Shown here piece by piece: positions 1 to 64,000 of a stretch of 64,000 nt of DNA. Positions within the stretch are counted from its first letter, which is position 1. Every line of letters starts with the position of its first letter. Under the pieces are notes generated by a model. That model saw nothing but the letters and a program-made list of their open reading frames with translations, was not told where the DNA came from and ran no database searches. Source of the DNA: Klenkia brasiliensis (GTDB lineage Bacteria > Actinomycetota > Actinomycetes > Mycobacteriales > Geodermatophilaceae); the NCBI RefSeq assembly GCF_900100695.1, contig NZ_FNCF01000001.1, positions 712,060-776,059 of the forward strand. The letters run 5' to 3'. The position numbers and the translations under genes were made by a program.

Positions 1-106
1 GCCCAAGGAGGTGCGGTGGGCGGCCGAGCTGCCCAAGACCGCGACCGGCAAGATCCGCAAGCCAGACCTACGGCACACGTACGTGCTCACCGAGGAGGAC
101 GCATGA
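1..106 (+). CDS. AMP-forming acyl-CoA synthetase, C-terminal end (partial)
   Basis: Only the last 34 codons lie in the window. They read as the C-terminal subdomain of an ANL-superfamily adenylating enzyme: the stretch KTATGKIRK carries the near-universal lysine that closes over the active site during adenylate formation. Such enzymes convert a carboxylic acid, ATP and CoA into an acyl-CoA. The stop codon overlaps the start of the following MaoC-type hydratase by four bases (ATGA), so the two are probably one operon, ligase then hydratase. Substrate cannot be judged from this fragment. Confidence 0.8.
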   Translation, partial: PKEVRWAAELPKTATGKIRKPDLRHTYVLTEEDA

Positions 107-570
107 CCACCACCGCCACCATCGCCGAGATGCCCGGCCTCAAGGGCACCGAGCTCGGCACCAGCGACTGGTACGACATCACCCAGGAGGCGGTGAACCA
201 GTTCGCCGAGGCCACCGGTGACGACCAGTGGATCCACGTCGACGTCGAGCGCGCCAAGGCCGAGAGCCCCTTCGGCGGGCCGATCGCGCACGGGTTCATG
301 ACGCTGTCGCTGCTGGTGCCGCTGGCCACCGCGACGTACACGATCAGCGACGCGGTGATGGGCGTGAACTACGGCCTGAACAAGGTGCGCTTCCCCGCGC
401 CGGTGCCGGTGGGTTCGCGGGTGCGCGCCACCACCACCCTCAAGGACGTCGAGGAGGTGCCCGGCGGCGTGCAGAACACCATCGCGGTGGTGGTCGAGCG
501 CGAGGGCGGCGACAAGCCGGTCTGCATCGCCGAGTGGGTCACCCGCGCCTACGGCAAGCCCGCCGGCTGA
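103..570 (+). CDS. MaoC-family (R)-specific enoyl-CoA hydratase-like protein
   Basis: A 155-residue single hot-dog protein, the usual length for a monofunctional MaoC dehydratase. The hydratase signature is visible: Asp40/Asp41 and His45 in the first half, then GGPIAHGFMTL at about 58-68, where the His sits on the hot-dog helix. These enzymes add water to a trans-2-enoyl-CoA. The ATG overlaps the stop of the upstream CoA ligase, which fixes the start and implies translational coupling. A 15-bp perfect hairpin follows the stop (577-612), so the transcript probably ends here. Exact substrate unknown. Confidence 0.85.
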   Translation: MTTTATIAEMPGLKGTELGTSDWYDITQEAVNQFAEATGDDQWIHVDVERAKAESPFGGPIAHGFMTLSLLVPLATATYTISDAVMGVNYGLNKVRFPAPVPVGSRVRATTTLKDVEEVPGGVQNTIAVVVEREGGDKPVCIAEWVTRAYGKPAG

Positions 571-576
571 TCCCCC

Positions 577-612
577 TGCCACCCCGGCGGGTCGGTCCCC
601 GCCGGGGTGGCA
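577..612 (+). terminator. 15-bp perfect hairpin after the MaoC gene
   Basis: Arms 577-591 and 598-612 are exact reverse complements with a 6-base loop. It starts 7 bases after the hydratase stop and ends 11 bases before the next ATG (624). There is no T-run, as is common in high-GC actinobacteria. It could also sequester part of the next gene's leader. Confidence 0.6.
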
Positions 613-623
613 ACCTCAGCGGC

Positions 624-1187
624 ATGCGCATCGCCGTCTTCACCGGGTCGCAGGCCGGTCCGCCCTCGCACCAGCACGCCGCCGCCACGTTCGCCGAGTC
701 CCTGGCCCGGGCCGGCGTCGGCATCGTCTACGGCGGCGGGCACGTCGGGCTGATGGGCACCGTGGCCGACGCCGCGCTCGCGGCCGGCGGCGAGGTGGTC
801 GGCGTCATCCCGCAGCACCTGGTCGACGACGAGCTGGCCCACCCCGGCCTCTCGGACCTGCGGGTCGTGCAGACGATGCACGAGCGCAAGGCCGCGATGG
901 CCGACCTCGCCGACGCCTTCGTCGCGCTGCCCGGCGCCGCCGGCACCCTCGAGGAGCTCTTCGAGGCCTGGACCTGGGGCATGCTCGGCCTGCACGCCAA
1001 GCCCACCCTGCTGCTGGACGTCGACGGCTTCTGGCAGCCGATGCTCACCCAGCTGCGCCGGATGGTCGACGACGGCTACCTCGACGGCCGCCGGCTGGAC
1101 GCCCTGGGCGTGGTGCACACCGCCGACGCCCTGCTGGAGTTCGTCGCCGCCTACCGCCACCCCGAGCGGAAGTGGACGAAGGCCTGA
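624..1187 (+). CDS. LOG-family (TIGR00730) Rossmann-fold protein
   Basis: A 187-residue protein of the LOG/lysine-decarboxylase-like family, whose characterised members are cytokinin-activating phosphoribohydrolases acting on nucleoside monophosphates. The nucleotide loop is seen as YGGGHVGLMG near residue 35. The second signature, normally PGGxGTxxE, reads PGAAGTLEE here, so the second glycine is replaced by alanine while Thr and Glu are kept. Length is typical. The ATG is taken because the protein then begins directly with the first beta strand (MRIAVFTGS). It stands between unrelated genes. Biological role in the host is not evident. Confidence 0.85.
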   Translation: MRIAVFTGSQAGPPSHQHAAATFAESLARAGVGIVYGGGHVGLMGTVADAALAAGGEVVGVIPQHLVDDELAHPGLSDLRVVQTMHERKAAMADLADAFVALPGAAGTLEELFEAWTWGMLGLHAKPTLLLDVDGFWQPMLTQLRRMVDDGYLDGRRLDALGVVHTADALLEFVAAYRHPERKWTKA

Positions 1188-1223
1188 CACACGCCGGCAA
1201 CACCGCCCTGGTGCACTGGGGGC

Positions 1224-2138
1224 GTGGGCAGGCGGCTGGCCCGCCAGGTGCGGGTGGTGCACGGGCACACGCGCGCCTTCGTGACCGCCGGCTCCGGCCC
1301 CGCCGTCCTGCTGCTGCACGGCATCGGCAACAGCGCCCAGACCTGGGCCGGGGTGATCGACCGGCTCGCCGAGCACCACACCGTCATCGCCCCCGACCTG
1401 CTCGGCCACGGCGACTCGGACAAGCCGCGGGGTGACTACTCGGTGGCCGGCTACGCCAACGGCATGCGGGACCTGCTCAGCGTGCTGGACGTCGAGCAGG
1501 CCACCGTCGTGGGCCACTCGCTGGGCGGCGGCATCGCCCAGCAGTTCGCCTACCAGTTCCCCGAGCGCTGCCAGCGCCTCGTCCTCGTGTCCAGCGGCGG
1601 CCTGGGGCCGGAGCTGTCGCTGGGCCTGCGGCTGGCCACCCTGCCCGGCGCCGACCTCGTGCTCGACCTGCTCACCGACGCGCCCTGGCCGCTGCGCGCC
1701 GGGCTGGCCGCGCTGCGGCGGGCGGGGTCCGCGGTCGGCTGGCAGCAGGCGGAGGACCTCGCGGAGGCCGGCGAGGCCCTGCTCGACCTGCGCGACGCCG
1801 AGGCCCGGACGGCGTTCCTGCGGACGCTGCGCAGCGTCGCCGACGTGCACGGCCAGGCAGTGACCTCGCTGGACCGGCTGTACCTGGCCGCGGCCCTGCC
1901 CACCCTCGTCGTGTGGGGCACCCGCGACCGGATCATCCCGGTGGAGCACGCCTCCGCGGTCGCCCGGGTGGCCCCCGGCGCCCGGGTCGAGCTGGTGGAG
2001 GGCGCCGGGCACTGGCCGCACCTCACCGACCCCGACCGGTTCGCCGCCGTGCTGCTGGACTTCCTGGCCACCACGGCGCCCGCCAGCCACGACCGGGACA
2101 CCTGGCGGTCGGTGCTGGCCCAGCCCGCCCCGCTCTGA
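1224..2138 (+). CDS. alpha/beta-fold hydrolase
   Basis: A 304-residue alpha/beta hydrolase. The oxyanion loop LLHGIGNS lies near 30-37, the nucleophile elbow GHSLGGG places Ser99 as nucleophile, an Asp is found in WGTRDRIIP near 235, and the acid-base His in GAGHWPHL near 263. The middle helical cap is leucine- and alanine-rich, as in esterase or C-C hydrolase relatives. The GTG start at 1224 follows a G-rich stretch; a later in-frame GTG is possible and would shorten the N-terminus by about ten residues. Substrate unknown. The next gene begins 19 bases downstream. Confidence 0.85.
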   Translation: MGRRLARQVRVVHGHTRAFVTAGSGPAVLLLHGIGNSAQTWAGVIDRLAEHHTVIAPDLLGHGDSDKPRGDYSVAGYANGMRDLLSVLDVEQATVVGHSLGGGIAQQFAYQFPERCQRLVLVSSGGLGPELSLGLRLATLPGADLVLDLLTDAPWPLRAGLAALRRAGSAVGWQQAEDLAEAGEALLDLRDAEARTAFLRTLRSVADVHGQAVTSLDRLYLAAALPTLVVWGTRDRIIPVEHASAVARVAPGARVELVEGAGHWPHLTDPDRFAAVLLDFLATTAPASHDRDTWRSVLAQPAPL

Positions 2139-2156
2139 CCGCCTACCGTCACTGGG

Positions 2157-3278
2157 GTGCAGGCCTTCGACGTCGTCGTGGTCGGGGGCGGTCCGGCCGG
2201 TGCCGCCGCGGCGCTGGCCGCCCGCCGGCACGGCGCCTCGGTGCTGGTGGTGGACCGGGCCGACTTCCCGCGGGACAAGGTGTGCGGCGACGGGGTCGCC
2301 CCGGAGGCGCTCGACGTCCTCGCCGCGCTCGGCGCCGACGTCGAGGCGATCACCGACGGGTTCCCCGCCGTCCCCCGGCTGCGGCTGACCTCGCCGTCGG
2401 GCCGGACCGTCGAGCGGACGATGCACCGGCCGGCCGTCGTCGTCCCCCGGGCGGTGCTCGACGGCCGGGTACTGGCCGCCGCCCTCGCCGCCGGGGCGCG
2501 GTTCCGGCGGCACACGGTCCGCCGGCTCTCGCCCGGCCCGGACGGGGTGGACGTCGACGGCGAGCTGACCGCCGGGGTGGTCGTCGGGGCGGACGGCGCC
2601 GAGTCCGTCGTCCGGCGGGCGCTGGGCGTCGCGGCGAACCGGCCGGACCGGCTGGCCGTGGCGATCCGCGGGTACGCCCGCGCCGGGGACCCCGGCGTGC
2701 AGGTCATCACCACCACCGACCAGCGGTGGCCGGCCTACGCGTGGTCGTTCCCGGTGGGCGACGGCCGGGCCAACGTCGGGTACGGCGAGCTGGTCAGCGG
2801 CGGGGCCACCCGGGCCGGGCTGCTGGAGGGCCTGCACCGGCTGCTGCCCGGGGTGGCGCCCGAGGGCCTGCGGGCGCACCGGCTGCCGCTGTCCACCGGG
2901 CGGCCGCGGCAGCCCGACGGCCGGGTGCTGCTGGCCGGGGACGCCGCCTCGCTGATCAACCCGATGACCGGTGAGGGCATCTTCTACGCGGTGCTCTCCG
3001 GTGCGCTGGCCGGCGCCGCGGCGGCGCACGGCGCGGGTGCAGGAGCCGTGCTGCGGGCCGCCCTGGCCGACCGGCTGGGCACCCACCTGCGGCACACCTC
3101 GGCGGCGTCCCGGCTCAGCAGCCGGCCGTGGCTGATGGACGCCGCGTTCGGGGCGGCGACGGCCGACCAGCGGGTGTTCGACGACGTGGTGGCCCTCGGC
3201 CTGGCCGACGGCCGGCTCACCGCCCGCACGCTGCTCGGGGCGGTCAGCACGCTGCGCCGGCGCACCCGGCCCGCGTGA
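2157..3278 (+). CDS. geranylgeranyl-reductase-family FAD oxidoreductase
   Basis: A 373-residue flavoprotein. The dinucleotide-binding motif GGGPAG is at 10-15, the CGDG segment typical of the geranylgeranyl reductase group is near residue 42, and the second FAD contact LAGDAASLINPMTGEGI is near 260. Family members hydrogenate isoprenoid chains, for example the menaquinone side chain (MenJ) or archaeal lipids. GTG start at 2157, 19 bases after the hydrolase stop, so both genes may share a transcript. It ends convergently with a diguanylate cyclase gene. Menaquinone reduction is a reasonable guess only. Confidence 0.8.
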   Translation: MQAFDVVVVGGGPAGAAAALAARRHGASVLVVDRADFPRDKVCGDGVAPEALDVLAALGADVEAITDGFPAVPRLRLTSPSGRTVERTMHRPAVVVPRAVLDGRVLAAALAAGARFRRHTVRRLSPGPDGVDVDGELTAGVVVGADGAESVVRRALGVAANRPDRLAVAIRGYARAGDPGVQVITTTDQRWPAYAWSFPVGDGRANVGYGELVSGGATRAGLLEGLHRLLPGVAPEGLRAHRLPLSTGRPRQPDGRVLLAGDAASLINPMTGEGIFYAVLSGALAGAAAAHGAGAGAVLRAALADRLGTHLRHTSAASRLSSRPWLMDAAFGAATADQRVFDDVVALGLADGRLTARTLLGAVSTLRRRTRPA

Positions 3279-3296
3279 CCGCTGGGGGTCACGCGG
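3271..3296. terminator. Bidirectional hairpin between convergent genes
   Basis: Arms 3271-3280 and 3287-3296 are perfect reverse complements with a 6-base loop. The hairpin overlaps the stop codons of both the flavin reductase (+) and the diguanylate cyclase (-), so it can serve both strands. Confidence 0.6.
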
Positions 3297-4467
3297 CCCG
3301 CGGCGGGAGCGGGGGCAGCGGACGGTTGCGGGGCAGGACCCGGTCGGCCAACGGGTCGGCCAGCGGGGGCCGGGTGCCCAGCGCCAACCGCGCCGGCCGG
3401 GCACCGGCGGCGACGGCGCACCCGTCGCGCCCGGCCCGCTTGACCACGTAGAGCGCGGAGTCCGCCGCCGAGTACAGGGCGCGGACGTCGCGGGCGTGCT
3501 CCGGGGCGTGCGCGACGCCGACGCTGACGGTCAGCCGCAGCTCGGTGCCGTCGGGCAGCACGAGGGGCGCAGCCCGGACGGCGGCGACGAGCTCGGCGGC
3601 CCGCGCCCCGGCCACGCCCACCGGGCAGCCGGGCAGCAGCACGGCCAGCTCGTCGCCCCCGAGCCGGCTCACCACGGCGTCGGTGCTGCGCACGGCGGCG
3701 GTCAGCACCGCGCCCACGTGCCGCAGCGCGGCGTCGCCGACCGGGTGGCCGTGCTGGTCGTTGACGGCCTTGAAGTGGTCGAGGTCGACCAGCACCAGGG
3801 CGGTGCCGGTGCGGGGGAAGCGGCTCAGCGAGTCGGTCATGCTGTCGTCGAGCACCCGGCGCGTCGCCAGGCCGGTGACCCCGTCGACGGTGGCCACGCG
3901 CTCGAGCTCGGCCACCAGCTGCCGGGAGGTGTCGACGTGGTGGGTCATCGCCGCGGCCAGCATGAGCAGGGAGGCGCAGACCAGCCCGGCGTCCAGCGCC
4001 CGCAGCCCGGTCCAGGTGCCCACGACCGCGAGCACGGTGACCGAGGCGGCGCAGCTGAGGACGGTCACGGCGAGGGCGGCGGCGCGGCGCAGCTGGCTGA
4101 CCGCGAAGACCACCGGCAGCCCCATCAGCGAGACCCCCGCGTTCAGCTGGCCGAGCAGCAGGCCCCACATCGAGGAGCAGGCCAGCACCGCGACCAGCGC
4201 GGCCAGCGGCACGGACAGGTCGCTGGCCGCGCTGCCGCGCGGGGCCAGCAGGCACAGCGCGGCGTTGGCCGCGAACAGGGCGAGCACCACCCACCCGAAC
4301 ACCGGGGCCGGCACCCCGAGGTGGGGCAGCGCGACCATCATGGCCAGCAGCAGCACGAAGGCGGTGCCCAGCAGCACGGCGGCGACCACCGGGCCGCCCC
4401 CCGCCAACCGCGGACGCAGCCACTCGGGGGCCTGGCGGTCGACTCGCGGGGATCGATGGTCGGGCAC
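3289..4467 (-). CDS. membrane GGDEF-domain diguanylate cyclase (GGDEL variant)
   Basis: 392 residues. The first half holds about six to eight hydrophobic segments (for example VVAAVLLGTAFVLLLAMM near 28-45), and the second half is a GGDEF domain with the usual SVGVA stretch near its end. It would make cyclic di-GMP at the inner face of the membrane. The signature reads GGDEL at 270-274, so the final Phe is replaced by Leu. An RxxD inhibitory site at the standard spacing is absent: an RSTD is present but displaced by one residue. GTG start. It is transcribed away from the helicase gene across a 139-base gap. Confidence 0.85.
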   Translation of the reverse strand: MPDHRSPRVDRQAPEWLRPRLAGGGPVVAAVLLGTAFVLLLAMMVALPHLGVPAPVFGWVVLALFAANAALCLLAPRGSAASDLSVPLAALVAVLACSSMWGLLLGQLNAGVSLMGLPVVFAVSQLRRAAALAVTVLSCAASVTVLAVVGTWTGLRALDAGLVCASLLMLAAAMTHHVDTSRQLVAELERVATVDGVTGLATRRVLDDSMTDSLSRFPRTGTALVLVDLDHFKAVNDQHGHPVGDAALRHVGAVLTAAVRSTDAVVSRLGGDELAVLLPGCPVGVAGARAAELVAAVRAAPLVLPDGTELRLTVSVGVAHAPEHARDVRALYSAADSALYVVKRAGRDGCAVAAGARPARLALGTRPPLADPLADRVLPRNRPLPPLPPRAA

Positions 4468-4606
4468 GCCTGGTCATCGGCCCGTCGGGGACGTCGCTGC
4501 TGCCGCACCGCGAGGCGGTCACCCGGAAGGATGGGCCCGACCGCCCGGCACAGATCCCGCCCCCGCGGTGTTGCACCCGGCAGCGATCCCCGACCCGAAG
4601 GACACC

Positions 4607-6514
4607 GTGTCGTCCCCCTCCCCCACCGCCCGCCGCCGGGTGCGCACCCCCGGCGCCCCGCTCAGCCGCGAGGAGCAGCGCGCCCAGCAGACCTGGGTCG
4701 ACGGCGCCGAGCCGGAGCTGCCCGTGCGCGCCACCCCGCCGCAGCGGGTGGTGTTCCACCTCGGCCCGACCAACTCCGGCAAGACCTACGAGTCGCTGCA
4801 GGCGCTGGCCGCGGTCGGCTCGGGCGTCTACGCCGCGCCGCTGCGGCAGCTCGCGCACGAGGCCTACGCCAAGCTCTCCGCCGTCCTGCCCGCGGGCACC
4901 GTGGGCCTGTCGACCGGCGAGGAGGAGATCGACCCGGGCGCACCGATCGTGTGCTGCACCGTGGAGAAGGCGCCGCCGGCCGGTGAGCTGCTGGTGCTCG
5001 ACGAGTCGCACTGGGTCGCCGACCCCGACCGCGGGCACCACTGGGCCCGGCTGCTGCTCACCGGCGAGTACCGCGAGATGCACCTGATCTCCGCCGCCGA
5101 GGCGCTGCTGCTGCTCAAGCCGCTGGTGGCCGACGCGGTGGAGACCGAGGTGGTCAACCACCGGCGGCTGTCGCGGCTGGACGTGCTGCCCGCCCCGGTC
5201 AAGCCCCAGCAGGTGCGTCCGCAGACGCTGGTCGTCGCGTTCTCCCGCAGGACCGTCTACGCCGTCGCCGCGCAGCTGGACCGGCACCGCACCGGCAAGG
5301 TCGGCGTCCTCTACGGGGCGCTGCCGCCGGCCACCCGGCGCGACGTCATCGCCCGGTTCACCCGCGGCGAGCTCGAGGTGCTGGTCACCACCGACGTCAT
5401 CGGCCACGGCATCAACGTCCCGGCCACCACGGTGCTGTTCGCCGAGACGCAGAAGTTCGACGGCACCGAGCTGCGCCCGCTGCGCACGTGGGAGGCCGCC
5501 CAGATCGCCGGGCGCGCCGGCCGGTACGGGCTGACCGGCCACGGGTCGGTCGGCGTGCTCGGCGGTGTGCCGGGCCTGCGGCCGGTGGCCTCGCTGGTCG
5601 TCGCGGGCGCGTCCGTCGCCCGGGGCGACACCACGAGCGACCTGCCCAACCGGCTGCCGCGGCTGCGCCCGGAGCTCGACGACCTGGGCGCCTTCGAGCC
5701 GGTCGACCTGCCCGAGGCGCTGATGCGCTGGTCGGTGTGGGCCCGCACGGCCACCCGGGCGCAGGCCATGACGCCCGACGACGTCAGCGGCCTGGTGCTG
5801 CGGGTGCACGCGCTGCTGCCGATGATGCGCGGGCCGCTGGCCGCGGACGTGTTCACCGTGTGGCGGCTGGTCAACCTGGCCATCGACCACGACCCGCCGC
5901 GCAAGGTGCGCTGGCTGGCCCTGGCCCGGGCGGCGCTGCGGCACCGCGCCGGCCTGGACGTGCCGCGCGAGCTGGTGCTGCCCCCGGTGCCGCGCGGCAC
6001 CACCGTGCAGGAGTACGAGCTGGTCGCGGCGCAGGCGCGGGAGGCGCAGACCCTGCTGCGCTCGTTCCCGGGCGTGGGCGGGCTCGTGGCCGAGGACGCC
6101 GCCGTGGTCGAGGAGCGCTGCGCCGCCCGGATCACCGAGCTGCTGCCGGAGGCGATCGGGCTGTCCTCGGCGTCCCGGTGCGTGTCCTGCGGGGTGGGCA
6201 TCGCGCCCTGGTTCACCACCTGCCGCGACTGCGGCACCCGCCCGCCGTCGCGCGGCTCGGCGGACCGCAGGCCGGGCCGGTCCTCGTCGGGCGGCGCGTC
6301 GTCCGGCCGGGGTGCCCCCTCGGCCGGCCGGGGTGCCGGCGGGCGGACGCCGCGCCGGTCCGACGTCGGGGCCGGTGGCCGGTCCGACCCGCAGGCCCAC
6401 GACCGGTCCGCCCGCGGCCGGGGCTCGGACGGCGGCCCGCCGCGCACGGACTCCGCCCGCCCGAAGCACCGCCGGCGCGGCCGGTCGGGGGGCGGGCCGA
6501 CCGGGGCCCGCTGA
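4607..6514 (+). CDS. SUV3-like superfamily 2 RNA helicase with zinc ribbon
   Basis: 635 residues. The Walker A motif GPTNSGKT (53-60) is the form typical of SUV3, the mitochondrial degradosome helicase. The Walker B is DESH at 132-135, and motif VI QIAGRAGR is clear. After the helicase core, four cysteines (525, 528, 539, 542; spacing 2-10-2) look like a zinc ribbon, followed by about 90 disordered residues rich in Arg, Gly and Ser with PSAGRGAGGR-like stretches. The open frame extends far upstream, but GTG 4607 with GAAGGA five bases before it is the best start. Inference: an RNA-remodelling or RNA-decay helicase. The substrate RNA is unknown. Confidence 0.8.
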   Translation: MSSPSPTARRRVRTPGAPLSREEQRAQQTWVDGAEPELPVRATPPQRVVFHLGPTNSGKTYESLQALAAVGSGVYAAPLRQLAHEAYAKLSAVLPAGTVGLSTGEEEIDPGAPIVCCTVEKAPPAGELLVLDESHWVADPDRGHHWARLLLTGEYREMHLISAAEALLLLKPLVADAVETEVVNHRRLSRLDVLPAPVKPQQVRPQTLVVAFSRRTVYAVAAQLDRHRTGKVGVLYGALPPATRRDVIARFTRGELEVLVTTDVIGHGINVPATTVLFAETQKFDGTELRPLRTWEAAQIAGRAGRYGLTGHGSVGVLGGVPGLRPVASLVVAGASVARGDTTSDLPNRLPRLRPELDDLGAFEPVDLPEALMRWSVWARTATRAQAMTPDDVSGLVLRVHALLPMMRGPLAADVFTVWRLVNLAIDHDPPRKVRWLALARAALRHRAGLDVPRELVLPPVPRGTTVQEYELVAAQAREAQTLLRSFPGVGGLVAEDAAVVEERCAARITELLPEAIGLSSASRCVSCGVGIAPWFTTCRDCGTRPPSRGSADRRPGRSSSGGASSGRGAPSAGRGAGGRTPRRSDVGAGGRSDPQAHDRSARGRGSDGGPPRTDSARPKHRRRGRSGGGPTGAR

Positions 6515-6519
6515 GCCGG

Positions 6520-7191
6520 TCAGCCGGTGGGGTCGTCGTCCCCGCCGTGCCCGCCGCCGTCGCGGCCGCCGTGGTCGTCGGCCGACGTCGGGGCGGCCGT
6601 GGGTGCCGTGGGTGCGGAGGTCGTCGGCGCGCCGGTGCGGCCCGAGTCGTCCCGGCCGCCGCGGCCGGAGGTGCTGCTCGGCGCGGCCGGGGTGGGCACC
6701 GGGGCGACCGCGACGGGCGGGGCGGGGGCCGGGGCGTGGTCGGAGCCGTGCCGGTCCTGGTGCCCGCCGTCGTCGCCGGACTCCGGCTCCGACTCGTGCC
6801 CGGCGCCGTCGTCGGCCCCGTGGGTGTTCTGCGGTGCTGCGTCGTCGTCGCCCGCGGGGTGCTCGACCCCGTCCGTGCCGGACGTCGGCGCGGTGCCGGG
6901 GACGGCGTCGTCGGGTGCCGAGGTCGGCGCGGTGGGAGGCGTTGTGGTGCTGGGCGCCGCGTCGTCGGACCGGTGCCCGGTGTCGCCGGCCGTGGCCGGG
7001 TGCTCGGCGTGCGGCAGGTGGACCGGGCTGACGGAGGAGACGAGGTCGGCCACCCCGTCCTGCACGGGCGCCGGCAGCGTGCCGGTGGCGGCCGCGCCGG
7101 TGACGGCGACGAGCCCGATGCCGACCCCGGCGCCGAGCTTGGCGATCAGGGGCGCGGAGAGGGCCTTGGCGAGCAGGACGGGCAGCGGCAT
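6520..7191 (-). CDS. Hypothetical membrane-anchored Asp/Gly/Pro/Thr-rich protein
   Basis: Not assigned to a known family. The 223 residues begin with a hydrophobic stretch (about 10-35, ending in Ala/Thr-rich sequence) that could be a signal anchor or uncleaved signal peptide. The remainder is low-complexity: alternating Thr-Pro, Asp-Gly and His segments with no cysteines, probably disordered and outside the membrane. Start chosen at the ATG with GAGGAG just upstream. An alternative ATG at 7233 overlaps the upstream hydrolase stop as ATGA and would add 14 residues. It is probably co-transcribed with the dienelactone hydrolase. It ends convergent to the helicase gene with a 5-base gap. Confidence 0.55.
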   Translation of the reverse strand: MPLPVLLAKALSAPLIAKLGAGVGIGLVAVTGAAATGTLPAPVQDGVADLVSSVSPVHLPHAEHPATAGDTGHRSDDAAPSTTTPPTAPTSAPDDAVPGTAPTSGTDGVEHPAGDDDAAPQNTHGADDGAGHESEPESGDDGGHQDRHGSDHAPAPAPPVAVAPVPTPAAPSSTSGRGGRDDSGRTGAPTTSAPTAPTAAPTSADDHGGRDGGGHGGDDDPTG

Positions 7192-7229
7192 GCGCTCCTC
7201 ATCGGCACCGACGATGAGAACGTGAACGG

Positions 7230-7946
7230 TCATGCACGGTCGGGCGCCCGCAGGTGGGTGTCGAAGAAGGCGAGGATGCGCCGCTTGGCGTCGGCGGCGG
7301 CGTCGTGGTCGTAGCCCACGCCCGCGACCTTCATCAGCGGGGTGAGCGGTGACGCCGCAGCGAGCCGGTTGAGGAACCCGTGCCGTGCCTGCGGGTACTC
7401 GTGCACGTCGGCGGCGATGCCGGCCGCGTCGGCCGCGGCCTGCACCTTGGCCGCGGCGCCGGGGAGGCTGGTGTCCTTGCCGCCGAAGCTGGCCACCACG
7501 GGGCACGCACCGGCCAGCACGTCGGCGACGTCGTCGGGCACCTGGCCGTAGTTGACGCCCGCGGCCGACCACCCGGGCCGCCCGGCCAGCAGCAGGGCGA
7601 ACCCGCCGCCCATGCAGTAGCCGATGACCCCGACCCGCCCGGTGCAGCGCGGGTCCTGCGCCAGCGCGGCACGGGCGGCCTCGAGCTGGTCGAAGGCGGG
7701 GCCGTGCCGCTGCGACAGCTGGGCGAAGGTGCCCTTGAGGCAGCGCACCGCCGAGCGGCCGGCGTACAGGTCGGGCATGAGGACGACGTAGCCGGCGGCG
7801 GCCAGCCAGTCGGCCTGCTCGTGCATGTCGTCCCCGGGGCCGAACGCGTCGTGCACCAGGACGACGCCGGGCCACGGCCCGGGCCGGTCGGAGGTCGGCA
7901 CGGGGACGGCGAGGTACCCGCCGTGGGTGGTGGTCGCGGTGGTCAC
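7230..7946 (-). CDS. Dienelactone-hydrolase-family protein
   Basis: About 238 residues from the GTG at 7946, which follows a purine-rich AGGGGGTG; an ATG at 7979 would add 11 residues. The nucleophile elbow is GYCMGGG, so the nucleophile is cysteine as in dienelactone hydrolase rather than serine. A His in QARHGF near the C-terminus and an Asp in GGKD complete the likely triad. Family members open lactones in chlorocatechol breakdown, but many paralogs act on other esters. Upstream neighbours are transport genes, so no pathway is implied. Confidence 0.8.
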   Translation of the reverse strand: MTTATTTHGGYLAVPVPTSDRPGPWPGVVLVHDAFGPGDDMHEQADWLAAAGYVVLMPDLYAGRSAVRCLKGTFAQLSQRHGPAFDQLEAARAALAQDPRCTGRVGVIGYCMGGGFALLLAGRPGWSAAGVNYGQVPDDVADVLAGACPVVASFGGKDTSLPGAAAKVQAAADAAGIAADVHEYPQARHGFLNRLAAASPLTPLMKVAGVGYDHDAAADAKRRILAFFDTHLRAPDRA

Positions 7947-8013
7947 CGCCACCCCCTGCCCCGGCGGCCGCCGTCCCATGCCGCGGACCGGCCTCGGGCG
8001 ACGGGCGCTCGCC

Positions 8014-8985
8014 TCAGGACACCAGGCCCTCGCCGCGCATCCAGTCCAGCGCGACGTCCACCGGCTCCTCGCCGTCCACGTCGACCCGCCGGTTCAGCTC
8101 GATCATCACGTCGTCGGTGATCAGCGGGGTGATCTCGGCGAACACGTCGGCCAGCTCGGGGTGCGCCTCCAGCGTGGGCGTGGAGATCACCGGGGCCACG
8201 TTGTAGGCGGGGAAGAACTGCCGGTCGTCCTCGAGCACGGTCAGGTCCAGGGACTCGATCCGGCCGTCGGTGGTGAAGACCTCGCCGAAGTTGCAGGCGC
8301 CCTGGTCGGTGGCGGTGTAGACCGCGCCGGTGTCCAGCGTGGAGACGGCGTCGCGGGGGACGCCGTCCGGGCTGCCCAGCGGCAGGTCGTAGGCCTCCAG
8401 CATGGGCACGAAGCCGTCGTTGCGGCTGGCGAACTCCGCCTCCACGCAGAACGTGCGCTCCTCGACCGGCAGCGCCGCGATGTCGCTGAGCCGGCTCACC
8501 CCGAGGTCGGCGGCGGCTTCGCTGCGGATGGCGAAGGCGTAGGTGTTGTTCATCTCCGCCGGCGGCAGCCAGGTCAGGTCGTTGGCCAGGTCGGCCGCGC
8601 GCACCGCCTCGTACTGCGCGGTGCGGTCGGGGATGCCCTCGGCCTCGCCGAGGTAGGTCAGCCAGGCGGTGCCGGTGTACTCCCAGTTCATGTCGATCTC
8701 GCCGTTGACCGCGCCGGTGCGCACCGGCACCGACCCCGGGATGTTCGTGCGGTCGAGCACGTCGAACCCGGCGGTCTGCAGCGCGATGACGGCGATCTTG
8801 CCCAGGATCAGCTGCTCGGTGAAGTTCTTGCTGCCCACGACCAGCTCGACGCCCTCGCTGCCGGCGACCGGCTGGATGGCGGCGGGCCCGGCGTCGGGCG
8901 TGTACTGGTTGGCGGCCTGCAGCCCGCAGCCGGCCAGCAGCACGGGCGCGGTGAGCAGGGCGACGGCGGTGCGGCGCACGGTCAC
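8014..8985 (-). CDS. ProX/OpuCC-type substrate-binding lipoprotein of ABC transporter
   Basis: 323 residues with a lipoprotein signal peptide: hydrophobic core then lipobox LLAGC with the acylated Cys at 20. The mature part matches the QAT-family glycine betaine/choline binding fold, starting with VVGSKNFTEQ and containing MNWEYTGTAWLTYLG, both characteristic of this group. It would capture a quaternary-amine osmolyte outside the cell and pass it to the two permeases. GTG start overlapping the upstream permease stop by four bases, last gene of the four-gene operon. The exact ligand (betaine, carnitine, choline, ergothioneine) is not readable. Confidence 0.88.
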   Translation of the reverse strand: MTVRRTAVALLTAPVLLAGCGLQAANQYTPDAGPAAIQPVAGSEGVELVVGSKNFTEQLILGKIAVIALQTAGFDVLDRTNIPGSVPVRTGAVNGEIDMNWEYTGTAWLTYLGEAEGIPDRTAQYEAVRAADLANDLTWLPPAEMNNTYAFAIRSEAAADLGVSRLSDIAALPVEERTFCVEAEFASRNDGFVPMLEAYDLPLGSPDGVPRDAVSTLDTGAVYTATDQGACNFGEVFTTDGRIESLDLTVLEDDRQFFPAYNVAPVISTPTLEAHPELADVFAEITPLITDDVMIELNRRVDVDGEEPVDVALDWMRGEGLVS

Positions 8986-9758
8986 AGCCCCTTCGGCCGG
9001 GCCAGGGTCTCCACGACCCGCCCGACCCAGTCGACGGCCAGCGCCAGCAGCGCGACCAGGAGGGCGCCGCTGTAGAGCAGCGAGTCCAGGTTCAGGTTGA
9101 TGCCGGTGGTGATGAGCAGCCCGAGCCCGCCGCCGTCGATGAACGTGGCCAGCGTCGCCGTCCCCACGAGCAGGACCAGGGCGGTGCGGACGCCCGACAG
9201 CATCACCGGCACCGCCAGCGGCAGCTCCACCCGCAGCAGCACGGCCAGCGCGCTCATGCCCATGCCCCGGCCGGCCTCGACCAGCCGGGCGTCGACGCCC
9301 TGCAGGCCGACCATGGTGTTCCGCAGGACGGGCAGCACGGAGTACAGGACCAGCGCGACGACGGCCGACCGGAAGCCGAAGCCCAGCCAGGTCGCCAGCA
9401 GGACGAACAGCCCGATGGCCGGCGCCGCCTGGCCGGTGTTGGCCACGCCGAGCACCAGCGGGCTGGCCCGCCGGAACGGGCCGCGGGTGAGCAGCACGCC
9501 CAGCGGGATGCCGACGAGCAGCACGACGACGGCGGCGACGGCGACCAGCTGGAGGTGGTCGACGACGGTGCCGGCCAGCGCGCTCCAGCCCAGCGGGCGG
9601 GCCTCGGCGTCGGTCAGCTCGGCGCCGGCGCGCCACAGCGCGAAGGCGCCGAGGGCGACCAGCACGAGCACCGGTTGCAGGACCAGCCCCCGCCAGGGGA
9701 CGCCGCCGCGCCGGCCGCCGGGCTCGACGTCGACGGCGGGGTCGACCGCCGCGGTCAT
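8982..9758 (-). CDS. Osmoprotectant-type ABC transporter permease (second subunit)
   Basis: 258 residues with about six membrane helices and the binding-protein-dependent permease fold. The cytoplasmic EAA-like loop reads LVEAGRGMGM, followed by LRVELPLAVPVMLSG, typical of ProW/OpuCB-type subunits that contact the ATPase. An N-terminal extension carries an extra hydrophobic helix. ATG overlaps the ATPase stop (ATGA) and its own stop overlaps the next gene, so translation is coupled along the operon. It pairs with the permease at 10911-11564 as a heterodimer. Confidence 0.88.
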   Translation of the reverse strand: MTAAVDPAVDVEPGGRRGGVPWRGLVLQPVLVLVALGAFALWRAGAELTDAEARPLGWSALAGTVVDHLQLVAVAAVVVLLVGIPLGVLLTRGPFRRASPLVLGVANTGQAAPAIGLFVLLATWLGFGFRSAVVALVLYSVLPVLRNTMVGLQGVDARLVEAGRGMGMSALAVLLRVELPLAVPVMLSGVRTALVLLVGTATLATFIDGGGLGLLITTGINLNLDSLLYSGALLVALLALAVDWVGRVVETLARPKGL

Positions 9759-10918
9759 CCGCGCACCTCGTTGCGGGTGGACTGGATGGCCGCCATGACC
9801 TGCTCGACGACCAGTACGCCGGCCACGGTGTCCCGCCGTCCGGTGACGACCACGCCGCCCTGGCTGGCGGCCAGCATGGTGTCCAGCGCGTCGTTGAGGG
9901 TGGACCGCAGGCCGACCACGGGCAGCCGCTCGTCGCGGGTGCCGGGCACCGAGGTGGTGCGGGACAGCTCGGCGACCGAGGGCCAGGAGACCGGCCGGCC
10001 GCGGCCGTCGACGACCACCACGTACCGCTCGCCGGCGGCCTCGGCACGGGCGACGACGGCGGCGCTGTCCTCGCCGACGGCGGCGGTGACCGGGGTGTGC
10101 AGGTCGGTGTCCGAGACCCGGGTGAGGGTGAGCTGCTTGAGGGTGGCGCCGGCGCCGACGAAGTCGGCGACGTAGTCCTCGGCCGGCTCGGCCAGGATGG
10201 CCTCGGGGGTGTCGTACTGGACGACCCGCGCGCCGACGTCGAAGACCACGATCCGGTCGCCGAGCTTGACCGCCTCGTCGAAGTCGTGGGTGACGAAGAC
10301 GATCGTCTTGCCCAGCTCCTCCTGGATCCGCAGCAGCTCGTCCTGCAGGCGCTGGCGGGTGATCGGGTCGACCGCGCCGAAGGGCTCGTCCATGAGCAGC
10401 ACCGGCGGGTCGGCGGCCAGGGCCCGGGCGACACCGACCCGCTGCTGCTGCCCGCCGGAGAGCTCCTTGGGGTAGCGGTCGCGGTAGACCTCGGGGTCCA
10501 GGCCCACCAGGTCCAGCAGCTCGTCGGTGCGCTCGGCGATCCTCTTCCTGTCCCAGCCGAGCATGCCGGGCACCAGCCCGACGTTGGTCCCCACCGTCAT
10601 GTGCGGGAACAGCCCGCCGGCCTGGATGACGTAGCCGATGCGGCGGCGCAGCTGGTCGGGGTCCTGGCCGGTGACGTCCTCGTCGCCGAGGAAGATCTTG
10701 CCGCCGCTGGGCTCGATGAGCCGGTTGAGCATCTTCAGCAGGGTGGTCTTCCCGCACCCGGAGGGCCCGACGAACATGACCGTCTCGCCGGCGGCGATCT
10801 CCAGGTCGACGGCGTCCACCGCGGGCCCCCGCTGGCCGGGGTAGCGCTTGGTGACGCCCTCCAGCCGGATGGACACCCCGCTGACGGTGCGCTGGTCGGT
10901 CAGGGTCGGCTCAGACAC
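9755..10918 (-). CDS. ProV/OpuCA-type ABC transporter ATPase with C-terminal CBS region
   Basis: 387 residues. Walker A GPSGCGKT at 51-58, ABC signature LSGGQQQR at 153-160, Walker B LLMDEP at 174-179 and the switch His in VTHDFDEA near 209 are intact. After about 260 the sequence resembles paired CBS repeats (VVVDGRGRPVS, then GGVVVTGRRDTVAGV). In OpuCA relatives the CBS domains sense ionic strength or cyclic-di-AMP. GTG start, overlapping the end of the upstream permease. Energises uptake by the two permeases. Confidence 0.9.
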   Translation of the reverse strand: MSEPTLTDQRTVSGVSIRLEGVTKRYPGQRGPAVDAVDLEIAAGETVMFVGPSGCGKTTLLKMLNRLIEPSGGKIFLGDEDVTGQDPDQLRRRIGYVIQAGGLFPHMTVGTNVGLVPGMLGWDRKRIAERTDELLDLVGLDPEVYRDRYPKELSGGQQQRVGVARALAADPPVLLMDEPFGAVDPITRQRLQDELLRIQEELGKTIVFVTHDFDEAVKLGDRIVVFDVGARVVQYDTPEAILAEPAEDYVADFVGAGATLKQLTLTRVSDTDLHTPVTAAVGEDSAAVVARAEAAGERYVVVVDGRGRPVSWPSVAELSRTTSVPGTRDERLPVVGLRSTLNDALDTMLAASQGGVVVTGRRDTVAGVLVVEQVMAAIQSTRNEVRG

Positions 10919-11564
10919 GGATGCCCCTCGAGGTGGTCAGGCGACCGACCACGACCAGCACCACGTCCAGGACGAGGGCCAGCAGGACGATCGCGATGGT
11001 CCCGACGAGCGTGGCGTTGAGCGCGTTGGCGCCGCCCAGCCGGGAGAGTCCGGAGAAGATGAGGCTGCCCAGGCCGGGACCGAGCACGTAGGCGGCGACG
11101 GCGGCGATGCCCATCACCATCTGGGTGGAGACCCGGACGCCGGCCAGGATCACCGGCCACGCCAGCGGCAGCTCCACCCGGCGCAGGGTGGCCCACCGGC
11201 TCATCCCGATGCCGCGGGCGCTCTCCACCAGCGACTGGTCCACGCCGGCGAGGCCGACGACGGCGTTGCGCAGCACGGGCAGCGCGGCGTAGAAGACCAC
11301 GGCGACGACCGCCGGGGTGATGCCGAACCCGAAGGGCGCCAGCAGGAGGCCCAGCAGCGCGAAGGACGGGATGGTCAGCCCGATGGCCGACACCCCGTTG
11401 GCCAGGCCGGTGATGCGGGGGCTGCGGTAGGCCAGCACCGCCAGGCCGACGCCGATGACGGTGGCCAGCAGGACGCACTGCACCACCAGGCTGACGTGCT
11501 GGTAGGCCTGGAACGCGATCAGCTCGCGCCGGTCGACGAGGTACTGCCACACGGTCGAGCCCAC
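10911..11564 (-). CDS. Osmoprotectant-type ABC transporter permease (first subunit)
   Basis: 217 residues, the normal length of OpuCB/OpuCD-type permeases, with five to six membrane helices. The loop LVESARGIGMSRWATLRRVELP is the ATPase contact site. First gene of the operon permease-ATPase-permease-binding lipoprotein, all read leftward with overlapping stops and starts. GTG 11564 is used; GTG 11552 fits the G-rich Shine-Dalgarno slightly better and would remove four residues. The 102-base upstream gap should hold the promoter, but I see no clear consensus. Confidence 0.85.
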   Translation of the reverse strand: MGSTVWQYLVDRRELIAFQAYQHVSLVVQCVLLATVIGVGLAVLAYRSPRITGLANGVSAIGLTIPSFALLGLLLAPFGFGITPAVVAVVFYAALPVLRNAVVGLAGVDQSLVESARGIGMSRWATLRRVELPLAWPVILAGVRVSTQMVMGIAAVAAYVLGPGLGSLIFSGLSRLGGANALNATLVGTIAIVLLALVLDVVLVVVGRLTTSRGIRV

Positions 11565-11666
11565 CCCCGGTCAGACAACCGGGAACGACCCGATCCGTTC
11601 TCTTCGCCCTCCCGACGTTGTCACAGGAACCCCACTGGTCGCACATCGGGCGGGGTCACGATGCGG

Positions 11667-11939
11667 TCACGGCGCCTCGACCAGGTCGTCGGAGGCCACC
11701 ACCACGAGGTGCCGGGAGGCCCAGTGGGCGGCGCCCGCCCCGACGGCCCAGGCGACGCCGAGGACGACCGCCGCGGCAGTGCCGAGCACGAGACCGCCCA
11801 CCACGAGCGCGACGGCCCCGGCCAGCCAGAGCCCGATCCAGGTGGACGCCCGCCGCCACCGGACCGGTCGGGGTCCTGCCTGCGACAGCTCGCGCTCGAT
11901 CTCGCGCAGAGCACTCATCTCCGATGGTGACAGCGGCAC
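11667..11939 (-). CDS. DUF3040 small membrane protein
   Basis: 90 residues. The N-terminus MPLSPSEMSALREIERELS is the characteristic start of DUF3040 proteins, which are nearly confined to actinobacteria. Two membrane helices follow (about 33-72), joined by a short Gly/Ala turn. Function unknown in the whole family; small size and hairpin topology suggest an accessory membrane protein. GTG 11939 is preferred over the internal ATG at 11918 because the family motif begins with the residues upstream of that ATG. The single gene sits between the transporter operon and the protease. Confidence 0.8.
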   Translation of the reverse strand: MPLSPSEMSALREIERELSQAGPRPVRWRRASTWIGLWLAGAVALVVGGLVLGTAAAVVLGVAWAVGAGAAHWASRHLVVVASDDLVEAP

Positions 11940-12108
11940 AGCAGCCCTCCCCGTTCAGCGGTCCGGACTGCGGAAATGCCGCATCCACCCCCAGGCTGAA
12001 ACGTCCGTGGCCCACGCCACCCCGCAGGCACCCCCGGCCGGACGGATCGGGTCGACCGGGGCGACGCCGGGAGCTGACCCGCCCGGGTGACCTGGGACGA
12101 CGCCTAGA

Positions 12109-12123
12109 TGACACGCAGTGTCA
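12109..12123. promoter_or_regulatory. Inverted repeat upstream of the subtilase gene
   Basis: TGACAC, 3 bases, GTGTCA: a perfect 6-bp inverted repeat about 95 bases before the chosen protease start (12216). It lies inside the otherwise plain 276-base gap 11940-12215. A regulator site is possible. If the protease instead starts at 12108, this would be coding. Confidence 0.35.
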
Positions 12124-12215
12124 CTGGTGTCCTACTGAGCGCACATGCCTCACGGATGAGGCAGTCCACGACAGACGGGATCACTCGTGCACGTCCCCCC
12201 ATCCCGGCGCCCCTC

Positions 12216-13979
12216 ATGAGGCGCACGGGCCTGACACACCTCACCAGGTCGGCGGCCACCGTCGTCCTGGCCGCGGCCGTGGGCCTGTCGGCCACCGTGG
12301 TGGTGGCCGGTTCCGCGCAGGCGGCCCCCGCACCGGCGACCACCGCCACCCCGACCCCGTCGGCGGCCCCCACGGCCACGACCACCGGGGCGACCTCGAC
12401 CGGGGCCCCCTCGACCGGGGCCGACCCGACCGGTGCCGCGCCCACCGAGGCCACCCCCACCGAGGCCGCCCCCACGGGGTCCACCTCGACCGGGGCCACC
12501 TCGACCGCCACCACCGGCACCGAGGCCCCGGCCGACACCTCCGACCAGCCCACCGACACCGGCCTCGGGTACGACGCCGTCCGGGACAAGGGCTCGCTCT
12601 ACAACATCGCCGAGGTGACCGGCGCCCACGCCTCGTGGCGCGCCGGGTACACCGGCCGCGGTGTCGGTGTCGCGCTGATCGACACCGGGGTCTCGCCGGT
12701 CCCCGGCCTGGTGAGCGGGAACGTCGTCGACGGGGCGGACCTCTCCTTCGACAGCCAGTCGCCCGAGATGGCCCACCTGGACGCCTTCGGCCACGGCACC
12801 CACCTGGCCTCGATCATCGCCGGGCGGGACACCGCGGGGACGCCGTCGTCCTACGTCGACCCGACCCGCTTCAACGGCATCGCCCCGGACGCCACCCTGG
12901 TGGACGTCAAGGTCGGGGCCAGCGACGGCGCCGTCGACGTCAGCCAGGTCATCGCGGGCATCAACTGGGTCGTCGAGCACGCCCGCGACCCCGGGATGAA
13001 CATCCGGGTGATCAACCTGTCCTACGGCACCGACTCGGTGCAGGACACCCAGGTCGACCCGATGACGTTCGCGGTGGAGAACGCCTGGCGCAACGGCATC
13101 GTCGTCGTGGTGGCCGGCGGCAACGAGGGCGAGTCCACGCTCACCCTGGCCCAGCCGGCCCGGGACCCGTTCGTCATCGCGGTCGGGGCCTCGGACACCG
13201 CCGGGACGGTGACCCGGTCCGACGACACCGTCCCCGCCTGGTCCACGCGGGGCGACAGCACCCGCGCCGTCGACGTCGTGGCCCCCGGCGTCTCCGTCAT
13301 CGGGGCCCGGGTGCCCAACGGGTACGCCGACCAGGCCTTCCCGTCGTCCCGGGTCGGCAGCCGGTTCGCCCACGCCTCCGGGACGTCGCAGGCCGCCGCG
13401 GTGGTCAGCGGCGAGGTGGCCCTGCTGCTGCAGCAGTACCCCTGGATGACGCCCGACCAGGTCAAGGCGGTGGTGACCGGCTCGGCCAACGGGCTGAGCG
13501 CCATCAGCTCGCTGCGGCGCGGTTCGGGTCTGGTCGACATCTCCCAGGCCCGGCGGCTGCCGACCCTGGGGGCCATCGCGACCTCGCTGCTCCCCCGCCC
13601 GTGGGGTCGGGGCACCGGGTCGCTGGAGGCGTCGCGCGGCAGCGCGCACGTGTTCGACGGCATCTCCGAGCTCACCGGGGAGGTCGACGTCCAGGGCAAC
13701 CGCTGGGACGCCGCCGCCTGGGCGCGGGCCACCGGGAACGGCACGGTCTGGGACGGCGGGCGGTGGCGCGGCACGGTCTGGACCGGCAGCTCCTGGTCCG
13801 GCCAGACCTGGCCGACCGCGGCCTGGGCCGTGGACTGGAACGGGGTGGCGTGGACGTCGGCGGACTGGTCGGCCCGCACCTGGCGGGACGGGTCGTGGAC
13901 GGCGCGCACGTGGCGGGACTCGTCCTGGTCGGCGCGGACCTGGCGCAGCGTCGGGTTCTCGTCGGTGGCGTGGAGCTGA
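12216..13979 (+). CDS. Secreted subtilisin-like (S8) serine protease with Trp-rich C-terminus
   Basis: 587 residues from ATG 12216, chosen because it gives a clean Sec signal peptide ending AQA at 34-36. Earlier ATGs at 12156 and 12108 would place a long polar stretch ahead of it. The triad is intact: Asp156 in ALIDTGV, His193 in GHGTHLA, Ser391 in SGTSQAAA, with an oxyanion Asn in GGNEG. Between signal and protease is a Thr/Ala/Gly pentad-repeat linker (about 56-100). After the catalytic domain a tail of about 90 residues (497-586) is dominated by regularly spaced tryptophans. Likely an exported protease. No neighbour suggests a dedicated target. Confidence 0.85.
   Translation: MRRTGLTHLTRSAATVVLAAAVGLSATVVVAGSAQAAPAPATTATPTPSAAPTATTTGATSTGAPSTGADPTGAAPTEATPTEAAPTGSTSTGATSTATTGTEAPADTSDQPTDTGLGYDAVRDKGSLYNIAEVTGAHASWRAGYTGRGVGVALIDTGVSPVPGLVSGNVVDGADLSFDSQSPEMAHLDAFGHGTHLASIIAGRDTAGTPSSYVDPTRFNGIAPDATLVDVKVGASDGAVDVSQVIAGINWVVEHARDPGMNIRVINLSYGTDSVQDTQVDPMTFAVENAWRNGIVVVVAGGNEGESTLTLAQPARDPFVIAVGASDTAGTVTRSDDTVPAWSTRGDSTRAVDVVAPGVSVIGARVPNGYADQAFPSSRVGSRFAHASGTSQAAAVVSGEVALLLQQYPWMTPDQVKAVVTGSANGLSAISSLRRGSGLVDISQARRLPTLGAIATSLLPRPWGRGTGSLEASRGSAHVFDGISELTGEVDVQGNRWDAAAWARATGNGTVWDGGRWRGTVWTGSSWSGQTWPTAAWAVDWNGVAWTSADWSARTWRDGSWTARTWRDSSWSARTWRSVGFSSVAWS
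12381..12515 (+). repeat. Nine tandem 15-base units coding Thr/Ser-Gly-Ala pentads
   Basis: Nine consecutive pentads of the type TTGAT, STGAP, PTEAT fill residues 56-100 of the protease, the linker between signal peptide and catalytic domain. At DNA level the units are degenerate 15-mers such as acctcgaccggggcc. Likely a flexible, possibly glycosylated spacer. Copy number may vary between strains. Confidence 0.7.
13704..13976 (+). repeat. Trp-periodic tail of the subtilase
   Basis: Residues 497-586 contain about 17 tryptophans. In the last third the unit is close to WSARTWRDGS, with W every four or five residues. The pattern is too regular for chance. It may form a small beta-roll or bind a surface polymer. 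Confidence 0.7.
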
Positions 13980-14011
13980 TGGCCCACGCCGGGTGACCCC
14001 AGCGGGTGAGA

Positions 14012-14047
14012 CAGGGCGGGACGGGCTCAGCAGCCCGTCCCGCCCTG
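14012..14047 (+). terminator. 16-bp perfect hairpin after the protease gene
   Basis: Arms 14012-14027 and 14032-14047 are exact reverse complements with a CAGC loop, 32 bases after the protease stop. It precedes the GGDEF-EAL gene start at 14074, so the two genes are probably separate transcription units. Confidence 0.75.
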
Positions 14048-14073
14048 CCGTTGTCCGAGGGGTGAGGGCCCCG

Positions 14074-16596
14074 ATGAACCGACCCGCGGTGGATCGCCGT
14101 TCCGTCGTCGTCCTCGCCCAGGGCCTGGCGCTCCTGCTGATGGCCGTCGTGCTCGGCGGCCCCCTCGTCGGGACCGGCCCCCTCTCCGACCTGGTGCCCC
14201 TCCCCTGGTGGGTCCTGGCCGTCGCGTTCGCGGTCACCGAGGCGTGCGTGCTGCACGTGCAGACCGCGCGCGAGGCCCGCACCGTGTCGGTCAGCGAGCT
14301 GCCGCTGGTGCTCGGCCTGTTCTTCGCCGGCCCGGTGGACCTGGTGGTGGGCCGCCTGGTCGGCTCGGCCGCAGTCTTCGCGTGGCAACGGCGCTCACCG
14401 CTGAAGACGGGCTGGAACCTCGCCCTGATCAGCGCCCAGACCGCCCTGACCACGGCCGTGCTGCACCTGGTCCTCCATGCCGCGCCCGGGAGCGCGCCCC
14501 TGGCCTGGCTCGGGGCGTTCGCCGGCGCGTTCGCCGCCCACGCCCTCGGCAGCGTCGCGCTGGCCGCGGTCATCGCCGTCTACGAGCGCGACCTCGACCT
14601 GCGCGGGCTGCTCCGGGACATCGCGGTCGGGGACCCCACCGCGCCGGTCGTCGTCACCGTCGGGCTCGTCGTCGTCACCTCGCTGCAGGCCTCGCTCGTC
14701 TCGGCCTGGCTGCTGGTCCCGGCCCTCACCGGCCTGGTGCTCGGCTACCGCGCCTACGCCACCCTCACCGAACGGCACCTGGGCCTGGAACGGCTGCTGC
14801 GCTTCACGCAGGCGGTCAGCGACTCGCCCGAGACCGACCAGGTGCTCAGCCGGGTCCTCGGCGAGGCGAGGGAGCTGCTGCACGCCGACCGGGCCGAGGC
14901 CGTGTTCGTCGGCAACCGGGAGGGGGTCACCGCGCACGTCCGCCTCGGGACCTCCGGCCGGCTCAGCCGCAGCGAGGAGACCGTGCAGGCCGACGCCTGG
15001 GTGCTGGACCTCGTGGTGCACGAGGGCGGGTCCGTGCTGGTCCAGCGCGGCACCCGGGACGCCGACCAGCGGGACTGGCTGGACGCCCGGGCCGCCCGCG
15101 AGGCCGTCGTCGTCCCGCTGCGCGGCAGCACCGGCGTGCTCGGTGCGCTGCTGGTGCTCGACCGGCTCGGCGACGTCCGCACCTTCGACGCCGGCGACGT
15201 CGCCCTCGCCGAGAGCGTCGCCGCGCAGGCAGGCGTGGCGTTGCAGAACGGTGAGCTCGTCGACCAGCTCCGCCACGACGCCCTGCACGACGCCCTCACC
15301 GGCCTGCCCAACCGCACGCAGCTCCAGCGGGGACTGGCCGGGGCCCTGGAGAGGGTGGCCGGTGGGCGGTCGCCCGGCGCCGCGGTGATGATCCTCGACC
15401 TGAACGGGTTCAAGGAGGTCAACGACGCCCTCGGGCACCAGCAGGGCGACCAGCTGCTCGTCGTCGTCGGTCAGCGGCTGACCGACGCGGCGGGGTCGGC
15501 CGCGCTCGTGACGCGCCTGGGCGGCGACGAGTTCGCCGTCCTGGCCGAGGACGTCGCCGACGAGGACGCGGCGGTCCGGCTCGGGCGACGCCTGCTGCGG
15601 GCCCTGGAGCACCCCGTCCCGCTGGACGGCATGGAGGTCGAGGTCACCGGCTCGCTGGGCATCGCCCTCGCCCCCGCCCACGCGACGGAGCCGGCGGCCC
15701 TGCTCAAGCGCGCCGACCTCGCCGTGCACGACGCCAAGGCGTCCACGCGTGGTCTGCGGGTCTTCGACCCCACGGTGGCCACCGAGGACCCGCGCCGGCT
15801 CGCGCTGGCCACCGAGCTCCGCACCGCGGTGCACGAGGGCCACCTCGAGGTGCACGTGCAGCCCCAGGCCGAGGTGGCCACCGGTCGGGTGGTCAGCGTC
15901 GAGGCCCTGGTCCGCTGGACCCACCCGCAGCTGGGCCGGGTCGGGCCCGACGAGTTCATCCCGGTCGCCGAGCGCAGCGGACTGATCGGCCCCCTGACCA
16001 CGCTGGTGCTGGACAGGTCGCTGGCCGCCGTCGCCGCCTGGCGGGCCGCCGGCACCGACCTGTCCGTGGCGGTCAACCTGTCCACCCGCAGCCTGCACGA
16101 CACCGACCTCGTCGACGAGGTGCAGCGCCTGCTCCGCCGGCACGGTGTCCCCGCCGACCGGTTGACCCTCGAGGTCACCGAGGGCTCGGTGATGGCCGAC
16201 CCCGCCCGGACGATCAGCGTGCTGCACCGGCTGCGCGACCTCGGCTGCCTGCTGTCCGTCGACGACTTCGGCACCGGCTACTCCTCGCTGTCCTACCTGA
16301 AGAAGCTGCCGGTGCACGAGGTCAAGATCGACCAGAGCTTCGTCACCGGCCTGCGCAGGGGCGGGGAGGACGTCGCGATCGTCCGGGCGATCGTCGACCT
16401 AGGCGGCCACCTGGGCCTGACGGTCGTCGCCGAGGGTGTGGAGGACCAGGCGACGTGGGACCTGCTCGCCGACACCGGCTGCGACCTGGTCCAGGGCTGG
16501 CACCTGGCCCGGCCCATGGCCACCGACGCCCTGCTGCCGTGGCTGCAGCAGCGCGAGCGGACCGCGCCGCACCGCCCGGCCCTGCGCGCGCTGTAG
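14074..16596 (+). CDS. Membrane GAF-GGDEF-EAL cyclic-di-GMP protein
   Basis: 840 residues: six or more membrane helices (about 10-225), a GAF-like sensor (about 240-395), a GGDEF domain with intact GGDEF at 483-487, and an EAL domain with EAL at 610-612. Phosphodiesterase residues visible include VNLSTRS, LEVTEGS, DDFGTGYSS, VKIDQSF and VAEGVE. It could both make and degrade cyclic di-GMP, with the membrane and GAF parts as input. No RxxD inhibitory site is seen next to the GGDEF. ATG 14074 follows a G/A-rich GAGGGGTGAGGG; the frame is open further upstream but crosses the terminator hairpin. Confidence 0.9.
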   Translation: MNRPAVDRRSVVVLAQGLALLLMAVVLGGPLVGTGPLSDLVPLPWWVLAVAFAVTEACVLHVQTAREARTVSVSELPLVLGLFFAGPVDLVVGRLVGSAAVFAWQRRSPLKTGWNLALISAQTALTTAVLHLVLHAAPGSAPLAWLGAFAGAFAAHALGSVALAAVIAVYERDLDLRGLLRDIAVGDPTAPVVVTVGLVVVTSLQASLVSAWLLVPALTGLVLGYRAYATLTERHLGLERLLRFTQAVSDSPETDQVLSRVLGEARELLHADRAEAVFVGNREGVTAHVRLGTSGRLSRSEETVQADAWVLDLVVHEGGSVLVQRGTRDADQRDWLDARAAREAVVVPLRGSTGVLGALLVLDRLGDVRTFDAGDVALAESVAAQAGVALQNGELVDQLRHDALHDALTGLPNRTQLQRGLAGALERVAGGRSPGAAVMILDLNGFKEVNDALGHQQGDQLLVVVGQRLTDAAGSAALVTRLGGDEFAVLAEDVADEDAAVRLGRRLLRALEHPVPLDGMEVEVTGSLGIALAPAHATEPAALLKRADLAVHDAKASTRGLRVFDPTVATEDPRRLALATELRTAVHEGHLEVHVQPQAEVATGRVVSVEALVRWTHPQLGRVGPDEFIPVAERSGLIGPLTTLVLDRSLAAVAAWRAAGTDLSVAVNLSTRSLHDTDLVDEVQRLLRRHGVPADRLTLEVTEGSVMADPARTISVLHRLRDLGCLLSVDDFGTGYSSLSYLKKLPVHEVKIDQSFVTGLRRGGEDVAIVRAIVDLGGHLGLTVVAEGVEDQATWDLLADTGCDLVQGWHLARPMATDALLPWLQQRERTAPHRPALRAL

Positions 16597-16625
16597 GCCG
16601 GCGCGGGCCCTCCCGCACCGACGTC

Positions 16626-16671
16626 CGTACGACGTAAAAGAACTTCCGCGCCGGGGGTTTTACGCCGTACG
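16626..16671. promoter_or_regulatory. 14-bp inverted repeat with A4/T4 ends facing an 18-base loop
   Basis: Arms 16626-16639 and 16658-16671 pair at 13 of 14 positions (cgtacgacgtaaaa against ttttacgccgtacg). Found 30 bases after the GGDEF-EAL stop and 143 before the PRC-barrel gene. It may act as terminator of the first gene or as operator for the second. A short AT-rich patch like this is rare in the window. Confidence 0.5.
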
Positions 16672-16762
16672 AAGGCGGGCACGCCTGGTCCGCCCGGAGA
16701 GGTTGAGATCCCAGCCCCCGGTGTCCGGACGGCTCAGCCGCCACCCCCGCATCCCCTCGTGC

Positions 16763-16785
16763 GCACGACCCTCCGTCGGTCGTGC
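16763..16785 (+). promoter_or_regulatory. 8-bp hairpin in the leader of the PRC-barrel gene
   Basis: gcacgacc (16763-16770) and ggtcgtgc (16778-16785) are perfect complements around a 7-base loop, 30 bases ahead of the GTG and just before the Shine-Dalgarno GAAGGAGA. It could be a small 5' UTR hairpin or an operator. Confidence 0.35.
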
Positions 16786-16814
16786 CCGTGGGCTGCGCTC
16801 CCGAAGGAGAACCC

Positions 16815-17645
16815 GTGATCACCGAGCACGACATCGACACCGTCATCGGCTCCACCGCGGTCGACGCCGACGGCGACAAGATCGGCACCGTCTCCGAGGT
16901 CTACCTCGACGACCAGTCCGGCCGGCCCGAGTGGGCCACCGTGAAGACCGGCCTCTTCGGCACCAAGGAGACCTTCATCCCGCTGGCCCAGGCCGAGCTG
17001 TCCGGCGACGGGATCCGCTTCCCCTACGACAAGGCCACGGTCAAGGACGCCCCGACGATCGAGGCCGAGGGCCACCTGTCCCCCGCCGAGGAGTCCGAGC
17101 TCTACCGCTACTACGGCATCGCCGAGGGCACCGGCGACGACCGCGGCACCACCGGCCAGACCACCGGCACGACCGAGGGCATCACCGCCCCCCGCCCCGG
17201 CACCACCGACGACCGGCACGAGGGCGCCGTCGGGCGGGACACCTCCGGCCCCACCACCGACGACGCCATGACCCGCTCCGAGGAGCGGCTGCAGGTCGGC
17301 ACCGAGGCCGTGGAGACCGGCCGCGCCCGGCTGCGCAAGCACGTCGTGACGGAGAACGTCACCCGCACCGTCCCGGTCTCCCACGAGGAGGTCCGCATCG
17401 AGCGCGAGCCCATCACCGAGGCCAACCGCGGCGACGCCCTCGCCGGCCCCGACCTGTCGGAGGAGGAGCACGAGGTCACCCTGCACGCCGAGCGCCCCGT
17501 GGTGGCCAAGGAGACCGTCCCCGTCGAGCGGGTGCGCCTGTCCACCGAGACCGTGACCGACCAGGCGCAGGTCGCCGAGCAGGTCGCGCACGAGGAGATC
17601 GAGCAGGTCGAGGGCGACGTCCGCCCCACCGACCGCACCCGCTGA
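16815..17645 (+). CDS. PRC-barrel and DUF2382 (YsnF/AvaK-like) stress-type protein
   Basis: 276 residues. Residues 1-75 are a PRC barrel (IGSTAVDADGDKIGTVSEVY, LFGTKETFIPL). A polar linker rich in Thr/Gly/Asp follows (about 105-160). The C-terminal part is DUF2382, with repeated RVPVSHEEVRIEREPI-like strands (positions about 180-260). Such proteins are soluble, acidic and often induced by desiccation, salt or oxidative stress. Their biochemical role is not known. GTG 16815 has GAAGGAGA at the right distance. The following membrane-channel gene is separated by a hairpin. Confidence 0.8.
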   Translation: MITEHDIDTVIGSTAVDADGDKIGTVSEVYLDDQSGRPEWATVKTGLFGTKETFIPLAQAELSGDGIRFPYDKATVKDAPTIEAEGHLSPAEESELYRYYGIAEGTGDDRGTTGQTTGTTEGITAPRPGTTDDRHEGAVGRDTSGPTTDDAMTRSEERLQVGTEAVETGRARLRKHVVTENVTRTVPVSHEEVRIEREPITEANRGDALAGPDLSEEEHEVTLHAERPVVAKETVPVERVRLSTETVTDQAQVAEQVAHEEIEQVEGDVRPTDRTR

Positions 17646-17681
17646 CCCACCCCGAGCCCCGCTCGGCAGCACCACCCCGGT

Positions 17682-17718
17682 CCACCTGGCCCCCGGCGTC
17701 CGCCCGGGGACCAGGTGG
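17682..17718 (+). terminator. 15-bp hairpin after the PRC-barrel gene
   Basis: Arms 17682-17696 and 17704-17718 pair with one mismatch around a 7-base loop. It lies between the PRC-barrel gene and the membrane protein at 17760. Confidence 0.6.
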
Positions 17719-17759
17719 GTCGGGCTGCCCTGACTCACTCCAAGACCGGGAGAGCCCCC

Positions 17760-18494
17760 ATGTCATCGCTCCGCGACTCGTTCACCACGCTGCTGGACAC
17801 CATCGTGCAGTTCCTGCCCAAGCTGGTCGGGTTCCTGCTCATCCTGATCATCGGCTACTTCATCGCCAAGGCCCTGCAGAAGATCGTCGACAAGGTCCTG
17901 GAGAAGGTCGGCTTCGACCGCGCCGTCGAGCGCGGCGGCATCAAGAAGGCCCTCGCCCGCTCCCAGTACGACGCCTCGGACATCCTCGCGAAGATCGTCT
18001 TCTACGCCGTGATGCTCTTCGTGCTCTCCACCGCGTTCGGCGTCTTCGGCCGCAACCCGATCAGTGACTACCTGTCGGCGATCATCGGCTACCTGCCCAA
18101 GGTGTTCGTCGCGATCCTCATCCTGGTCATCGCCTCGGCCATCGCCGCCGGCGCCAAGCTGCTGGTCCAGAACACCCTCGGCGGGCTGTCCTACGGCCGC
18201 ATCCTGGCCAACGTCGCCTCGACCGTGGTCCTCGCCCTGGGCGTCATCGCCGCGCTGGACCAGCTCGAGATCGCCCAGAACGTGGTCAACGCCGTCCTCT
18301 ACGCCACCCTGGCCGCCGTCGTGGGCATCGCCGTGGTCGCGGTCGGCGGCGGCGGGATCGCCCCGATGCGCCAGCGCTGGGAGTCCACCCTGGCCAAGGT
18401 CGACGCCGAGGCGCCCGCCGCCCGCCGCGAGGTGCAGAACACCGGCTCGCCGGTCGACGCCGTCCGCGACGAGGCCCAGCGCTACACCAGCTGA
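17760..18494 (+). CDS. Small conductance-channel-like membrane protein (TM-helix repeat)
   Basis: 244 residues with about five hydrophobic helices, starting with a first helix FLPKLVGFLLILIIGYFIAKAL typical of the conserved TM-helix repeat found in MscS-related and CmpX-like proteins. Two such repeats are visible (residues about 18-50 and 108-140, the second around YLPKVFVAILILVIAS), with a third hydrophobic stretch near 155-205. No full MscS beta domain follows; the C-terminus is a short polar tail. Probably an osmotic or envelope-stress membrane protein. ATG with GGGAGAG upstream. A strong terminator follows. Confidence 0.75.
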   Translation: MSSLRDSFTTLLDTIVQFLPKLVGFLLILIIGYFIAKALQKIVDKVLEKVGFDRAVERGGIKKALARSQYDASDILAKIVFYAVMLFVLSTAFGVFGRNPISDYLSAIIGYLPKVFVAILILVIASAIAAGAKLLVQNTLGGLSYGRILANVASTVVLALGVIAALDQLEIAQNVVNAVLYATLAAVVGIAVVAVGGGGIAPMRQRWESTLAKVDAEAPAARREVQNTGSPVDAVRDEAQRYTS

Positions 18495-18500
18495 CCCACC

Positions 18501-18543
18501 CACGACGGGGCACACCGGGACCGACCCGGTGTGCCCCGTCGTG
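18501..18543 (+). terminator. 19-bp perfect hairpin after the membrane-channel gene
   Basis: Arms 18501-18519 and 18525-18543 are exact reverse complements with a 5-base loop, seven bases after the stop. The strongest terminator-like structure in this part of the window. Confidence 0.8.
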
Positions 18544-18622
18544 CACCCCGAGTGGGTGTCCTCACGCTTGCCCGCCCCGCCACCCGGGCAGGGCCCCGGG
18601 GCAGAGCGAGCCGGGAGGGGCC

Positions 18623-19501
18623 ATGACGGGACCGGACGACCACGCGGACCACGCGACCGACCACGACCACGACGGCCCTCCCCTGGGCGCCCGCGACGTC
18701 GGGGCCACCGTCAGCGGCGGGATCACCGCACCCGACCACCCCGACGACCCGGACCTGCCCGAGAACCGCAACCGCCGCCCCGCGCAGAACCCGCCCGGGG
18801 TGCAGCCGCTCGCCGCCCGCGAACCCCTCACCCGGGACCGGATCGTCGAGGCCGCCGTCGACTACGTCGACACCCACGGCCTGCCGGCCCTCACCATGCG
18901 CCGGCTCGGGGCCCGCCTCGGCGTCGAGGCCATGGCGCTGTACTACCACGTCCCCAGCCGCGACGACCTGCTCGACGCCATCGTGGAACGCGTCGTCGAC
19001 GAGCTGTTCGACGACGCCGAGGTCCACCTCGAGCCCGTCCGCGGCTGGCAGGACTACCTGCACCGCCTGGCCCACGGCGTGCGCCGCAGCGCCCTGGCCC
19101 ACCCCGCCCTGTTCCCGCTGGTGGCCACCCGACCGCCGGCCGCGCCCTGGGTCCGGCCCCCGCTGCGCAGCCTCCGGTGGATCGACTCCTTCCTCACCGC
19201 GCTGCGCACCCACGGCTTCAGCGACGAGCAGACCGTCGTCGCCTACCGGGCCTACACCAGCTTCCTGCTCGGCCACCTGCTCCTGGAGGTCGCCCAGCGG
19301 GGGGTCGCGATCAACGCCGTCGACGACCCCCACGGTGCCCGCGACACCCTGGCCGACGACGAGCTCGCCGAGCACCGAGCCATCGTCGACCTCCGGCATC
19401 TGCTCGCCCTCGACGAGACCGTCACCGAGTTCGAGGAGTCGCTGGAGAGCCTGATCAACCGCCTCGGCGCCATGGTGACCGACGGCTCCGCGCACCTCTG
19501 A
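18623..19501 (+). CDS. TetR-family regulator with His/Asp-rich N-terminal extension
   Basis: 292 residues. The DNA-binding domain is at about 70-125: RDRIVEAAVDYVDTHG, then the helix-turn-helix with MRRLGARLGVEAMALYYHV. The effector domain resembles the TetR_C class related to tetracycline repressors. The first 65 residues are unusual for this family: acidic with several His-Asp repeats (HADHATDHDHDG), perhaps metal-binding or disordered. Start ATG has GGGAGGGG in front. It is convergent with the SDR at 19529. Target genes are not evident; no operator-like palindrome was seen directly upstream except the preceding terminator. Confidence 0.85.
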   Translation: MTGPDDHADHATDHDHDGPPLGARDVGATVSGGITAPDHPDDPDLPENRNRRPAQNPPGVQPLAAREPLTRDRIVEAAVDYVDTHGLPALTMRRLGARLGVEAMALYYHVPSRDDLLDAIVERVVDELFDDAEVHLEPVRGWQDYLHRLAHGVRRSALAHPALFPLVATRPPAAPWVRPPLRSLRWIDSFLTALRTHGFSDEQTVVAYRAYTSFLLGHLLLEVAQRGVAINAVDDPHGARDTLADDELAEHRAIVDLRHLLALDETVTEFEESLESLINRLGAMVTDGSAHL

Positions 19502-19528
19502 CCGGCGCGACCGCCCCGCCGGGCACCC

Positions 19529-20278
19529 CTACATCGACAGCCCGCCGTCGACCGGGAGCACGACGCCGGTGATGTACCCGGCCTCGGCCGAGGCCAGGAA
19601 CGCCACGGCGGCCGCCATCTCGTCCGGCCGGCCGAAGCGGCCCAGGGGGATGGCCGCCTCGGTCTGCGCCCGCACCTCGTCGGGGATCGACGCGATCATC
19701 CGGGTGTCGGCGTTGGGCGAGATCGCGTTGACCGTCACCCCGAACCCGGCCAGCTCCTTGGCCACGGTCTTGGTGAAGCCGATGACCCCGGCCTTGGCGG
19801 CGGCGTAGTTGGCCTGGCCGACGTTGCCGTGCAGCCCGGTGTAGGAGGTGACGTTGACGATGCGGCCGTACTGCTGGGCGCGGAAGGTCGGGATGCAGGC
19901 CTGCGTCAGGTGGAAGGTGCCGGTCAGGTGGACGGCGAGCACGGTGTCCCAGTCCTCGGCCGACAGCTTCCACACCCGCCGGTCCCGCAGCACGCCGGCG
20001 TTGTTGACCAGGACGTCGATGCGCCCGGTGTGCTCCAGCGCCGTGGCCACCACCCGGTCCACCTGCGCGCGGTCGGCGATGTCCGCGGCGACGGGGACCG
20101 CGCCGATCTCCGCGGCGGCGTGGTCGAGCACGTCCCCGTCGAGGTCGACGGCCACGACGGTGGCACCCGAGGCGACGAAGTGCGCCGCGGTGCTCAGCCC
20201 CACCCCGCGCCCGGCCCCGGTGACGACGACGGTCTGGCCGGTGAAGTCGAAGGCGAGGTTGCTGTCGGGGGCGGTCAC
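19529..20278 (-). CDS. Short-chain dehydrogenase, FabG-like
   Basis: 249 residues, classical SDR length. Cofactor motif TGAGRGVG near residue 20, NNAG near 95, catalytic Tyr-Lys in YAAAK near 158-162. It would interconvert a 3-hydroxyacyl-CoA (or another secondary alcohol) and a ketone with NAD(P). GTG start overlaps the stop of the upstream thiolase (GTGA), so the pair is one operon, consistent with oxidation of a hydroxyacyl-CoA to the ketoacyl-CoA that the thiolase cleaves. An odd point: the usual PG segment after the active site reads SPNADTRM here. Confidence 0.88.
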
Positions 20279-21480
20279 GAGGCCACCTCGAACAGGCCGG
20301 CCGCACCCATGCCACCGCCGACGCACATGGACACCACGACCCACTGCACGCCGCGACGACGCCCCTCGACCAGCGCGTGCCCGACCAGGCGGGCACCGGT
20401 CATGCCGTAGGGGTGGCCCAGGGCGATCGCGCCGCCGTCGACGTTCATCTTCTCGGGATCGATCCCCAGGACGTCCCGGCAGTGCACCGCCTGGGACGCG
20501 AAGGCCTCGTTGAGCTCCCACAGGCCGATGTCGTCCACCGACAGCCCGTGCCGGCGCAGCAGCAGCGGGATCGCGGTGACCGGGCCGATGCCCATCTCCT
20601 CCGGCGCGCAGCCGGTGACGGCCATGCCCCGGTAGAAGCCCAGCGGGGTGATCCCGCGGCGGCTGGCGACGCCGGCCTCCATGAGCACGGCCGCGGCGGC
20701 CCCGTCGGAGAGCTGGGAGGCGTTGCCGGCGGTCACGCTCGGCACCGCGCTGGCGTCGCCGGGCGCCAGGACGGGCCGCAGGCCCGCCAGGGACTCCGCC
20801 GTCGTGGCCCGGATGCCCTCGTCGTGGGTCACCGTGACCTCCCGGGCGCTGACCTCGCCGGTCTCGCGGTCGGTCACCCGCATGGTGACCGTGAGGGGGG
20901 CGATCTCGTCGTCGAACCGACCGGCGTCGCGCGCGGCCGCGGCCCGCGTCTGGGACTGCAGGCCCATGAGGTCCTGCGCCTCCCGGGTGACCCCGTACCG
21001 CTCCGCGACCAGCTCGGCGGTGCGCAGCATCGGCCAGTAGACCCCGGGCACCTGCTCGGCGAGCCACGGGTCGACGGCGCGGTGGGTGTTGCGGTGGGAC
21101 TCCTGCACCAGCGAGATCGACTCCACGCCGCCGCCGACGACGACGTCCATGCCCTCGTGCACGACCTGCCGGCCGGCGGCGGCGATCGCCATCAGCCCCG
21201 ACGCGCACTGCCGGTCGACCGTGGAGCCGGGCACCGTCACGGGCAGCCCCGCCCGCAGGGCGGCCTGCCGGGCGACGTTGAAGCCCGTCGTGCCCTCCTG
21301 CATCGCGCAGCCGAGCAGCACGTCCTCGACCTCGGCCGGGTCGATGCCGGCCCGCCGGACGGCGTGCTCGACGGCGTGGCCGGCCAGCTGCTGACCGCTG
21401 GTGTAGTTGAAGGCACCCCGGTAGGCCTTGCCGACGGGGGTGCGGGCGACGGCGACGACGGCCGCCTCACGGGTGCTCAT
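20275..21480 (-). CDS. Acetyl-CoA C-acyltransferase (thiolase)
   Basis: 401 residues, typical for degradative thiolases. The acylated cysteine is Cys92 in RQCASG. The His of [10 protein letters not shown] and the second Cys in MCVGGGMG complete the active site. It cleaves a 3-ketoacyl-CoA with CoA, or condenses two acyl-CoAs in reverse. First gene of a two-gene operon with the SDR. It is transcribed divergently from a TetR gene over an 88-base gap containing a palindrome eight bases from this start, which suggests control by that regulator. Confidence 0.9.
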
Positions 21481-21488
21481 GCGGCGGC

Positions 21489-21502
21489 ATACTACGGAGT
21501 AT
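21489..21502. promoter_or_regulatory. Candidate TetR operator between thiolase and tetR
   Basis: ATACT, four bases, AGTAT: a perfect 5-bp inverted repeat, AT-rich against the surroundings. It is eight bases upstream of the thiolase start and 66 before the divergent TetR gene. Position and symmetry fit an operator that could control both directions. Confidence 0.5.
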
Positions 21503-21568
21503 CACGCCGAACGGAAGGGGCCCGTCTCACTAGCCTGGGGCCTCCCCGCCCGACCGACCCGAGGACGC

Positions 21569-22213
21569 ATGGACCACCCCGAGAAGCCCCCCGCCGACCG
21601 TCTCCGGCTGCCGGCGGCCCAGCTGCGCATCGTCGACGCGGCCGCCGAGGCGTTCATGGAGAGGGGGTACGACGCGACCAGCGTCGACGAGGTCGCGACC
21701 CGCATCGGGGCCACCAAGGGCGCGGTCTACTACAGCTACCGCTCCAAGCTCGACCTGTTCCTGGCCGTCTACGAGCGCGGCATGCTGCTGCTGGCCGACC
21801 GGGTGCAGGAGGCCCTGGCCGCGACCGACGGCGCCCCGGCCGCCGAGCGGCTGCGCGCCGTCAGCGTCGCCCACGCGCGCAACATCCTGGACGCCTTCAC
21901 CTACCACGTGGTGATCCAGAACGGGGTGGAGCACCGGCGGCAGATGGCGCTCAAGGACGCCGACCGGCGGCGCCTGGCCGAGCTGGACGAGCTGCGCTCC
22001 GCCCACGAGGAGCTGGTGCACACCCTCGTGCTCGCCGGACAGCAGGACCGGTCGCTGCGCCCCCTCCCCACCCGCCTGGCCACCCGCACCCTCATCGGCG
22101 GCGTCGTCGGGATCGCCATCTGGTACCGGCCGCGCCCCGACCAGGACGACGCCGCGCGCGCGGAGCTGGCCGAGCAGGTGGTCGCGGTGCTCCTGGGCGG
22201 CCTGCTGGCCTGA
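21569..22213 (+). CDS. TetR-family transcriptional regulator
   Basis: 214 residues. N-terminal helix-turn-helix at about 20-65: RIVDAAAEAFMERGYDATS, then RIGATKGAVYYSYRSK. The rest is an all-helical effector domain similar to those of lipid-catabolism regulators. ATG at 21569 with GAGGA upstream. It is divergent from the thiolase-SDR operon and followed 96 bases later by the CoA ligase. It is a good candidate repressor of the catabolic island, using an acyl-CoA as inducer by analogy with KstR2-like proteins. Confidence 0.88.
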   Translation: MDHPEKPPADRLRLPAAQLRIVDAAAEAFMERGYDATSVDEVATRIGATKGAVYYSYRSKLDLFLAVYERGMLLLADRVQEALAATDGAPAAERLRAVSVAHARNILDAFTYHVVIQNGVEHRRQMALKDADRRRLAELDELRSAHEELVHTLVLAGQQDRSLRPLPTRLATRTLIGGVVGIAIWYRPRPDQDDAARAELAEQVVAVLLGGLLA

Positions 22214-22258
22214 CCGCCCGCCCGGGTGCTTGACGGCGCTCGACCCCGGGAGCCATGC

Positions 22259-22276
22259 TTTGACCCGACGGTCAAA
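22259..22276. promoter_or_regulatory. Candidate operator TTTGACC-N4-GGTCAAA
   Basis: A perfect 7-bp inverted repeat with a 4-base centre, 33 bases before the CoA ligase start. The core GACC-N4-GGTC recurs at 30494-30509 upstream of the old-yellow-enzyme-type gene, suggesting one TetR protein controls both promoters. Confidence 0.55.
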
Positions 22277-22309
22277 AAATCGACCGCATGACTTGCATGG
22301 AGCCCGTCG

Positions 22310-23722
22310 ATGTCGCCGAAGCCCATCCCCTACTACTGGTCCAGCGTCGACTGGCCCCGGTTCGTCGCCGACTACCCCCCGCCGCCGCTGTTCGACCAGC
22401 AGATGGCGCGGACCTCCGACGACGAGCTGCACGAGCTGCAGGAGGCCCGCTTCCTGCAGCGGATGACCGAGGCCTGGGCCGTGCCCTTCTACCGGGACCG
22501 GTGGACGGCGGCGGGGATGGAGCCCGGCGACGTCCGCGGGCTGGACGACCTGGCCGCCATCCCGACCTTCACCAGCGAGGACCTCAAGCGCAGCGCCGAG
22601 GCCCTGCCGCCCTTCGGCACCCACCAGACCTTCGCCCTGGACGCCATGGCCACCCCGCTGAAGATCCAGTCCAGCGGCGGCACCTCCGGCCTGCCCCGGC
22701 CCACCCTCTTCGACCCGGTCGCCTGGGAGGTGCAGGCCGTCCAGTTCGCCCGTGCCTTCGTGGCCCAGGGCGGGGAGGTCGGCGACGTCCTGCAGATCAC
22801 GCTGACCAACAGCCTGGCCAACACGGCCTGGTGCGCCTCGACCGCCGCGATGCACTGGAGCGGCATGGTGCCCCTGACCACGGGCTCGGGCGCGGTCACC
22901 AGCTCGGTGCGCCAGCTCGAGCTGGCCCGGGAGTGGGGCACCGCGGGCTGGGTGGCGTTCGGCGAGTACCTCAAGATCCTGGCCGAGACCGCGGAGAGCA
23001 ACGGCATCGACCTGCGCCGCGACCTGCGCACCCGGTTCATCCACACCTACCTGGGCGTGGACACCGACGGCCACCTGCGCCGGCTGCTGGAGGAGGCCTG
23101 GGGCGTCCCGGTCTACGACAACTACGGGACCCACGAGGTGGGCCTGATCGGCTACGAGTGCCGCGCCCAGGACGGCCTGCACGTCAACGACGACACCGCC
23201 GTCCTGCAGATCGTGGACCGCGAGGGCGGCCGACCGCTGGCCGACGGCCAGGCGGGCAACATCGTGGTGACCAGCCTGCACCGGTCGGTGCCCCCGATCA
23301 TCCGGTACGACCTCAAGGACCTCATGCACCGCTCGTCGCGGGCGGAGTGCGGCTGCGGGGCCCGCACCACCAAGCTGTCGGGGTTCCTCGGCCGCAGCGA
23401 CGAGATGGTCAAGCTGCGCGCGACCAGCGTCTACCCGCGCGCCGCACAGGACACCGTGCAGGGCGACCCCCGATCGACCGGCGAGTTCCTCTGCGTCGTC
23501 GACCAGGTCGGCGAGGGCATCAGCGCCCGCGAGCGGATGACCGTGCGGGTGGAGGCCAAGCCCGGCGCCGACGGCACGGCCCTGCACGCGGACATGGTCA
23601 CCCGGCTGAAGGTGCTGTTCGGGGTGGCCGTCGACGTCGAGGTCGTGCCCTCGGGCGCGCTCGCCCCGCTCACCGGCCTCGGCGGCGAGGGCAAGGTCAA
23701 GCGCCTGCTGGACCGGCGGTGA
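22310..23722 (+). CDS. PaaK-like AMP-forming CoA ligase
   Basis: 470 residues, in the range of phenylacetate-CoA ligase relatives (about 430-470). The ATP loop reads SSGGTSGLPRP near 125; YGTHEVG near 272 and the adenosine-binding IRYDLKD near 340 match the family. A cysteine cluster (YECRAQDG and ECGCGAR) is at the site where PaaK-type enzymes often have Cys-rich turns. It activates an aryl- or cyclic carboxylic acid to its CoA ester. First enzyme gene after the candidate operator. Its stop overlaps the next SDR start (GTGA). Substrate cannot be assigned. Confidence 0.82.
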   Translation: MSPKPIPYYWSSVDWPRFVADYPPPPLFDQQMARTSDDELHELQEARFLQRMTEAWAVPFYRDRWTAAGMEPGDVRGLDDLAAIPTFTSEDLKRSAEALPPFGTHQTFALDAMATPLKIQSSGGTSGLPRPTLFDPVAWEVQAVQFARAFVAQGGEVGDVLQITLTNSLANTAWCASTAAMHWSGMVPLTTGSGAVTSSVRQLELAREWGTAGWVAFGEYLKILAETAESNGIDLRRDLRTRFIHTYLGVDTDGHLRRLLEEAWGVPVYDNYGTHEVGLIGYECRAQDGLHVNDDTAVLQIVDREGGRPLADGQAGNIVVTSLHRSVPPIIRYDLKDLMHRSSRAECGCGARTTKLSGFLGRSDEMVKLRATSVYPRAAQDTVQGDPRSTGEFLCVVDQVGEGISARERMTVRVEAKPGADGTALHADMVTRLKVLFGVAVDVEVVPSGALAPLTGLGGEGKVKRLLDRR

Positions 23723-24489
23723 GCCCCGACCTCGCCGACTGGTTCTCCCTCGAGGGCCGGGTCACCGTGGTCACCGGCGCCTCGGCCGGCCTCGGGGTCG
23801 CCTTCGCCGAGACCTTCGCCCGCGCCGGCTCCGACGTGGTCGTCGCCGCGCGCCGGGCCGACCGGCTCGAGGGCACCGCCGAGGCGGTGCGGTCCCGTGG
23901 CCGCCGGGCCCTCGCCGTCCCCACGGACGTGGCCCGTCCCGAGGACTGCCAGCGCCTGGTGGACGCCGCGATGGCCGAGTTCGGGCGGGTCGACGTCCTG
24001 GTCAACAACGCCGGCACCGCCTCCGCCGTGCCGGCCACCCGGGAGACCCCCGAGCAGTTCCGCTCGGTCGTGGACGTCAACCTGCACGGCTCCTACTGGA
24101 CGGCGCAGGCCTGCGCGCGGGTGATGGCCCCCGGCAGCGCGGTCATCAACATCTCCAGCGTCCTGGCGTTCACCACCGCCGGGCTCCCGCAGGCCGCCTA
24201 CGCGGCCAGCAAGGCAGCCCTCGTCGGGCTCACCCGCGACCTCGCCCAGCAGTGGGGACGCCGCAAGGGCATCCGGGTGAACGCCCTGGCCCCGGGCTTC
24301 TTCGCCAGCGAGATGACCGGGTCCTACACCCCGGAGTACGTCGACGAGGTCCTCCGCCCCCGCATCCTGCTCGACCGCCCCGGTGCCGCCGAGGAGCTGG
24401 CGGCCACCGCCGTCTGGCTCGCCTCCCCGGCCGCCGGCTACGTGACCGGCCAGACCCTGCTCGTCGACGGCGGCCTGTCCGCCACCTGA
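23719..24489 (+). CDS. Short-chain dehydrogenase/reductase
   Basis: 256 residues. TGASAGLG near 20, NNAG near 97, Ser in NISS and the pair YAASK near 163-167 form the usual SDR active site. C-terminal GYVTGQTLLVDGG is typical of FabG-like enzymes. It is translationally coupled to the CoA ligase, so its substrate is probably a CoA thioester produced in the same pathway. GTG start inside the overlap is the only one that fits. It is followed by the VOC gene after 45 bases. Confidence 0.88.
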   Translation: MSPDLADWFSLEGRVTVVTGASAGLGVAFAETFARAGSDVVVAARRADRLEGTAEAVRSRGRRALAVPTDVARPEDCQRLVDAAMAEFGRVDVLVNNAGTASAVPATRETPEQFRSVVDVNLHGSYWTAQACARVMAPGSAVINISSVLAFTTAGLPQAAYAASKAALVGLTRDLAQQWGRRKGIRVNALAPGFFASEMTGSYTPEYVDEVLRPRILLDRPGAAEELAATAVWLASPAAGYVTGQTLLVDGGLSAT

Positions 24490-24534
24490 CCGCTGCCCGA
24501 CGACACCGCCCCTCCCACCGAGATGAGACCCGCC

Positions 24535-24960
24535 ATGCCCCTCGACCACGTCAACGGCATCAACATCGCCGTCCGCGACCTCCCCCGCTGGACCCGCCGC
24601 TACGAGCAGGTGCTCGGCGTCGACAGCACCCCCGTGGACGCCGACGGGTTCGCCTTCCCCGGGATGGAGGGCTCGTCCTTCGACCTGGGCGGGTTCTTCC
24701 TCAACCTGATCACCAGCGCCGACCCGACGACCTCGGTGGGCCGGTTCCTCGAGCGCAACGGGGACGGGTTCTTCCTGCTCTCCCTGGGGGTGGACGACGT
24801 GGACGCCGCCGGGCAGCGCCTCACCGACCAGGGCCTCAAGCCGCTGCTGGAGCACGCCAAGGAGGGCCCCGGCCACCCGCCGGTGAACTTCCTGCACCCC
24901 AAGGAGATGGCCGGCATCCAGATCGAGCTGATCCAGGTCGAGCGCGAGACCGCGCGGTAG
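24535..24960 (+). CDS. VOC-superfamily (glyoxalase-like) protein
   Basis: 141 residues: two beta-alpha-beta-beta-beta modules. The first metal-site residue is in the opening DHVNGINIAV strand, the last Glu in QIELIQV. This resembles methylmalonyl-CoA epimerase and related isomerases, but a ring-cleaving or lactone-forming role is equally possible. ATG 24535 is used; ATG 24523 would add four residues. Third gene of the ligase-SDR-VOC-tetR run. Function within the island is unknown. Confidence 0.75.
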   Translation: MPLDHVNGINIAVRDLPRWTRRYEQVLGVDSTPVDADGFAFPGMEGSSFDLGGFFLNLITSADPTTSVGRFLERNGDGFFLLSLGVDDVDAAGQRLTDQGLKPLLEHAKEGPGHPPVNFLHPKEMAGIQIELIQVERETAR

Positions 24961-24972
24961 GGTCCGATCCCG

Positions 24973-25689
24973 ATGGCCAGGGGCGCGATGGTGCGGGACG
25001 AGGTCGTCCGCTCCGCCACCAGGCTGTTCAAGGAGCGCGGCATCCGCGGGGTGTCCCTGCAGGACATCGCCGACGAGGTCGGGCTCACCAAGGGCGCGCT
25101 GTACCACTACTTCAGCAACCGCGACGACCTGCTCCGGCAGGTCTTCGGCGACTGGATCACCCAGGAGTTCGAGAGCCTGCGCGAGCACACCTCCGGCTCG
25201 GGGGGCCCGACGGCCCAGCTGCGCGACTACGTGCGCTACCACGTCTCGTCGGTCACCCAGAACATCGACCTCTACAGCCTGTCCTTCTCCTCCGAGGCCG
25301 AGCTGCCCCCCGACGTCCGGGCCGAGTTCCGCCAGCTCAAGCGGCGCAGCGACTCGGTGCTCAAAGCCATCCTGCGCGAGGGCGTGGCCGCCGGGGACTT
25401 CGAGCCGCGCGACGAGAAGGTGATGGCCTTCGCCATCGACGGCATGTGCAACTGGCTGAGCCAGTGGTACGCCCCGGACGGCCCGAAGACGGCGGCGCAG
25501 ATCGCCGACGACTTCGTCGAGCTCCTGCTGCGCGGCCTGGTGCGCCACGACGACGGCCCGACCGACTCCGGTCCCGCGCACGGCGCCGTGGCCACCGCCG
25601 AGTACCACGCCCGGGCGATCCGCTTCCACAGCGAGCGGCTCGAGCAGCTGCTGCCCACCCTGGCCGACCGGGGCGGCGCGGGGGCCTGA
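24973..25689 (+). CDS. TetR-family transcriptional regulator
   Basis: 238 residues. Helix-turn-helix at about 10-55: SATRLFKERGIRGVS, then EVGLTKGALYHYFSNR. The effector domain ends in a polar tail. It is 12 bases after the VOC gene, so it is probably co-transcribed with the enzymes and may control them by feedback. Of the two TetR proteins in this island, either could bind the GACC-N4-GGTC motif. It is convergent with the dehydrogenase at 25700. Start could also be the ATG at 24988. Confidence 0.85.
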   Translation: MARGAMVRDEVVRSATRLFKERGIRGVSLQDIADEVGLTKGALYHYFSNRDDLLRQVFGDWITQEFESLREHTSGSGGPTAQLRDYVRYHVSSVTQNIDLYSLSFSSEAELPPDVRAEFRQLKRRSDSVLKAILREGVAAGDFEPRDEKVMAFAIDGMCNWLSQWYAPDGPKTAAQIADDFVELLLRGLVRHDDGPTDSGPAHGAVATAEYHARAIRFHSERLEQLLPTLADRGGAGA

Positions 25690-25699
25690 CCGGCCCGCG

Positions 25700-27496
25700 T
25701 CAGAGCAGGGCGGGGTCCAGGTCCCGGCAGAGCAGCTCGCCCGCCGCGACCGGCGCCAGCCAGGCCGCCACCCGGGGCAACTCGTAGGCGAAGAAGTAGG
25801 CCGCCGCGGCTGTCCGCCCCCCGGCCTCGGGGTGGTCGGAGCCGGCCGCGGCCACCGCGAGGTCCAGGTGCACCCAGGCCAGCACGACGTGCCCGAACGC
25901 CTGCAGGTAGGGCGTGGCGTTGGCCAGCGCGGCCGAGGCGTCGTCGTCCCGCCAGACCGCGTCCGTCGCCGACAGCACGTCGCCCCACGACCGCTCCAGG
26001 TCCGCCGCCCACTCGCCCAGGCCCGCGCTCCGCGCCCGGGTCGCCGTGGCCGACAGCACCGCACCCAGTTCCCGCAGGCAGGCGCCGTCCCGCAGCCGCA
26101 CCTTGCGGCCGAGCAGGTCCATCGCCTGGATGCCGTGCGTGCCCTCGTGGATCATGTTCAGCCGCTGGTCCCGCCAGAACTGCTCGACCGGGAAGTCGCG
26201 GGTGTAGCCGGCGCCCCCGAGCACCTGGATGGCCAGGCTGTTGCCCTCCAGGCACCACTCGCTCGGCCAGCTCTTCAGCACCGGGGTGAGCACCTCGAGC
26301 AGGGTGGCCGCCCGGGCGCGGGCCCCGTCGTCCCCGGTGCGCTGGTCGTCGAGCAGCCGGCCGACGTACAGGGCGAGCGCCAGCGCGCCCTCGGCGTAGG
26401 ACTTCTGCGCCAGCAGCATCCGCACGACGTCGGTGTGCGCCACCAGCGGCACCTGCTCGCCGTCCCGCACGCCGCGCGGGCGGCCCTGGCGGCGGGTGCG
26501 GGCGTAGTCCAGGGAGACCGCGAACCCGGCGTAGCCCAGCGCCGCGGCCAGCAGCCCGATCTCGGCGCGCGCGGCGTTCATCATGTGGAACATCTGGGCC
26601 AGGCCCTGCCCGGGCGCCCCGACCAGGTGGCCCACGGCGGCGTCGAAGGACAGCGCGGTGTTCGGGATGCCGCGCATGCCCAGCTTGTGGTTGAGGCCGA
26701 CGAGGTGGACGCCGTTGCGCTCCCCCAGCTCGCCGTCCGGCCCGACCCGCACCTTCGGGACGACGAACAGCGACAGCGCCCCGGTGCCGGTGGGCACCGT
26801 GCCGTCGTCGTCCGGGACCTTGGCGAGCACCAGGTGGACGATGTTGTCCGTCAGCGGGTGCTCGGCGCCGCTGATCCACATCTTGTCGCCGGTGATCCGG
26901 TACCGCGGCCCGAGCGGGTCGTCCGCGGAGCCGGTTCCGTCGGGCACGGCGCGGGTGGCGACGTCGGCCAGCGACGACCCGGCCTGGGACTCCGACAGCG
27001 CCATGGTCCCGGTCCAGCGGCCCTCGACCTGGGGGACGGCGAAGGCCCGGCGCTGGGCCGGGGAGCCGTGCTCGGCCAGCAGCGCGGCGTTGCCCTCGGT
27101 CAGCAGCATCGGCACCAGGTTCGGCCCGGCCGCCGAGAGCACGGCGCGCACCGCCATGTCCACCGTGCGGGGCAGCTGCAGGCCGCCGTCCGCGTGGTCG
27201 TGGCCGGCCCCGGCGATCCCCGCGGACCGGAAGGCCTCCCAGGCCCGGTGGGTGGCCGCGGGGAGCACGACCCCGCCGTCCGGGCCGATCCGCGGTTCCT
27301 CGGTGTCGCTGACCCGGTTGGCCGGCTCGAAGACCTCCTCGGCGAGCTGCGAGGCCATGGCGAGCAGCTCCCCGCAGGTCTCCACCGAGTGGTCGGCGAA
27401 GCGGGGCCGCTGCAGCAGCGACCCCAGCTCCAGCCACTCCACCAGCAGGAAGTCCAGCGTCCGGAGCAACCCGCGCTGCACCGCGGAGCCGCTCAC
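25700..27496 (-). CDS. FadE5/DmdC-like acyl-CoA dehydrogenase (about 600 residues)
   Basis: 598 residues, longer than ordinary acyl-CoA dehydrogenases (about 380) and matching the FadE5/DmdC class with an extra C-terminal helical domain. FAD and substrate signatures include TMALSESQAGSSLADV and GDKMWISGAEH; the catalytic base is the Glu of MIHEGTHGIQ. It introduces a double bond into an acyl-CoA. GTG start overlaps the stop of the metallo-hydrolase gene (GTGA), so this is the last gene of the operon reductase, hydrolase, dehydrogenase. An electron acceptor such as ETF would be needed and is not encoded here. Confidence 0.88.
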   Translation of the reverse strand: MSGSAVQRGLLRTLDFLLVEWLELGSLLQRPRFADHSVETCGELLAMASQLAEEVFEPANRVSDTEEPRIGPDGGVVLPAATHRAWEAFRSAGIAGAGHDHADGGLQLPRTVDMAVRAVLSAAGPNLVPMLLTEGNAALLAEHGSPAQRRAFAVPQVEGRWTGTMALSESQAGSSLADVATRAVPDGTGSADDPLGPRYRITGDKMWISGAEHPLTDNIVHLVLAKVPDDDGTVPTGTGALSLFVVPKVRVGPDGELGERNGVHLVGLNHKLGMRGIPNTALSFDAAVGHLVGAPGQGLAQMFHMMNAARAEIGLLAAALGYAGFAVSLDYARTRRQGRPRGVRDGEQVPLVAHTDVVRMLLAQKSYAEGALALALYVGRLLDDQRTGDDGARARAATLLEVLTPVLKSWPSEWCLEGNSLAIQVLGGAGYTRDFPVEQFWRDQRLNMIHEGTHGIQAMDLLGRKVRLRDGACLRELGAVLSATATRARSAGLGEWAADLERSWGDVLSATDAVWRDDDASAALANATPYLQAFGHVVLAWVHLDLAVAAAGSDHPEAGGRTAAAAYFFAYELPRVAAWLAPVAAGELLCRDLDPALL

Positions 27497-28416
27497 GCCG
27501 GCGCGAAGCGGTAGCCCCCGCCGTCGCGGACGACCCGACCGGCGCTGCTGCCCGCGAAGTGCGTGCCCAGCACCAGCAGGTCGGTGTCGGCGGCGGACTC
27601 GACGAACTCGACCCGGCGGGCTGCGCTCTGGGCCCGGTCGAAGTCGCCGTGGCTGCTCCAGGTCGGCTCGGCGATCTGCACCGGGTGGTGGATGAAGTCG
27701 CCGGTGATGAACGCCCGCTCCCCCAGGGACTCCACCACGACGCTGTGGTGGGACTTCGTGTGCCCCGGGGTCGACACGTACCGGACCCCCTCGGTCACCA
27801 CGGAGTCGGCCGGGACCAGGTCCAGCAGACCGGCGTCGACGACGGGCTGGATGGACTCGGCGAACACCAGCCGCGTCTGGTTGTGGATGTCGGGGTTCGC
27901 CCCCTCGTAGACGACCGCGCCGGCCAGGTCCTCGGAGATGTCGGCCTCCTCGGCGATGCCCCGGTGGTAGGCGAACTCGTCGGCGACGTAGACGTAGCGG
28001 GCGTTCGGGAACGTGGGCACCCAGCGCCCGCCCTCGTCGACGGTGTTCCACCCCACGTGGTCCAGGTGCATGTGCGTGCACAGGACGACGTCGACCTGCT
28101 CGCGGGTGTACCCGGCCTCCGCCAGCCGCTCGAGGAAGGGGTTGTCGAGCTTCCCCCAGGCCGGGATGAGCGGTGCGGACTTGCCGTTGCCGCAGCCGGT
28201 GTCGACCACGACGACGGCCGAGCCGGTGTCCACGACGTAGGAGTGCAGGCTCCAGATGGTCTGGCCGCCGGCGGTGGCGTAGTCCGGGTGCAGCCAGCCG
28301 ATGCCCTGGACGACCTCCGGGGTGGCCTCGGCGATCAGCCCGTCGAGCACCCCGACCTCGACCGGCATCTCCAGCACCTGGGTGATCCGGATGTCGCCGA
28401 CCGCCCAGCTGCGCAT
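27493..28416 (-). CDS. Metallo-beta-lactamase-fold hydrolase
   Basis: 307 residues. The zinc motif is complete: THMHLDH near 115-121, a His in STPGHTKSHH near 205, the bridging Asp in ITGDFIHH and a final His in LGTHFAG. This is the arrangement of AHL-lactonase or quinolone-lactonase-like enzymes that open cyclic esters, among others. ATG start with GAGGAGA in front. Located between the OYE-type reductase and the acyl-CoA dehydrogenase, so it may open a lactone or thioester in the same pathway. Confidence 0.85.
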   Translation of the reverse strand: MRSWAVGDIRITQVLEMPVEVGVLDGLIAEATPEVVQGIGWLHPDYATAGGQTIWSLHSYVVDTGSAVVVVDTGCGNGKSAPLIPAWGKLDNPFLERLAEAGYTREQVDVVLCTHMHLDHVGWNTVDEGGRWVPTFPNARYVYVADEFAYHRGIAEEADISEDLAGAVVYEGANPDIHNQTRLVFAESIQPVVDAGLLDLVPADSVVTEGVRYVSTPGHTKSHHSVVVESLGERAFITGDFIHHPVQIAEPTWSSHGDFDRAQSAARRVEFVESAADTDLLVLGTHFAGSSAGRVVRDGGGYRFAPA

Positions 28417-28441
28417 CGTGGTCTCCTCGGTGGTGGCGGCG

Positions 28442-30433
28442 TCAGACGGCACGGCCGGCCATCTCGCCCTCGTAGATCGCCTGGTCCACCTGGCGGGGGG
28501 CCGAGCAGTCACCGATCTGGCTGACCTCGAAGTGCTCGCGCAGGCCGGCGGCCAGGGAGGTCTCGGGGTCGCGCAGCATCACGGTGACGATCGAGTCGAC
28601 GGGCAGCACCCGGTTCTGGAAGTCCCACACCCGGGTCAGCACGGCGCCGTCCTCGGTGACCGCGCCGACGATGTGCTGCGGGGTGAGGGTGACGCCCAGG
28701 GCGTGCAGCCGGGGGTAGAGGTGGCCGACGTCCAGGGTGAGCAGGATCTTCTCCCCCAGGTACATGCCGGCGGTGATGACCTCCACCTTCTTGCCCGCCT
28801 CCGCCAGGGTCTCGGCCAGGCCCAGCGCGGTGTACTCCCCGGTGTCGTCGACGACGAGCACCCGCTCGCCGCACAGCTCGGGGTTCGCCAGGGCCTGGAT
28901 CGGGTCGAGCACCCGCACGTGCTCCAGGCCGGGGATGCCCGGGCGGAAGGCGGTCTTCGCGCTGAACCCGTCGGTCCGCCAGGTCGACCCGGTGGCGAGC
29001 ACCACGTGGTCGGGCTCGAGTGCGCGGACGTCGTCCACGGTGGCGTCGGTGCCGAGCCGGACGTCGACGCCGTGCAGGGCGAGCTGGCGCTCCATGTCCT
29101 TGACCATGACGTTCCAGCGGCCCCGGGTGGCGATCTGCGCGGCGTAGCGGATCTGACCGCCGAGCCGGTCGTCGCGCTCGAGCAGGACCACCTCGTGCCC
29201 GCGGGAGGCGGCGACCTCCGCGGCCCGCATGCCGGCGGGGCCACCACCGACGACGACGACCTTCTTGGGCGCCGACGTCCGGCTGAAGGTGTCGATGCCG
29301 AGCAGCGCCTCCCGGCCGGCCGCCGGGTTCTGGGTGCACGTCAGGGACCAGCCCTGGGCCATCCGGTTGATGCAGCCCTGGTTGGCGCTGACGCAGTGCC
29401 GGATCTCCTGCTCCCGGCCGGACCGGGCCTTGCTGACCAGGTGCGGGTCGGCGATGTGCGCCCGGGTCATGGCGACCATGTCGGCGTGACCCTGCTCGAT
29501 GATGTCGGCGGCGATCGAGAGGTCGGTGATGCCGTTGGCCGTGAGCACCGGCAGACCGTTGACCACCTTCTTGGCGCGGGCGGCGAGGTCGACCAGCCGG
29601 GCGCCGGGCATGCTCATCGGGGAGACGACCTGGTCGAAGGTCGAGGCGTTGCCGGCGCTGATGGAGAAGTAGTCGAACAAGCCGGAGTCGGCCAGGTACC
29701 GGGCGATCCGCTCGCCCTCCTCGGCGTCGATGCCGCCGGGCACGCCCTCGACCAGGGAGAGCCGGACGCCGATGGGGAAGTCGGGGCCGCACTCGTCGCG
29801 GACGGCCTGCGCGCACTCCAGCACGATGCGGCAGCGGTTCTCCGTGTTCCCGCCGTACTCGTCGGTGCGCAGGTTGGTCAGCGGGGACAGGAAGCTGCAC
29901 AGCAGGTAGCCGTGGGCCGCGTGCACCTCGGCGCCGTCCAGGCCGGCGGTCTTGGCGTTGCGGGCGCTGCGGGCGAACCCGGACGCGAGCTCGGCGATGT
30001 CCTCCCGGGTCATCGGCTTGCCGATCTCGTTGTAGGTGAACGAGGGGATGCCGGAGGCGCTCCAGAGGGCGCGCCAGTTGTCCAGGAACATCGAGCTGTG
30101 GTCCTCGACGCCGAAGTGGGACAGGTCGATGAACACCTTGGCGCCGTGCCGGTGGACCGCCTCGGCGAGCCGCTCGTAGACCGGGATGACCGCCGGGTCC
30201 CACCCCTGGTGGGTGCGGGGCGCCAGGCCACGGCTGTTGGGCAGGACGGCCTGCGCCTCGGTGAGGATGAGGCCTGCGCCGCCCTTGGCGCGCTCCTCGT
30301 AGTAGTCGACGCTCTGCTGGGTCATCAGGTTGTCGACCGCGTACTGCAGGGCGTGGGCGGTGACCACGACGCGGTTCTTCAGCGTCACGGAGCCCACCTG
30401 CAGCGGCTCCCACAACGGCGCGTACTTCTCCAT
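28442..30433 (-). CDS. Old-yellow-enzyme/2,4-dienoyl-CoA-reductase-like flavoprotein
   Basis: 663 residues, the full length of FadH-type enzymes: an FMN barrel (1-335), a cysteine region, then an NAD(P)/FAD Rossmann domain starting VVVVGGGPAGM near 390. HAAHGYLLCSFLSPLTN is the typical barrel active-site loop. Family members reduce C=C bonds of dienoyl-CoAs, steroids or bile acids, using FMN, FAD and a 4Fe-4S cluster. Here the cluster region has Cys347, Cys354 and Cys366, but the expected second cysteine is Ala350 (CVSANQGC). Start ATG has GGAGG. The promoter region carries the GACC-N4-GGTC palindrome. Confidence 0.88.
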   Translation of the reverse strand: MEKYAPLWEPLQVGSVTLKNRVVVTAHALQYAVDNLMTQQSVDYYEERAKGGAGLILTEAQAVLPNSRGLAPRTHQGWDPAVIPVYERLAEAVHRHGAKVFIDLSHFGVEDHSSMFLDNWRALWSASGIPSFTYNEIGKPMTREDIAELASGFARSARNAKTAGLDGAEVHAAHGYLLCSFLSPLTNLRTDEYGGNTENRCRIVLECAQAVRDECGPDFPIGVRLSLVEGVPGGIDAEEGERIARYLADSGLFDYFSISAGNASTFDQVVSPMSMPGARLVDLAARAKKVVNGLPVLTANGITDLSIAADIIEQGHADMVAMTRAHIADPHLVSKARSGREQEIRHCVSANQGCINRMAQGWSLTCTQNPAAGREALLGIDTFSRTSAPKKVVVVGGGPAGMRAAEVAASRGHEVVLLERDDRLGGQIRYAAQIATRGRWNVMVKDMERQLALHGVDVRLGTDATVDDVRALEPDHVVLATGSTWRTDGFSAKTAFRPGIPGLEHVRVLDPIQALANPELCGERVLVVDDTGEYTALGLAETLAEAGKKVEVITAGMYLGEKILLTLDVGHLYPRLHALGVTLTPQHIVGAVTEDGAVLTRVWDFQNRVLPVDSIVTVMLRDPETSLAAGLREHFEVSQIGDCSAPRQVDQAIYEGEMAGRAV

Positions 30434-30493
30434 GTCCGACCTCCGCGGGCCGTCGGCCAGCCTCGTCGCTGATCCGACCTGTAGTTCAAGAAA

Positions 30494-30509
30494 CCGACCA
30501 CGCGGTCGG
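30494..30509. promoter_or_regulatory. Candidate operator CCGACC-N4-GGTCGG
   Basis: A perfect 6-bp inverted repeat, 61 bases upstream of the OYE-type reductase start, with the same GACC-N4-GGTC core as 22259-22276. A further CCGACC half-site occurs 20 bases closer to the gene (30474-30479). Confidence 0.5.
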
Positions 30510-30630
30510 ATGCCGTCACTGTTGTGGGCCCGCACACACTTGTCAAGGACGGCCGCAACCCCGGTCGGGCCCGACCGCGAGGTCGGCCACGTCCGCGGGC
30601 CCGCCCGCACCCCGTCGGATCCGGCTGTCC

Positions 30631-30658
30631 GTCGGCCGTCGGCCGTCGGCCGTCGGCT
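30631..30658 (+). repeat. Four tandem copies of gtcggcc
   Basis: Three exact and one near-exact 7-base units, ending at the stop codon of the small HTH gene. It is probably a slippage product in the intergenic region. It has no evident function. Confidence 0.7.
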
Positions 30659-31017
30659 CAGTCTGCTTCGCCGACGTGCCCCCGCAGGAGGGCAGACACC
30701 CGTTGACGGGTGACGCCGTAGAGGGCTGCGATCTTGTTGATGCTCACGCCCTCCGCGGACAGGGCAGTCGCCTGCTCCCGACGCCACTGGCTCCCCGCGG
30801 TCGACAGCGACGCGATCGCGCTGCTGATCTGCTCGACGATCAGCGGCCGCTCCTCCGAGGAGACGATGTCGTACCAGTCGCGGCCGCTGCCGCGCTGCGA
30901 CTGCAGGACGCGGGCCCGCTCCCGGGCCAGCGTGAGCTCCTCGACCACGTCGTCCAGCGCGTCGACCAGGGAGGCGAGGGCGTCGTCCGCCCCGCCTCCC
31001 AGCGGCGTTGACTGCAC
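30658..31017 (-). CDS. Small helix-turn-helix protein with coiled-coil N-terminus
   Basis: 119 residues, no family recognised with certainty. Residues 10-45 are heptad-like (LASLVDALDDVVEELTLARE), suggesting a short coiled coil for dimerisation. The C-terminal 40 residues form a helix-turn-helix of the resolvase/LuxR-like type: ATALSAEGVSINKIAALYGV followed by TRQRVSALL. GTG start. It faces the anti-sigma-like kinase gene across 182 bases that contain a 16-base perfect palindrome, which may be its operator. Likely a local transcription regulator. Confidence 0.65.
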   Translation of the reverse strand: MQSTPLGGGADDALASLVDALDDVVEELTLARERARVLQSQRGSGRDWYDIVSSEERPLIVEQISSAIASLSTAGSQWRREQATALSAEGVSINKIAALYGVTRQRVSALLRGHVGEAD

Positions 31018-31080
31018 GCGCCCTCCGCTCGGCGACGACCTGGGAACGACGTCGACGCAACGCTACAGCGGACGACATGC

Positions 31081-31096
31081 CCGTTGCATGCAACGG
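31081..31096. promoter_or_regulatory. 16-base perfect palindrome CCGTTGCATGCAACGG
   Basis: Located between the divergent HTH gene (start 31017) and the HATPase gene (start 31200), 64 and 104 bases from the two starts. A perfect 16-base palindrome with an AT-containing core is unlikely by chance here. It is a good operator candidate for the adjacent HTH protein. Confidence 0.55.
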
Positions 31097-31199
31097 CTAT
31101 TGCGGCACGGAACCGGTTGTGCACACACTGGTGGCACACCGCATGACCCACCCGGTAGCCCCCCGGTCGTCAGCGGAACCCCAGCTGAGCGAGTCACCG

Positions 31200-31589
31200 A
31201 TGTCCAGCTACACCGCAACCGCCGACCTGCGGCCGACGGCACGCAGTGTCGTGGCAGCGCGCCGCGCGGTCACCGAAATGTTGACCGCCTGGGGGGCACC
31301 CCACGACCTGGGCGACGTCGAGCTCCTCGTCAGCGAACTCGTCGCCAACGTCGTCGACCACGCGGGAGACGAGTCGGTGCTCACGGTCGAGGTCAGCCTC
31401 GCGGACACCTGGCTGCGCATCGCCGTCGTCGACGGGTCGGCGATCCGGCCCGTCGTGCATGAGCTCGACCACACCGCCGCCCGCGGCCGTGGGATGCAGA
31501 TCGTCGAGGCCGTGGCCGACCGGTGGGGAGCCGACGAGCACCACGGCGGCAAGCGGGTGTGGGTCGAGCTGGACGCACCGCAGGTGTAG
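31200..31589 (+). CDS. RsbW/anti-sigma-like ATP-binding protein (HATPase_c_2)
   Basis: 129 residues: a single GHKL ATPase domain without a phospho-acceptor domain. The N box is ELVANVVDHA near 49-58, the G1-like segment DGSAIRP near 82, and the G2 box ARGRGMQIV near 97. Proteins of this size serve as anti-sigma serine kinases or as regulators in partner-switching modules and are abundant in actinobacteria. The ATG at 31200 gives a normal N-terminus; an in-frame ATG at 31143 is less likely. No sigma factor or anti-anti-sigma gene is adjacent; the nearest STAS gene in the window is at 58952. Confidence 0.8.
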   Translation: MSSYTATADLRPTARSVVAARRAVTEMLTAWGAPHDLGDVELLVSELVANVVDHAGDESVLTVEVSLADTWLRIAVVDGSAIRPVVHELDHTAARGRGMQIVEAVADRWGADEHHGGKRVWVELDAPQV

Positions 31590-31628
31590 CCGGGACGCCG
31601 CCGGGGAGGTCGAGCCCGTCGCGCGGAG

Positions 31629-31715
31629 CGGAGGGCGAGGGATTCGAACCCTCGAGGAGCGTGAACCCCTAGCAGTTTTCAAGACTGCCGCCATCGGCCA
31701 CTAGGCGAGCCCTCC
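31629..31715 (-). tRNA. tRNA-Ser (anticodon UGA)
   Basis: Read on the minus strand from 31715: acceptor stem GGAGGGC pairs with GCCCTCC at the 3' end. The anticodon arm GCAGT-CTTGAAA-ACTGC gives anticodon TGA, and the T arm contains GGTTCGAATCC. A variable arm of class II length fits serine. The discriminator base is G. CCA is not encoded. No integrase or duplicated 3' end nearby suggests use as an attachment site. Confidence 0.95.
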
Positions 31716-31807
31716 TGGCCGACCGAGCCTAGCCCGCCGCCTGACCTGCACCCGACCGTCGTCGCGGTGTCGATCTCCCGTCACCCGCGGGCGCTGTCCT
31801 GGGCACC

Positions 31808-32938
31808 ATGCGCGTGGCCCTGGTCTCGGAGACCTTCACCCCCGCGGTCAACGGCGTCGTCACCTCGGTGCTGCGGGCCGCCGACCACCTGGCCCTGCGC
31901 GGCCACGAACCCGTGGTGGTTGCGCCGTCCGGCGCCGACTACGAGAGCCGCTGCGGCGCGGTGGTGCCGGTGCACGCGGTGCGGTCGGTCCGGCTGCCGC
32001 GCTACCGGGAGCTGCCGCTGGCCGCACCCACCGGCGAGGTGGGCGACCTGCTCGACGAGCTGCGCCCGGACGTCGTCCACCTGGCCTCCCCCGCCGTCCT
32101 CGGCTCCACCGCGGCGCGGGCGGCCCAGCAGCGCGGCATCCCGGCCGTCGCGGTGTTCCAGACCGACCTCGCCGCCTACGCCGGCCGCTACCGGCTGCCC
32201 GGCGGCTCGGCGACGACGTGGCGGTGGCTGCGCACGCTGCACGAGCGGACGGCGCTGACCCTGGTGCCCTCCACCACCACCATGGCCCAGCTGCGCCGGC
32301 ACGGGATCGGCCCGCTGGCGCTGTGGGCGCGGGGCGTGGACCTGCAGCAGTTCTCCCCCACCCGGCGCTCGGACGCCGTCCGGACCGCGCTGGCACCGGA
32401 CGGCGAGCTGCTGGTCGGCACGGTCGCCCGGCTGGCCGTGGAGAAGCGGCTGCACCTGCTGGCCCCGCTCTCCGAGCTGCCGGGGGTCCGCCTGGTCGTG
32501 GTGGGCGACGGCCCACAGCGGCGCGCCCTGCAGCGGGTGCTGCCGCGCGCGGTGTTCACCGGCCGGGTGGTCGGCGAGGAGCTGGGCGACCTGGTGTCCT
32601 CGCTGGACCTGCTGGTGCACCCCGGCGCCGACGAGACGTTCTGCCAGGCCGTGCAGGAGGCCCTGGCCGCGGGCGTGCCGGCGCTGGTCGCGGCGTCCGG
32701 TGGGCCGCTGGACCTGGTCCGGCACGGCGAGAACGGCTGGCTGTGGGCCGGCGACGACCCGTGGGTGCTCGCCGCGCAGGTCGCGGGGCTGCGCGACGAC
32801 CGGCTGGCCCTGCGCGCGGCGGCCGGGCGGGCGCGGGCCTCGGTGGCGCACCGCACCTGGGGACGACTGGGCGACGAGCTGATCGGCCACTACGAAGGGG
32901 TCCTCGGCGGGGCGTCGGTCCACCGCCTCGCTTCCTGA
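31808..32938 (+). CDS. GT4-family glycosyltransferase (MgtA/PimB-like)
   Basis: 376 residues, GT-B fold. The N-terminal loop SETFTPAVNGVVTSV is characteristic of actinobacterial mannosyltransferases such as MgtA. The C-terminal nucleotide-sugar site shows VGDGPQRRAL near 235 and the E-x7-E motif in ADETFCQAVQEALAAG near 278. It would transfer a sugar, probably mannose or glucose from an NDP donor, to a lipid or saccharide at the inner membrane face. ATG start. It is convergent with the surface-protein gene. Donor and acceptor are inferred by family only. Confidence 0.82.
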   Translation: MRVALVSETFTPAVNGVVTSVLRAADHLALRGHEPVVVAPSGADYESRCGAVVPVHAVRSVRLPRYRELPLAAPTGEVGDLLDELRPDVVHLASPAVLGSTAARAAQQRGIPAVAVFQTDLAAYAGRYRLPGGSATTWRWLRTLHERTALTLVPSTTTMAQLRRHGIGPLALWARGVDLQQFSPTRRSDAVRTALAPDGELLVGTVARLAVEKRLHLLAPLSELPGVRLVVVGDGPQRRALQRVLPRAVFTGRVVGEELGDLVSSLDLLVHPGADETFCQAVQEALAAGVPALVAASGGPLDLVRHGENGWLWAGDDPWVLAAQVAGLRDDRLALRAAAGRARASVAHRTWGRLGDELIGHYEGVLGGASVHRLAS

Positions 32939-32950
32939 ACCCGCCGACGA

Positions 32951-32989
32951 CGACGGCCCCGCCCCCCGGGATGGGGGACGGGGCCGTCG
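32951..32989. terminator. 17-bp hairpin shared by convergent genes
   Basis: Arms 32951-32967 and 32973-32989 pair with one mismatch around a 5-base loop. It serves the glycosyltransferase (+) and the first surface-protein gene (-). The same hairpin, nearly base for base, recurs at 34331-34368 after the second surface-protein gene. Confidence 0.75.
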
Positions 32990-33004
32990 GTCAGGCCGTA
33001 CGGG

Positions 33005-34195
33005 TCAGGCGTTGCTGCGGCGACGAGCCCCGACCAGCAGGCCGGCACCGGTCAGCAGGACCAGCCCGCCACCGACCGCGACCGGGACGGCGTCGAAGCC
33101 GGTGTTCGCCAGGGTCGGCACGACGGTGGCCTGGCCGCCCGAGACGGTCACCGTGATGACCAGGTTGCGCACGCTGCCGTCGGCGGCGATGCCGGTGGCG
33201 ACCAGGTGGTGGGTGCCGTTGGCCAGGGTGGCCGGGATGGTCACGCCGGCGGTGAAGGTGCCGTCGTCGGCGACGACGACCGAGCCGAGGTCGACCGCGG
33301 CCGAGAAGACGGTCAGGCGCACCGTGGTGCCGGGGAAGAAGCCGTCACCCTTGAGCACGAGCTGCTGGCCGGCGGTCACCGCGGTGATGGGGCCGGACGG
33401 GCCGGTGATGTCGCCGTCGTCCTTGGTCGGGACGGCGGTCGGGGCCGCGACGGCCGGGACCTTCGCCGAGGTGACGAAGGCGTCGCCGCCGGTGTAGCCG
33501 GCCTCGTCGTAGGCCAGGACGTAGACGTCGTAGGCGTAGCCGTCCGGGACCGGGAAGGTGCACGCCGTGGTCGGGGCCTCGGTGGAGCAGCCGATGCCGC
33601 CGCCCTCGCCGTCGACCTGCGAGATGTAGACCTCGTAGCCGGACACGGCGTAGGTGCCGCCGGGGGCCGGGGCGTCCCAGTCCACGGTGAGCGAAGAGCC
33701 GCCGGGCACGGCGGTCAGGTTGGTCGGGGCGCCGACCGGCACGACCAGGTCGAGGGCGGTGCCGGCGCTGCGGTCGGCGCCGTCGACGTTGCGGACCTGG
33801 ACGCCCTGCGGGGCGCTGTCGGCCTCCACGTCGCCGTAGGCGACGGTCTCGTCGTCGGTGTCGAGGGTCGCGTCGACGTAGGTCCAGGTGGAGCCGTTGT
33901 CGAGGCTGTACTCGAGGTCGGACGAGGAGGCACCCTCGACGGTCAGCAGGATGTAGCCGTCGCCGACGAAGTACTCGCCGCCGGTCGGCGCGAGGACGAC
34001 GGCCGGGAGGACCTCGTCCTCGGCCGCGGCGGTCGGGTCGGCGGTCGGCTCGGCGACCGGCGAGGTCGTCACGGCCGGGGGCGTGGTGTCGCCCTCCTCG
34101 GCCAGGGCGACGCCGGGCAGCGCGGCGGTGGACAGACCGACGAGAGCAGCGGCAGCCAAGCCGAGCACGCGGCGGGACACGATGGACGATCGCAT
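33005..34195 (-). CDS. Secreted wall-anchored Fn3-like protein with LANTG sorting signal (copy 1)
   Basis: 396 residues. Signal peptide ending in VALA near 32, then an acidic Thr/Pro segment, beta-rich Fn3-like domains (about 135-235) and a conserved Ig-like domain (about 250-355). The C-terminus has LANTG, a hydrophobic helix VAVGGGLVLLTGAGLLVGA and RRRSNA, the layout of a class E sortase (LAxTG) substrate. It is probably attached to peptidoglycan. The last 150 residues closely match the neighbour at 34383. No sortase gene lies in the window. Start chosen to give a normal signal peptide. An 84-base conserved leader precedes it. Confidence 0.8.
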   Translation of the reverse strand: MRSSIVSRRVLGLAAAALVGLSTAALPGVALAEEGDTTPPAVTTSPVAEPTADPTAAAEDEVLPAVVLAPTGGEYFVGDGYILLTVEGASSSDLEYSLDNGSTWTYVDATLDTDDETVAYGDVEADSAPQGVQVRNVDGADRSAGTALDLVVPVGAPTNLTAVPGGSSLTVDWDAPAPGGTYAVSGYEVYISQVDGEGGGIGCSTEAPTTACTFPVPDGYAYDVYVLAYDEAGYTGGDAFVTSAKVPAVAAPTAVPTKDDGDITGPSGPITAVTAGQQLVLKGDGFFPGTTVRLTVFSAAVDLGSVVVADDGTFTAGVTIPATLANGTHHLVATGIAADGSVRNLVITVTVSGGQATVVPTLANTGFDAVPVAVGGGLVLLTGAGLLVGARRRSNA

Positions 34196-34279
34196 GAGGG
34201 TCGACTCCCCGTTGGGCACCCGGTGCGCCGGGCTCGTGCGCGGGTGCCCCGCGCACCTCCCTCATCGGCAGCCTGTCAG
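34196..34279 (-). promoter_or_regulatory. Conserved 5' leader of surface-protein gene copy 1
   Basis: Read on the minus strand, the leader starts CTGACAGGC, then has a 9-bp hairpin with a 3-base loop (34236-34256) and a second hairpin with GCCCGG/CCGGGT arms before the Shine-Dalgarno GGGGAG. The same order and spacing occur in front of copy 2 (36024-36106), with changes that keep pairing. It could be a structured regulatory RNA or a remnant of duplication. Confidence 0.5.
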
Positions 34280-34330
34280 CTACCTGTGACCGAACCTGGC
34301 AAGAACCTGGGGAACCGGTCCCGGGGACGG

Positions 34331-34368
34331 CGACGGCCCCGCCCCCCGGGTGGGGGACGGGGCCGTCG
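34331..34368 (-). terminator. 17-bp hairpin after surface-protein gene copy 2
   Basis: Arms 34331-34347 and 34352-34368 pair with one mismatch. Sequence is almost identical to 32951-32989, so the duplicated block includes the terminator. Confidence 0.75.
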
Positions 34369-34382
34369 TCGGGCCGTACGGG

Positions 34383-36023
34383 TCAGGCGTTGCTGCGGCG
34401 ACGAGCCCCGACCAGCAGGCCGGCACCGGCCAGCAGGACCAGCCCGCCACCGACCGCGACCGGGACGGCGTCGAAGCCGGTGGTGGCCAGGACGGCCTGG
34501 CCGCCGGAGACGGTGACCGCGATGACCAGGTTGCGGACGTTGCCGCTCGGGTCGACACCGGTGGCCACCAGGTGGTGGGTGCCGTTGGCCAGGTTCGCCG
34601 GGACGGTGACCTCGACCGAGAACGAGCCGTTCTCGTCGGTGACGACGGTGCCCAGGCTGACCGGCGAGGAGTAGACGAGCAGCTCGACGGTGGAGTTCGG
34701 GGCGTAGCCGGTGCCCTCGAGGGTGATCTTCTGACCCGCGGTGATCTTCGAGATCGGGCCGGCCGGGCCGACGATGTCGCCGTCGTCCTTGGTCGGGACC
34801 GAGGCCGGGGTGGCCGGGCCGGGGACGGTGATGCCGGTCTGCGAGGCGTACAGGCCGGGGCGGTCCTGCATGTCGATCGCGCGGACGCCGACCTCGAAGT
34901 CCGAGCCGGCCCGGGTGAAGAAGGTGCAGGTGGTCACCGACGGGTCGGTGATGGCGCAGCCCTGGTCACCGGACTGGCCGTAGCTGATGCCGACGTCGTA
35001 GCCCTTGACCTGACCCGCCGGGGCGGTCCAGGAGATGGTGACCCGCGAGGTCGTGGTGGTGACGACGACGTTGGTCGGGGCCGCGAGCGGGCGGTACGGG
35101 GTGACCGTCTGGCTCTGGCTGGCGTCGCCCTTGACCGCGCCGCCGGTGCCGCCGACCGCGCGCACGGCCACCGTGTAGGTGGTCTCGTTCGTCAGGCCGG
35201 TGATCGTGCCGGACAGGCGGCCGTCCTCGCCGGTGGTGGTCAGCGCCGACCAGGAGTCACCGTCGTCGGTGGTCACCTCGTAGCCGGTGACGTCGACGCC
35301 GTTGTCGTCGTACGGGGCGACGAAGTTCACCGTGGCCTCGCCGTCGCCGGGGTCGACGTAGTTGAGGTAGGGGGCGCCCGGGGTGCAGGAGACGCCCTGG
35401 GCGGTGATGGAGCCGACGTACTGGTCCCCGACCCGCGACGAGTCGACGTCGGTGGTGGCCGAGTAGGTGTAGCCGCCGCCGTAGCCCCAGTCGGTGGCCT
35501 CCACCGCGCCGCCGTCGCCGCCGGCCGCGCCGATGAAGACGCCCTGCGCGTCGACGACCACGGAGCCACCGCCACCGCCGCCGCTGTAGACGGTCGGCTC
35601 GTCGGGGTCGTCCTCGAGCCCGTCCTCACCCTGGAAGACGACGGCGCCCTCTTCGTTGACGTAGCCGCTGCCACCCGCGCCGCCCGCGCTCTCCGTGGCG
35701 TTGCCGCCACGCTCGCCCGCGTAGAGGTCGTAGACGTCGCCGGCGGTGGCGTCCGTCGTCGTGATGACCACGCCGCCCGGCTGACCGACCGTCTCGTCGC
35801 TGGCCGTGCCGCCACCGGCGCCGTAGACCTGCCAGTTGATGCCGCAGACACCGTCGCCCACGGTGAAGCTGGTGGCCTCGTCGGAGGTCAGCGTCTGGCC
35901 GGCCAGCAGCACGGGGCCGGCGGCCGACGCGACACCGGTGACGCCCAGGAGGGCGGTGGACATCCCGATCGCGCTGGCGGCCGCGAGGCCCAGCGCGCGA
36001 CGGGACGGGGACGTGAAGCGCAT
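34383..36023 (-). CDS. Secreted wall-anchored Fn3-like protein with LATTG sorting signal (copy 2)
   Basis: 546 residues. Signal peptide (SRRALGLAAASAIGMSTALL, cleaved near 34), a Gly-rich beta region (about 50-195) with many GGAGG-type turns, two Fn3-like domains (about 200-375) and the Ig-like domain shared with copy 1 (about 390-490). It ends with LATTG, a hydrophobic helix and RRRSNA, as in copy 1. Likely a sortase-anchored surface protein; the Gly-rich head, absent from copy 1, may give it a separate ligand. ATG 36023 is used; an in-frame ATG at 36092 would run through the conserved leader. Confidence 0.8.
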   Translation of the reverse strand: MRFTSPSRRALGLAAASAIGMSTALLGVTGVASAAGPVLLAGQTLTSDEATSFTVGDGVCGINWQVYGAGGGTASDETVGQPGGVVITTTDATAGDVYDLYAGERGGNATESAGGAGGSGYVNEEGAVVFQGEDGLEDDPDEPTVYSGGGGGGSVVVDAQGVFIGAAGGDGGAVEATDWGYGGGYTYSATTDVDSSRVGDQYVGSITAQGVSCTPGAPYLNYVDPGDGEATVNFVAPYDDNGVDVTGYEVTTDDGDSWSALTTTGEDGRLSGTITGLTNETTYTVAVRAVGGTGGAVKGDASQSQTVTPYRPLAAPTNVVVTTTTSRVTISWTAPAGQVKGYDVGISYGQSGDQGCAITDPSVTTCTFFTRAGSDFEVGVRAIDMQDRPGLYASQTGITVPGPATPASVPTKDDGDIVGPAGPISKITAGQKITLEGTGYAPNSTVELLVYSSPVSLGTVVTDENGSFSVEVTVPANLANGTHHLVATGVDPSGNVRNLVIAVTVSGGQAVLATTGFDAVPVAVGGGLVLLAGAGLLVGARRRSNA

Positions 36024-36106
36024 GTGCGGGGCTCCCCCGGGACAGCCCGGAGCGCCGGGCACGTGCGCGGATGTCCCGCGCACCGCTTCCATCGGCGGCC
36101 TGTCAG
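36024..36106 (-). promoter_or_regulatory. Conserved 5' leader of surface-protein gene copy 2
   Basis: Matches the leader of copy 1 from CTGACAGGC to the Shine-Dalgarno. The first hairpin (36063-36083) has an end pair changed from G-C to G-U on the RNA, and the second has G-C where copy 1 has G-U. In this copy the leader is also open in frame with the gene; in copy 1 it is not, which argues that the RNA and not a peptide is conserved. Confidence 0.5.
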
Positions 36107-36164
36107 GGGACTGCGAACCAACGAGGAGAGAAGTATCGGAATATCTTGGATCTTATTCACAGCC

Positions 36165-36226
36165 GTGTCCTCCTGCACCGAGGTCCGTCCTACTGCAGCA
36201 GCTCTGGTGCAGGAGGACGGACCTCG
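36165..36226. repeat. Three copies of a TCCTcCTGCAcC motif forming alternative stems
   Basis: Two direct copies (36165-36179 and 36186-36200) and one inverted copy (36206-36220). Arm 36167-36179 is the exact complement of 36206-36218, and arm 36179-36191 is the exact complement of 36214-36226. The two 13-bp stems overlap and cannot fully form together. It is located just after the htdX-like stop and about 140-200 bases upstream of surface-protein gene copy 2. Confidence 0.6.
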
Positions 36227-36263
36227 ATCAACTCCCCTGGTCGACGCTGACCGGGCGGAGGGT

Positions 36264-37115
36264 CTAGAGGGGGCGGACCGTGGCCAGGACGTGGTCGGTG
36301 CCGGCCTTGGCGTTGCGGACGGCGAGGTCCCAGCCGCCGTCGCGCTGGCCCGTGGACAGGGCGACCGTCGAGGGCAGGAACAGCGGCTTGCGGAACCCGA
36401 CGTCGACCCGGAAGGACTCCGGGAGGCGCCCCGACAGCGCGGCCAGCGCCCGCGCCTTGACCCACATGCCGTGCGCGATGGCCCGCTTGAACCCGAACGC
36501 CTTGGCGCTCAGGCCCGAGAGGTGGATGGGGTTCACGTCGCCCGAGACCTTCGCGTAGCGCCGCCCGGCGTCGTCGGGCACCCGCCAGACCGCGGCCTGC
36601 GCGACGTCCCCGATCTCGACCTCCAGGTCGGTCGGCTCCCCCACGGGCGCCGAGGCGCCGCGGGCCAGGTAGGTCGACCGCCCCCGCCACACCTCGTCCC
36701 CGCGCGAGCGGACCGAGGCGACCAGGTCGACGGTCGCGCCGCTGCGGTGCGGGGCGAAGCGGTCGGCCCAGACCTCCAGGTCCAGCTTCTCGGTGACCGA
36801 CACCGGCCGGACGACGTCCACCCGGTTGCGCACGTGCACCAGCCCGGGCAGGGCCAGCGGGAACGACCGGTCGGCCATCAGCGCGACCTGCAGCGGGAAG
36901 GTCAGCACGTGCGGGAACGTGGCGGGGAGGGTGTCGCCGAACCGGAACCGGCAGACCTCCGCGTAGTCGGCCACCTGCGCGGGGTCGACGGCGACGGCCA
37001 CCCGGCTCAGGTGGGTGCCCGGCAGCTCCCCGCCCCGGCCGCGCGCGGTGAGCGCGGCCTTGGCGAACAGCTGCCCCATCGAGGGGGGCGAGGACAGGAC
37101 GACGGGCGTGCCCAT
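36264..37115 (-). CDS. htdX: HtdX-like MaoC-family 3-hydroxyacyl dehydratase
   Basis: 283 residues: a double hot-dog protein, as in HtdX (Rv0241c) of mycobacteria. The C-terminal hydratase motif is clear: SGDVNPIHLSGLSA near 193-206 then RAIAHGMW. It would hydrate or dehydrate 3-hydroxyacyl thioesters. Its ATG overlaps the stop of the fabG4-like gene (TGATG). The order fadA2, fabG4, htdX on one strand is the same as the mycobacterial locus, which supports the assignment. The gene symbol is by synteny and family, not by direct test. Confidence 0.82.
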   Translation of the reverse strand: MGTPVVLSSPPSMGQLFAKAALTARGRGGELPGTHLSRVAVAVDPAQVADYAEVCRFRFGDTLPATFPHVLTFPLQVALMADRSFPLALPGLVHVRNRVDVVRPVSVTEKLDLEVWADRFAPHRSGATVDLVASVRSRGDEVWRGRSTYLARGASAPVGEPTDLEVEIGDVAQAAVWRVPDDAGRRYAKVSGDVNPIHLSGLSAKAFGFKRAIAHGMWVKARALAALSGRLPESFRVDVGFRKPLFLPSTVALSTGQRDGGWDLAVRNAKAGTDHVLATVRPL

Positions 37116-38467
37116 CAGGCCCCCAGCAGGTTCTGGCCGCAGACCCGCAGCACCTGGCCGTTGACCCCGGCACTGGCCGGCTGGGCCAGCCAGGCGATCG
37201 CCTCGGCGACGTCCACCGGCAGGCCGCCCTGCTGCAGCGAGTTCAGCCGGGCACCCACCTCGCGGGTGCCGAAGGGCATCTTGGCGGTCATCTCGGTGAC
37301 GATGAACCCGGGCGCGACGGCGTTGATGGTGGCCCCGCGGGAGGCGAACTCCGCAGCCCACGACCGCACCATGCCGATGACGCCGGCCTTGGACGCCGAG
37401 TAGTTGGTCTGCCCGCGGTTGCCGGCGATGCCCGACTGCGAGCTCACCGCGACGACCCGCGCGCCGGGCCTGAGCGCACCGTCGGCGTCCAGCAGCGCCT
37501 GGGTCATGTCCAGCTGGGCCTGCAGGTTCACCGCGAGCACCGAGTTCCAGCGCGCGGCGTCCATGTTGACCAGCAGCTTGTCGCGGGTGATGCCGGCGTT
37601 GTGCACCACCACGTCGACCCCGCCGTGCCGCTCCACCACGTGCTCCACCAGCCGCGCCGCGGCGTCGGGGGCGGTGATGTCCAGCTGCAGCGCCGTCCCG
37701 CCGATGCGGTTGGCGACCTCCGCCAGCGCCTGGCCGGCGGCGGGCACGTCGACGGCGACCACGTGGGCGCCGTCCCGCCCGAGCACCTCGGCGATCGAGG
37801 CGCCGATGCCCCGGGCCGCGCCGGTGACCACGGCGACCTTCCCGGCCAGCGGGGTGGTCCCGCCGTCGCCGGTGGGCACGTCGGCTGCGGACAGGGTGAC
37901 CGTCTGGCCGTCGACGTAGGCCGACCGGCCGGACAGGAAGAACCGCAGCGGCCCGGGCACCGACGCCTCGGCGCCCGCGGGCACGTACACGAGGTTGGCC
38001 GTCGCGCCGGCGCGCAGCTCCTTGGCCAGCGACCGGACCAGGCCGTCCAGGGCCTGCCGGGCCGCGGCCAGCGCGGGCGAGGGCGCCTCGCCCGGCACCT
38101 CGCCGAGGACGACGACCCGGCCGTTGGTGCCCAGCCGCTTGACCGCGGGCGCGAGGAAGTCGTGCGCCGCGGCCAGGTCGGCCGGGGTGGTGACCCCGGT
38201 GGCGTCCAGGACGACGGCGGCCACCTTCGCGCCGCGCTCCCCGTCGGCGGTCACCGGGGACAGCACGGTGACGCCGTCCTCCTTGAGCACCGACTCGACC
38301 TCGGCGCGCAGCCGGCCGTCGCCGGCGGAGCCCACCAGGGCCGGGCCGTCGAGCAGCGGCTGCCCGGGGGTGTAGCGGCGCAGCCGGACCGGCCGGGGCA
38401 GGCCGAGCTGCTTGGTGATGGTGGACCCGATGCCGGAGTTGGCGAAGTCGCGGTACCAGTCGCTCAT
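37115..38467 (-). CDS. fabG4: FabG4-like 3-oxoacyl-thioester reductase (long form)
   Basis: 450 residues, nearly twice a normal SDR and the same size as mycobacterial FabG4. The first 200 residues are a degenerate Rossmann domain lacking the active-site Tyr-Lys. The second half is a working SDR: TGAARGIG near 219-226, NAGITRD near 294, and YSASK with Ser in AVSSQSG. It would reduce 3-oxoacyl-CoA with NADH. ATG 38467 has AAGGGACA upstream. It lies between the thiolase (14-base gap) and the hydratase (overlap) in one operon. Confidence 0.88.
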   Translation of the reverse strand: MSDWYRDFANSGIGSTITKQLGLPRPVRLRRYTPGQPLLDGPALVGSAGDGRLRAEVESVLKEDGVTVLSPVTADGERGAKVAAVVLDATGVTTPADLAAAHDFLAPAVKRLGTNGRVVVLGEVPGEAPSPALAAARQALDGLVRSLAKELRAGATANLVYVPAGAEASVPGPLRFFLSGRSAYVDGQTVTLSAADVPTGDGGTTPLAGKVAVVTGAARGIGASIAEVLGRDGAHVVAVDVPAAGQALAEVANRIGGTALQLDITAPDAAARLVEHVVERHGGVDVVVHNAGITRDKLLVNMDAARWNSVLAVNLQAQLDMTQALLDADGALRPGARVVAVSSQSGIAGNRGQTNYSASKAGVIGMVRSWAAEFASRGATINAVAPGFIVTEMTAKMPFGTREVGARLNSLQQGGLPVDVAEAIAWLAQPASAGVNGQVLRVCGQNLLGA

Positions 38468-38481
38468 GGCGGTGTCCCTTC

Positions 38482-39756
38482 TCAGCTCTCGAGGATCGCG
38501 ACGACGCCCTGGCCGCCGGCCGCGCAGATGGAGATCAGCCCGCGCTTCCCGGGCCCGGCCTCGTGCAGCATCTTGGCCAGCGAGGCGACGATCCGGCCGC
38601 CGGTCGCGGCGAACGGGTGCCCGGCGGCCAGCGAGGAGCCGTTGACGTTGAGCTTGGACCGGTCGATTGACCCCAGGGGGGCGTCCAGGCCCAGCTTCTC
38701 CTTGCAGAAGCCCGGGTCCTCCCAGGCCTTCATGGTCGAGAGCACCGTCGAGGCGAAGGCCTCGTGGATCTCGTAGAGGTCGAAGTCCTGCAGGGTGAGC
38801 CCGTTGCGGGCCAGCATCACCGGCATGGCGTAGGCCGGGGCCATCAGCAGGCCCTCGCCGCCGTGCACGTAGTCCACCGCCGCGGTCTGCGCGTCGACCA
38901 GGTGCGCCCAGACCGGCAGCTTGTGCTCGGCGGCCCACTCGTCGCTGGCCAGCAGCACGGCGGAGGCGCCGTCGGTGAGCGGGGTGGAGTTCGCCGCGGT
39001 CATGGTGGCGCCCTCGCCCCTGCCGAACACCGGCTTCAGGGTGGACAGCTTCTCGACGGTGGAGTCCGGGCGCAGGTTGTCGTCGCGGGTCAGGCCCAGG
39101 AACGGGGTGACCAGGTCGTCGAAGAACCCGCGGTCGTAGGCGGCGGCCAGGTTGTGGTGGCTGGCCACGGCCAGCTCGTCCTGCGCCTCGCGGCTGATCT
39201 CCCACTCCTTGGCGGTGATCGCGGCGTGCTCACCCATCGACAGCCCGGTGCGCGGCTCGACGTTGCGCGGCTGGTCGGGCACCAGCTGGCCCGGTCGGAT
39301 GCGGGCGAGCAGCTTGAGGCGGTCGGGCAGGGTCTTGGCGGCGTTGGCGGCGATGAGCACCTTGCGCAGGTCGTCGTTGACCGCGAGCGGTGCGTCGGAG
39401 GTGGTGTCGGTGCCGCCGGCGATGCCGGACTCGATCTGCCCCAGGGCGATCTTGTTGGCCACCAGGACGGCGGCCTCCAGGCCGGTGCCGCAGGCCTGCT
39501 GCACGTCGTAGGCCGGCGTGGCCGGCGACAGCTGCGAGCCCAGCACGGCCTCGCGGGTGAGGTTGAAGTCGCGGGCGTGCTTGAGGACGGCGCCGGCGAC
39601 GACCTCGCCGACCTGCTCGCCGGCCAGGCCGTGGCGGGCCACCAGGCCGTCGATGGTCGCGGTGAGCATGTCCTGGTTGCTCGCGCGGGCGTACTTCTTG
39701 TTGGACCGGGCGAACGGGATGCGGTTCCCGCCGACGATCGCAGCCTTGCGGGTCAT
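38482..39756 (-). CDS. fadA2: FadA2-like acetyl-CoA acetyltransferase
   Basis: 424 residues. Catalytic Cys89 in QQACGTG, the His in AAGHPFAATGGR, and the final CxG-type motif reading ICAAGGQG. It is longer than the thiolase at 20275 and of the trifunctional-enzyme beta-subunit type. First gene of the fadA2-fabG4-htdX operon. Start ATG has GGAGGG. Divergent from a TetR gene over 64 bases with strong palindromes. Probable role: cleavage of 3-ketoacyl-CoA during fatty acid oxidation. Confidence 0.9.
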   Translation of the reverse strand: MTRKAAIVGGNRIPFARSNKKYARASNQDMLTATIDGLVARHGLAGEQVGEVVAGAVLKHARDFNLTREAVLGSQLSPATPAYDVQQACGTGLEAAVLVANKIALGQIESGIAGGTDTTSDAPLAVNDDLRKVLIAANAAKTLPDRLKLLARIRPGQLVPDQPRNVEPRTGLSMGEHAAITAKEWEISREAQDELAVASHHNLAAAYDRGFFDDLVTPFLGLTRDDNLRPDSTVEKLSTLKPVFGRGEGATMTAANSTPLTDGASAVLLASDEWAAEHKLPVWAHLVDAQTAAVDYVHGGEGLLMAPAYAMPVMLARNGLTLQDFDLYEIHEAFASTVLSTMKAWEDPGFCKEKLGLDAPLGSIDRSKLNVNGSSLAAGHPFAATGGRIVASLAKMLHEAGPGKRGLISICAAGGQGVVAILES

Positions 39757-39786
39757 GGGGCCCTCCGGGTGTGACGAGGTCGCGTT

Positions 39787-39815
39787 GTCGGTACCGACGG
39801 TATCAGGTACCGTCG
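39787..39815. promoter_or_regulatory. Compound palindromic operator between fadA2-like and tetR genes
   Basis: A 12-base perfect palindrome GTCGGTACCGAC (39787-39798) overlaps an 8-bp inverted repeat CGACGGTA-N5-TACCGTCG (39795-39815). They share half-sites, giving three copies of a GGTACCG-like element in 29 bases. It ends five bases before the TetR ATG. Fits autoregulation plus control of the fadA2 operon. Confidence 0.65.
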
Positions 39816-39820
39816 TTCAC

Positions 39821-40516
39821 ATGAAATCGACGGCGGTGACACCGCCCACGGCGGCCGGCACCGTCCCGCGGCGACGCGACCGCCGCGACTCGAGGTGGGA
39901 CGAGCACCGGCGCGCCCGGCGCGAGCAGCTCGTCGCCGCCACGGTCGCCGCCGTGGGCCAGCACGGCCCGGGCGTGGGCATGGAGGACATCGCCGCCGCG
40001 GCCGGCACCAGCAAGACCGTGGTCTACCGGCACTTCGCCGACCGCGGCGAGCTGCACCTGGCGGTCTGCGCGCAGGTCGCCGAGCAGCTGCTCGGGGCGC
40101 TGCGCCAGGCGATGACCAGCACCGACCGGCCACGCCAGATGGTGGCCGCGGCGATCGACACCTACCTGGCCTTCATCGAGGCCGACCCCGAGCTCTACCG
40201 GTTCGTCGTGCACCCGCCGGTCGACCGAGACCCGTCGGCCGACCCCATCGCCGGGCTGTCCGAGCTCGTCGGGGCCCAGGCCACCGAGCTGGTGGCCCTG
40301 GCCCTGGAGCAGGCCGGCCGGCCCACCGCGGCCGCCGAGCCCTGGGGCCACGGCCTGGTCGGCCTGGTGCGCTCGGCCGCCGACCGGTGGCTGGGCTCAC
40401 CGGACCCCATGCCCCGCGCGGAGCTCACCGCGCACCTGACCGACCTGGCCTGGGCCGGCCTGTCCGGCGTCGTCCAGCCCCGCACCCCGCACGCCACCAC
40501 GGAGGGATCCCGATGA
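39821..40516 (+). CDS. TetR-family regulator beside the fadA2-fabG4-htdX operon
   Basis: 231 residues. A basic N-terminal arm (VPRRRDRRDSRWDEHRRARR) precedes the helix-turn-helix (about 34-82: MEDIAAAAGTSKTVVYRHF). The effector part is all-helical. The stop overlaps the ATG of the acyl-CoA oxidase-like gene (ATGA), so regulator and flavoenzyme are one transcript. The compound palindrome 39787-39815 immediately upstream is its likely site. Probably a fatty acyl-CoA responsive repressor of both divergent operons. Confidence 0.88.
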   Translation: MKSTAVTPPTAAGTVPRRRDRRDSRWDEHRRARREQLVAATVAAVGQHGPGVGMEDIAAAAGTSKTVVYRHFADRGELHLAVCAQVAEQLLGALRQAMTSTDRPRQMVAAAIDTYLAFIEADPELYRFVVHPPVDRDPSADPIAGLSELVGAQATELVALALEQAGRPTAAAEPWGHGLVGLVRSAADRWLGSPDPMPRAELTAHLTDLAWAGLSGVVQPRTPHATTEGSR

Positions 40517-42570
40517 CCAGCACGCAGCAGCACCTGACCCCGGTCGACCCGGCCCGCCTCACCGAGGTGCTCGACGGCCGCTGGGCGCACGTGCGCCGCG
40601 ACGCCCGCGAGCAGCTCGGCGAGCAGAAGTACGCCCCGGTGTACGGCGAGACGAACGCCGAGGCCCGCGAGCGGATCACCGGCCTGCTCAAGGACCTCGC
40701 GGCCACCGGCCGCACCCGGCTGGGCTTCCCGAAGGCCTACGGCGGCGAGGACGACGCCGGCGCCTCCGTCACCTCGATCGAGATGCTCGCCTTCGGCGAC
40801 CTGTCCCTGATGGTCAAGGCCGGCGTGCAGTGGGGCCTGTTCGGCGGCGCGGTGCAGCTGCTGGGTACCGAGCGGCACCACGAGGCCTACCTGCAGCGCA
40901 TCATCGACGCCGACCTGCTCGGCTGCTTCGCGATGACCGAGACCGGCCACGGCTCGGACGTGCAGCAGCTGCGCACCACCTGCACCTACGACCCGGCCAC
41001 GCAGACCTTCGACCTGCACACCCCGCACGAGTCGGCCCGCAAGGACTACATCGGCAACGCGGCCCAGGACGGCCGGATGGCCGTGGTGTTCGCCCAGCTG
41101 GTCACCCAGGGCAAGCGGCACGGCGTGCACGCCTGGCTGGTGCCCATCCGCGACGAGGCCGGCAACCCGCTGCCCGGCGTCACCGTCGGCGACGACGGCC
41201 CCAAGGCCGGTCTCAACGGGGTGGACAACGGCCGGCTGTCCTTCGACCATGTGTCCGTCCCCCGCGACATGCTGCTGGACCGCTACGGCCAGGTCGCCGA
41301 GGACGGCACCTACACGTCCTCCATCGAGAACGAGACCCGGCGCTTCTTCACCATGCTCGGCACCCTGGTGCGCGGGCGGGTCAGCGTCGGCGGCTCGGCG
41401 GGCTCGGCCACCAAGCTGGCCCTGCAGATCGCCACCCGCTACGGCGACGCCCGCCGCCAGTTCGCCGCCCCCGGCGAGGACCGCGAGATCGTGGTCAACG
41501 ACTACCTGGTGCACCAGCGCAAGCTGCTGCCCGCGCTGGCCAAGAGCTACGCGCTGCACTTCGCGCAGGAGGAGCTCACCTCCACCATGCACGACGTCCA
41601 GGGCGCGACCGACGTCGACGAGGCCGCGCAGCGCGAGCTGGAGTCCCGCGCCGCCGGGCTCAAGGCCGCCAACACCTGGCACGCCACGCAGACCATCCAG
41701 ATGGCCCGCGAGGCGTGCGGCGGCGCCGGCTACCTCGCCGAGAACCGGCTGCCGGCGCTCAAGGCCGACACCGACGTGTTCACCACCTTCGAGGGCGACA
41801 ACACCGTCCTGCTGCAGCTGGTCGCCAAGGGCCTGCTCACCGGCTACCAGGACTCCTTCGGGTCGCTGGACAGCTGGGGCAAGGCGCAGTTCGTCGCCGA
41901 CCTGGTCAAGGAGACGGTGCTGGAGCGCACCGCCGCCCGCGGTCTGATCGCCCGGCTGGTGGACGCCGTCCCCGGCCGCGACGAGGATATCTCGCTGCTG
42001 GACCGCGGCTGGCAGCTGCGGATGTTCGAGGACCGCGAGAAGCACACCCTCGAGGGCGCGGCCAACCGGCTGCGCAAGGGCGCCTCGAACAAGGAGAACC
42101 GCCTGTTCGACGTGTTCAACGACGTGCAGGACCACGTGCTGCGGACGGCGACCACGCACATCGACCGCGTGGTGCTCGAGGCGTTCGTGGCCGCGGTGGA
42201 CCGCACCGCCGACCCCGCCGCCAAGGCGCTGCTGTCCAAGCTCTGCGACCTGTACGCGCTGACCACGATCGAGGCCGACCGCGGCTGGTTCCTCGAGCAC
42301 GGCCGGCTGACCCCGGCCCGCTCCAAGGCGGTCACCAGCACGGTGAACGCGCTGCTGAAGGAGCTGCGGCCGCACATGCGCACGCTGGTCGACGGCTTCG
42401 CCATCCCCGACGCGTGGGTGCAGTCGCGCATCATCTCCGAGGAGGGCCCCCGCCAGGAGGTCATGGCGGCCGAGGACGCCCGGGTGCGGGCCGCCTCCAC
42501 GGCCGGCGACTCCGCCGTCGACACCCCCGACGCCACGGCCGTCGACCTGGAGATGGCACCGGCGCAGTGA
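40513..42570 (+). CDS. Acyl-CoA oxidase/dehydrogenase-like flavoenzyme
   Basis: 685 residues, the size of acyl-CoA oxidases and not of ordinary dehydrogenases. MTETGHGSDVQQLRTT and NGVDNGRLSFDHV are characteristic of the oxidase branch, and the probable catalytic base is Glu427 in TFEGDNTVL. It would convert acyl-CoA to trans-2-enoyl-CoA, passing electrons to oxygen or to an electron transfer flavoprotein. The mycobacterial locus has fadE5 in this position; here the neighbour is a different flavoenzyme, while a FadE5/DmdC-like gene is at 25700. Translationally coupled to the TetR gene. Confidence 0.85.
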   Translation: MTSTQQHLTPVDPARLTEVLDGRWAHVRRDAREQLGEQKYAPVYGETNAEARERITGLLKDLAATGRTRLGFPKAYGGEDDAGASVTSIEMLAFGDLSLMVKAGVQWGLFGGAVQLLGTERHHEAYLQRIIDADLLGCFAMTETGHGSDVQQLRTTCTYDPATQTFDLHTPHESARKDYIGNAAQDGRMAVVFAQLVTQGKRHGVHAWLVPIRDEAGNPLPGVTVGDDGPKAGLNGVDNGRLSFDHVSVPRDMLLDRYGQVAEDGTYTSSIENETRRFFTMLGTLVRGRVSVGGSAGSATKLALQIATRYGDARRQFAAPGEDREIVVNDYLVHQRKLLPALAKSYALHFAQEELTSTMHDVQGATDVDEAAQRELESRAAGLKAANTWHATQTIQMAREACGGAGYLAENRLPALKADTDVFTTFEGDNTVLLQLVAKGLLTGYQDSFGSLDSWGKAQFVADLVKETVLERTAARGLIARLVDAVPGRDEDISLLDRGWQLRMFEDREKHTLEGAANRLRKGASNKENRLFDVFNDVQDHVLRTATTHIDRVVLEAFVAAVDRTADPAAKALLSKLCDLYALTTIEADRGWFLEHGRLTPARSKAVTSTVNALLKELRPHMRTLVDGFAIPDAWVQSRIISEEGPRQEVMAAEDARVRAASTAGDSAVDTPDATAVDLEMAPAQ

Positions 42571-42595
42571 TCGCCGGCGCGGCGACAATGGCGGG

Positions 42596-43279
42596 GTGAG
42601 CGCCACCGCCGACGTCCTGCGCATCCCGGTGGCGGTGGACCTCGCCGCCGTCGTGGTCGGAGCCCTCACGGGTGGCCTGCTGGCCGCCCGTGAGGGCTTC
42701 GCGCTGTCCGGGGTGCTGCTGCTGGCGGTCACCGGCGGCCTGGGTGGCGGGCTCATCCGCGATGCGCTCATGGGCGTCCCGGCGGTGGCCATCACCAACC
42801 CGGCGTACCTGCCGACGGTGGGCATCGCCGCGATGGTCACCTTCTTCTTCGCCGGCTGGCTCAACCGCACGACCGGCCTGCTCACCGGCCTGGACGCGCT
42901 CACCCTGGGCTTCTTCACCGTCATCGGCGCGCAGAAGGCGCAGACCGCCGGGCTGCCGGTGGCCAGCGTGGTCTTCCTGGGCGTGGCGACGGCGGTCGGC
43001 GGCGCGGTGATCCGCGACGTGCTGCTGGCCCAGCGCGCCGACATCGTGCAGCCCGGCCCCTACAACGCGGTCGCCGCGCTCATCGGCGCCTCGCTGCTGG
43101 CCGTGCTGTCGGGCCCGCTGGACCTGCCGCTGCTCCCGGTCGCCGCCGCCACCATCGCGCTGGTGGCCGGGCTGCGGCTGCTGTCGGTGCGGCGGGGCTG
43201 GTCCGCGCCGGTGGCGATCGACCTGCCGCTGCGCGCCCGCTCCCGCTGGTCGGCCCGGCGACGTCGCCCGGAGGGGTGA
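42596..43279 (+). CDS. TRIC-type (UPF0126) membrane channel protein
   Basis: 227 residues, seven predicted membrane helices in two related halves. Each half contains a Gly-rich loop ending IRD: GGLGGGLIRDAL near 47-58 and GGAVIRDVL near 138, which is the internal duplication typical of bacterial TRIC cation channels. It is probably a homotrimeric potassium-permeable channel. GTG start 25 bases after the flavoenzyme stop. The C-terminal tail is very basic (RSRWSARRRR). Physiological role in bacteria is unsettled. Confidence 0.85.
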   Translation: MSATADVLRIPVAVDLAAVVVGALTGGLLAAREGFALSGVLLLAVTGGLGGGLIRDALMGVPAVAITNPAYLPTVGIAAMVTFFFAGWLNRTTGLLTGLDALTLGFFTVIGAQKAQTAGLPVASVVFLGVATAVGGAVIRDVLLAQRADIVQPGPYNAVAALIGASLLAVLSGPLDLPLLPVAAATIALVAGLRLLSVRRGWSAPVAIDLPLRARSRWSARRRRPEG

Positions 43280-43344
43280 GCCGGGGTCAACTCCGGCCGC
43301 GCGCTGCCGAACCATCCAGCACCAGTCGAGCCGGGAGGAGCGCC

Positions 43345-45654
43345 GTGCCGTACCCACCTGTCCCCGCGCGCCGCCGGGTCGGACCCCCCCGCCCGGCCGT
43401 CGTCGCCGTCCTCGCGGTGCTCGTCGGGTTCCAGCTGGCCTCCTCGCTGGGCGACGCCGCGTTCGTCGACGTCTACGTCTCCAACCTGCTGCAGTTCGCC
43501 TCGGGCGCGACCGCGGCGGTCGCCTGCGCCGCCCGCGCCCGCACCGTCACCGGCCGGCGCCGGTGGTCCTGGGCCTGCCTGTCCGCCGGCACCGCCGCGT
43601 GGGCCGCCGGGCAGGCCTGGTGGTGCTGGGTGCAGGTCGTGCAGGGCGGCGAGGCGCCCTTCCCCTCGGTGGCCGACGTCGGCTTCATCGCCTTCCCGCT
43701 GCTCGCCGGCGCCGCCCTGCTGCTCACCCCGACCGGCGACGGCACCACCGCCCGCTGGCGCCGGGCCCTCGACGCCGCCATGACCTCCGCCGCGGTCGGC
43801 CTCGTCAGCTGGGAGACCACGCTCGGCACGGTCGTGGCGATGAACGCCGGCAACGACCCGCTGGTCGCCGGGCTGCTGGTCGGGTACCCCGTGCTCGACG
43901 TGCTGCTCATCGTGCTCGGCACGCTCACCGTCGCCCGGGCCACCGTCGCCCGGCTGCCGCAGGTGCTGGTCACCCTCGGCCTGGTCTCCTTCGCCGTCTC
44001 CGACAGCGCGTTCGCCTACGTGGCCGCCGAGGGCGACTACGACGGCAACCTCCTCGACCTGGGCTGGATCGCCGGGTTCCTGCTCGTCGCGCTGGCCGCG
44101 CTGTGCCCGCCCGGCACCGCCGCGCCCGCCCGCGCCCGCCGCCGCGACGACGGCGGCCGGGCGGACCTGCTGCTCTACGTCCCGGTCGCCATCGCCTTCG
44201 CCGTCACCACCGTGCTGGCCTTCCACGGCCGGCGGCTGGACGGCTGGGAGCTGCTCACCGCCGGCGTCGTCGTCGCCCTGCTGCTGGCCCGGCAGTGGCT
44301 GGCCCTGCGCGACAACGGCCGGCTGGCCGCCGAGCTCGCCGCCCGCGAGGCGGAACTGCGCCACCAGGCCTTCCACGACGCGCTCACCGGCCTGGCCAAC
44401 CGGGCCCTGTTCCTCGACCGGCTCGACCACGCGCTCAAGCTGCACGCCCGCGACCTGCGCCCCGTGGCGCTGGTCTTCCTCGACCTGGACGACTTCAAGG
44501 TCGTCAACGACACCCTGGGCCACGCGGTCGGCGACGAACTGCTGGTCCGGGTGGCCGAACGGCTGCGCGGGGCGGTGCGCTCCGGCGACACGGTGGCCCG
44601 CCTCGGCGGCGACGAGTTCGCCGTCCTGCTCGAGGACGGCGGCGACCCGGTGCTCACCGCGGCCAAGGTGGCCGGGGCACTGGGCACGCCGTTCACGCTG
44701 CGCGGGGACGTCGTCGACGTACGGGCCAGCGTCGGGCTCTGCGAGCTGTCCGCCGACGACGCCCCGCTGGCCGCCGACGAACTGCTGGCGCGCTCGGACA
44801 CCGCCATGTACGCGGCGAAGCGGTCGGGCAAGGACACCATCGTCTCCTGGAGCGCGGGCATGAGCCTGGCCGAGCTCGAGGACGAGGAGCTGCGGTCGGC
44901 GCTGCGCACCGCCGTCGAGGACCGCCGGGTCCGGCTGGCCTTCCAGCCCATCGTGGAGCTGACGACCGGGCGGCTGTCCGGCCTGGAGGCGCTGGCCCGC
45001 TGGCGGCACGAGGGCCGCGACGTCCCGCCGGACGTCTTCATCCCCCTCGCCGAGCGCGCCGGGCTGATGGGCGCGCTGACCGCCGACCTGCTCGAGGCCG
45101 CCTGCACCCGGCTCGCCGGCTGGAGCGCCGGCCGGGACGAGCTGCTCACCGTGCACGTCAACGTCGCCCCCAGCCAGCTGGTGGCCCCCGGTTTCGTCAC
45201 CACGGTGGCCGACCTGGTGCGCAGGCACGGGCTGCGGCGGGGCGCGCTGGTCCTGGAGATCACCGAGTCGGGCATCTTCGCCGACCTGGACGCCGCGCAG
45301 ACGGCCGTGGTCGAGCTGCGCCGCCTCGGCGTGGGCGTGTCCCTGGACGACTTCGGGGTGGGCTACTCCTCGCTCGCCCAGCTCAACGCCATGCCGCTGG
45401 ACTCGGTGAAGATCGACCGCTCGTTCCTCGCCCGCGTCGACAGCGACCCGCGGCAGGCCCGGTTCCTGCACGCCGTGCTGCGGCTGGCCGAGGAGATCGG
45501 CCTGCCGGTCGTCGCCGAGGGCGTGGAGCGGCCGGCCCAGCTGCACCTGCTGCGCGCCCTGGGCTGCCAGCACGCGCAGGGCTACCTGCTCGGGCGCCCG
45601 GTCGAGGCCGACGCGGTGCCGCCGCTGCTGGACGGGATCGCCGTCCCCGCCTGA
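43345..45654 (+). CDS. Membrane GGDEF-EAL cyclic-di-GMP protein
   Basis: 769 residues. About eight membrane helices (20-330) resemble MHYT/MASE-type sensors without clear identity. The GGDEF domain has GGDEF at 421-425 and an RSGD inhibitory site at the standard distance. The EAL domain has EAL at 548-550 with VNVAPSQ, LEITESG, DDFGVGYSS and VAEGVE. Both activities look possible, and product feedback on the cyclase is suggested. GTG 43345 has GGGAGGAG. The next gene, 59 bases on, is a defective EAL protein. Confidence 0.9.
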   Translation: MPYPPVPARRRVGPPRPAVVAVLAVLVGFQLASSLGDAAFVDVYVSNLLQFASGATAAVACAARARTVTGRRRWSWACLSAGTAAWAAGQAWWCWVQVVQGGEAPFPSVADVGFIAFPLLAGAALLLTPTGDGTTARWRRALDAAMTSAAVGLVSWETTLGTVVAMNAGNDPLVAGLLVGYPVLDVLLIVLGTLTVARATVARLPQVLVTLGLVSFAVSDSAFAYVAAEGDYDGNLLDLGWIAGFLLVALAALCPPGTAAPARARRRDDGGRADLLLYVPVAIAFAVTTVLAFHGRRLDGWELLTAGVVVALLLARQWLALRDNGRLAAELAAREAELRHQAFHDALTGLANRALFLDRLDHALKLHARDLRPVALVFLDLDDFKVVNDTLGHAVGDELLVRVAERLRGAVRSGDTVARLGGDEFAVLLEDGGDPVLTAAKVAGALGTPFTLRGDVVDVRASVGLCELSADDAPLAADELLARSDTAMYAAKRSGKDTIVSWSAGMSLAELEDEELRSALRTAVEDRRVRLAFQPIVELTTGRLSGLEALARWRHEGRDVPPDVFIPLAERAGLMGALTADLLEAACTRLAGWSAGRDELLTVHVNVAPSQLVAPGFVTTVADLVRRHGLRRGALVLEITESGIFADLDAAQTAVVELRRLGVGVSLDDFGVGYSSLAQLNAMPLDSVKIDRSFLARVDSDPRQARFLHAVLRLAEEIGLPVVAEGVERPAQLHLLRALGCQHAQGYLLGRPVEADAVPPLLDGIAVPA

Positions 45655-45713
45655 CCTCCCCCCGTGGGGGGACGACGGTCCAGGACCGGCCGGAACCGGT
45701 CGATCACCCCTGC

Positions 45714-46781
45714 GTGACCGACCTGTACGAGCCGACCGCCCGCACCGACTGCCGTCCGCTGCTGGCCGACCCCGACGACCTCACCGTCGTGCACTCCCCC
45801 GTGGTCGACCTCGCCGACGGCTCGGTGACCGGCTGGGCGGCGGCCCCCCGCTTCCCCGGCACCGCCACCCCCGAGGTGTGGTTCGCCGCCGCGCACGACG
45901 CCGGCCTGGCCGCGCCCCTGCAGGCGCTGCTGCTGCAGACCGCGCTCGCCCGCCGGCCCGCCGCCGGCCGGTTGCACGTCGCGGTCGACCCGTGGCTGCT
46001 GGGCGCGCCGGTGGTGCACACCGCCCTGCGCGTCCCGCTGCGCGGCGTGGTCCTCGAGCTGACCGACACCAACGTCGACGACGACGCCGCCCTGCTGCGC
46101 CGCTGCTCCGTGCTGCGCGAGCGCGGTGCCGCCCTCGCGGTGCCCGCGGCGCTGCTGCACCGGCTGCCGCAGCTGCCCGCCGACGTCGTCCTGCTGCCCC
46201 CGGCCCTGGTCGCGGGCCTGGCCGGGGACGCCCGGCGGACGGCGGTGGCCGCCGGCGTGCTGGCCTACGCCGCCGCGGCCGGCGCCACCGTGCTCGCCGA
46301 CGGCGTGGAGACCGACGCCGAGCTGCAGGGCCTGCTCGCCGCCGGCGTCCACGCCGCGCGGGGCTGGCTGCTCGGCCCGACCGCCGCCGGATACGGCCCG
46401 GCCACGCCGCGGGTGGTGCGCGCGCTGCGCACCCGCGCGCAGCGGGCCGGCACCGAGGCCACCGTCACCGGCCTGCTGCGGCCGGTGCGCACCTGGTCCC
46501 CCGGCCGGGACGACCGCCAGCTCACCCCGCCGGTGGTCGTGCTCGACGACGACGGCCGCCCCGCCACGCTGTCGCTGGTCGACCCCCGCACCGGTGCCTG
46601 GTTCGAGTCACCGGCCGCGCTGGTGCTCCCCGTGGACACCCCGGTCGGCGAGGCGCTGCACCGGGCGCTGGCCCGCCGTCCCGCCGTCCGGTTCGACCCG
46701 GTGCCCTGCACCGACGCGACCGGCGTGGTCGTCGGCCTGGTCCGGGTCGAGGACCTGGCCGGCGCCGCGGCCGCCGGCTGA
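45714..46781 (+). CDS. Degenerate EAL-domain protein with C-terminal CBS-like region
   Basis: 355 residues. Residues 20-230 align with an EAL domain: HSPVVDLADGSVTGWAA at the start, LELTD in place of LEITES, and VLADGVETDAEL and ARGWLLG near the end match VAEGVE and QGYLLG. The EAL tripeptide, the DDFG metal pair and the catalytic Lys are missing, so phosphodiesterase activity is unlikely. The C-terminal 100 residues (ending GVVVGLVRVEDL) resemble the CBS-like tail seen on some actinobacterial EAL proteins. It is probably a ligand-binding or regulatory partner of the preceding enzyme. GTG start inferred; no strong Shine-Dalgarno. Confidence 0.7.
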   Translation: MTDLYEPTARTDCRPLLADPDDLTVVHSPVVDLADGSVTGWAAAPRFPGTATPEVWFAAAHDAGLAAPLQALLLQTALARRPAAGRLHVAVDPWLLGAPVVHTALRVPLRGVVLELTDTNVDDDAALLRRCSVLRERGAALAVPAALLHRLPQLPADVVLLPPALVAGLAGDARRTAVAAGVLAYAAAAGATVLADGVETDAELQGLLAAGVHAARGWLLGPTAAGYGPATPRVVRALRTRAQRAGTEATVTGLLRPVRTWSPGRDDRQLTPPVVVLDDDGRPATLSLVDPRTGAWFESPAALVLPVDTPVGEALHRALARRPAVRFDPVPCTDATGVVVGLVRVEDLAGAAAAG

Positions 46782-46784
46782 GCG

Positions 46785-47708
46785 CTACGCCGAGGCCTGG
46801 TCCAGCGCGGCGCGCTCGTCGTCGGTGAGCCGCAGGTCCAGCATCGGCAGCAGGTCGGCCAGCTGCTCGACCGACCGGCCGCTGGCGATCGGCGCGACCA
46901 CGGTGGGCCGGTCGGCCAGCCAGCGCAGCGCCACCGCCGAGCCGGTCGTGCCGTGCGCGTCGGCCACCTGCGCCAGCGCGGCGAGCACCCGGTCGCCCTT
47001 GTCCCCCACGTAGGCCGAGGCCCCCTTGGCCCGGGGCGAGTCGATGGTCTCCCCGGCCCGGTACTTGCCGGTCAGGAAGCCCTTGGCCAGCGAGAAGTAG
47101 GGCAGCGTCCCCAGCCCGCGGTCGGCGACGACGGCGCGCAGCTCGTCCTCGTAGACCGCCCGCTCCATCAGGTTGTAGTGCGGCTGCAGCGCGACGTAGG
47201 GCGCCAGGCCCTGCTCCCGCTGGACGTCGAGGGCCTCGGTGAGCCGCTGCGCGGAGTAGTTCGACGCCGCCACGTACCGCACCTTGCCGGCCTGGACCAG
47301 CTCGTCGAAGGCGGTGAGCGTCTCCTCCAGCGGCGTGGTCTGGTCGTCGTAGTGGGCGTAGTAGAGGTCGATGTGGTCGGTCTGCAGGTTGCGCAGCGAC
47401 CGCTCGGCCGCGGCCCGGATCTCCGGCGCGGACAGCGGGTGCTCCTTGTCCCCCGGCGAGGCCTTGGTGGCCACGGTGACCCGGTCGCGCATGCCGCGCT
47501 CGGCCATCCACCGGCCGAGGATCTGCTCGGAGAGCCCGTTGCCGTACATCTCGGCGCTGTCCACGAACGGCGACTGGGTGCTCGGCACGGCGTCGACGAA
47601 GCGGTCCAGCAGCGCCCAGGAGGTGGACTCGTCGGCCGTCCAGCCGAACACGTTGCCGCCGAAGCAGAGGTCGCTGACGGTCAGGTCGGTCCCGGGAAGT
47701 CGTGGCAT
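46785..47708 (-). CDS. Aldo/keto reductase
   Basis: 307 residues. The catalytic tetrad is present: Asp and Tyr in VDSAEMYGNG near 53-62, Lys in VATKASPG near 87, His in YYAHYDDQT near 125. C-terminal IASGRSVEQL binds the NADPH phosphate in this family. Actinobacterial AKRs of this class reduce a broad range of aldehydes. The start ATG gives the usual MPRLPGTDLTVS opening; the frame is open further upstream into the HU promoter. It is convergent with the degenerate EAL gene and divergent from the HU gene. Confidence 0.88.
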   Translation of the reverse strand: MPRLPGTDLTVSDLCFGGNVFGWTADESTSWALLDRFVDAVPSTQSPFVDSAEMYGNGLSEQILGRWMAERGMRDRVTVATKASPGDKEHPLSAPEIRAAAERSLRNLQTDHIDLYYAHYDDQTTPLEETLTAFDELVQAGKVRYVAASNYSAQRLTEALDVQREQGLAPYVALQPHYNLMERAVYEDELRAVVADRGLGTLPYFSLAKGFLTGKYRAGETIDSPRAKGASAYVGDKGDRVLAALAQVADAHGTTGSAVALRWLADRPTVVAPIASGRSVEQLADLLPMLDLRLTDDERAALDQASA

Positions 47709-47921
47709 GGGCCAACCATAAGGAGCCCTCGCGGGTGCCGCAGCGGGTCGCCTGGGTCGGCTGGGACGGAAAAGCCCGTGAATCCGGGCATCTGACTGGC
47801 CAGAGGCCGCCGTGGCATGGCAACGTGCCTGCCGTCCCTGGCCGACGACCCCGTCGGCCGGCCCGCCCGCACCGGGGTGGACCCCCCGACCGGGCCGCAC
47901 AGACCACCGAGAGGACCCACC

Positions 47922-48209
47922 GTGAACAAGGCCGAACTCGTCACCGCCATCTCCAAGCGCGCCGACGTGCCCGCCGCCACCGTCGACTCCGTGATCGCCG
48001 CCCTCGGCGAGGAGTTCGTGGACGCCCTCACCCGCGGCGACAAGATCGCCATCTCCGGCCTGCTGACCCTGGAGCGCTCCTCGCGCTCGGCGCGCACCGG
48101 CCGCAACCCGCAGACCGGCGAGACCATCGAGATCGCCGCCTCGAACACCGCCAAGCTGACCGCCGGCTCGAACCTGAAGAAGGCCGCCGCCGCCGTCCCG
48201 GTCAAGTGA
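47922..48209 (+). CDS. hup: HU-family nucleoid protein (short form)
   Basis: 95 residues. The HU fold is clear: N-terminal MNKAELVTAISKR, dimer core, and the DNA-gripping arm around RTGRNPQTGETI ending in AKLTAGSNLKKA. Many actinobacteria have a second, long HU with a Lys/Ala-rich tail (HupB); this one has no tail and resembles HupA. It binds and bends DNA non-specifically in the nucleoid. GTG start with GAGAGGA eight to ten bases upstream. A long 213-base gap separates it from the divergent aldo/keto reductase. A strong terminator follows. Confidence 0.93.
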   Translation: MNKAELVTAISKRADVPAATVDSVIAALGEEFVDALTRGDKIAISGLLTLERSSRSARTGRNPQTGETIEIAASNTAKLTAGSNLKKAAAAVPVK

Positions 48210-48222
48210 CGTCCCACGCCTG

Positions 48223-48261
48223 ACGACGGCGCCCTCCCCGACCTGGGGCGGGCGCCGTCGT
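48223..48261 (+). terminator. 17-bp hairpin after the HU gene
   Basis: Arms 48223-48239 and 48245-48261 pair with a single mismatch around a 5-base loop, 13 bases after the HU stop and 22 before the next start. A strong candidate intrinsic terminator. Confidence 0.75.
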
Positions 48262-48283
48262 GCGTCCGGGGCAGGATGCGGGT

Positions 48284-49501
48284 GTGCTCACCGTCGAGAC
48301 CGACCCCGCCTCCGTAGGACTGGACGCCGCCCGGCTGGCGCGGCTGGACGCCCGGCTGGCCCGCTGGGTCGACGAGGGCCAGCTGCCCGGCTTCCTGGTC
48401 ACCGTGGCCCGGCACGGGGCGCTGGCCCACGTCGGCACCTACGGGCACCGCGACGTCGAGGCCGGGCTCCCGGTCACCCCCGACACGATCTGGCGCATCT
48501 ACTCGATGACCAAGCCGGTCACCTCCGTCGCGGCGATGAGCCTGTACGAGGAGGGCGCCTTCGAGCTCACCGACCCGATCAGCCGCTGGCTGCCGGAGTT
48601 CGCCGAGCCGCGCGTCTACGTCGCCGGCCCCGCCGCCAAGCCGGTCACCGTGCCGGCCACCGAGCCCATCCGCGTCTGGCACCTGCTCACCCACACCTCG
48701 GGCCTGACCTACGGCTTCCACCACGTGCACCCCGTCGACGCCGCCTACCGGGCCGCCGGCCACGAGTGGGGCACCCCGCCGGGGGCGGACTCCGCCGAGG
48801 TCAGCCGGCAGTGGGCCGCGTTGCCGCTGGTCTTCCAGCCCGGCAGCGAGTGGAACTACGGCGTGTCCACCGACGTCCTGGGCCGGCTGGTCGAGGTCAT
48901 CGCGGGCAAGCCGCTGGACGAGGTCTTCGCCGAGCGGGTGTTCGGCCCCCTCGGCATGACCGAGACCTCCTTCGGCCTGCGCCCGGACGACGACCCGGCC
49001 CGGCTGGCCCGCCTCTACGCCCCGGGCCTGACCCCGCTGGCCGCCTTCGAGCCCGCCGCGAAGCAGAAGCCGGCGTTCCTGTCCGGCGGCGGCGGGCTCG
49101 TGTCCACCGCCGGGGACTACCTGAGGTTCGTCGAGATGCTGCGCGCCGGCGGCACCGCGCCCGACGGCACCCGGGTGCTCGGCTCCCGGACGGTCGCGCA
49201 CATGGTCCGCAACCACATCCCGGGCGGGGCGGACCTGGAGACCTACGGCCGGCCGCTGTTCGCCGAGACGCCGCTGCGCGGGGTCGGCTTCGGGCTGGGC
49301 TTCTCGATGGTCCTGGACCCGGCCCGCTACGGCACCGTCGCCTCGGTCGGTGACTACTCGTGGGGCGGGGCGGCGTCCACGGCGTTCTACGTGGACCCGG
49401 TCGAGGACCTGACCGTCACCTTCTACACGCAGCTGCTGCCCTCGAGCACCCTGCCGATCCGCGGCTACCTGCGCTCGCTGGTGCACCAGGCGATCGAGTG
49501 A
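48284..49501 (+). CDS. Serine beta-lactamase/EstB-like hydrolase (class C fold)
   Basis: 405 residues. Ser74 in SMTK (S-x-x-K) is the nucleophile. The second motif is Y-G-V in WNYGVSTD instead of the Y-x-N of true class C beta-lactamases, which favours an esterase or peptidase such as EstB. No signal peptide, so it acts in the cytoplasm. GTG 48284 has GCAGGA; GTG 48260 would begin inside the terminator hairpin. The stop overlaps the following acetamidase gene (GTGA). First member of a three-gene coupled chain. Confidence 0.82.
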   Translation: MLTVETDPASVGLDAARLARLDARLARWVDEGQLPGFLVTVARHGALAHVGTYGHRDVEAGLPVTPDTIWRIYSMTKPVTSVAAMSLYEEGAFELTDPISRWLPEFAEPRVYVAGPAAKPVTVPATEPIRVWHLLTHTSGLTYGFHHVHPVDAAYRAAGHEWGTPPGADSAEVSRQWAALPLVFQPGSEWNYGVSTDVLGRLVEVIAGKPLDEVFAERVFGPLGMTETSFGLRPDDDPARLARLYAPGLTPLAAFEPAAKQKPAFLSGGGGLVSTAGDYLRFVEMLRAGGTAPDGTRVLGSRTVAHMVRNHIPGGADLETYGRPLFAETPLRGVGFGLGFSMVLDPARYGTVASVGDYSWGGAASTAFYVDPVEDLTVTFYTQLLPSSTLPIRGYLRSLVHQAIE

Positions 49502-50421
49502 GGCTCGACGCCGGACCGGGCACCCTGCACGGCTGGTTCGACCCCGGTCTGCCGCCGGCGGTCACCGTCGACCCGGGCGCCACGCTGACCGTGGGGTGCC
49601 TGGACTCGGGCTGGTCCACCGGCCCGTTCGACGGCGGCGACCTCGCCGACCGGCCGCGGCACCCGTCCTGGGAGCCGGGCACCGGGCACGCGCTGACCGG
49701 CCCGGTCGCCGTCCGCGGTGCCCGCCCGGGGCAGGTCCTCGCCGTCCGGGTGGACGACGTCGTCCCCGGGGACTTCGGGACGACGTACTGCGGGCTGCGG
49801 GACACCCCGCTCAACCGCCGGCTGGGCGTGCTGGCCGACCCGGTGGTGCTGCGCTGGACGATCGCCGACGGCGTGGCCACCACCCAGCACGGCCACCAGG
49901 TCGCGACCACGCCGTTCCTCGGGGTGATGGGCGTGCCGCCGGCCGAGCCGGGCCGGCACTCCACCGTCCCGCCGCGGTGGCACGGCGGGAACCTGGATTG
50001 CCGAGAGCTGGTCGCGGGCTCGGTGCTGTACCTGCCGGTCACCGTGCCCGGCGCGCTGCTGTCGGTCGGCGACGGGCACGCCGCCCAGGGCGACGGCGAG
50101 GTCAGCGGGACGGCGATCGAGTGCCCGGTCGAGGCCACCCTGACCGTCGACCTGCTCGACGACCTGCACGGCCTGCAGCTGCGCACGCCGGTGGCCCGCA
50201 CCCCGGCCGGCTGGGTGGCGATGGGCGTGGCCGACGACCTGGACACCGCCACCGGTCACGCCCTGGACGCCGTGCTGGACCTCATGGGCGCGCTGCACGG
50301 GGTGGGCCGGTCGGAGGCCCTCGCGCTGGCGTCGGTGCTGGTCGACCTGCGGGTCACCCAGGTGGTCAACCAGGTCGTCGGCGTGCACGCCCTGCTGCCC
50401 GTGGCACGGTTGCTGGCGTGA
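49498..50421 (+). CDS. Acetamidase/formamidase-family protein
   Basis: 307 residues. It matches the FmdA/AmdA fold: LTGPVAVRGARPGQVLAV near 62-79, PFLGVMGVPP near 138, HGGNLDCREL near 160 (metal-binding His and Asp), and GDGHAAQGDGEVSGTAIE near 192. It would hydrolyse a short amide to acid and ammonia. GTG start within the GTGA overlap with the serine hydrolase. Its stop overlaps the pterin-synthase-like gene in the same way. Whether the three proteins share a pathway is not known. Confidence 0.85.
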   Translation: MRLDAGPGTLHGWFDPGLPPAVTVDPGATLTVGCLDSGWSTGPFDGGDLADRPRHPSWEPGTGHALTGPVAVRGARPGQVLAVRVDDVVPGDFGTTYCGLRDTPLNRRLGVLADPVVLRWTIADGVATTQHGHQVATTPFLGVMGVPPAEPGRHSTVPPRWHGGNLDCRELVAGSVLYLPVTVPGALLSVGDGHAAQGDGEVSGTAIECPVEATLTVDLLDDLHGLQLRTPVARTPAGWVAMGVADDLDTATGHALDAVLDLMGALHGVGRSEALALASVLVDLRVTQVVNQVVGVHALLPVARLLA

Positions 50422-51281
50422 CCCTGCGGATCGGCTCCCTCGACGTCCCCGACGGCGGGCTGGTGGTGATGGCCATCGTCAACCGGACGCCGGACTCGTT
50501 CTTCGACCGCGGCGCCACCTACGAGATGCAGGCCGCCGTCGAGCGGGTGGACGCGGTCGTCGCCGAGGGCGCGGACATGGTCGACGTCGGCGGCGTCAAG
50601 GCCGCACCCGGCGACCCGGTCAGCCCCGCCGAGGAGATCCGGCGCACCGTGGACCTCGTCGCCGCCATCCGGGCCGCGCACCCCACGCTGCCCATCTCCA
50701 TCGACACCTGGCGCGCCGAGGTCGCCCGCGAGGTGCTCGCCGCCGGCGCCGACGTGGTCAACGACGCCTGGGGCGGGGTGGAGCCCGAGCTGGCCGAGGT
50801 GGCCGCCGAGGCCGGCGCGGGGATCGTCTGCACGCACGCCGGCGGGCTGCCGCCGCGCACCCGGCCGCACCGGATCGGCTACGCCGACGTGGTCGCCGAC
50901 ATCGTGGCCCGCACGACCGACCTCGCCGAGAAGGCGGTGGCCGCCGGCGTGGACCGGGAGCGGGTGCTCGTCGACCCCGGGCACGACTTCGGCAAGAACA
51001 CCCGGCACTCGCTGGAGGCCACCCGGCGGATCGGCGAGCTGGTGGCCACCGGCTGGCCGGTCCTGGTGGCGCTGAGCAACAAGGACTTCGTCGGCGAGAC
51101 CCTCGGCGTCCTCCTGGAGGAGCGGCTGACCGGCACGCTCGCCGCGACCGCCGTCAGCGCCTGGCTCGGCGCCCGGGTGTTCCGCGCGCACGACGTCGCG
51201 GCCACCCGGCAGACGCTGGACATGGTGGCCGCCATCCGCGGCGACCGGCCCCCGCTGCGCACCGTCCGCGGGCTGGCCTGA
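50418..51281 (+). CDS. folP2: FolP2-type dihydropteroate synthase homolog
   Basis: 287 residues, TIM barrel. MAIVNRTPDSFFDRG (18-32) and SIDTWRAEVA match dihydropteroate synthases, but the pterin-site loop normally GGESTRPG reads GGVKAAPG (58-65), and the barrel end lacks the usual basic motif. The mycobacterial paralog FolP2 shows the same departures and is reported not to make dihydropteroate, so normal folate synthesis by this protein is doubtful. GTG start overlaps the acetamidase stop. Symbol given for resemblance to FolP2; true function unknown. Confidence 0.75.
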   Translation: MTLRIGSLDVPDGGLVVMAIVNRTPDSFFDRGATYEMQAAVERVDAVVAEGADMVDVGGVKAAPGDPVSPAEEIRRTVDLVAAIRAAHPTLPISIDTWRAEVAREVLAAGADVVNDAWGGVEPELAEVAAEAGAGIVCTHAGGLPPRTRPHRIGYADVVADIVARTTDLAEKAVAAGVDRERVLVDPGHDFGKNTRHSLEATRRIGELVATGWPVLVALSNKDFVGETLGVLLEERLTGTLAATAVSAWLGARVFRAHDVAATRQTLDMVAAIRGDRPPLRTVRGLA

Positions 51282-51324
51282 GGGACGAGCACGTCCGTAA
51301 TGCGGGGCCCCTAGCCTGCCCGCC

Positions 51325-52692
51325 GTGACCCGCGACCTGGTGCTGGGCGTCTTCGAGATGCTCTACCCGAACAACGCCCACCCGACGTGGCGGCACCCGC
51401 ACGCCCGCGCCGACCGCTACACCGACCTCGACCACTGGCTGGGCCTGGCCACGCTGCTGGACGACGCGGGCCTGGAGTTCCTCTTCTTCGCCGACAGCTA
51501 CGGCTACGCCACCGACGGCGCCGGCGACCTGCTCGACGTGGGCGCCCGGCACGGCGTCCAGTTCGGCCAGCTCGACCCCATGATGATCGTGACCGCGCTG
51601 ACCGCGGCCACCCGCGACCTGGGCATCGTGGTCACCTCGCAGACCACCGTCGAGGCGCCCTACGCCTCGGCCCGCCGGTTCGCCACGCTGGACCACCTGA
51701 CCCGGGGCCGGATCGGTTGGAACATGGTCACCGGCGCCAGCCCGAACTCCATCGCGCGCACCTTCGGCCAGCAGGTCCTGCCCGACCACGCGGCCCGCTA
51801 CGACATCGCCGACGAGTTCGCCGACATCTGCTACCAGCTGTGGGAGGGCTCCTGGGCCGACGACGCCCTGCGGGGCGACGTGGCCGGCGACGTGTGGGCC
51901 GACCCGGCGCGCATCCGCCCGGTCGACCACCGGGGCGAGCACCGCACCTCGACCGGCGTCTTCGGGGTGCCGCCGTCCCCCCAGCGCACCCCCACGCTGT
52001 TCCAGGCGGGCACGTCGGCCCGGGGCCGCGACTTCGCCGCGCTGCACGCCGAGGTGGTCTTCCTGCAGGGCACCTCGACCGCCTCCTGCGCCGAGCACGT
52101 GGCGGACCTGCGCCGCCGCGCCGAGGGGCACGGCCGCACCGACGGCCTGCGGGTGGTCACCGGGGTGAGCGTCGTCGTCGACCCGGACGCCGGCCGGGCC
52201 GCCGACCTGCGCGCCGAGCTCGACGCCCAGTTCCGGCCCGAGGACGCCGCGGCGCTCTACCTGGCCAACACCGGCATCGACCTGCTGGCCCTGGACCCCG
52301 ACCTGCCGATCTCCACCCAGTCGACCGAGCAGGGCCGCACCGCCCTCGAACGGTTCACCGCGACCGGCGAACCCACCGTGGCGGAGGTGCTGGAGAAGTT
52401 CCGCGCGCACGGGCTGCGCGGCTTCCAGGTGACCGGTGACCCCGCCTCGGTCGGCGACCAGCTGGCGGAGATCGTCGCCGCGACTGACGTCGACGGGTTC
52501 ATGTTCGAGCCGACGTTCGGCGACCACGGCGCGTTCGTCGACGTCGTCGAGCACGTGCTGCCCGAGCTGGAGCGCCGCGGCCTGCGCACCCCCGGACGCC
52601 GGACGACGGGCACCCTGCGCGAGCGCATGGGCGGCACCGGCCCCCGGTTGCCCGCCTCGCACCCGGCCGCCGCCCACCGCTGGCCCGCCTAG
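51325..52692 (+). CDS. LLM-class FMN-dependent monooxygenase (NtaA/DmoA type)
   Basis: 455 residues, the length of the NtaA/SnaA/DmoA branch of bacterial luciferase-like monooxygenases. Typical elements are FADSYGYATDG near 53-63, the flavin-contact RGRIGWNMVTGASPN near 130-144, and QAGTSARGRDFAA near 230. With reduced FMN from a partner reductase it would oxidise and cleave a C-S or C-N bond of a small organic substrate. GTG start. It precedes a thioesterase by 10 bases. No flavin reductase gene is close by. Confidence 0.85.
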   Translation: MTRDLVLGVFEMLYPNNAHPTWRHPHARADRYTDLDHWLGLATLLDDAGLEFLFFADSYGYATDGAGDLLDVGARHGVQFGQLDPMMIVTALTAATRDLGIVVTSQTTVEAPYASARRFATLDHLTRGRIGWNMVTGASPNSIARTFGQQVLPDHAARYDIADEFADICYQLWEGSWADDALRGDVAGDVWADPARIRPVDHRGEHRTSTGVFGVPPSPQRTPTLFQAGTSARGRDFAALHAEVVFLQGTSTASCAEHVADLRRRAEGHGRTDGLRVVTGVSVVVDPDAGRAADLRAELDAQFRPEDAAALYLANTGIDLLALDPDLPISTQSTEQGRTALERFTATGEPTVAEVLEKFRAHGLRGFQVTGDPASVGDQLAEIVAATDVDGFMFEPTFGDHGAFVDVVEHVLPELERRGLRTPGRRTTGTLRERMGGTGPRLPASHPAAAHRWPA

Positions 52693-52702
52693 GGTGCCGG
52701 GC

Positions 52703-53128
<426 letters not shown>

Positions 53129-53187
53129 CGCGGCCCACAGCCCGGGTGTGAGACTGGCGCCACGCCGACCCCGAGGAGGAGCCCACC

Positions 53188-54792
53188 GTGGTGCTCGCCA
53201 GCCGCTTCCCCGACGTCGAGATCCCCGACGTCCCCGTGCCGTCCTACGTGCTCGCCGCCTCGCGCGGGCTCGGGGACGCCCCGGCGCTGGTCGACGGCCT
53301 GTCCGGGGAGACCATCACGCACGCACAGCTGGTCGGGTACGTCGACCGGTTCGCCGCCGCGCTGCACGCCCGGGGCCTGGGCAAGGGCGACGTCGTCGCG
53401 GTCTTCTCCCCCAACACCATCTGGTTCCCGGTGGTCTTCCACGGCATCGCTGCGGCCGGCTGCGTGATGAGCCCGGTCAACTCGCTCTACACGCCCGACG
53501 AGATCGCCTTCCAGCTCCGGGACGCCGGGGCCAAGCTGCTGGTCACCGTCTCGCCGTTCCTGGACCGGGCCCGCCCGGCGATGGAGAAGGCGGGTGTCAC
53601 CGACCTGGTGGTGCTAGACGGCGCGGAGGGGGCCGACAGCCTGCGCGACCTGCTCACCACCCAGGCGCCCTCGGTGTCCCCGGACATCGACCCGGCCACC
53701 GACCTGGTCACCCTGCCCTACTCCAGCGGCACCACTGGCCTGCCCAAGGGCGTCATGCTCACCCACCGCAACCTGGTGGCCAACGTGGCGCAGACCCGGC
53801 CGCTGATCGACCTGGCGCCCGGCGGCGAGCGGATCATCGCCGTCCTGCCGTTCTTCCACATCTACGGCCTGACCGTGCTGATGAACCAGGGCCTGCAGTG
53901 GGGCGGCGCCGTCATCACCCTGCCCCGCTTCGACCTCGAGCAGTTCCTGCGGGCCATCCAGGACCACCGGGTGACCCGGGCGTTCGTCGCCCCGCCGATC
54001 CTGCTGGCGCTGGCCAAGCACCCGCTGGTGGAGCAGTTCGACCTGTCCAGCCTGCGGTCGATCACCTCGGGCGCCGCGCCGCTGGACGAGTCGCTGGCCC
54101 TGGCGGTCGAGCAGCGCCTGCGCGGGCTGGCCGGCGCCGGCGAGGACGGCGTCACCGTGGCGCAGGGCTACGGCATGACCGAGCTGTCCCCGGTCAGCCA
54201 CACCACGCCCGACCGCGGCACCGGCCCGGCCGGCGACCCCGACGTCCCCAAGGGCACGGTCGGCTACGCCATCCCGGGCACCGAGTGCCGCCTGGTCGAC
54301 CCGGCCACCGGCGAGGACGCCGCCGCCGGCCAGAGCGGTGAGCTGTGGGTGCGCGGGCCGCAGGTGATGGCCGGCTACCTCAACAACGAGCAGGCCACCC
54401 GCGACACCCTGGACGGCGAGGGCTGGCTGCACACCGGCGACGTCGCGGTGGTCGACGACCTGGGCCGCTACACCGTGGTCGACCGGGTCAAGGAGCTGAT
54501 CAAGTACAAGGGCTACCAGGTCGCGCCGGCCGAGCTCGAGGCCGTGCTCATCGCGCACCCGGGCATCGCCGACGCCGCCGTGATCGGGGTCAAGGACGAG
54601 GAGTCCGGCGAGGAGCTGCCCAAGGCCTTCCTCGTGCGGGCCCCCGGGTCGGCCATCACCGAGGACGAGGTGAAGGCCTACATGGCCGAGAAGGTCGCCC
54701 CGCACAAGAAGATCCGGATCGTGGAGTTCATCGAGCAGGTGCCCAAGTCGGCGGCCGGCAAGATCCTCCGCAAGGAGCTGCGCACCCGGTGA
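53188..54792 (+). CDS. 4-coumarate-CoA-ligase-like AMP-forming acyl-CoA ligase
   Basis: 534 residues, full ANL enzyme. The P-loop is YSSGTTGLPKG near 178-188; GYGMTELSP near 330, TGDV near 424, DRVKELIKYKGYQVAP near 435-450 and the C-terminal Lys in KSAAGKILRK are all present. This is the signature set of plant-type 4-coumarate:CoA ligases and their bacterial relatives. It would activate an aromatic or fatty acid. GTG 53188 has GAGGAGGAG upstream. The stop directly abuts that of the opposite gene, forming TGATCA. Substrate not determined. Confidence 0.88.
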   Translation: MVLASRFPDVEIPDVPVPSYVLAASRGLGDAPALVDGLSGETITHAQLVGYVDRFAAALHARGLGKGDVVAVFSPNTIWFPVVFHGIAAAGCVMSPVNSLYTPDEIAFQLRDAGAKLLVTVSPFLDRARPAMEKAGVTDLVVLDGAEGADSLRDLLTTQAPSVSPDIDPATDLVTLPYSSGTTGLPKGVMLTHRNLVANVAQTRPLIDLAPGGERIIAVLPFFHIYGLTVLMNQGLQWGGAVITLPRFDLEQFLRAIQDHRVTRAFVAPPILLALAKHPLVEQFDLSSLRSITSGAAPLDESLALAVEQRLRGLAGAGEDGVTVAQGYGMTELSPVSHTTPDRGTGPAGDPDVPKGTVGYAIPGTECRLVDPATGEDAAAGQSGELWVRGPQVMAGYLNNEQATRDTLDGEGWLHTGDVAVVDDLGRYTVVDRVKELIKYKGYQVAPAELEAVLIAHPGIADAAVIGVKDEESGEELPKAFLVRAPGSAITEDEVKAYMAEKVAPHKKIRIVEFIEQVPKSAAGKILRKELRTR

Positions 54793-56013
54793 TCAGCGGC
54801 GCGGGACGGACTTCCGCCACGCGCTGAAGCTGCTCACCGGGCCGCCGCCGGGCCGCCGCAGCCAGGGCCACGGGTGCACCTCGACCGGGGCCAGGGCCGC
54901 GGCCCGGCGGCGGAAGCCGGGCACGGGGGCGTGGGTGACGGCCAGCGCCCGGCCGGCGAGCTCGTCGACCGGGTCCCCGAGGTGCAGGTGCACCTCGCGG
55001 TCCTCGGCCAGCTCGGCGAGGGTCTCCACCAGGAAGACCAGCCGCTTGGACGCCAGCCGCAGCCGGGTCAGCAGCGGCTCGTCCAGCACGAAGACCACCG
55101 GCAGGTCGGGGTGTGCGGCCAGCGCGGGGTCCGAGGTGCCCAGGGACTCCGCGGTCAGCCAGACCGCCTCCGGCTCGCCGGTGGACTCGACGTCGGCGGG
55201 CCCGGCGCTGACGTCGGGCGACGGGTCGGCGGCCAGCAGCGGCTCGCGGTCCAGCCAGCGGGGAGGCTGGTCGTCGGGCCAGTCCTCGATCGGGCAGTCC
55301 GCGGCCAGCGGGCAGCGCTCGCACAGCCCCGGCGCCCGCTTGCGCACCTGCCAGCGGGAGAACCCGTAGGCCTTGCCGTTGCCGGCGCCGACCGTCCACT
55401 GCCAGCCCACCCGGTTGGCCGCCCGCGAGCCGTCGAGCAGCCGGGCGAACAGCTCGTCCTCGCCCTCGGCCCAGTCGTGCCCGGCGCGGACCGTCCACTG
55501 GGAGGACACCCACATCCGGGTCTGGTTGACCAGCCAGCCGTCGTCGTCGAGCTCGCCGAGCACCGTGTCCAGGCAGAGCATGTCCCGCGGCCAGGGCTCC
55601 TGCCAGCGCGCGTGCGCGCGGGCGGGCTCGGCCCGCAGCGCCGACCGGGTGCGGGTGCCCAGCCGGGCGTAGAGGTGCCGGCTGTACTCCTGCCACAGCA
55701 GCTCGTCGCGGTACTTCGTGCGGTCGCGGGTGGGGGCGTCGGCGACGGCGTCCCACACCTCGGGCAGCTGCAGCAGCCCGTGCCGGATGTAGGGGCTCAT
55801 CGCGCTGGCCCCCCGGCGCGACGCGGGCAGCACCTGGTTGCGCCGGCCGGCGTACCCGGTGACGTCCAGGGTGGCCAGCGCGGCGTCGGCGGCGGCCTGC
55901 CCGCCGCGGAAGCGCCCGGAGGGCGCCACGGCGTCGTCGCGGTGCAGGTGGCCCAGGTGCTCCCCCACCCAGGCGGGGACGGCGTCGACGGCGGGGACGG
56001 GCAGCTGGGGCAC
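54793..56013 (-). CDS. Photolyase/cryptochrome-like protein with swapped domain order and Fe-S motif
   Basis: 406 residues. Residues 30-240 look like the photolyase FAD domain: MSPYIRHGLL (72-81), RDELLWQEYSRHLYAR (102-117), GWLVNQTRMWVSSQW (159-173) and NRVGWQWTVGAGNGKAYG (200-217). Cys147 (MLCL), Cys231, Cys234 and Cys240 fit the four 4Fe-4S ligands of FeS-type bacterial photolyases. The alpha/beta domain that normally comes first is at the end: VWLTAES...DPAL (284-298), VVFVLDEPLL (306-315), RLVFLVETLAEL (324-335) and a closing SSFSAWRK (394-401). So this is one frame in circularly permuted order. Repair or light-sensing are both possible. GTG start. Confidence 0.75.
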   Translation of the reverse strand: MPQLPVPAVDAVPAWVGEHLGHLHRDDAVAPSGRFRGGQAAADAALATLDVTGYAGRRNQVLPASRRGASAMSPYIRHGLLQLPEVWDAVADAPTRDRTKYRDELLWQEYSRHLYARLGTRTRSALRAEPARAHARWQEPWPRDMLCLDTVLGELDDDGWLVNQTRMWVSSQWTVRAGHDWAEGEDELFARLLDGSRAANRVGWQWTVGAGNGKAYGFSRWQVRKRAPGLCERCPLAADCPIEDWPDDQPPRWLDREPLLAADPSPDVSAGPADVESTGEPEAVWLTAESLGTSDPALAAHPDLPVVFVLDEPLLTRLRLASKRLVFLVETLAELAEDREVHLHLGDPVDELAGRALAVTHAPVPGFRRRAAALAPVEVHPWPWLRRPGGGPVSSFSAWRKSVPRR

Positions 56014-56072
56014 GCCCCACCCTGCGGGTTCCCGGCCGGGCGCGCGCGGCGGGCGGCCCCTACGGTCGGGGC

Positions 56073-57053
56073 GTGCACGCGATCACCCAGCAGTCCCCCG
56101 GCGGCCCCGAGACCCTGGTCTGGGCGGAGGTCCCCGACCCGGTCGCCGGCGACGGCGAGGTCGTCCTGGACGTGGTGGCCAGCGCGGTGAACCGCGCCGA
56201 CCTGCTGCAGCGCGAGGGCAACTACCCGGTGCCGCCGGGCGCCAGCCAAGTGCTGGGCCTGGAGTGCAGCGGCGTCGTCCGCGAGGTCGGCCCCGGCGTC
56301 GAGGGGTGGACGGTCGGCGACGAGGTGTGCGCCCTGCTGGCCGGCGGCGGGTACGCCGAGCGGGTCGCCGTCCCCGCGGCGCAGCTGCTGCCCCGGCCGA
56401 CCGGCGTGGAGCTGGCCGCGGCCGCCGCGCTGCCCGAGGTGGTCTGCACGGTGTGGTCCAACGTGTTCATGCAGGCCGGGCTGCAGCGCGGCGAGCTGCT
56501 GCTGGTGCACGGCGGCGGCAGCGGCATCGGCACCATGGCGATCCAGCTGGCCGTGCGGGCCGGGGCCCGGGTCGCCACCACCGCCGGCAGCCCGGAGAAG
56601 CTGGCGTTCTGCCGCGAGCTGGGCGCGGAGATCACCATCAACTACGGAGACGAGGACTTCGTCGAGGTGGTGCAGGCCGCCGGCGGCGCCGACGTGGTGC
56701 TGGACAACATGGGCGCGGCCTACCTGGCCCGCAACGTCGCGGCGCTGGCCCCCGACGGCCGGATCACGGTCATCGGCATGCAGGGCGGGGTGAAGGGCGA
56801 GCTCAACATCGGGGCACTGCTGGCCAAGCGCGGCAGCGTCTACGCCGCCGGGCTGCGCGGGCGACCGGTGGAGGGCCCGCACGGCAAGGCAGCGGTCATC
56901 GCGGCCGTGCGCGAGCACGTGTGGCCCGACGTCGAGGCCGGGCGGGTGCGGCCGGTCGTGCACACCCGGCTGCCGATGGCCCGGGCCGCCGACGGCCACC
57001 GGATCCTGGAGGAGAGCTCGCACACCGGCAAGGTGCTGCTCGTCGCCGACTGA
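56073..57053 (+). CDS. PIG3-type NAD(P)H quinone oxidoreductase
   Basis: 326 residues, zinc-free medium-chain reductase. NRADLLQREGNYPVPPG near 40-56 is the hallmark of the PIG3/TIGR02824 group, and the NADPH-binding loop is HGGGSGIGTMAIQLA near 147-161. It reduces quinones by one electron or 2-enals, and the host gene is often linked to oxidative stress. GTG start 60 bases from the divergent photolyase-like gene, so they may share a promoter region. It is convergent with the aminotransferase, the stops seven bases apart around a small hairpin. Confidence 0.88.
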   Translation: MHAITQQSPGGPETLVWAEVPDPVAGDGEVVLDVVASAVNRADLLQREGNYPVPPGASQVLGLECSGVVREVGPGVEGWTVGDEVCALLAGGGYAERVAVPAAQLLPRPTGVELAAAAALPEVVCTVWSNVFMQAGLQRGELLLVHGGGSGIGTMAIQLAVRAGARVATTAGSPEKLAFCRELGAEITINYGDEDFVEVVQAAGGADVVLDNMGAAYLARNVAALAPDGRITVIGMQGGVKGELNIGALLAKRGSVYAAGLRGRPVEGPHGKAAVIAAVREHVWPDVEAGRVRPVVHTRLPMARAADGHRILEESSHTGKVLLVAD

Positions 57054-57060
57054 GCGGGCC

Positions 57061-58278
57061 TCAGGCCAGCGCGGCCACGCTGTCGATGATGTGGTCGACC
57101 TCCTCGACCGTGTTGTAGTGCATGATGCCCAGTCGCACGGCACCGCCCTGCTCGTTCACGCCGAGGGCGTCGAACAGCTCCCGGGCGTAGTGGTCGCCGT
57201 CCCAGGCGCAGATGGTGCGCCGGGACAGCTCGCGGGCGACCGCCCGCGGGGTCATCCGGGAGACGGTGAAGGACACCGTCGGCGTGCGGTACTGCGGGGA
57301 CCCCAGCACCTGCACGTGGCGCATCGAGCGCAGTGCCCGGTCCAGCCGGTCGAACAGGGCGCCCTCGTAGCGCACCACCGCGGCCATCGAGGTCTGCAGC
57401 CGCTCGCGGCGGGTGCCGGTGGCGTCGGGGCTGAGCGCGGCGAGGTGGTCGACCGCGGCCGCCACCCCCGCGTAGAGCTCGAAGGGCGGCGTGCCGGTCT
57501 CGAACCGGTCGGGCACCCGGTCGGGGGCCGGGGCCAGCTTGTCCGGGGCCAGGGTCTCCAGCAGCGCGGGGTCGGCGACGACGGCGCCCACGTGCGGGCC
57601 GCACCACTTGTAGGCCGACAGGGCCAGCAGGTCGGCGCCGGTGGCGGTGAGGTCGATCAGGCCGTGCGGGGCGGCGTGCGCGCCGTCGACGTAGACCAGC
57701 GCCCCGACCGCGTGCGCCCGGTCGGCGATGGCCCGGATGTCGGGGCGGGTGCCGATGGCGTTGCTGGCCATGGTGACCGCCACCAGGCGGGTGCGGTCGG
57801 TGAGCAGCTCGTCGTACTGCCACTCGGGGAGCTCGCCGGACTCGATGTCCACCTCGGCCCACTTGACCAGCAGGCCGAGCTCCTGGGCCAGCTGGATCCA
57901 GGGCCGGATGTTCGCGTCGTGGTCCAGCCGGCTGACCACCACCTCGTCCCCGGGCCGCCACGTCTTGGCCAGCGTGCGGGCCATCGCGTAGGTCAGCGAC
58001 GTCATGTTCGGGCCCAGGACGACCCCGCGCGGGGTGCCGCCGACCAGGTCGGCGACCGCCGAGCGGGCACCGCCGACCAGCTGCTCGGCCCGGGCGGACG
58101 ACGGGAACACCCCGCCCCGGTTGGCGATCGGCACCCGCATCGCCTGCGACACCGCGCGCAGCACGCTCTCGGGGACCAGGGCGCCGCCGGGGCCGTCGAC
58201 GTGCACCATGCCGTCGGAGAGCCCGGGGAACAGGCCGCGGACGCGGGCGACGTCCAGCGCAGCTCCCCCGGGTCCCAT
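57061..58278 (-). CDS. Class V aminotransferase / cysteine-desulfurase-like protein
   Basis: 405 residues. The PLP lysine is in LSAYKWCGPH near 225, the PLP-ring Asp in YVDGAHAAPHG near 200, and the DHDANIRPW segment near 118 is typical of the TIGR01976 desulfurase-like group. The mobile loop that carries the catalytic cysteine in true desulfurases reads TICAWDGDHYA, without the usual Ser-x-Cys-Ser, so sulfur transfer is doubtful. No Fe-S assembly or thiolation gene is near. GTG or ATG upstream of MGPGG; the start is the first plausible codon. Confidence 0.8.
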   Translation of the reverse strand: MGPGGAALDVARVRGLFPGLSDGMVHVDGPGGALVPESVLRAVSQAMRVPIANRGGVFPSSARAEQLVGGARSAVADLVGGTPRGVVLGPNMTSLTYAMARTLAKTWRPGDEVVVSRLDHDANIRPWIQLAQELGLLVKWAEVDIESGELPEWQYDELLTDRTRLVAVTMASNAIGTRPDIRAIADRAHAVGALVYVDGAHAAPHGLIDLTATGADLLALSAYKWCGPHVGAVVADPALLETLAPDKLAPAPDRVPDRFETGTPPFELYAGVAAAVDHLAALSPDATGTRRERLQTSMAAVVRYEGALFDRLDRALRSMRHVQVLGSPQYRTPTVSFTVSRMTPRAVARELSRRTICAWDGDHYARELFDALGVNEQGGAVRLGIMHYNTVEEVDHIIDSVAALA

Positions 58279-58379
58279 GCCTGCGAACCCTAGACCGGGC
58301 CACGGTGACGGTGAGGGGCCGCTCCGTCACGCGCCGACCCGGCGGGCTGGACGCCGCGCCCGCAGGCAGGATGGGGGGC

Positions 58380-58910
58380 ATGAGTGCACCGGGGAACGAC
58401 GACGAGTCCGCCCGCGGCCGCCAGGTCGTGGTGGTCGGGCCCGACGGCCAGCCGATCGGCGCGCTGCCCACGCCCGAGGGCGGCGAGGACGTCGGCGACC
58501 TCGTCGAGCAGCCGGCCAAGGTCATGCGGATCGGCACCATGATCAAGCAGCTGCTCGAGGAGGTCCGCGCCGCTCCGCTCGACGAGGCCAGCCGCAACCG
58601 GCTGCGCGACATCCACGCCGCCTCCATCCGCGAGCTCGAGGGTGGCCTGTCGGAGGAGCTGCGGGCCGAGCTGGAGCGCATCACGCTGCCGTTCACCGCC
58701 GAGGAGACCCCGAGCGACGCCGAGCTGCGCATCGCCCAGGCCCAGCTGGTGGGCTGGCTGGAGGGCGTGTTCCACGGCATCCAGACCGCGCTGTTCGCCC
58801 AGCAGATGGCCGCGCGGGCGCAGCTGGAGGAGATGCGCCGCAAGGCACTGCCCGGCGGGCAGCCGGGCATGCCGGTGCAGCCGCAGCCCGGCGGCGGCCA
58901 GTACCTCTGA
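58380..58910 (+). CDS. bpa: Bacterial proteasome activator Bpa (PafE)
   Basis: 176 residues, matching Bpa/PafE of mycobacteria in length and layout: an N-terminal polar tail, a four-helix core (about 40-155, including RIGTMIKQLLEEVRAAPLDE), a Pro/Gly-rich linker and the C-terminal GQYL that docks into the 20S proteasome. It forms a dodecameric ring that opens the core particle for ATP-independent degradation. Its presence implies that the organism has a proteasome, although none of the proteasome genes lie in this window. ATG at 58380 with GGGGGGC upstream. Confidence 0.92.
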   Translation: MSAPGNDDESARGRQVVVVGPDGQPIGALPTPEGGEDVGDLVEQPAKVMRIGTMIKQLLEEVRAAPLDEASRNRLRDIHAASIRELEGGLSEELRAELERITLPFTAEETPSDAELRIAQAQLVGWLEGVFHGIQTALFAQQMAARAQLEEMRRKALPGGQPGMPVQPQPGGGQYL

Positions 58911-58948
58911 CCGGGTGGGGCGCCTCGTGCCGGACGCGCCCCACCCGG
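58911..58948. terminator. 13-bp bidirectional hairpin between bpa and the STAS gene
   Basis: Arms 58911-58923 and 58936-58948 are exact reverse complements with a 12-base loop, starting directly after the bpa stop and ending three bases before the opposite gene's stop. It can terminate both transcripts. Confidence 0.7.
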
Positions 58949-58951
58949 GGC

Positions 58952-59305
58952 TCAGGTGGCGGGGTCGCGCACGTCGAAGAGGGGCTCCAGCCCGGTCATC
59001 CGCAGCGGGCGCAGCACGGCCCGCTGCGCGGTCCACAGGGGCACGCCCCGGCCGTGCGCGCGGGCGACCTCGGCGAGCAGCGCGAGCCCCGAGCTGCCCA
59101 GGAAGGTGACCTCCCGGGCGTCGACCACCTGCACGCCGGACAGGTCGGTGCCCGACCCCCGCCAGGTCCCGCACAGGTGCGCGTCGATCTCCCCGGACAG
59201 CCGCAGCGCACCGTCGACGAGGGTGATCGACCCCATCTCGGTGTGCACGGCCCGCTCCACGACCGGCGAGGTCAGCCCGGCCGGGTCGGTGGGGTCGGTG
59301 CTCAC
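58952..59305 (-). CDS. STAS-domain anti-sigma-factor antagonist-like protein
   Basis: 117 residues, a single STAS domain. The phosphorylation-site region reads VTFLGSSGLALL near 67-78, with the adjacent serines available as in SpoIIAA/RsbV. Such proteins free a sigma factor by binding its anti-sigma kinase. It could partner with the HATPase proteins at 31200 or 62574, but no adjacency proves this. GTG start with GAGGAG upstream. A 126-base gap separates it from the HAD genes upstream. Confidence 0.82.
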   Translation of the reverse strand: MSTDPTDPAGLTSPVVERAVHTEMGSITLVDGALRLSGEIDAHLCGTWRGSGTDLSGVQVVDAREVTFLGSSGLALLAEVARAHGRGVPLWTAQRAVLRPLRMTGLEPLFDVRDPAT

Positions 59306-59431
59306 GGGTGCTCCTCGGGTGCCGTCGCGCGACCGGAACCGTCCCGGGCGGAACAGTCGGGCAATGCCCGGTCGCGCACCACCCTTCCTACACCGTAAGC
59401 CGCCGCGAGGCGCGCCCGGGTGGGCGACGCC

Positions 59432-60235
59432 TCAGCGCAGGCCGGCGAGGAACCGGGCGACGCCGTCCTCGTCATTGGTGGCGGTGACGTCGGTGGCCAC
59501 GGCGAGCACGTCGGGGTGGGCGTTGCCCATCGCCACCGCCCGGCCACCGCCCGCGCGCACCCACTCGAAGGCCGCGACGTCGTTGGGCATGTCGCCGAAG
59601 AAGACGACGTCGGCCGGGCCCAGGCCCAGGTCGGCGCACACGTCGGCCAGGCCGGTCGCCTTGCTGACGCCCTGGGCCGAGATCTCCGCCAGCGCGTCGG
59701 AGGAGGAGTTGGTGACGGTGGCGCGGTCGCCGACGGCGCGGGCCACCAGGTCGAGGAACTCCTCGCGGGGCAGGTCCTCGTGCCGGGCCAGCAGCTTGGC
59801 CGCGGGCGCGGACACCATCTCCTCCAGCGTCGCGACGGCCACGCCGGGGGCGTCGACGTCCCAGCGCGGCTGGTACACCGGCTCGTGCCGGAACTCCAGG
59901 CCGTACTCGACGGCGAACCAGGTGCCCGGCTGCTCGCGGCGCAGCTCGGCGGTCACGTGCCGCAGCACGTCGACGTCGATGGCGTGCTCGTGCAGCACCT
60001 CGAACCGGCCGAGGTCGAGCTGGACGGCGCCGTTGCAGCAGACCGCCACGCCCTCGCGGACGACCTCGCGGATGGACAGCATCCAGCGCGGCGGCCGGCC
60101 GGTGGCCAGCACGAAGGGCACGCCGTCGTCCCCCCAGGCCGCGATCTGCTCCAGGGTGGCCGGCGCGACGGTCTCGTCGCTGCGCAGCAGCGTGCCGTCC
60201 ATGTCGCTGGCGATGAGCTTCGGGGTCCAGCTCAC
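59432..60235 (-). CDS. HAD-superfamily Cof-type phosphatase
   Basis: 267 residues. Motif I SDMDGTLL (10-17) supplies the nucleophile Asp and the acid-base Asp, motif II is ATGRPP, motif III the Lys in VSKATGL and motif IV GDMPNDVAAF. The cap domain is of the C2 type. Such enzymes remove phosphate from sugar phosphates or related metabolites. GTG start overlaps the preceding HAD gene stop (GTGA). It is a paralog of that neighbour, so the pair probably arose by duplication. Confidence 0.88.
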   Translation of the reverse strand: MSWTPKLIASDMDGTLLRSDETVAPATLEQIAAWGDDGVPFVLATGRPPRWMLSIREVVREGVAVCCNGAVQLDLGRFEVLHEHAIDVDVLRHVTAELRREQPGTWFAVEYGLEFRHEPVYQPRWDVDAPGVAVATLEEMVSAPAAKLLARHEDLPREEFLDLVARAVGDRATVTNSSSDALAEISAQGVSKATGLADVCADLGLGPADVVFFGDMPNDVAAFEWVRAGGGRAVAMGNAHPDVLAVATDVTATNDEDGVARFLAGLR

Positions 60236-61149
60236 GGGTGCAGTGCCTCCAGGTAGCGGGCGACGCCGTCGGCGTCGTGCCCGCCGGTGCGGGCGGTGGC
60301 CGCGGCGAGCACGGCCGGGTGGGCGTTGGCGACCGCGACCGAGCGGCCGCCCGCCTCGTTCACCGCGGTGATCATGGGCAGGTCGTTGGGCATGTCGCCG
60401 AACACCAGGACGTCGGACATCGCGACGCCGAACCGCTCCAGCGCCACCGCCAGCCCGCTGGCCTTGGTGATGCCCGGCGGCAGCACCTCGATGAAACCGA
60501 GCCCGGCGTGGGTGACCTCGGCGACGGACGGGTCGGTGACCGAGCGCGCCAGGGCCAGCAGCTCGTCCTGGCCGAGGGTCTCCGAGCGCAGGAACACCTT
60601 GAGCACCGGCCCGGGCGGGAGCACCTCGTGGCGCGGCAGCAGGTCGGCGGGCTCGGGGTAGGGCCAGTCGAAGCCGTGCTGCACCCGCAGCGGCGAGAGC
60701 GCCGCGCCCTGGGTGTCGGCGTCCTCGACGGCCAGCACCAGCTCGCCGGTCACCGCCTCGATCGCGTCGACCACCGCCTGGGCCTCGTCGCGCGGCAACC
60801 CGACGGTGCGCAGCACCTCGTCGCGGTCGAGGTCGACCACGAAGCCCCCCTGCGCCAGGACGGCGACACCGCGGCCGCCCAGCGTCGTCCGCACGCTGTC
60901 CAGCAGCCGCGGGCCGCGGCCGGTGACGCCGACGACCGGCACGCCGGCCGCCCAGCTGGCGTCCATCGCGGCGCGGGTGCGGTCGCTGACCGTGCCCTGG
61001 CTGGTCAGCAGCGTGCCGTCGAGGTCGGTGGCGACCAGCCGCGGCCGCCAGGGGCCGAGGTCCCCGAGCTCGAGGACGACGTCGCTGCCCGCGCCCCCGC
61101 TGTGCGCGGGCAGCTGGTTCGCCGCCCGGGCCGGGATGTGCGCCGTCAC
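60232..61149 (-). CDS. HAD-superfamily Cof-type phosphatase, paralog
   Basis: 305 residues. TDLDGTLL near 41-48, TGRGPRLL near 76, ITKASGL near 230 and GDMPNDLPM near 250 are the four HAD motifs; C2 cap. A 35-residue N-terminal extension precedes motif I. GTG start overlaps the stop of serS (GTGA), so translation is coupled to the seryl-tRNA synthetase, a gene order also found in mycobacteria. Substrate unknown. A shorter start near residue 25 cannot be excluded. Confidence 0.85.
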
Positions 61150-62432
61150 GGGGTGGGCGCCAGGGACATCCCGGGGGTGAGGACGGCGTGCCCGCCCAGC
61201 CACGGGCGCAGCGCGGCCGGGACGTGCACCGAGCCGTCGGCACGCTGGTGCACCTCGAGCAGGCAGGCGATGGTGCGGGCGATCGCGCACAGCGTGCCGT
61301 TGAGGGTGGCCACGGTCTGCGGCCGGCCGTCGGCGTCGCGGTGGCGGATGCCGAGCCGGCGGGCCTGGAAGGTGGTGCAGTCCGAGGTCGAGGTCAGCTC
61401 GCGGTAGGTGCCCTGGGTGGGGAACCAGGCCTCGATGTCGTACTTGCGCGACGCGCTGGTGCCCAGGTCGCCGGCGGCGATGTCGACCACCCGGTAGGGC
61501 AGCTCCAGGGCCTGGAGGAACTCCTCCTCCCACTGCAGCAGCCGCAGGTGCTCGGCCTGGGCGTCCTCGGGGGCGCAGAAGCTGAACATCTCGACCTTGT
61601 CGAACCAGTGCACCCGGATGATGCCCTTGGTGTCCTTGCCGTAGGAGCCGGCCTCGCGGCGGAAGCAGGAGCTCCACCCGGCGTAGCGACGCGGCCCGGC
61701 CGACAGGTCGAGCACCTCGTCGGCGTGCATGCCGGCCAGCGCGACCTCCGAGGTGCCCACGAGGTAGAGGTCGTCGCGCTCGACGCGGTACACCTCCTCG
61801 AGGTGCTCGCCGAGGAAGCCGGTGCCCTCCATGGCCTGCGCGCCGACCAGCGCGGGCGCGACGACGGGCGTGAACCCGGCGGCGACGGCGCGGGTGATGG
61901 CCAGCTGGGCGAGCGCGAACTCCAGCAGCGCGCCCGGGCCGGTGAGGAAGTAGAACCGCGAGCCGGACACCTTGGCGCCGCGCTCCATGTCGATGGCGCC
62001 GAGCGCGGTGCCGATGTCGAGGTGGTCGCGGGGCTCGAAGTCGTAGGTCGGCACCTCGCCGACGGTGCGCAGGGTGACCGCGTCGTCCTCGCCGCCCGGG
62101 GGCACCTCGGGGGCCACCACGTTGGCGATGGCCAGGTGCGCGGCGCGCAGCGCCTCGTCGGCGGCGCGGGTGGCCTCCTCGGCGGCCTTGACCTCGGCGG
62201 ACAGGGCCCGTGCGCGCTCCAGCACCGCGGGCCGCTCCTCGGGGGTGGCCTTCTTCACCGACTGCGACACGGCCTTCTGCTCGGCGCGCAGGTCGTCGGC
62301 GCGGTGCACCGCGGCGCGGCGCTCGGCGTCGGCGGCGAGCAGGGTGTCGACCCGGGACTCGTCGTCCCCGCGGGCACGCTGGCTGGCGCGGACGGCGTCG
62401 GGGTCATCACGGAGCATGCGCAGGTCGATCAC
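61146..62432 (-). CDS. serS: Seryl-tRNA synthetase
   Basis: 428 residues, full length. The N-terminal coiled-coil arm (about 27-110) that binds the long variable arm of tRNA-Ser is present, then class II motif 2 FRREAGSYG near 255 and motif 3 [16 protein letters not shown] near 385. It charges tRNA-Ser, including the UGA isoacceptor found at 31629. GTG start. First gene of the serS-HAD-HAD unit. I looked at the 141-base upstream gap for a T-box element and saw none. Confidence 0.96.
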
Positions 62433-62537
62433 GCGCCGATGGTAGGTGGCGCCCCCTCGCCGTCCGGGCTGGACCGCTGCGTTTCCGGCCCCGGTGCCGG
62501 GGGCAGACTGGGGAGCGGACACGGAGCGCCGCTGACC

Positions 62538-62581
62538 AGGAGGTCCCCCGCATGCCGTCCGACGGGCCGCCCCGTGGCTGA
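62538..62581 (+). other. Short leader ORF with a perfect AGGAGG
   Basis: AGGAGG (62538-62543) precedes ATG 62552, which opens a 9-codon frame MPSDGPPRG ending at TGA 62579-62581. It overlaps the GTG start (62574) of the following HATPase gene by 8 bases in another frame. The strong ribosome site serves this mini-ORF better than the gene, so translational coupling is possible. No function is claimed. Confidence 0.35.
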
Positions 62582-63002
62582 GCCGACCGCCGTGTGGCAG
62601 GAGCGTCGACCGCCGGCCGCGCAGCCGATCTGGCACTGGACCCCGGCCGCGCTGACCGACCTGCCGCGGATCCGCCGCGAGCTGCGCGGCCGGATCGCCG
62701 AGCACGAGGCGAGCGACGGCCCCGCCGTCGCCGACCCGGACATGTTCGTGCTTGCGCTGGACGAGCTGATGAGCAACGCGCTGCGGCACGGCCGCACCCC
62801 GGTGCTCGTCGACGTCGGCCGCACCGACGACGCGTGGCTGCTGACCGTGTGCGACCGGGCAGCCGACGCCCCGCCCCGCCCGGCCGTCGACCGCGACCCG
62901 GTCCACGGCGGCATGGGTCTGGGCCTGGTGGCCCACGACGCGGTGCAGGAGGGCTGGTACGCCTCCGAGCAGGGCAAGCACGTCTGGGTCGTGCTCCGCT
63001 AG
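62574..63002 (+). CDS. RsbW/anti-sigma-like ATP-binding protein (HATPase_c_2)
   Basis: 142 residues. A GHKL domain with N box [10 protein letters not shown] near 64-73, Asp in VCDRAAD near 93 and G2 segment HGGMGLGLV near 112. A short N-terminal extension ([15 protein letters not shown]) precedes the domain. It resembles actinobacterial anti-sigma kinases of partner-switching modules. GTG 62574 is the most upstream start that gives a full domain; its own Shine-Dalgarno is poor, while AGGAGG belongs to an overlapping 9-codon frame. It is convergent with the lipoprotein gene. Confidence 0.78.
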
Positions 63003-63020
63003 CTCCCCCCGCACGCAGCA

Positions 63021-63052
63021 GCGCCCCCCACCTCCGCGGAGGTGGGGGGCGC
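63021..63052. terminator. 32-base perfect palindrome between convergent genes
   Basis: Every base from 63021 to 63052 pairs with its mirror, giving a 14-bp stem with a CGCG loop. It lies between the HATPase gene (+) and the lipoprotein gene (-), so it is likely a bidirectional terminator. Confidence 0.8.
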
Positions 63053-63065
63053 TGGCGCTACCGGG

Positions 63066-63767
63066 TCAGGAACCGGTGGGGATGGTGAGGGTGGCGACGC
63101 CGACCAGGAAGTTGGCCGGGACGGCGTTCGGGGCGCCGAGGGTGGTGTTGAGGAAGTCGGCGGCGGCCGCGCTGACCTCGACCTTGGTGCCGGTCAGGAT
63201 CGCGTTGCCCGAGCTGTCGACGGTGATGGGCTCCAGCGTGGTGCCGTTCAGGTTGAACAGCGGGAAGGACGGCGCGGCGAGCTGGCCGTTGACCGACACG
63301 TCGGCGAACAGGATGGCCGGCTTGCTCGGGACGACGACGAAGTTCTCGAGCTGGATCACGTTCGCGCCGGCGGTCAGCGAGATGCCCGAGCCGGTGTGGA
63401 AGATCGCGCCCTGGACGAAGGGCCGGTAGCCGGAGTCCTTGTCGTAGACGGTCGCGGTGCCGCCGGTGATCGGGAAGTCCAGCGTGGTGCCGTCCAGCGT
63501 CGCGGTGCCGATGGTGCCCGGGGTGATGCCCAGGGTGGTCAGCGCGTCGAGGAAGCCGGAGTCCAGGGCCACCGCGGTGTCGCCGCCGGAGATGGCGGGG
63601 ATGGTGGCGATGGGCTCGGGGTTGGTCACGGTCGACGAGGTCGCCGCGGCGGCGGAGGTGCTCGAGCTGGTGCTGCTGCCCGAGTCGGAGCTGCAGGCGG
63701 CCAGGCCGAGGCTGGCGGTGAGGGCCAGGGCGGCGATGGCGGTGCGCTTGCCGGTCTTCAGGTTCAC
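63066..63767 (-). CDS. Hypothetical secreted lipoprotein
   Basis: 233 residues with a lipoprotein signal: basic start, hydrophobic core IAALALTASLG and lipobox LAAC with Cys25. A Ser/Thr-rich spacer (26-50) follows, then a beta-rich domain of about 180 residues with repeats of the GTATLDGTTLDFPITGG type. The domain resembles a broad class of actinobacterial surface lipoproteins, but I cannot name a family. It would be attached to the outer face of the membrane. GTG start with GGAGTC upstream. Nothing in the neighbourhood hints at function. Confidence 0.7.
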   Translation of the reverse strand: MNLKTGKRTAIAALALTASLGLAACSSDSGSSTSSSTSAAAATSSTVTNPEPIATIPAISGGDTAVALDSGFLDALTTLGITPGTIGTATLDGTTLDFPITGGTATVYDKDSGYRPFVQGAIFHTGSGISLTAGANVIQLENFVVVPSKPAILFADVSVNGQLAAPSFPLFNLNGTTLEPITVDSSGNAILTGTKVEVSAAAADFLNTTLGAPNAVPANFLVGVATLTIPTGS

Positions 63768-63866
63768 GGTGACTCCTTCGGTGTCTCGGTCCCCTGTCGG
63801 GGTGTCACGAGGAGTTCGGACCGGCCCCGGTATCCGGATGTCACGAGTTCGTAACGGCCAACCCGG

Positions 63867-64000
63867 TCACGGACGACGCAGCAGGTACGTGTCCATCACC
63901 CAGCCCTTGCGCTCGCGCGCGGCCGCCCGCACCGCGGCGATCTCGTCCACCACGTCGGCGAGCTTCCCGGCCACCAGCAGCTCGTCGGCGGTGCCGAGGT
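63867..64000 (-). CDS. Unrecognised gene, C-terminal end only (partial)
   Basis: The last 44 codons of a leftward gene, ending at the TGA whose complement is 63867-63869. The visible peptide begins LGTADELLVAGKLADVVDEI and ends RKGWVMDTYLLRRP. It is helical and charged, with codon use like its neighbours. I do not recognise the family. The 99-base gap to the lipoprotein start holds no clear hairpin. Confidence 0.6.
   Translation of the reverse strand, partial: LGTADELLVAGKLADVVDEIAAVRAAARERKGWVMDTYLLRRP

Follow-up and report, generated by a model that had tools for sequence, protein, structure and literature searches.

Does one gene of Klenkia brasiliensis encode a photolyase whose two domains stand in reverse order and, if so, to which photolyase family does it belong and which lesion would it repair? 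The question arises from a 64,000-nucleotide stretch of contig NZ_FNCF01000001.1 (positions 712,060 to 776,059; hereafter the window, in whose coordinates all positions are given), where the initial annotation read one uninterrupted frame as a functional, circularly permuted and probably Fe-S-containing photolyase or cryptochrome. The open reading frame list and the translation bear out an intact, uninterrupted minus-strand frame of 406 aa, with a GC content of 0.79/0.55/0.995 by codon position. A long opposite-strand frame that overlaps it (54874-56190) is a by-product of the ~76% GC content. The features of the gene are as follows.

54793..56013, minus strand: whole gene, inverted (FAD-first) photolyase of putative Fe-S type, 406 aa, GTG start at 56013
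55279..56013, minus strand: catalytic FAD domain, aa 1-245 (Pfam FAD_binding_7, PDB profile matches, Foldseek)
55573..55575, minus strand: Cys147, putative [4Fe-4S] ligand 1, invariant (47/47), aligned with an FeS-BCP cysteine
55321..55323, minus strand: Cys231, putative [4Fe-4S] ligand 2, invariant (47/47), aligned with an FeS-BCP cysteine
55312..55314, minus strand: Cys234, putative [4Fe-4S] ligand 3, invariant (47/47), aligned with an FeS-BCP cysteine
55294..55296, minus strand: Cys240, putative [4Fe-4S] ligand 4, invariant (47/47)
55174..55278, minus strand: linker between the permuted domains, aa 246-280, gappy and variable in family alignment A1
54796..55173, minus strand: shortened photolyase alpha/beta (antenna-type) domain, aa 281-406 (hhalign, swapped profile matches, Deinococcus bridge, Foldseek)

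The N-terminal region is a photolyase FAD domain, and its closest relatives of known structure are class I enzymes. A single-sequence Pfam search of the kind proposed for residues 1-245 found FAD_binding_7 at aa 104-215 (E 7.2e-8). The family profile, built from the 47-member alignment A2, matches the class I FAD domains 1tez and 1owl in the PDB at E about 6e-23 and PhrB (4dja) far more weakly, at E 2.8e-4. The likeness to FeS photolyases suggested by the initial annotation holds for the cysteines, which lie at homologous positions; the FAD domain is not specially PhrB-like. AlphaFold2 predicts a confident fold for the whole chain (pLDDT 95.1, pTM 0.93), and Foldseek matches the FAD domain of the model to photolyases; because Foldseek keeps sequence order, the alignment of the full model to PDB entries is essentially restricted to this domain.

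The class I CPD active-site set is present in the Klenkia protein. In an alignment to E. coli photolyase (E. coli numbering), E274, W277, N341 and M345 correspond to E104, W107, N163 and M167, and N378, W382, W384 and W359 to N200, W204, W206 and W181. Among the 47 aligned family members Met167 is conserved at 90% or more and the other seven residues are invariant. Leu126 takes the place of W306, the third triad tryptophan in E. coli, and R278 and D374 are replaced by Gln108 and Ser196, both substitutions being invariant in the family. On these residues we predict an enzyme that repairs CPDs and has a shortened electron-transfer chain.

Four lines of evidence show that the C-terminus is a reduced and permuted photolyase alpha/beta domain, of ~125 residues against the 164 positions of the PF00875 model. 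Single-sequence Pfam finds no PF00875 match in aa 280-406, nor in any of the 47 aligned members, so profiles were needed to show homology; the initial annotation had named missing N-domain similarity in this region as grounds for refutation, and that similarity, absent from single-sequence Pfam, emerges with profile methods. By hhalign, the C-domain profile aligns with class I photolyases of related genomes at their N-terminus only (E about 1e-6), and the controls fail, whether reversed profiles, the FAD part alone or 40 column shuffles (best score 25 versus 46.5). On the genome's own class I photolyase the family profile matches twice and in swapped order, profile positions 292-354 falling on aa 17-81 (i-E 0.003) and positions 12-216 on aa 163-380 (i-E 1.8e-22). 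The C-domain modelled alone (pLDDT 86.5) has class II photolyases as its top three Foldseek matches in the PDB (probability 0.96-0.99, TM 0.54-0.56), with E-values that are weak for the isolated domain (0.02-0.06). A fold search against viral proteins gave only weak matches to ordinary viral photolyases. The domain order first proposed, FAD domain first and alpha/beta domain last, is thereby upheld, and order, homology, conservation, conserved residues and a confident predicted fold are established for this protein.

The fourth line, from Deinococcus relatives, bridges the family C-domain to PF00875 at the level of sequence profiles. One plasmid-borne relative (P0002, 456 aa) is fused, with the FAD domain followed by the alpha/beta domain. 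In Deinococcus sp. QL22 (plasmid NZ_CP097153.1, L112:1845-3136) the relative is split into two genes, P0003 and P0004, which overlap by 4 bases and of which the second is annotated 'hypothetical protein'. P0004 matches the C-domain of the Klenkia family (profile E 2.3e-18; hhalign E 2.8e-15), both P0004 and P0002 match PF00875 at values that fall below the curated Pfam cut-off (E 2.3e-4 and 7.2e-4), and the Deinococcus C-domain pair aligns with class I N-domains at hhalign E 1.3e-9. The split halves parallel Synechococcus phr4/phr5 and suggest either a two-subunit enzyme or a history of fusion or fission.

An inverted Fe-S photolyase is not without precedent. Phr4/Phr5 of marine Synechococcus, encoded in two frames, and Phr6 of Cyanobium, encoded in one, begin with a FAD domain that contains C169, C254, C257 and C263 and end with a DNA photolyase domain, a 'reverse domain order' (PMC9426592, mBio 2022). 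NewPHL (Emmerich et al. 2020, NAR), as cited in PMC9426592 and PMC13274461, likewise has an inverted topology and acts on CPDs in single-stranded DNA. The arrangement was therefore published before the Klenkia case, and the supposition that it was undescribed and reversed every known photolyase has to be given up. A literature search for photolyases described as permuted or as circular permutations returned nothing relevant.

The Klenkia protein has in common with Phr4/Phr5 and Phr6 the N-terminal FAD domain, the four Fe-S-type cysteines and the C-terminal DNA photolyase domain. Cysteines 147, 231, 234 and 240 lie exactly where the initial annotation had placed them, with a spacing of 84/3/6 against 85/3/6 in RS9916 Phr4 (PMC9426592). 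The first three (C147, C231, C234) align with FeS-BCP type proteins of related genomes (L123-L125), and EndIII_4Fe-2S matches residues 230-240 weakly (E 0.93, below the Pfam cut-off). From this pattern we infer that the four cysteines bind an Fe-S cluster. The proteins also differ: Phr4-Phr6 are cyanobacterial, Phr4/Phr5 occupy two frames whereas the Klenkia gene occupies one, the Klenkia C-terminal domain is too diverged for Pfam, and the (6-4) repair predicted by the authors for Phr4-Phr6 contrasts with the CPD repair predicted by the Klenkia residues.

The family also very likely coincides with the 'short photolyase-like' proteins (SPLs; Xu 2021), which PMC9649867 and PMC13274461, where they cite that work, present as Fe-S CPD photolyases without an alpha/beta domain and as possible ancestors; the Klenkia family, by contrast, has a reduced alpha/beta domain at its C-terminus. 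Three genomes of the R. fascians clade, those of Rhodococcoides kroppenstedtii, R. corynebacterioides and Rhodococcus sp. Leaf247, have two PF03441 loci each and no more: one encodes a canonical class I enzyme, the other a member of the Klenkia family. The SPL member tested by Xu et al. in 2021 reportedly came from Rhodococcus fascians, to whose clade Leaf247 probably belongs. Given this PF03441 locus content of the clade, the R. fascians SPL, reportedly an enzyme with FAD, an Fe-S cluster and CPD repair activity, would very probably belong to the Klenkia family.

Other photolyase groups fit less well. NewPHL (Dinoroseobacter, Methylobacterium; Phr7) also has an inverted topology, an N-terminal FAD domain and about 400 aa, but it lacks the Fe-S cysteines of which the Klenkia family has four, all invariant, and the NewPHL-like P0005/P0006 form a separate branch (100/100) in the FAD-domain tree; membership is ruled out on both grounds. 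FeS-BCP (PhrB) (6-4) photolyases have cysteines at homologous positions but a canonical order, a PhrB-like N-domain and a deep separate clade, and the Klenkia protein has neither that order nor a PhrB-type N-domain. Class I CPD photolyases provide the nearest FAD domain in the PDB and a homologous alpha/beta domain; they differ in domain order, in lacking Fe-S cysteines and in the greater length of the alpha/beta domain, and the Klenkia protein has no N-terminal alpha/beta domain preceding its FAD domain. Three traits of Fe-S SPLs and Phr4-Phr6 are found, namely a FAD domain placed first with no alpha/beta domain before it, the four conserved cysteines, and, as in Phr5/Phr6, a C-terminal alpha/beta domain.

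We consider it highly probable that the Klenkia gene encodes a CPD photolyase of the Fe-S SPL/Phr4-Phr6 family, with the FAD domain first and an alpha/beta domain of ~125 residues last, RfSPL and Phr6 being likened to it by description. Two observations count against this reading: phr4/phr5 raised the UV-C survival of E. coli with no significant dependence on light (PMC9426592), and Gln108 and Ser196 replace R278 and D374, FAD- or substrate-contacting residues of class I enzymes. If the C-terminal 125 residues were instead an unrelated Rossmann-like domain capping the FAD domain, there would be no permutation at all; the missing PF00875 matches, the weak Foldseek E-value of the isolated domain (0.02) and the commonness of Rossmann-like folds would fit, but this reading is extremely improbable and largely refuted by the profile match to class I N-termini with its failing decoys, the Deinococcus bridge, the swapped double match on the genome's own class I photolyase and the photolyase identity of all three top structural matches.

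Two further readings keep the permutation and change the activity. For Phr4/Phr5 and Phr6, PMC9426592 proposed (6-4) repair on the strength of the four cysteines that they share with FeS-BCPs. The Fe-S-type cysteines of the Klenkia protein would fit such an inverted (6-4) photolyase, but we regard this as unlikely: the FAD domain resembles class I enzymes much more closely than PhrB, PMC13274461 and PMC9649867 cite SPLs as acting on CPDs, and Met167 stands where E. coli photolyase has its CPD-type Met345 and eukaryotic (6-4) enzymes have His. The presence of a canonical class I photolyase elsewhere in the genome (G000:C3, about 253 kb) leaves room for a light-sensing cryptochrome without repair activity. 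The cryptochrome reading is very improbable, since the substrate-contacting Glu104, Trp107, Asn163, Met167 and Trp206 are conserved, the protein lacks a signalling extension at its C-terminus, no neighbouring gene that it might signal to is conserved, and SPL repair activity is cited in PMC9649867.

We infer the cofactors, activity, substrate and antenna of the CPD photolyase along the following lines. The FAD domain would bind FAD and take a UV-induced cyclobutane pyrimidine dimer into a pocket lined by Glu104, Trp107, Asn163 and Met167; by analogy with NewPHL, the substrate may be mainly CPD in single-stranded DNA. Blue light would excite FADH-, from which an electron would pass to the dimer and split it, and the flavin would be photoreduced via Trp204 and Trp181 (in E. 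coli, W382 and W359). Cys147, Cys231, Cys234 and Cys240 would hold a [4Fe-4S] cluster that is probably structural, and the C-terminal alpha/beta domain may pack against the FAD domain in roughly the canonical way and so close off the pocket of the flavin. As FO synthase (FbiC) is encoded in the genome, 8-HDF would be available as a possible antenna of the C-terminal domain.

Selection and distribution both indicate a maintained gene. Within Klenkia, median dN/dS is 0.20 for the FAD domain and 0.27 for the C-domain, so both domains are maintained by purifying selection; the linker has the highest value of the three regions (0.39). The gene being intact and conserved, a functional permuted enzyme, as first proposed, is very probable. 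A scan of the genome collection found at least 269 related stretches. The 80 best come mostly from Actinomycetota (including Klenkia, Rhodococcoides, Williamsia, Nocardioides, Kineococcus, Acidimicrobiia, Thermoleophilia and Nitriliruptoria) and include one contig in a Myxococcota MAG. The closest relatives are in Klenkia (88-92% identity), where seven congeners have a full-length copy; the gene is present in 26/397 genomes drawn across the phylum, being general in Klenkia and scattered through the rest of the family and order. All retrieved relatives that span the full length have the same FAD to alpha/beta order, and together with the at least 269 related stretches this disposes of the assembly artefact that the initial annotation had allowed for. 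No gene neighbour was found to be conserved beyond Klenkia, which suggests an enzyme that works by itself.

Several loci deserve separate mention. Near the photolyase lie genes for a class-V aminotransferase (Aminotran_5, cysteine-desulfurase superfamily; 57061-58278, minus strand) and a bacterial proteasome activator (BPA; 58305-58910, plus strand), whose linkage to it is not conserved outside Klenkia. The copy in the Myxococcota-labelled MAG (L056, JANQFK010000046.1) is 60% identical, lies on a 175-kb contig and reflects either horizontal transfer or a binning error. Two relatives are interrupted, one by a frame change near residue 200 (L132, G068:C52:24634-25810) and one by a TAG (L012, G050:C1:144050-145261), through sequencing error or decay. 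Two MAGs titled 'Bifidobacterium breve' (L078, L106) also carry the gene, but they cluster with relatives from environmental actinobacteria, and their species labels look wrong. The NewPHL-like genes on alphaproteobacterial plasmids (L113:593-3134, L114:1914-4516) both adjoin a gene of the AarF/ABC1/UbiB kinase family.

In the FAD-domain tree the single groups are strongly supported (SPL 100/99, class I 100/99, FeS-BCP 100/100, with NewPHL-like as above). All inverted proteins fall on one side of a branch whose support is only 78/77, and a clade of SPL and Deinococcus alone is not rejected (p-AU 0.46); a single origin of the inversion across photolyases is possible on this tree. For two NewPHL-like proteins, comparison of the C-domain with the class I N-domain detected no match. 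The FeS-BCP proteins L123 (aa 34-97) and L124 (aa 44-104) have in common an N-terminal stretch 'WLFADQLG...DQPVLLV', which aligns weakly (i-E 0.016 and 0.1) with 'WLTAESLG...LPVVFVLD' of the C-domain and could bear on the source lineage of the swapped domain.

These results extend inverted Fe-S photolyases to Klenkia and, as the scan of the collection shows, to hundreds of loci, most of them actinobacterial. They also demonstrate, at the level of profiles and structure, a photolyase alpha/beta domain at the C-terminus, which bears on an ancestry that has been argued from its supposed absence: a domain that is present, shrunken and permuted weakens the case for SPLs as ancestors. We lean towards the view that the Fe-S SPL family carries a permuted, shrunken alpha/beta domain and that SPLs are domain-swapped derivatives, perhaps by way of a split two-gene stage such as that of Deinococcus QL22 or Synechococcus phr4/phr5, rather than primitive one-domain photolyases. 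The results also bear on lesion type, the residues predicting CPD repair and not the (6-4) repair proposed for Phr4 and Phr6. A photolyase with swapped domains has been kept by selection, and its two halves can be separate genes.
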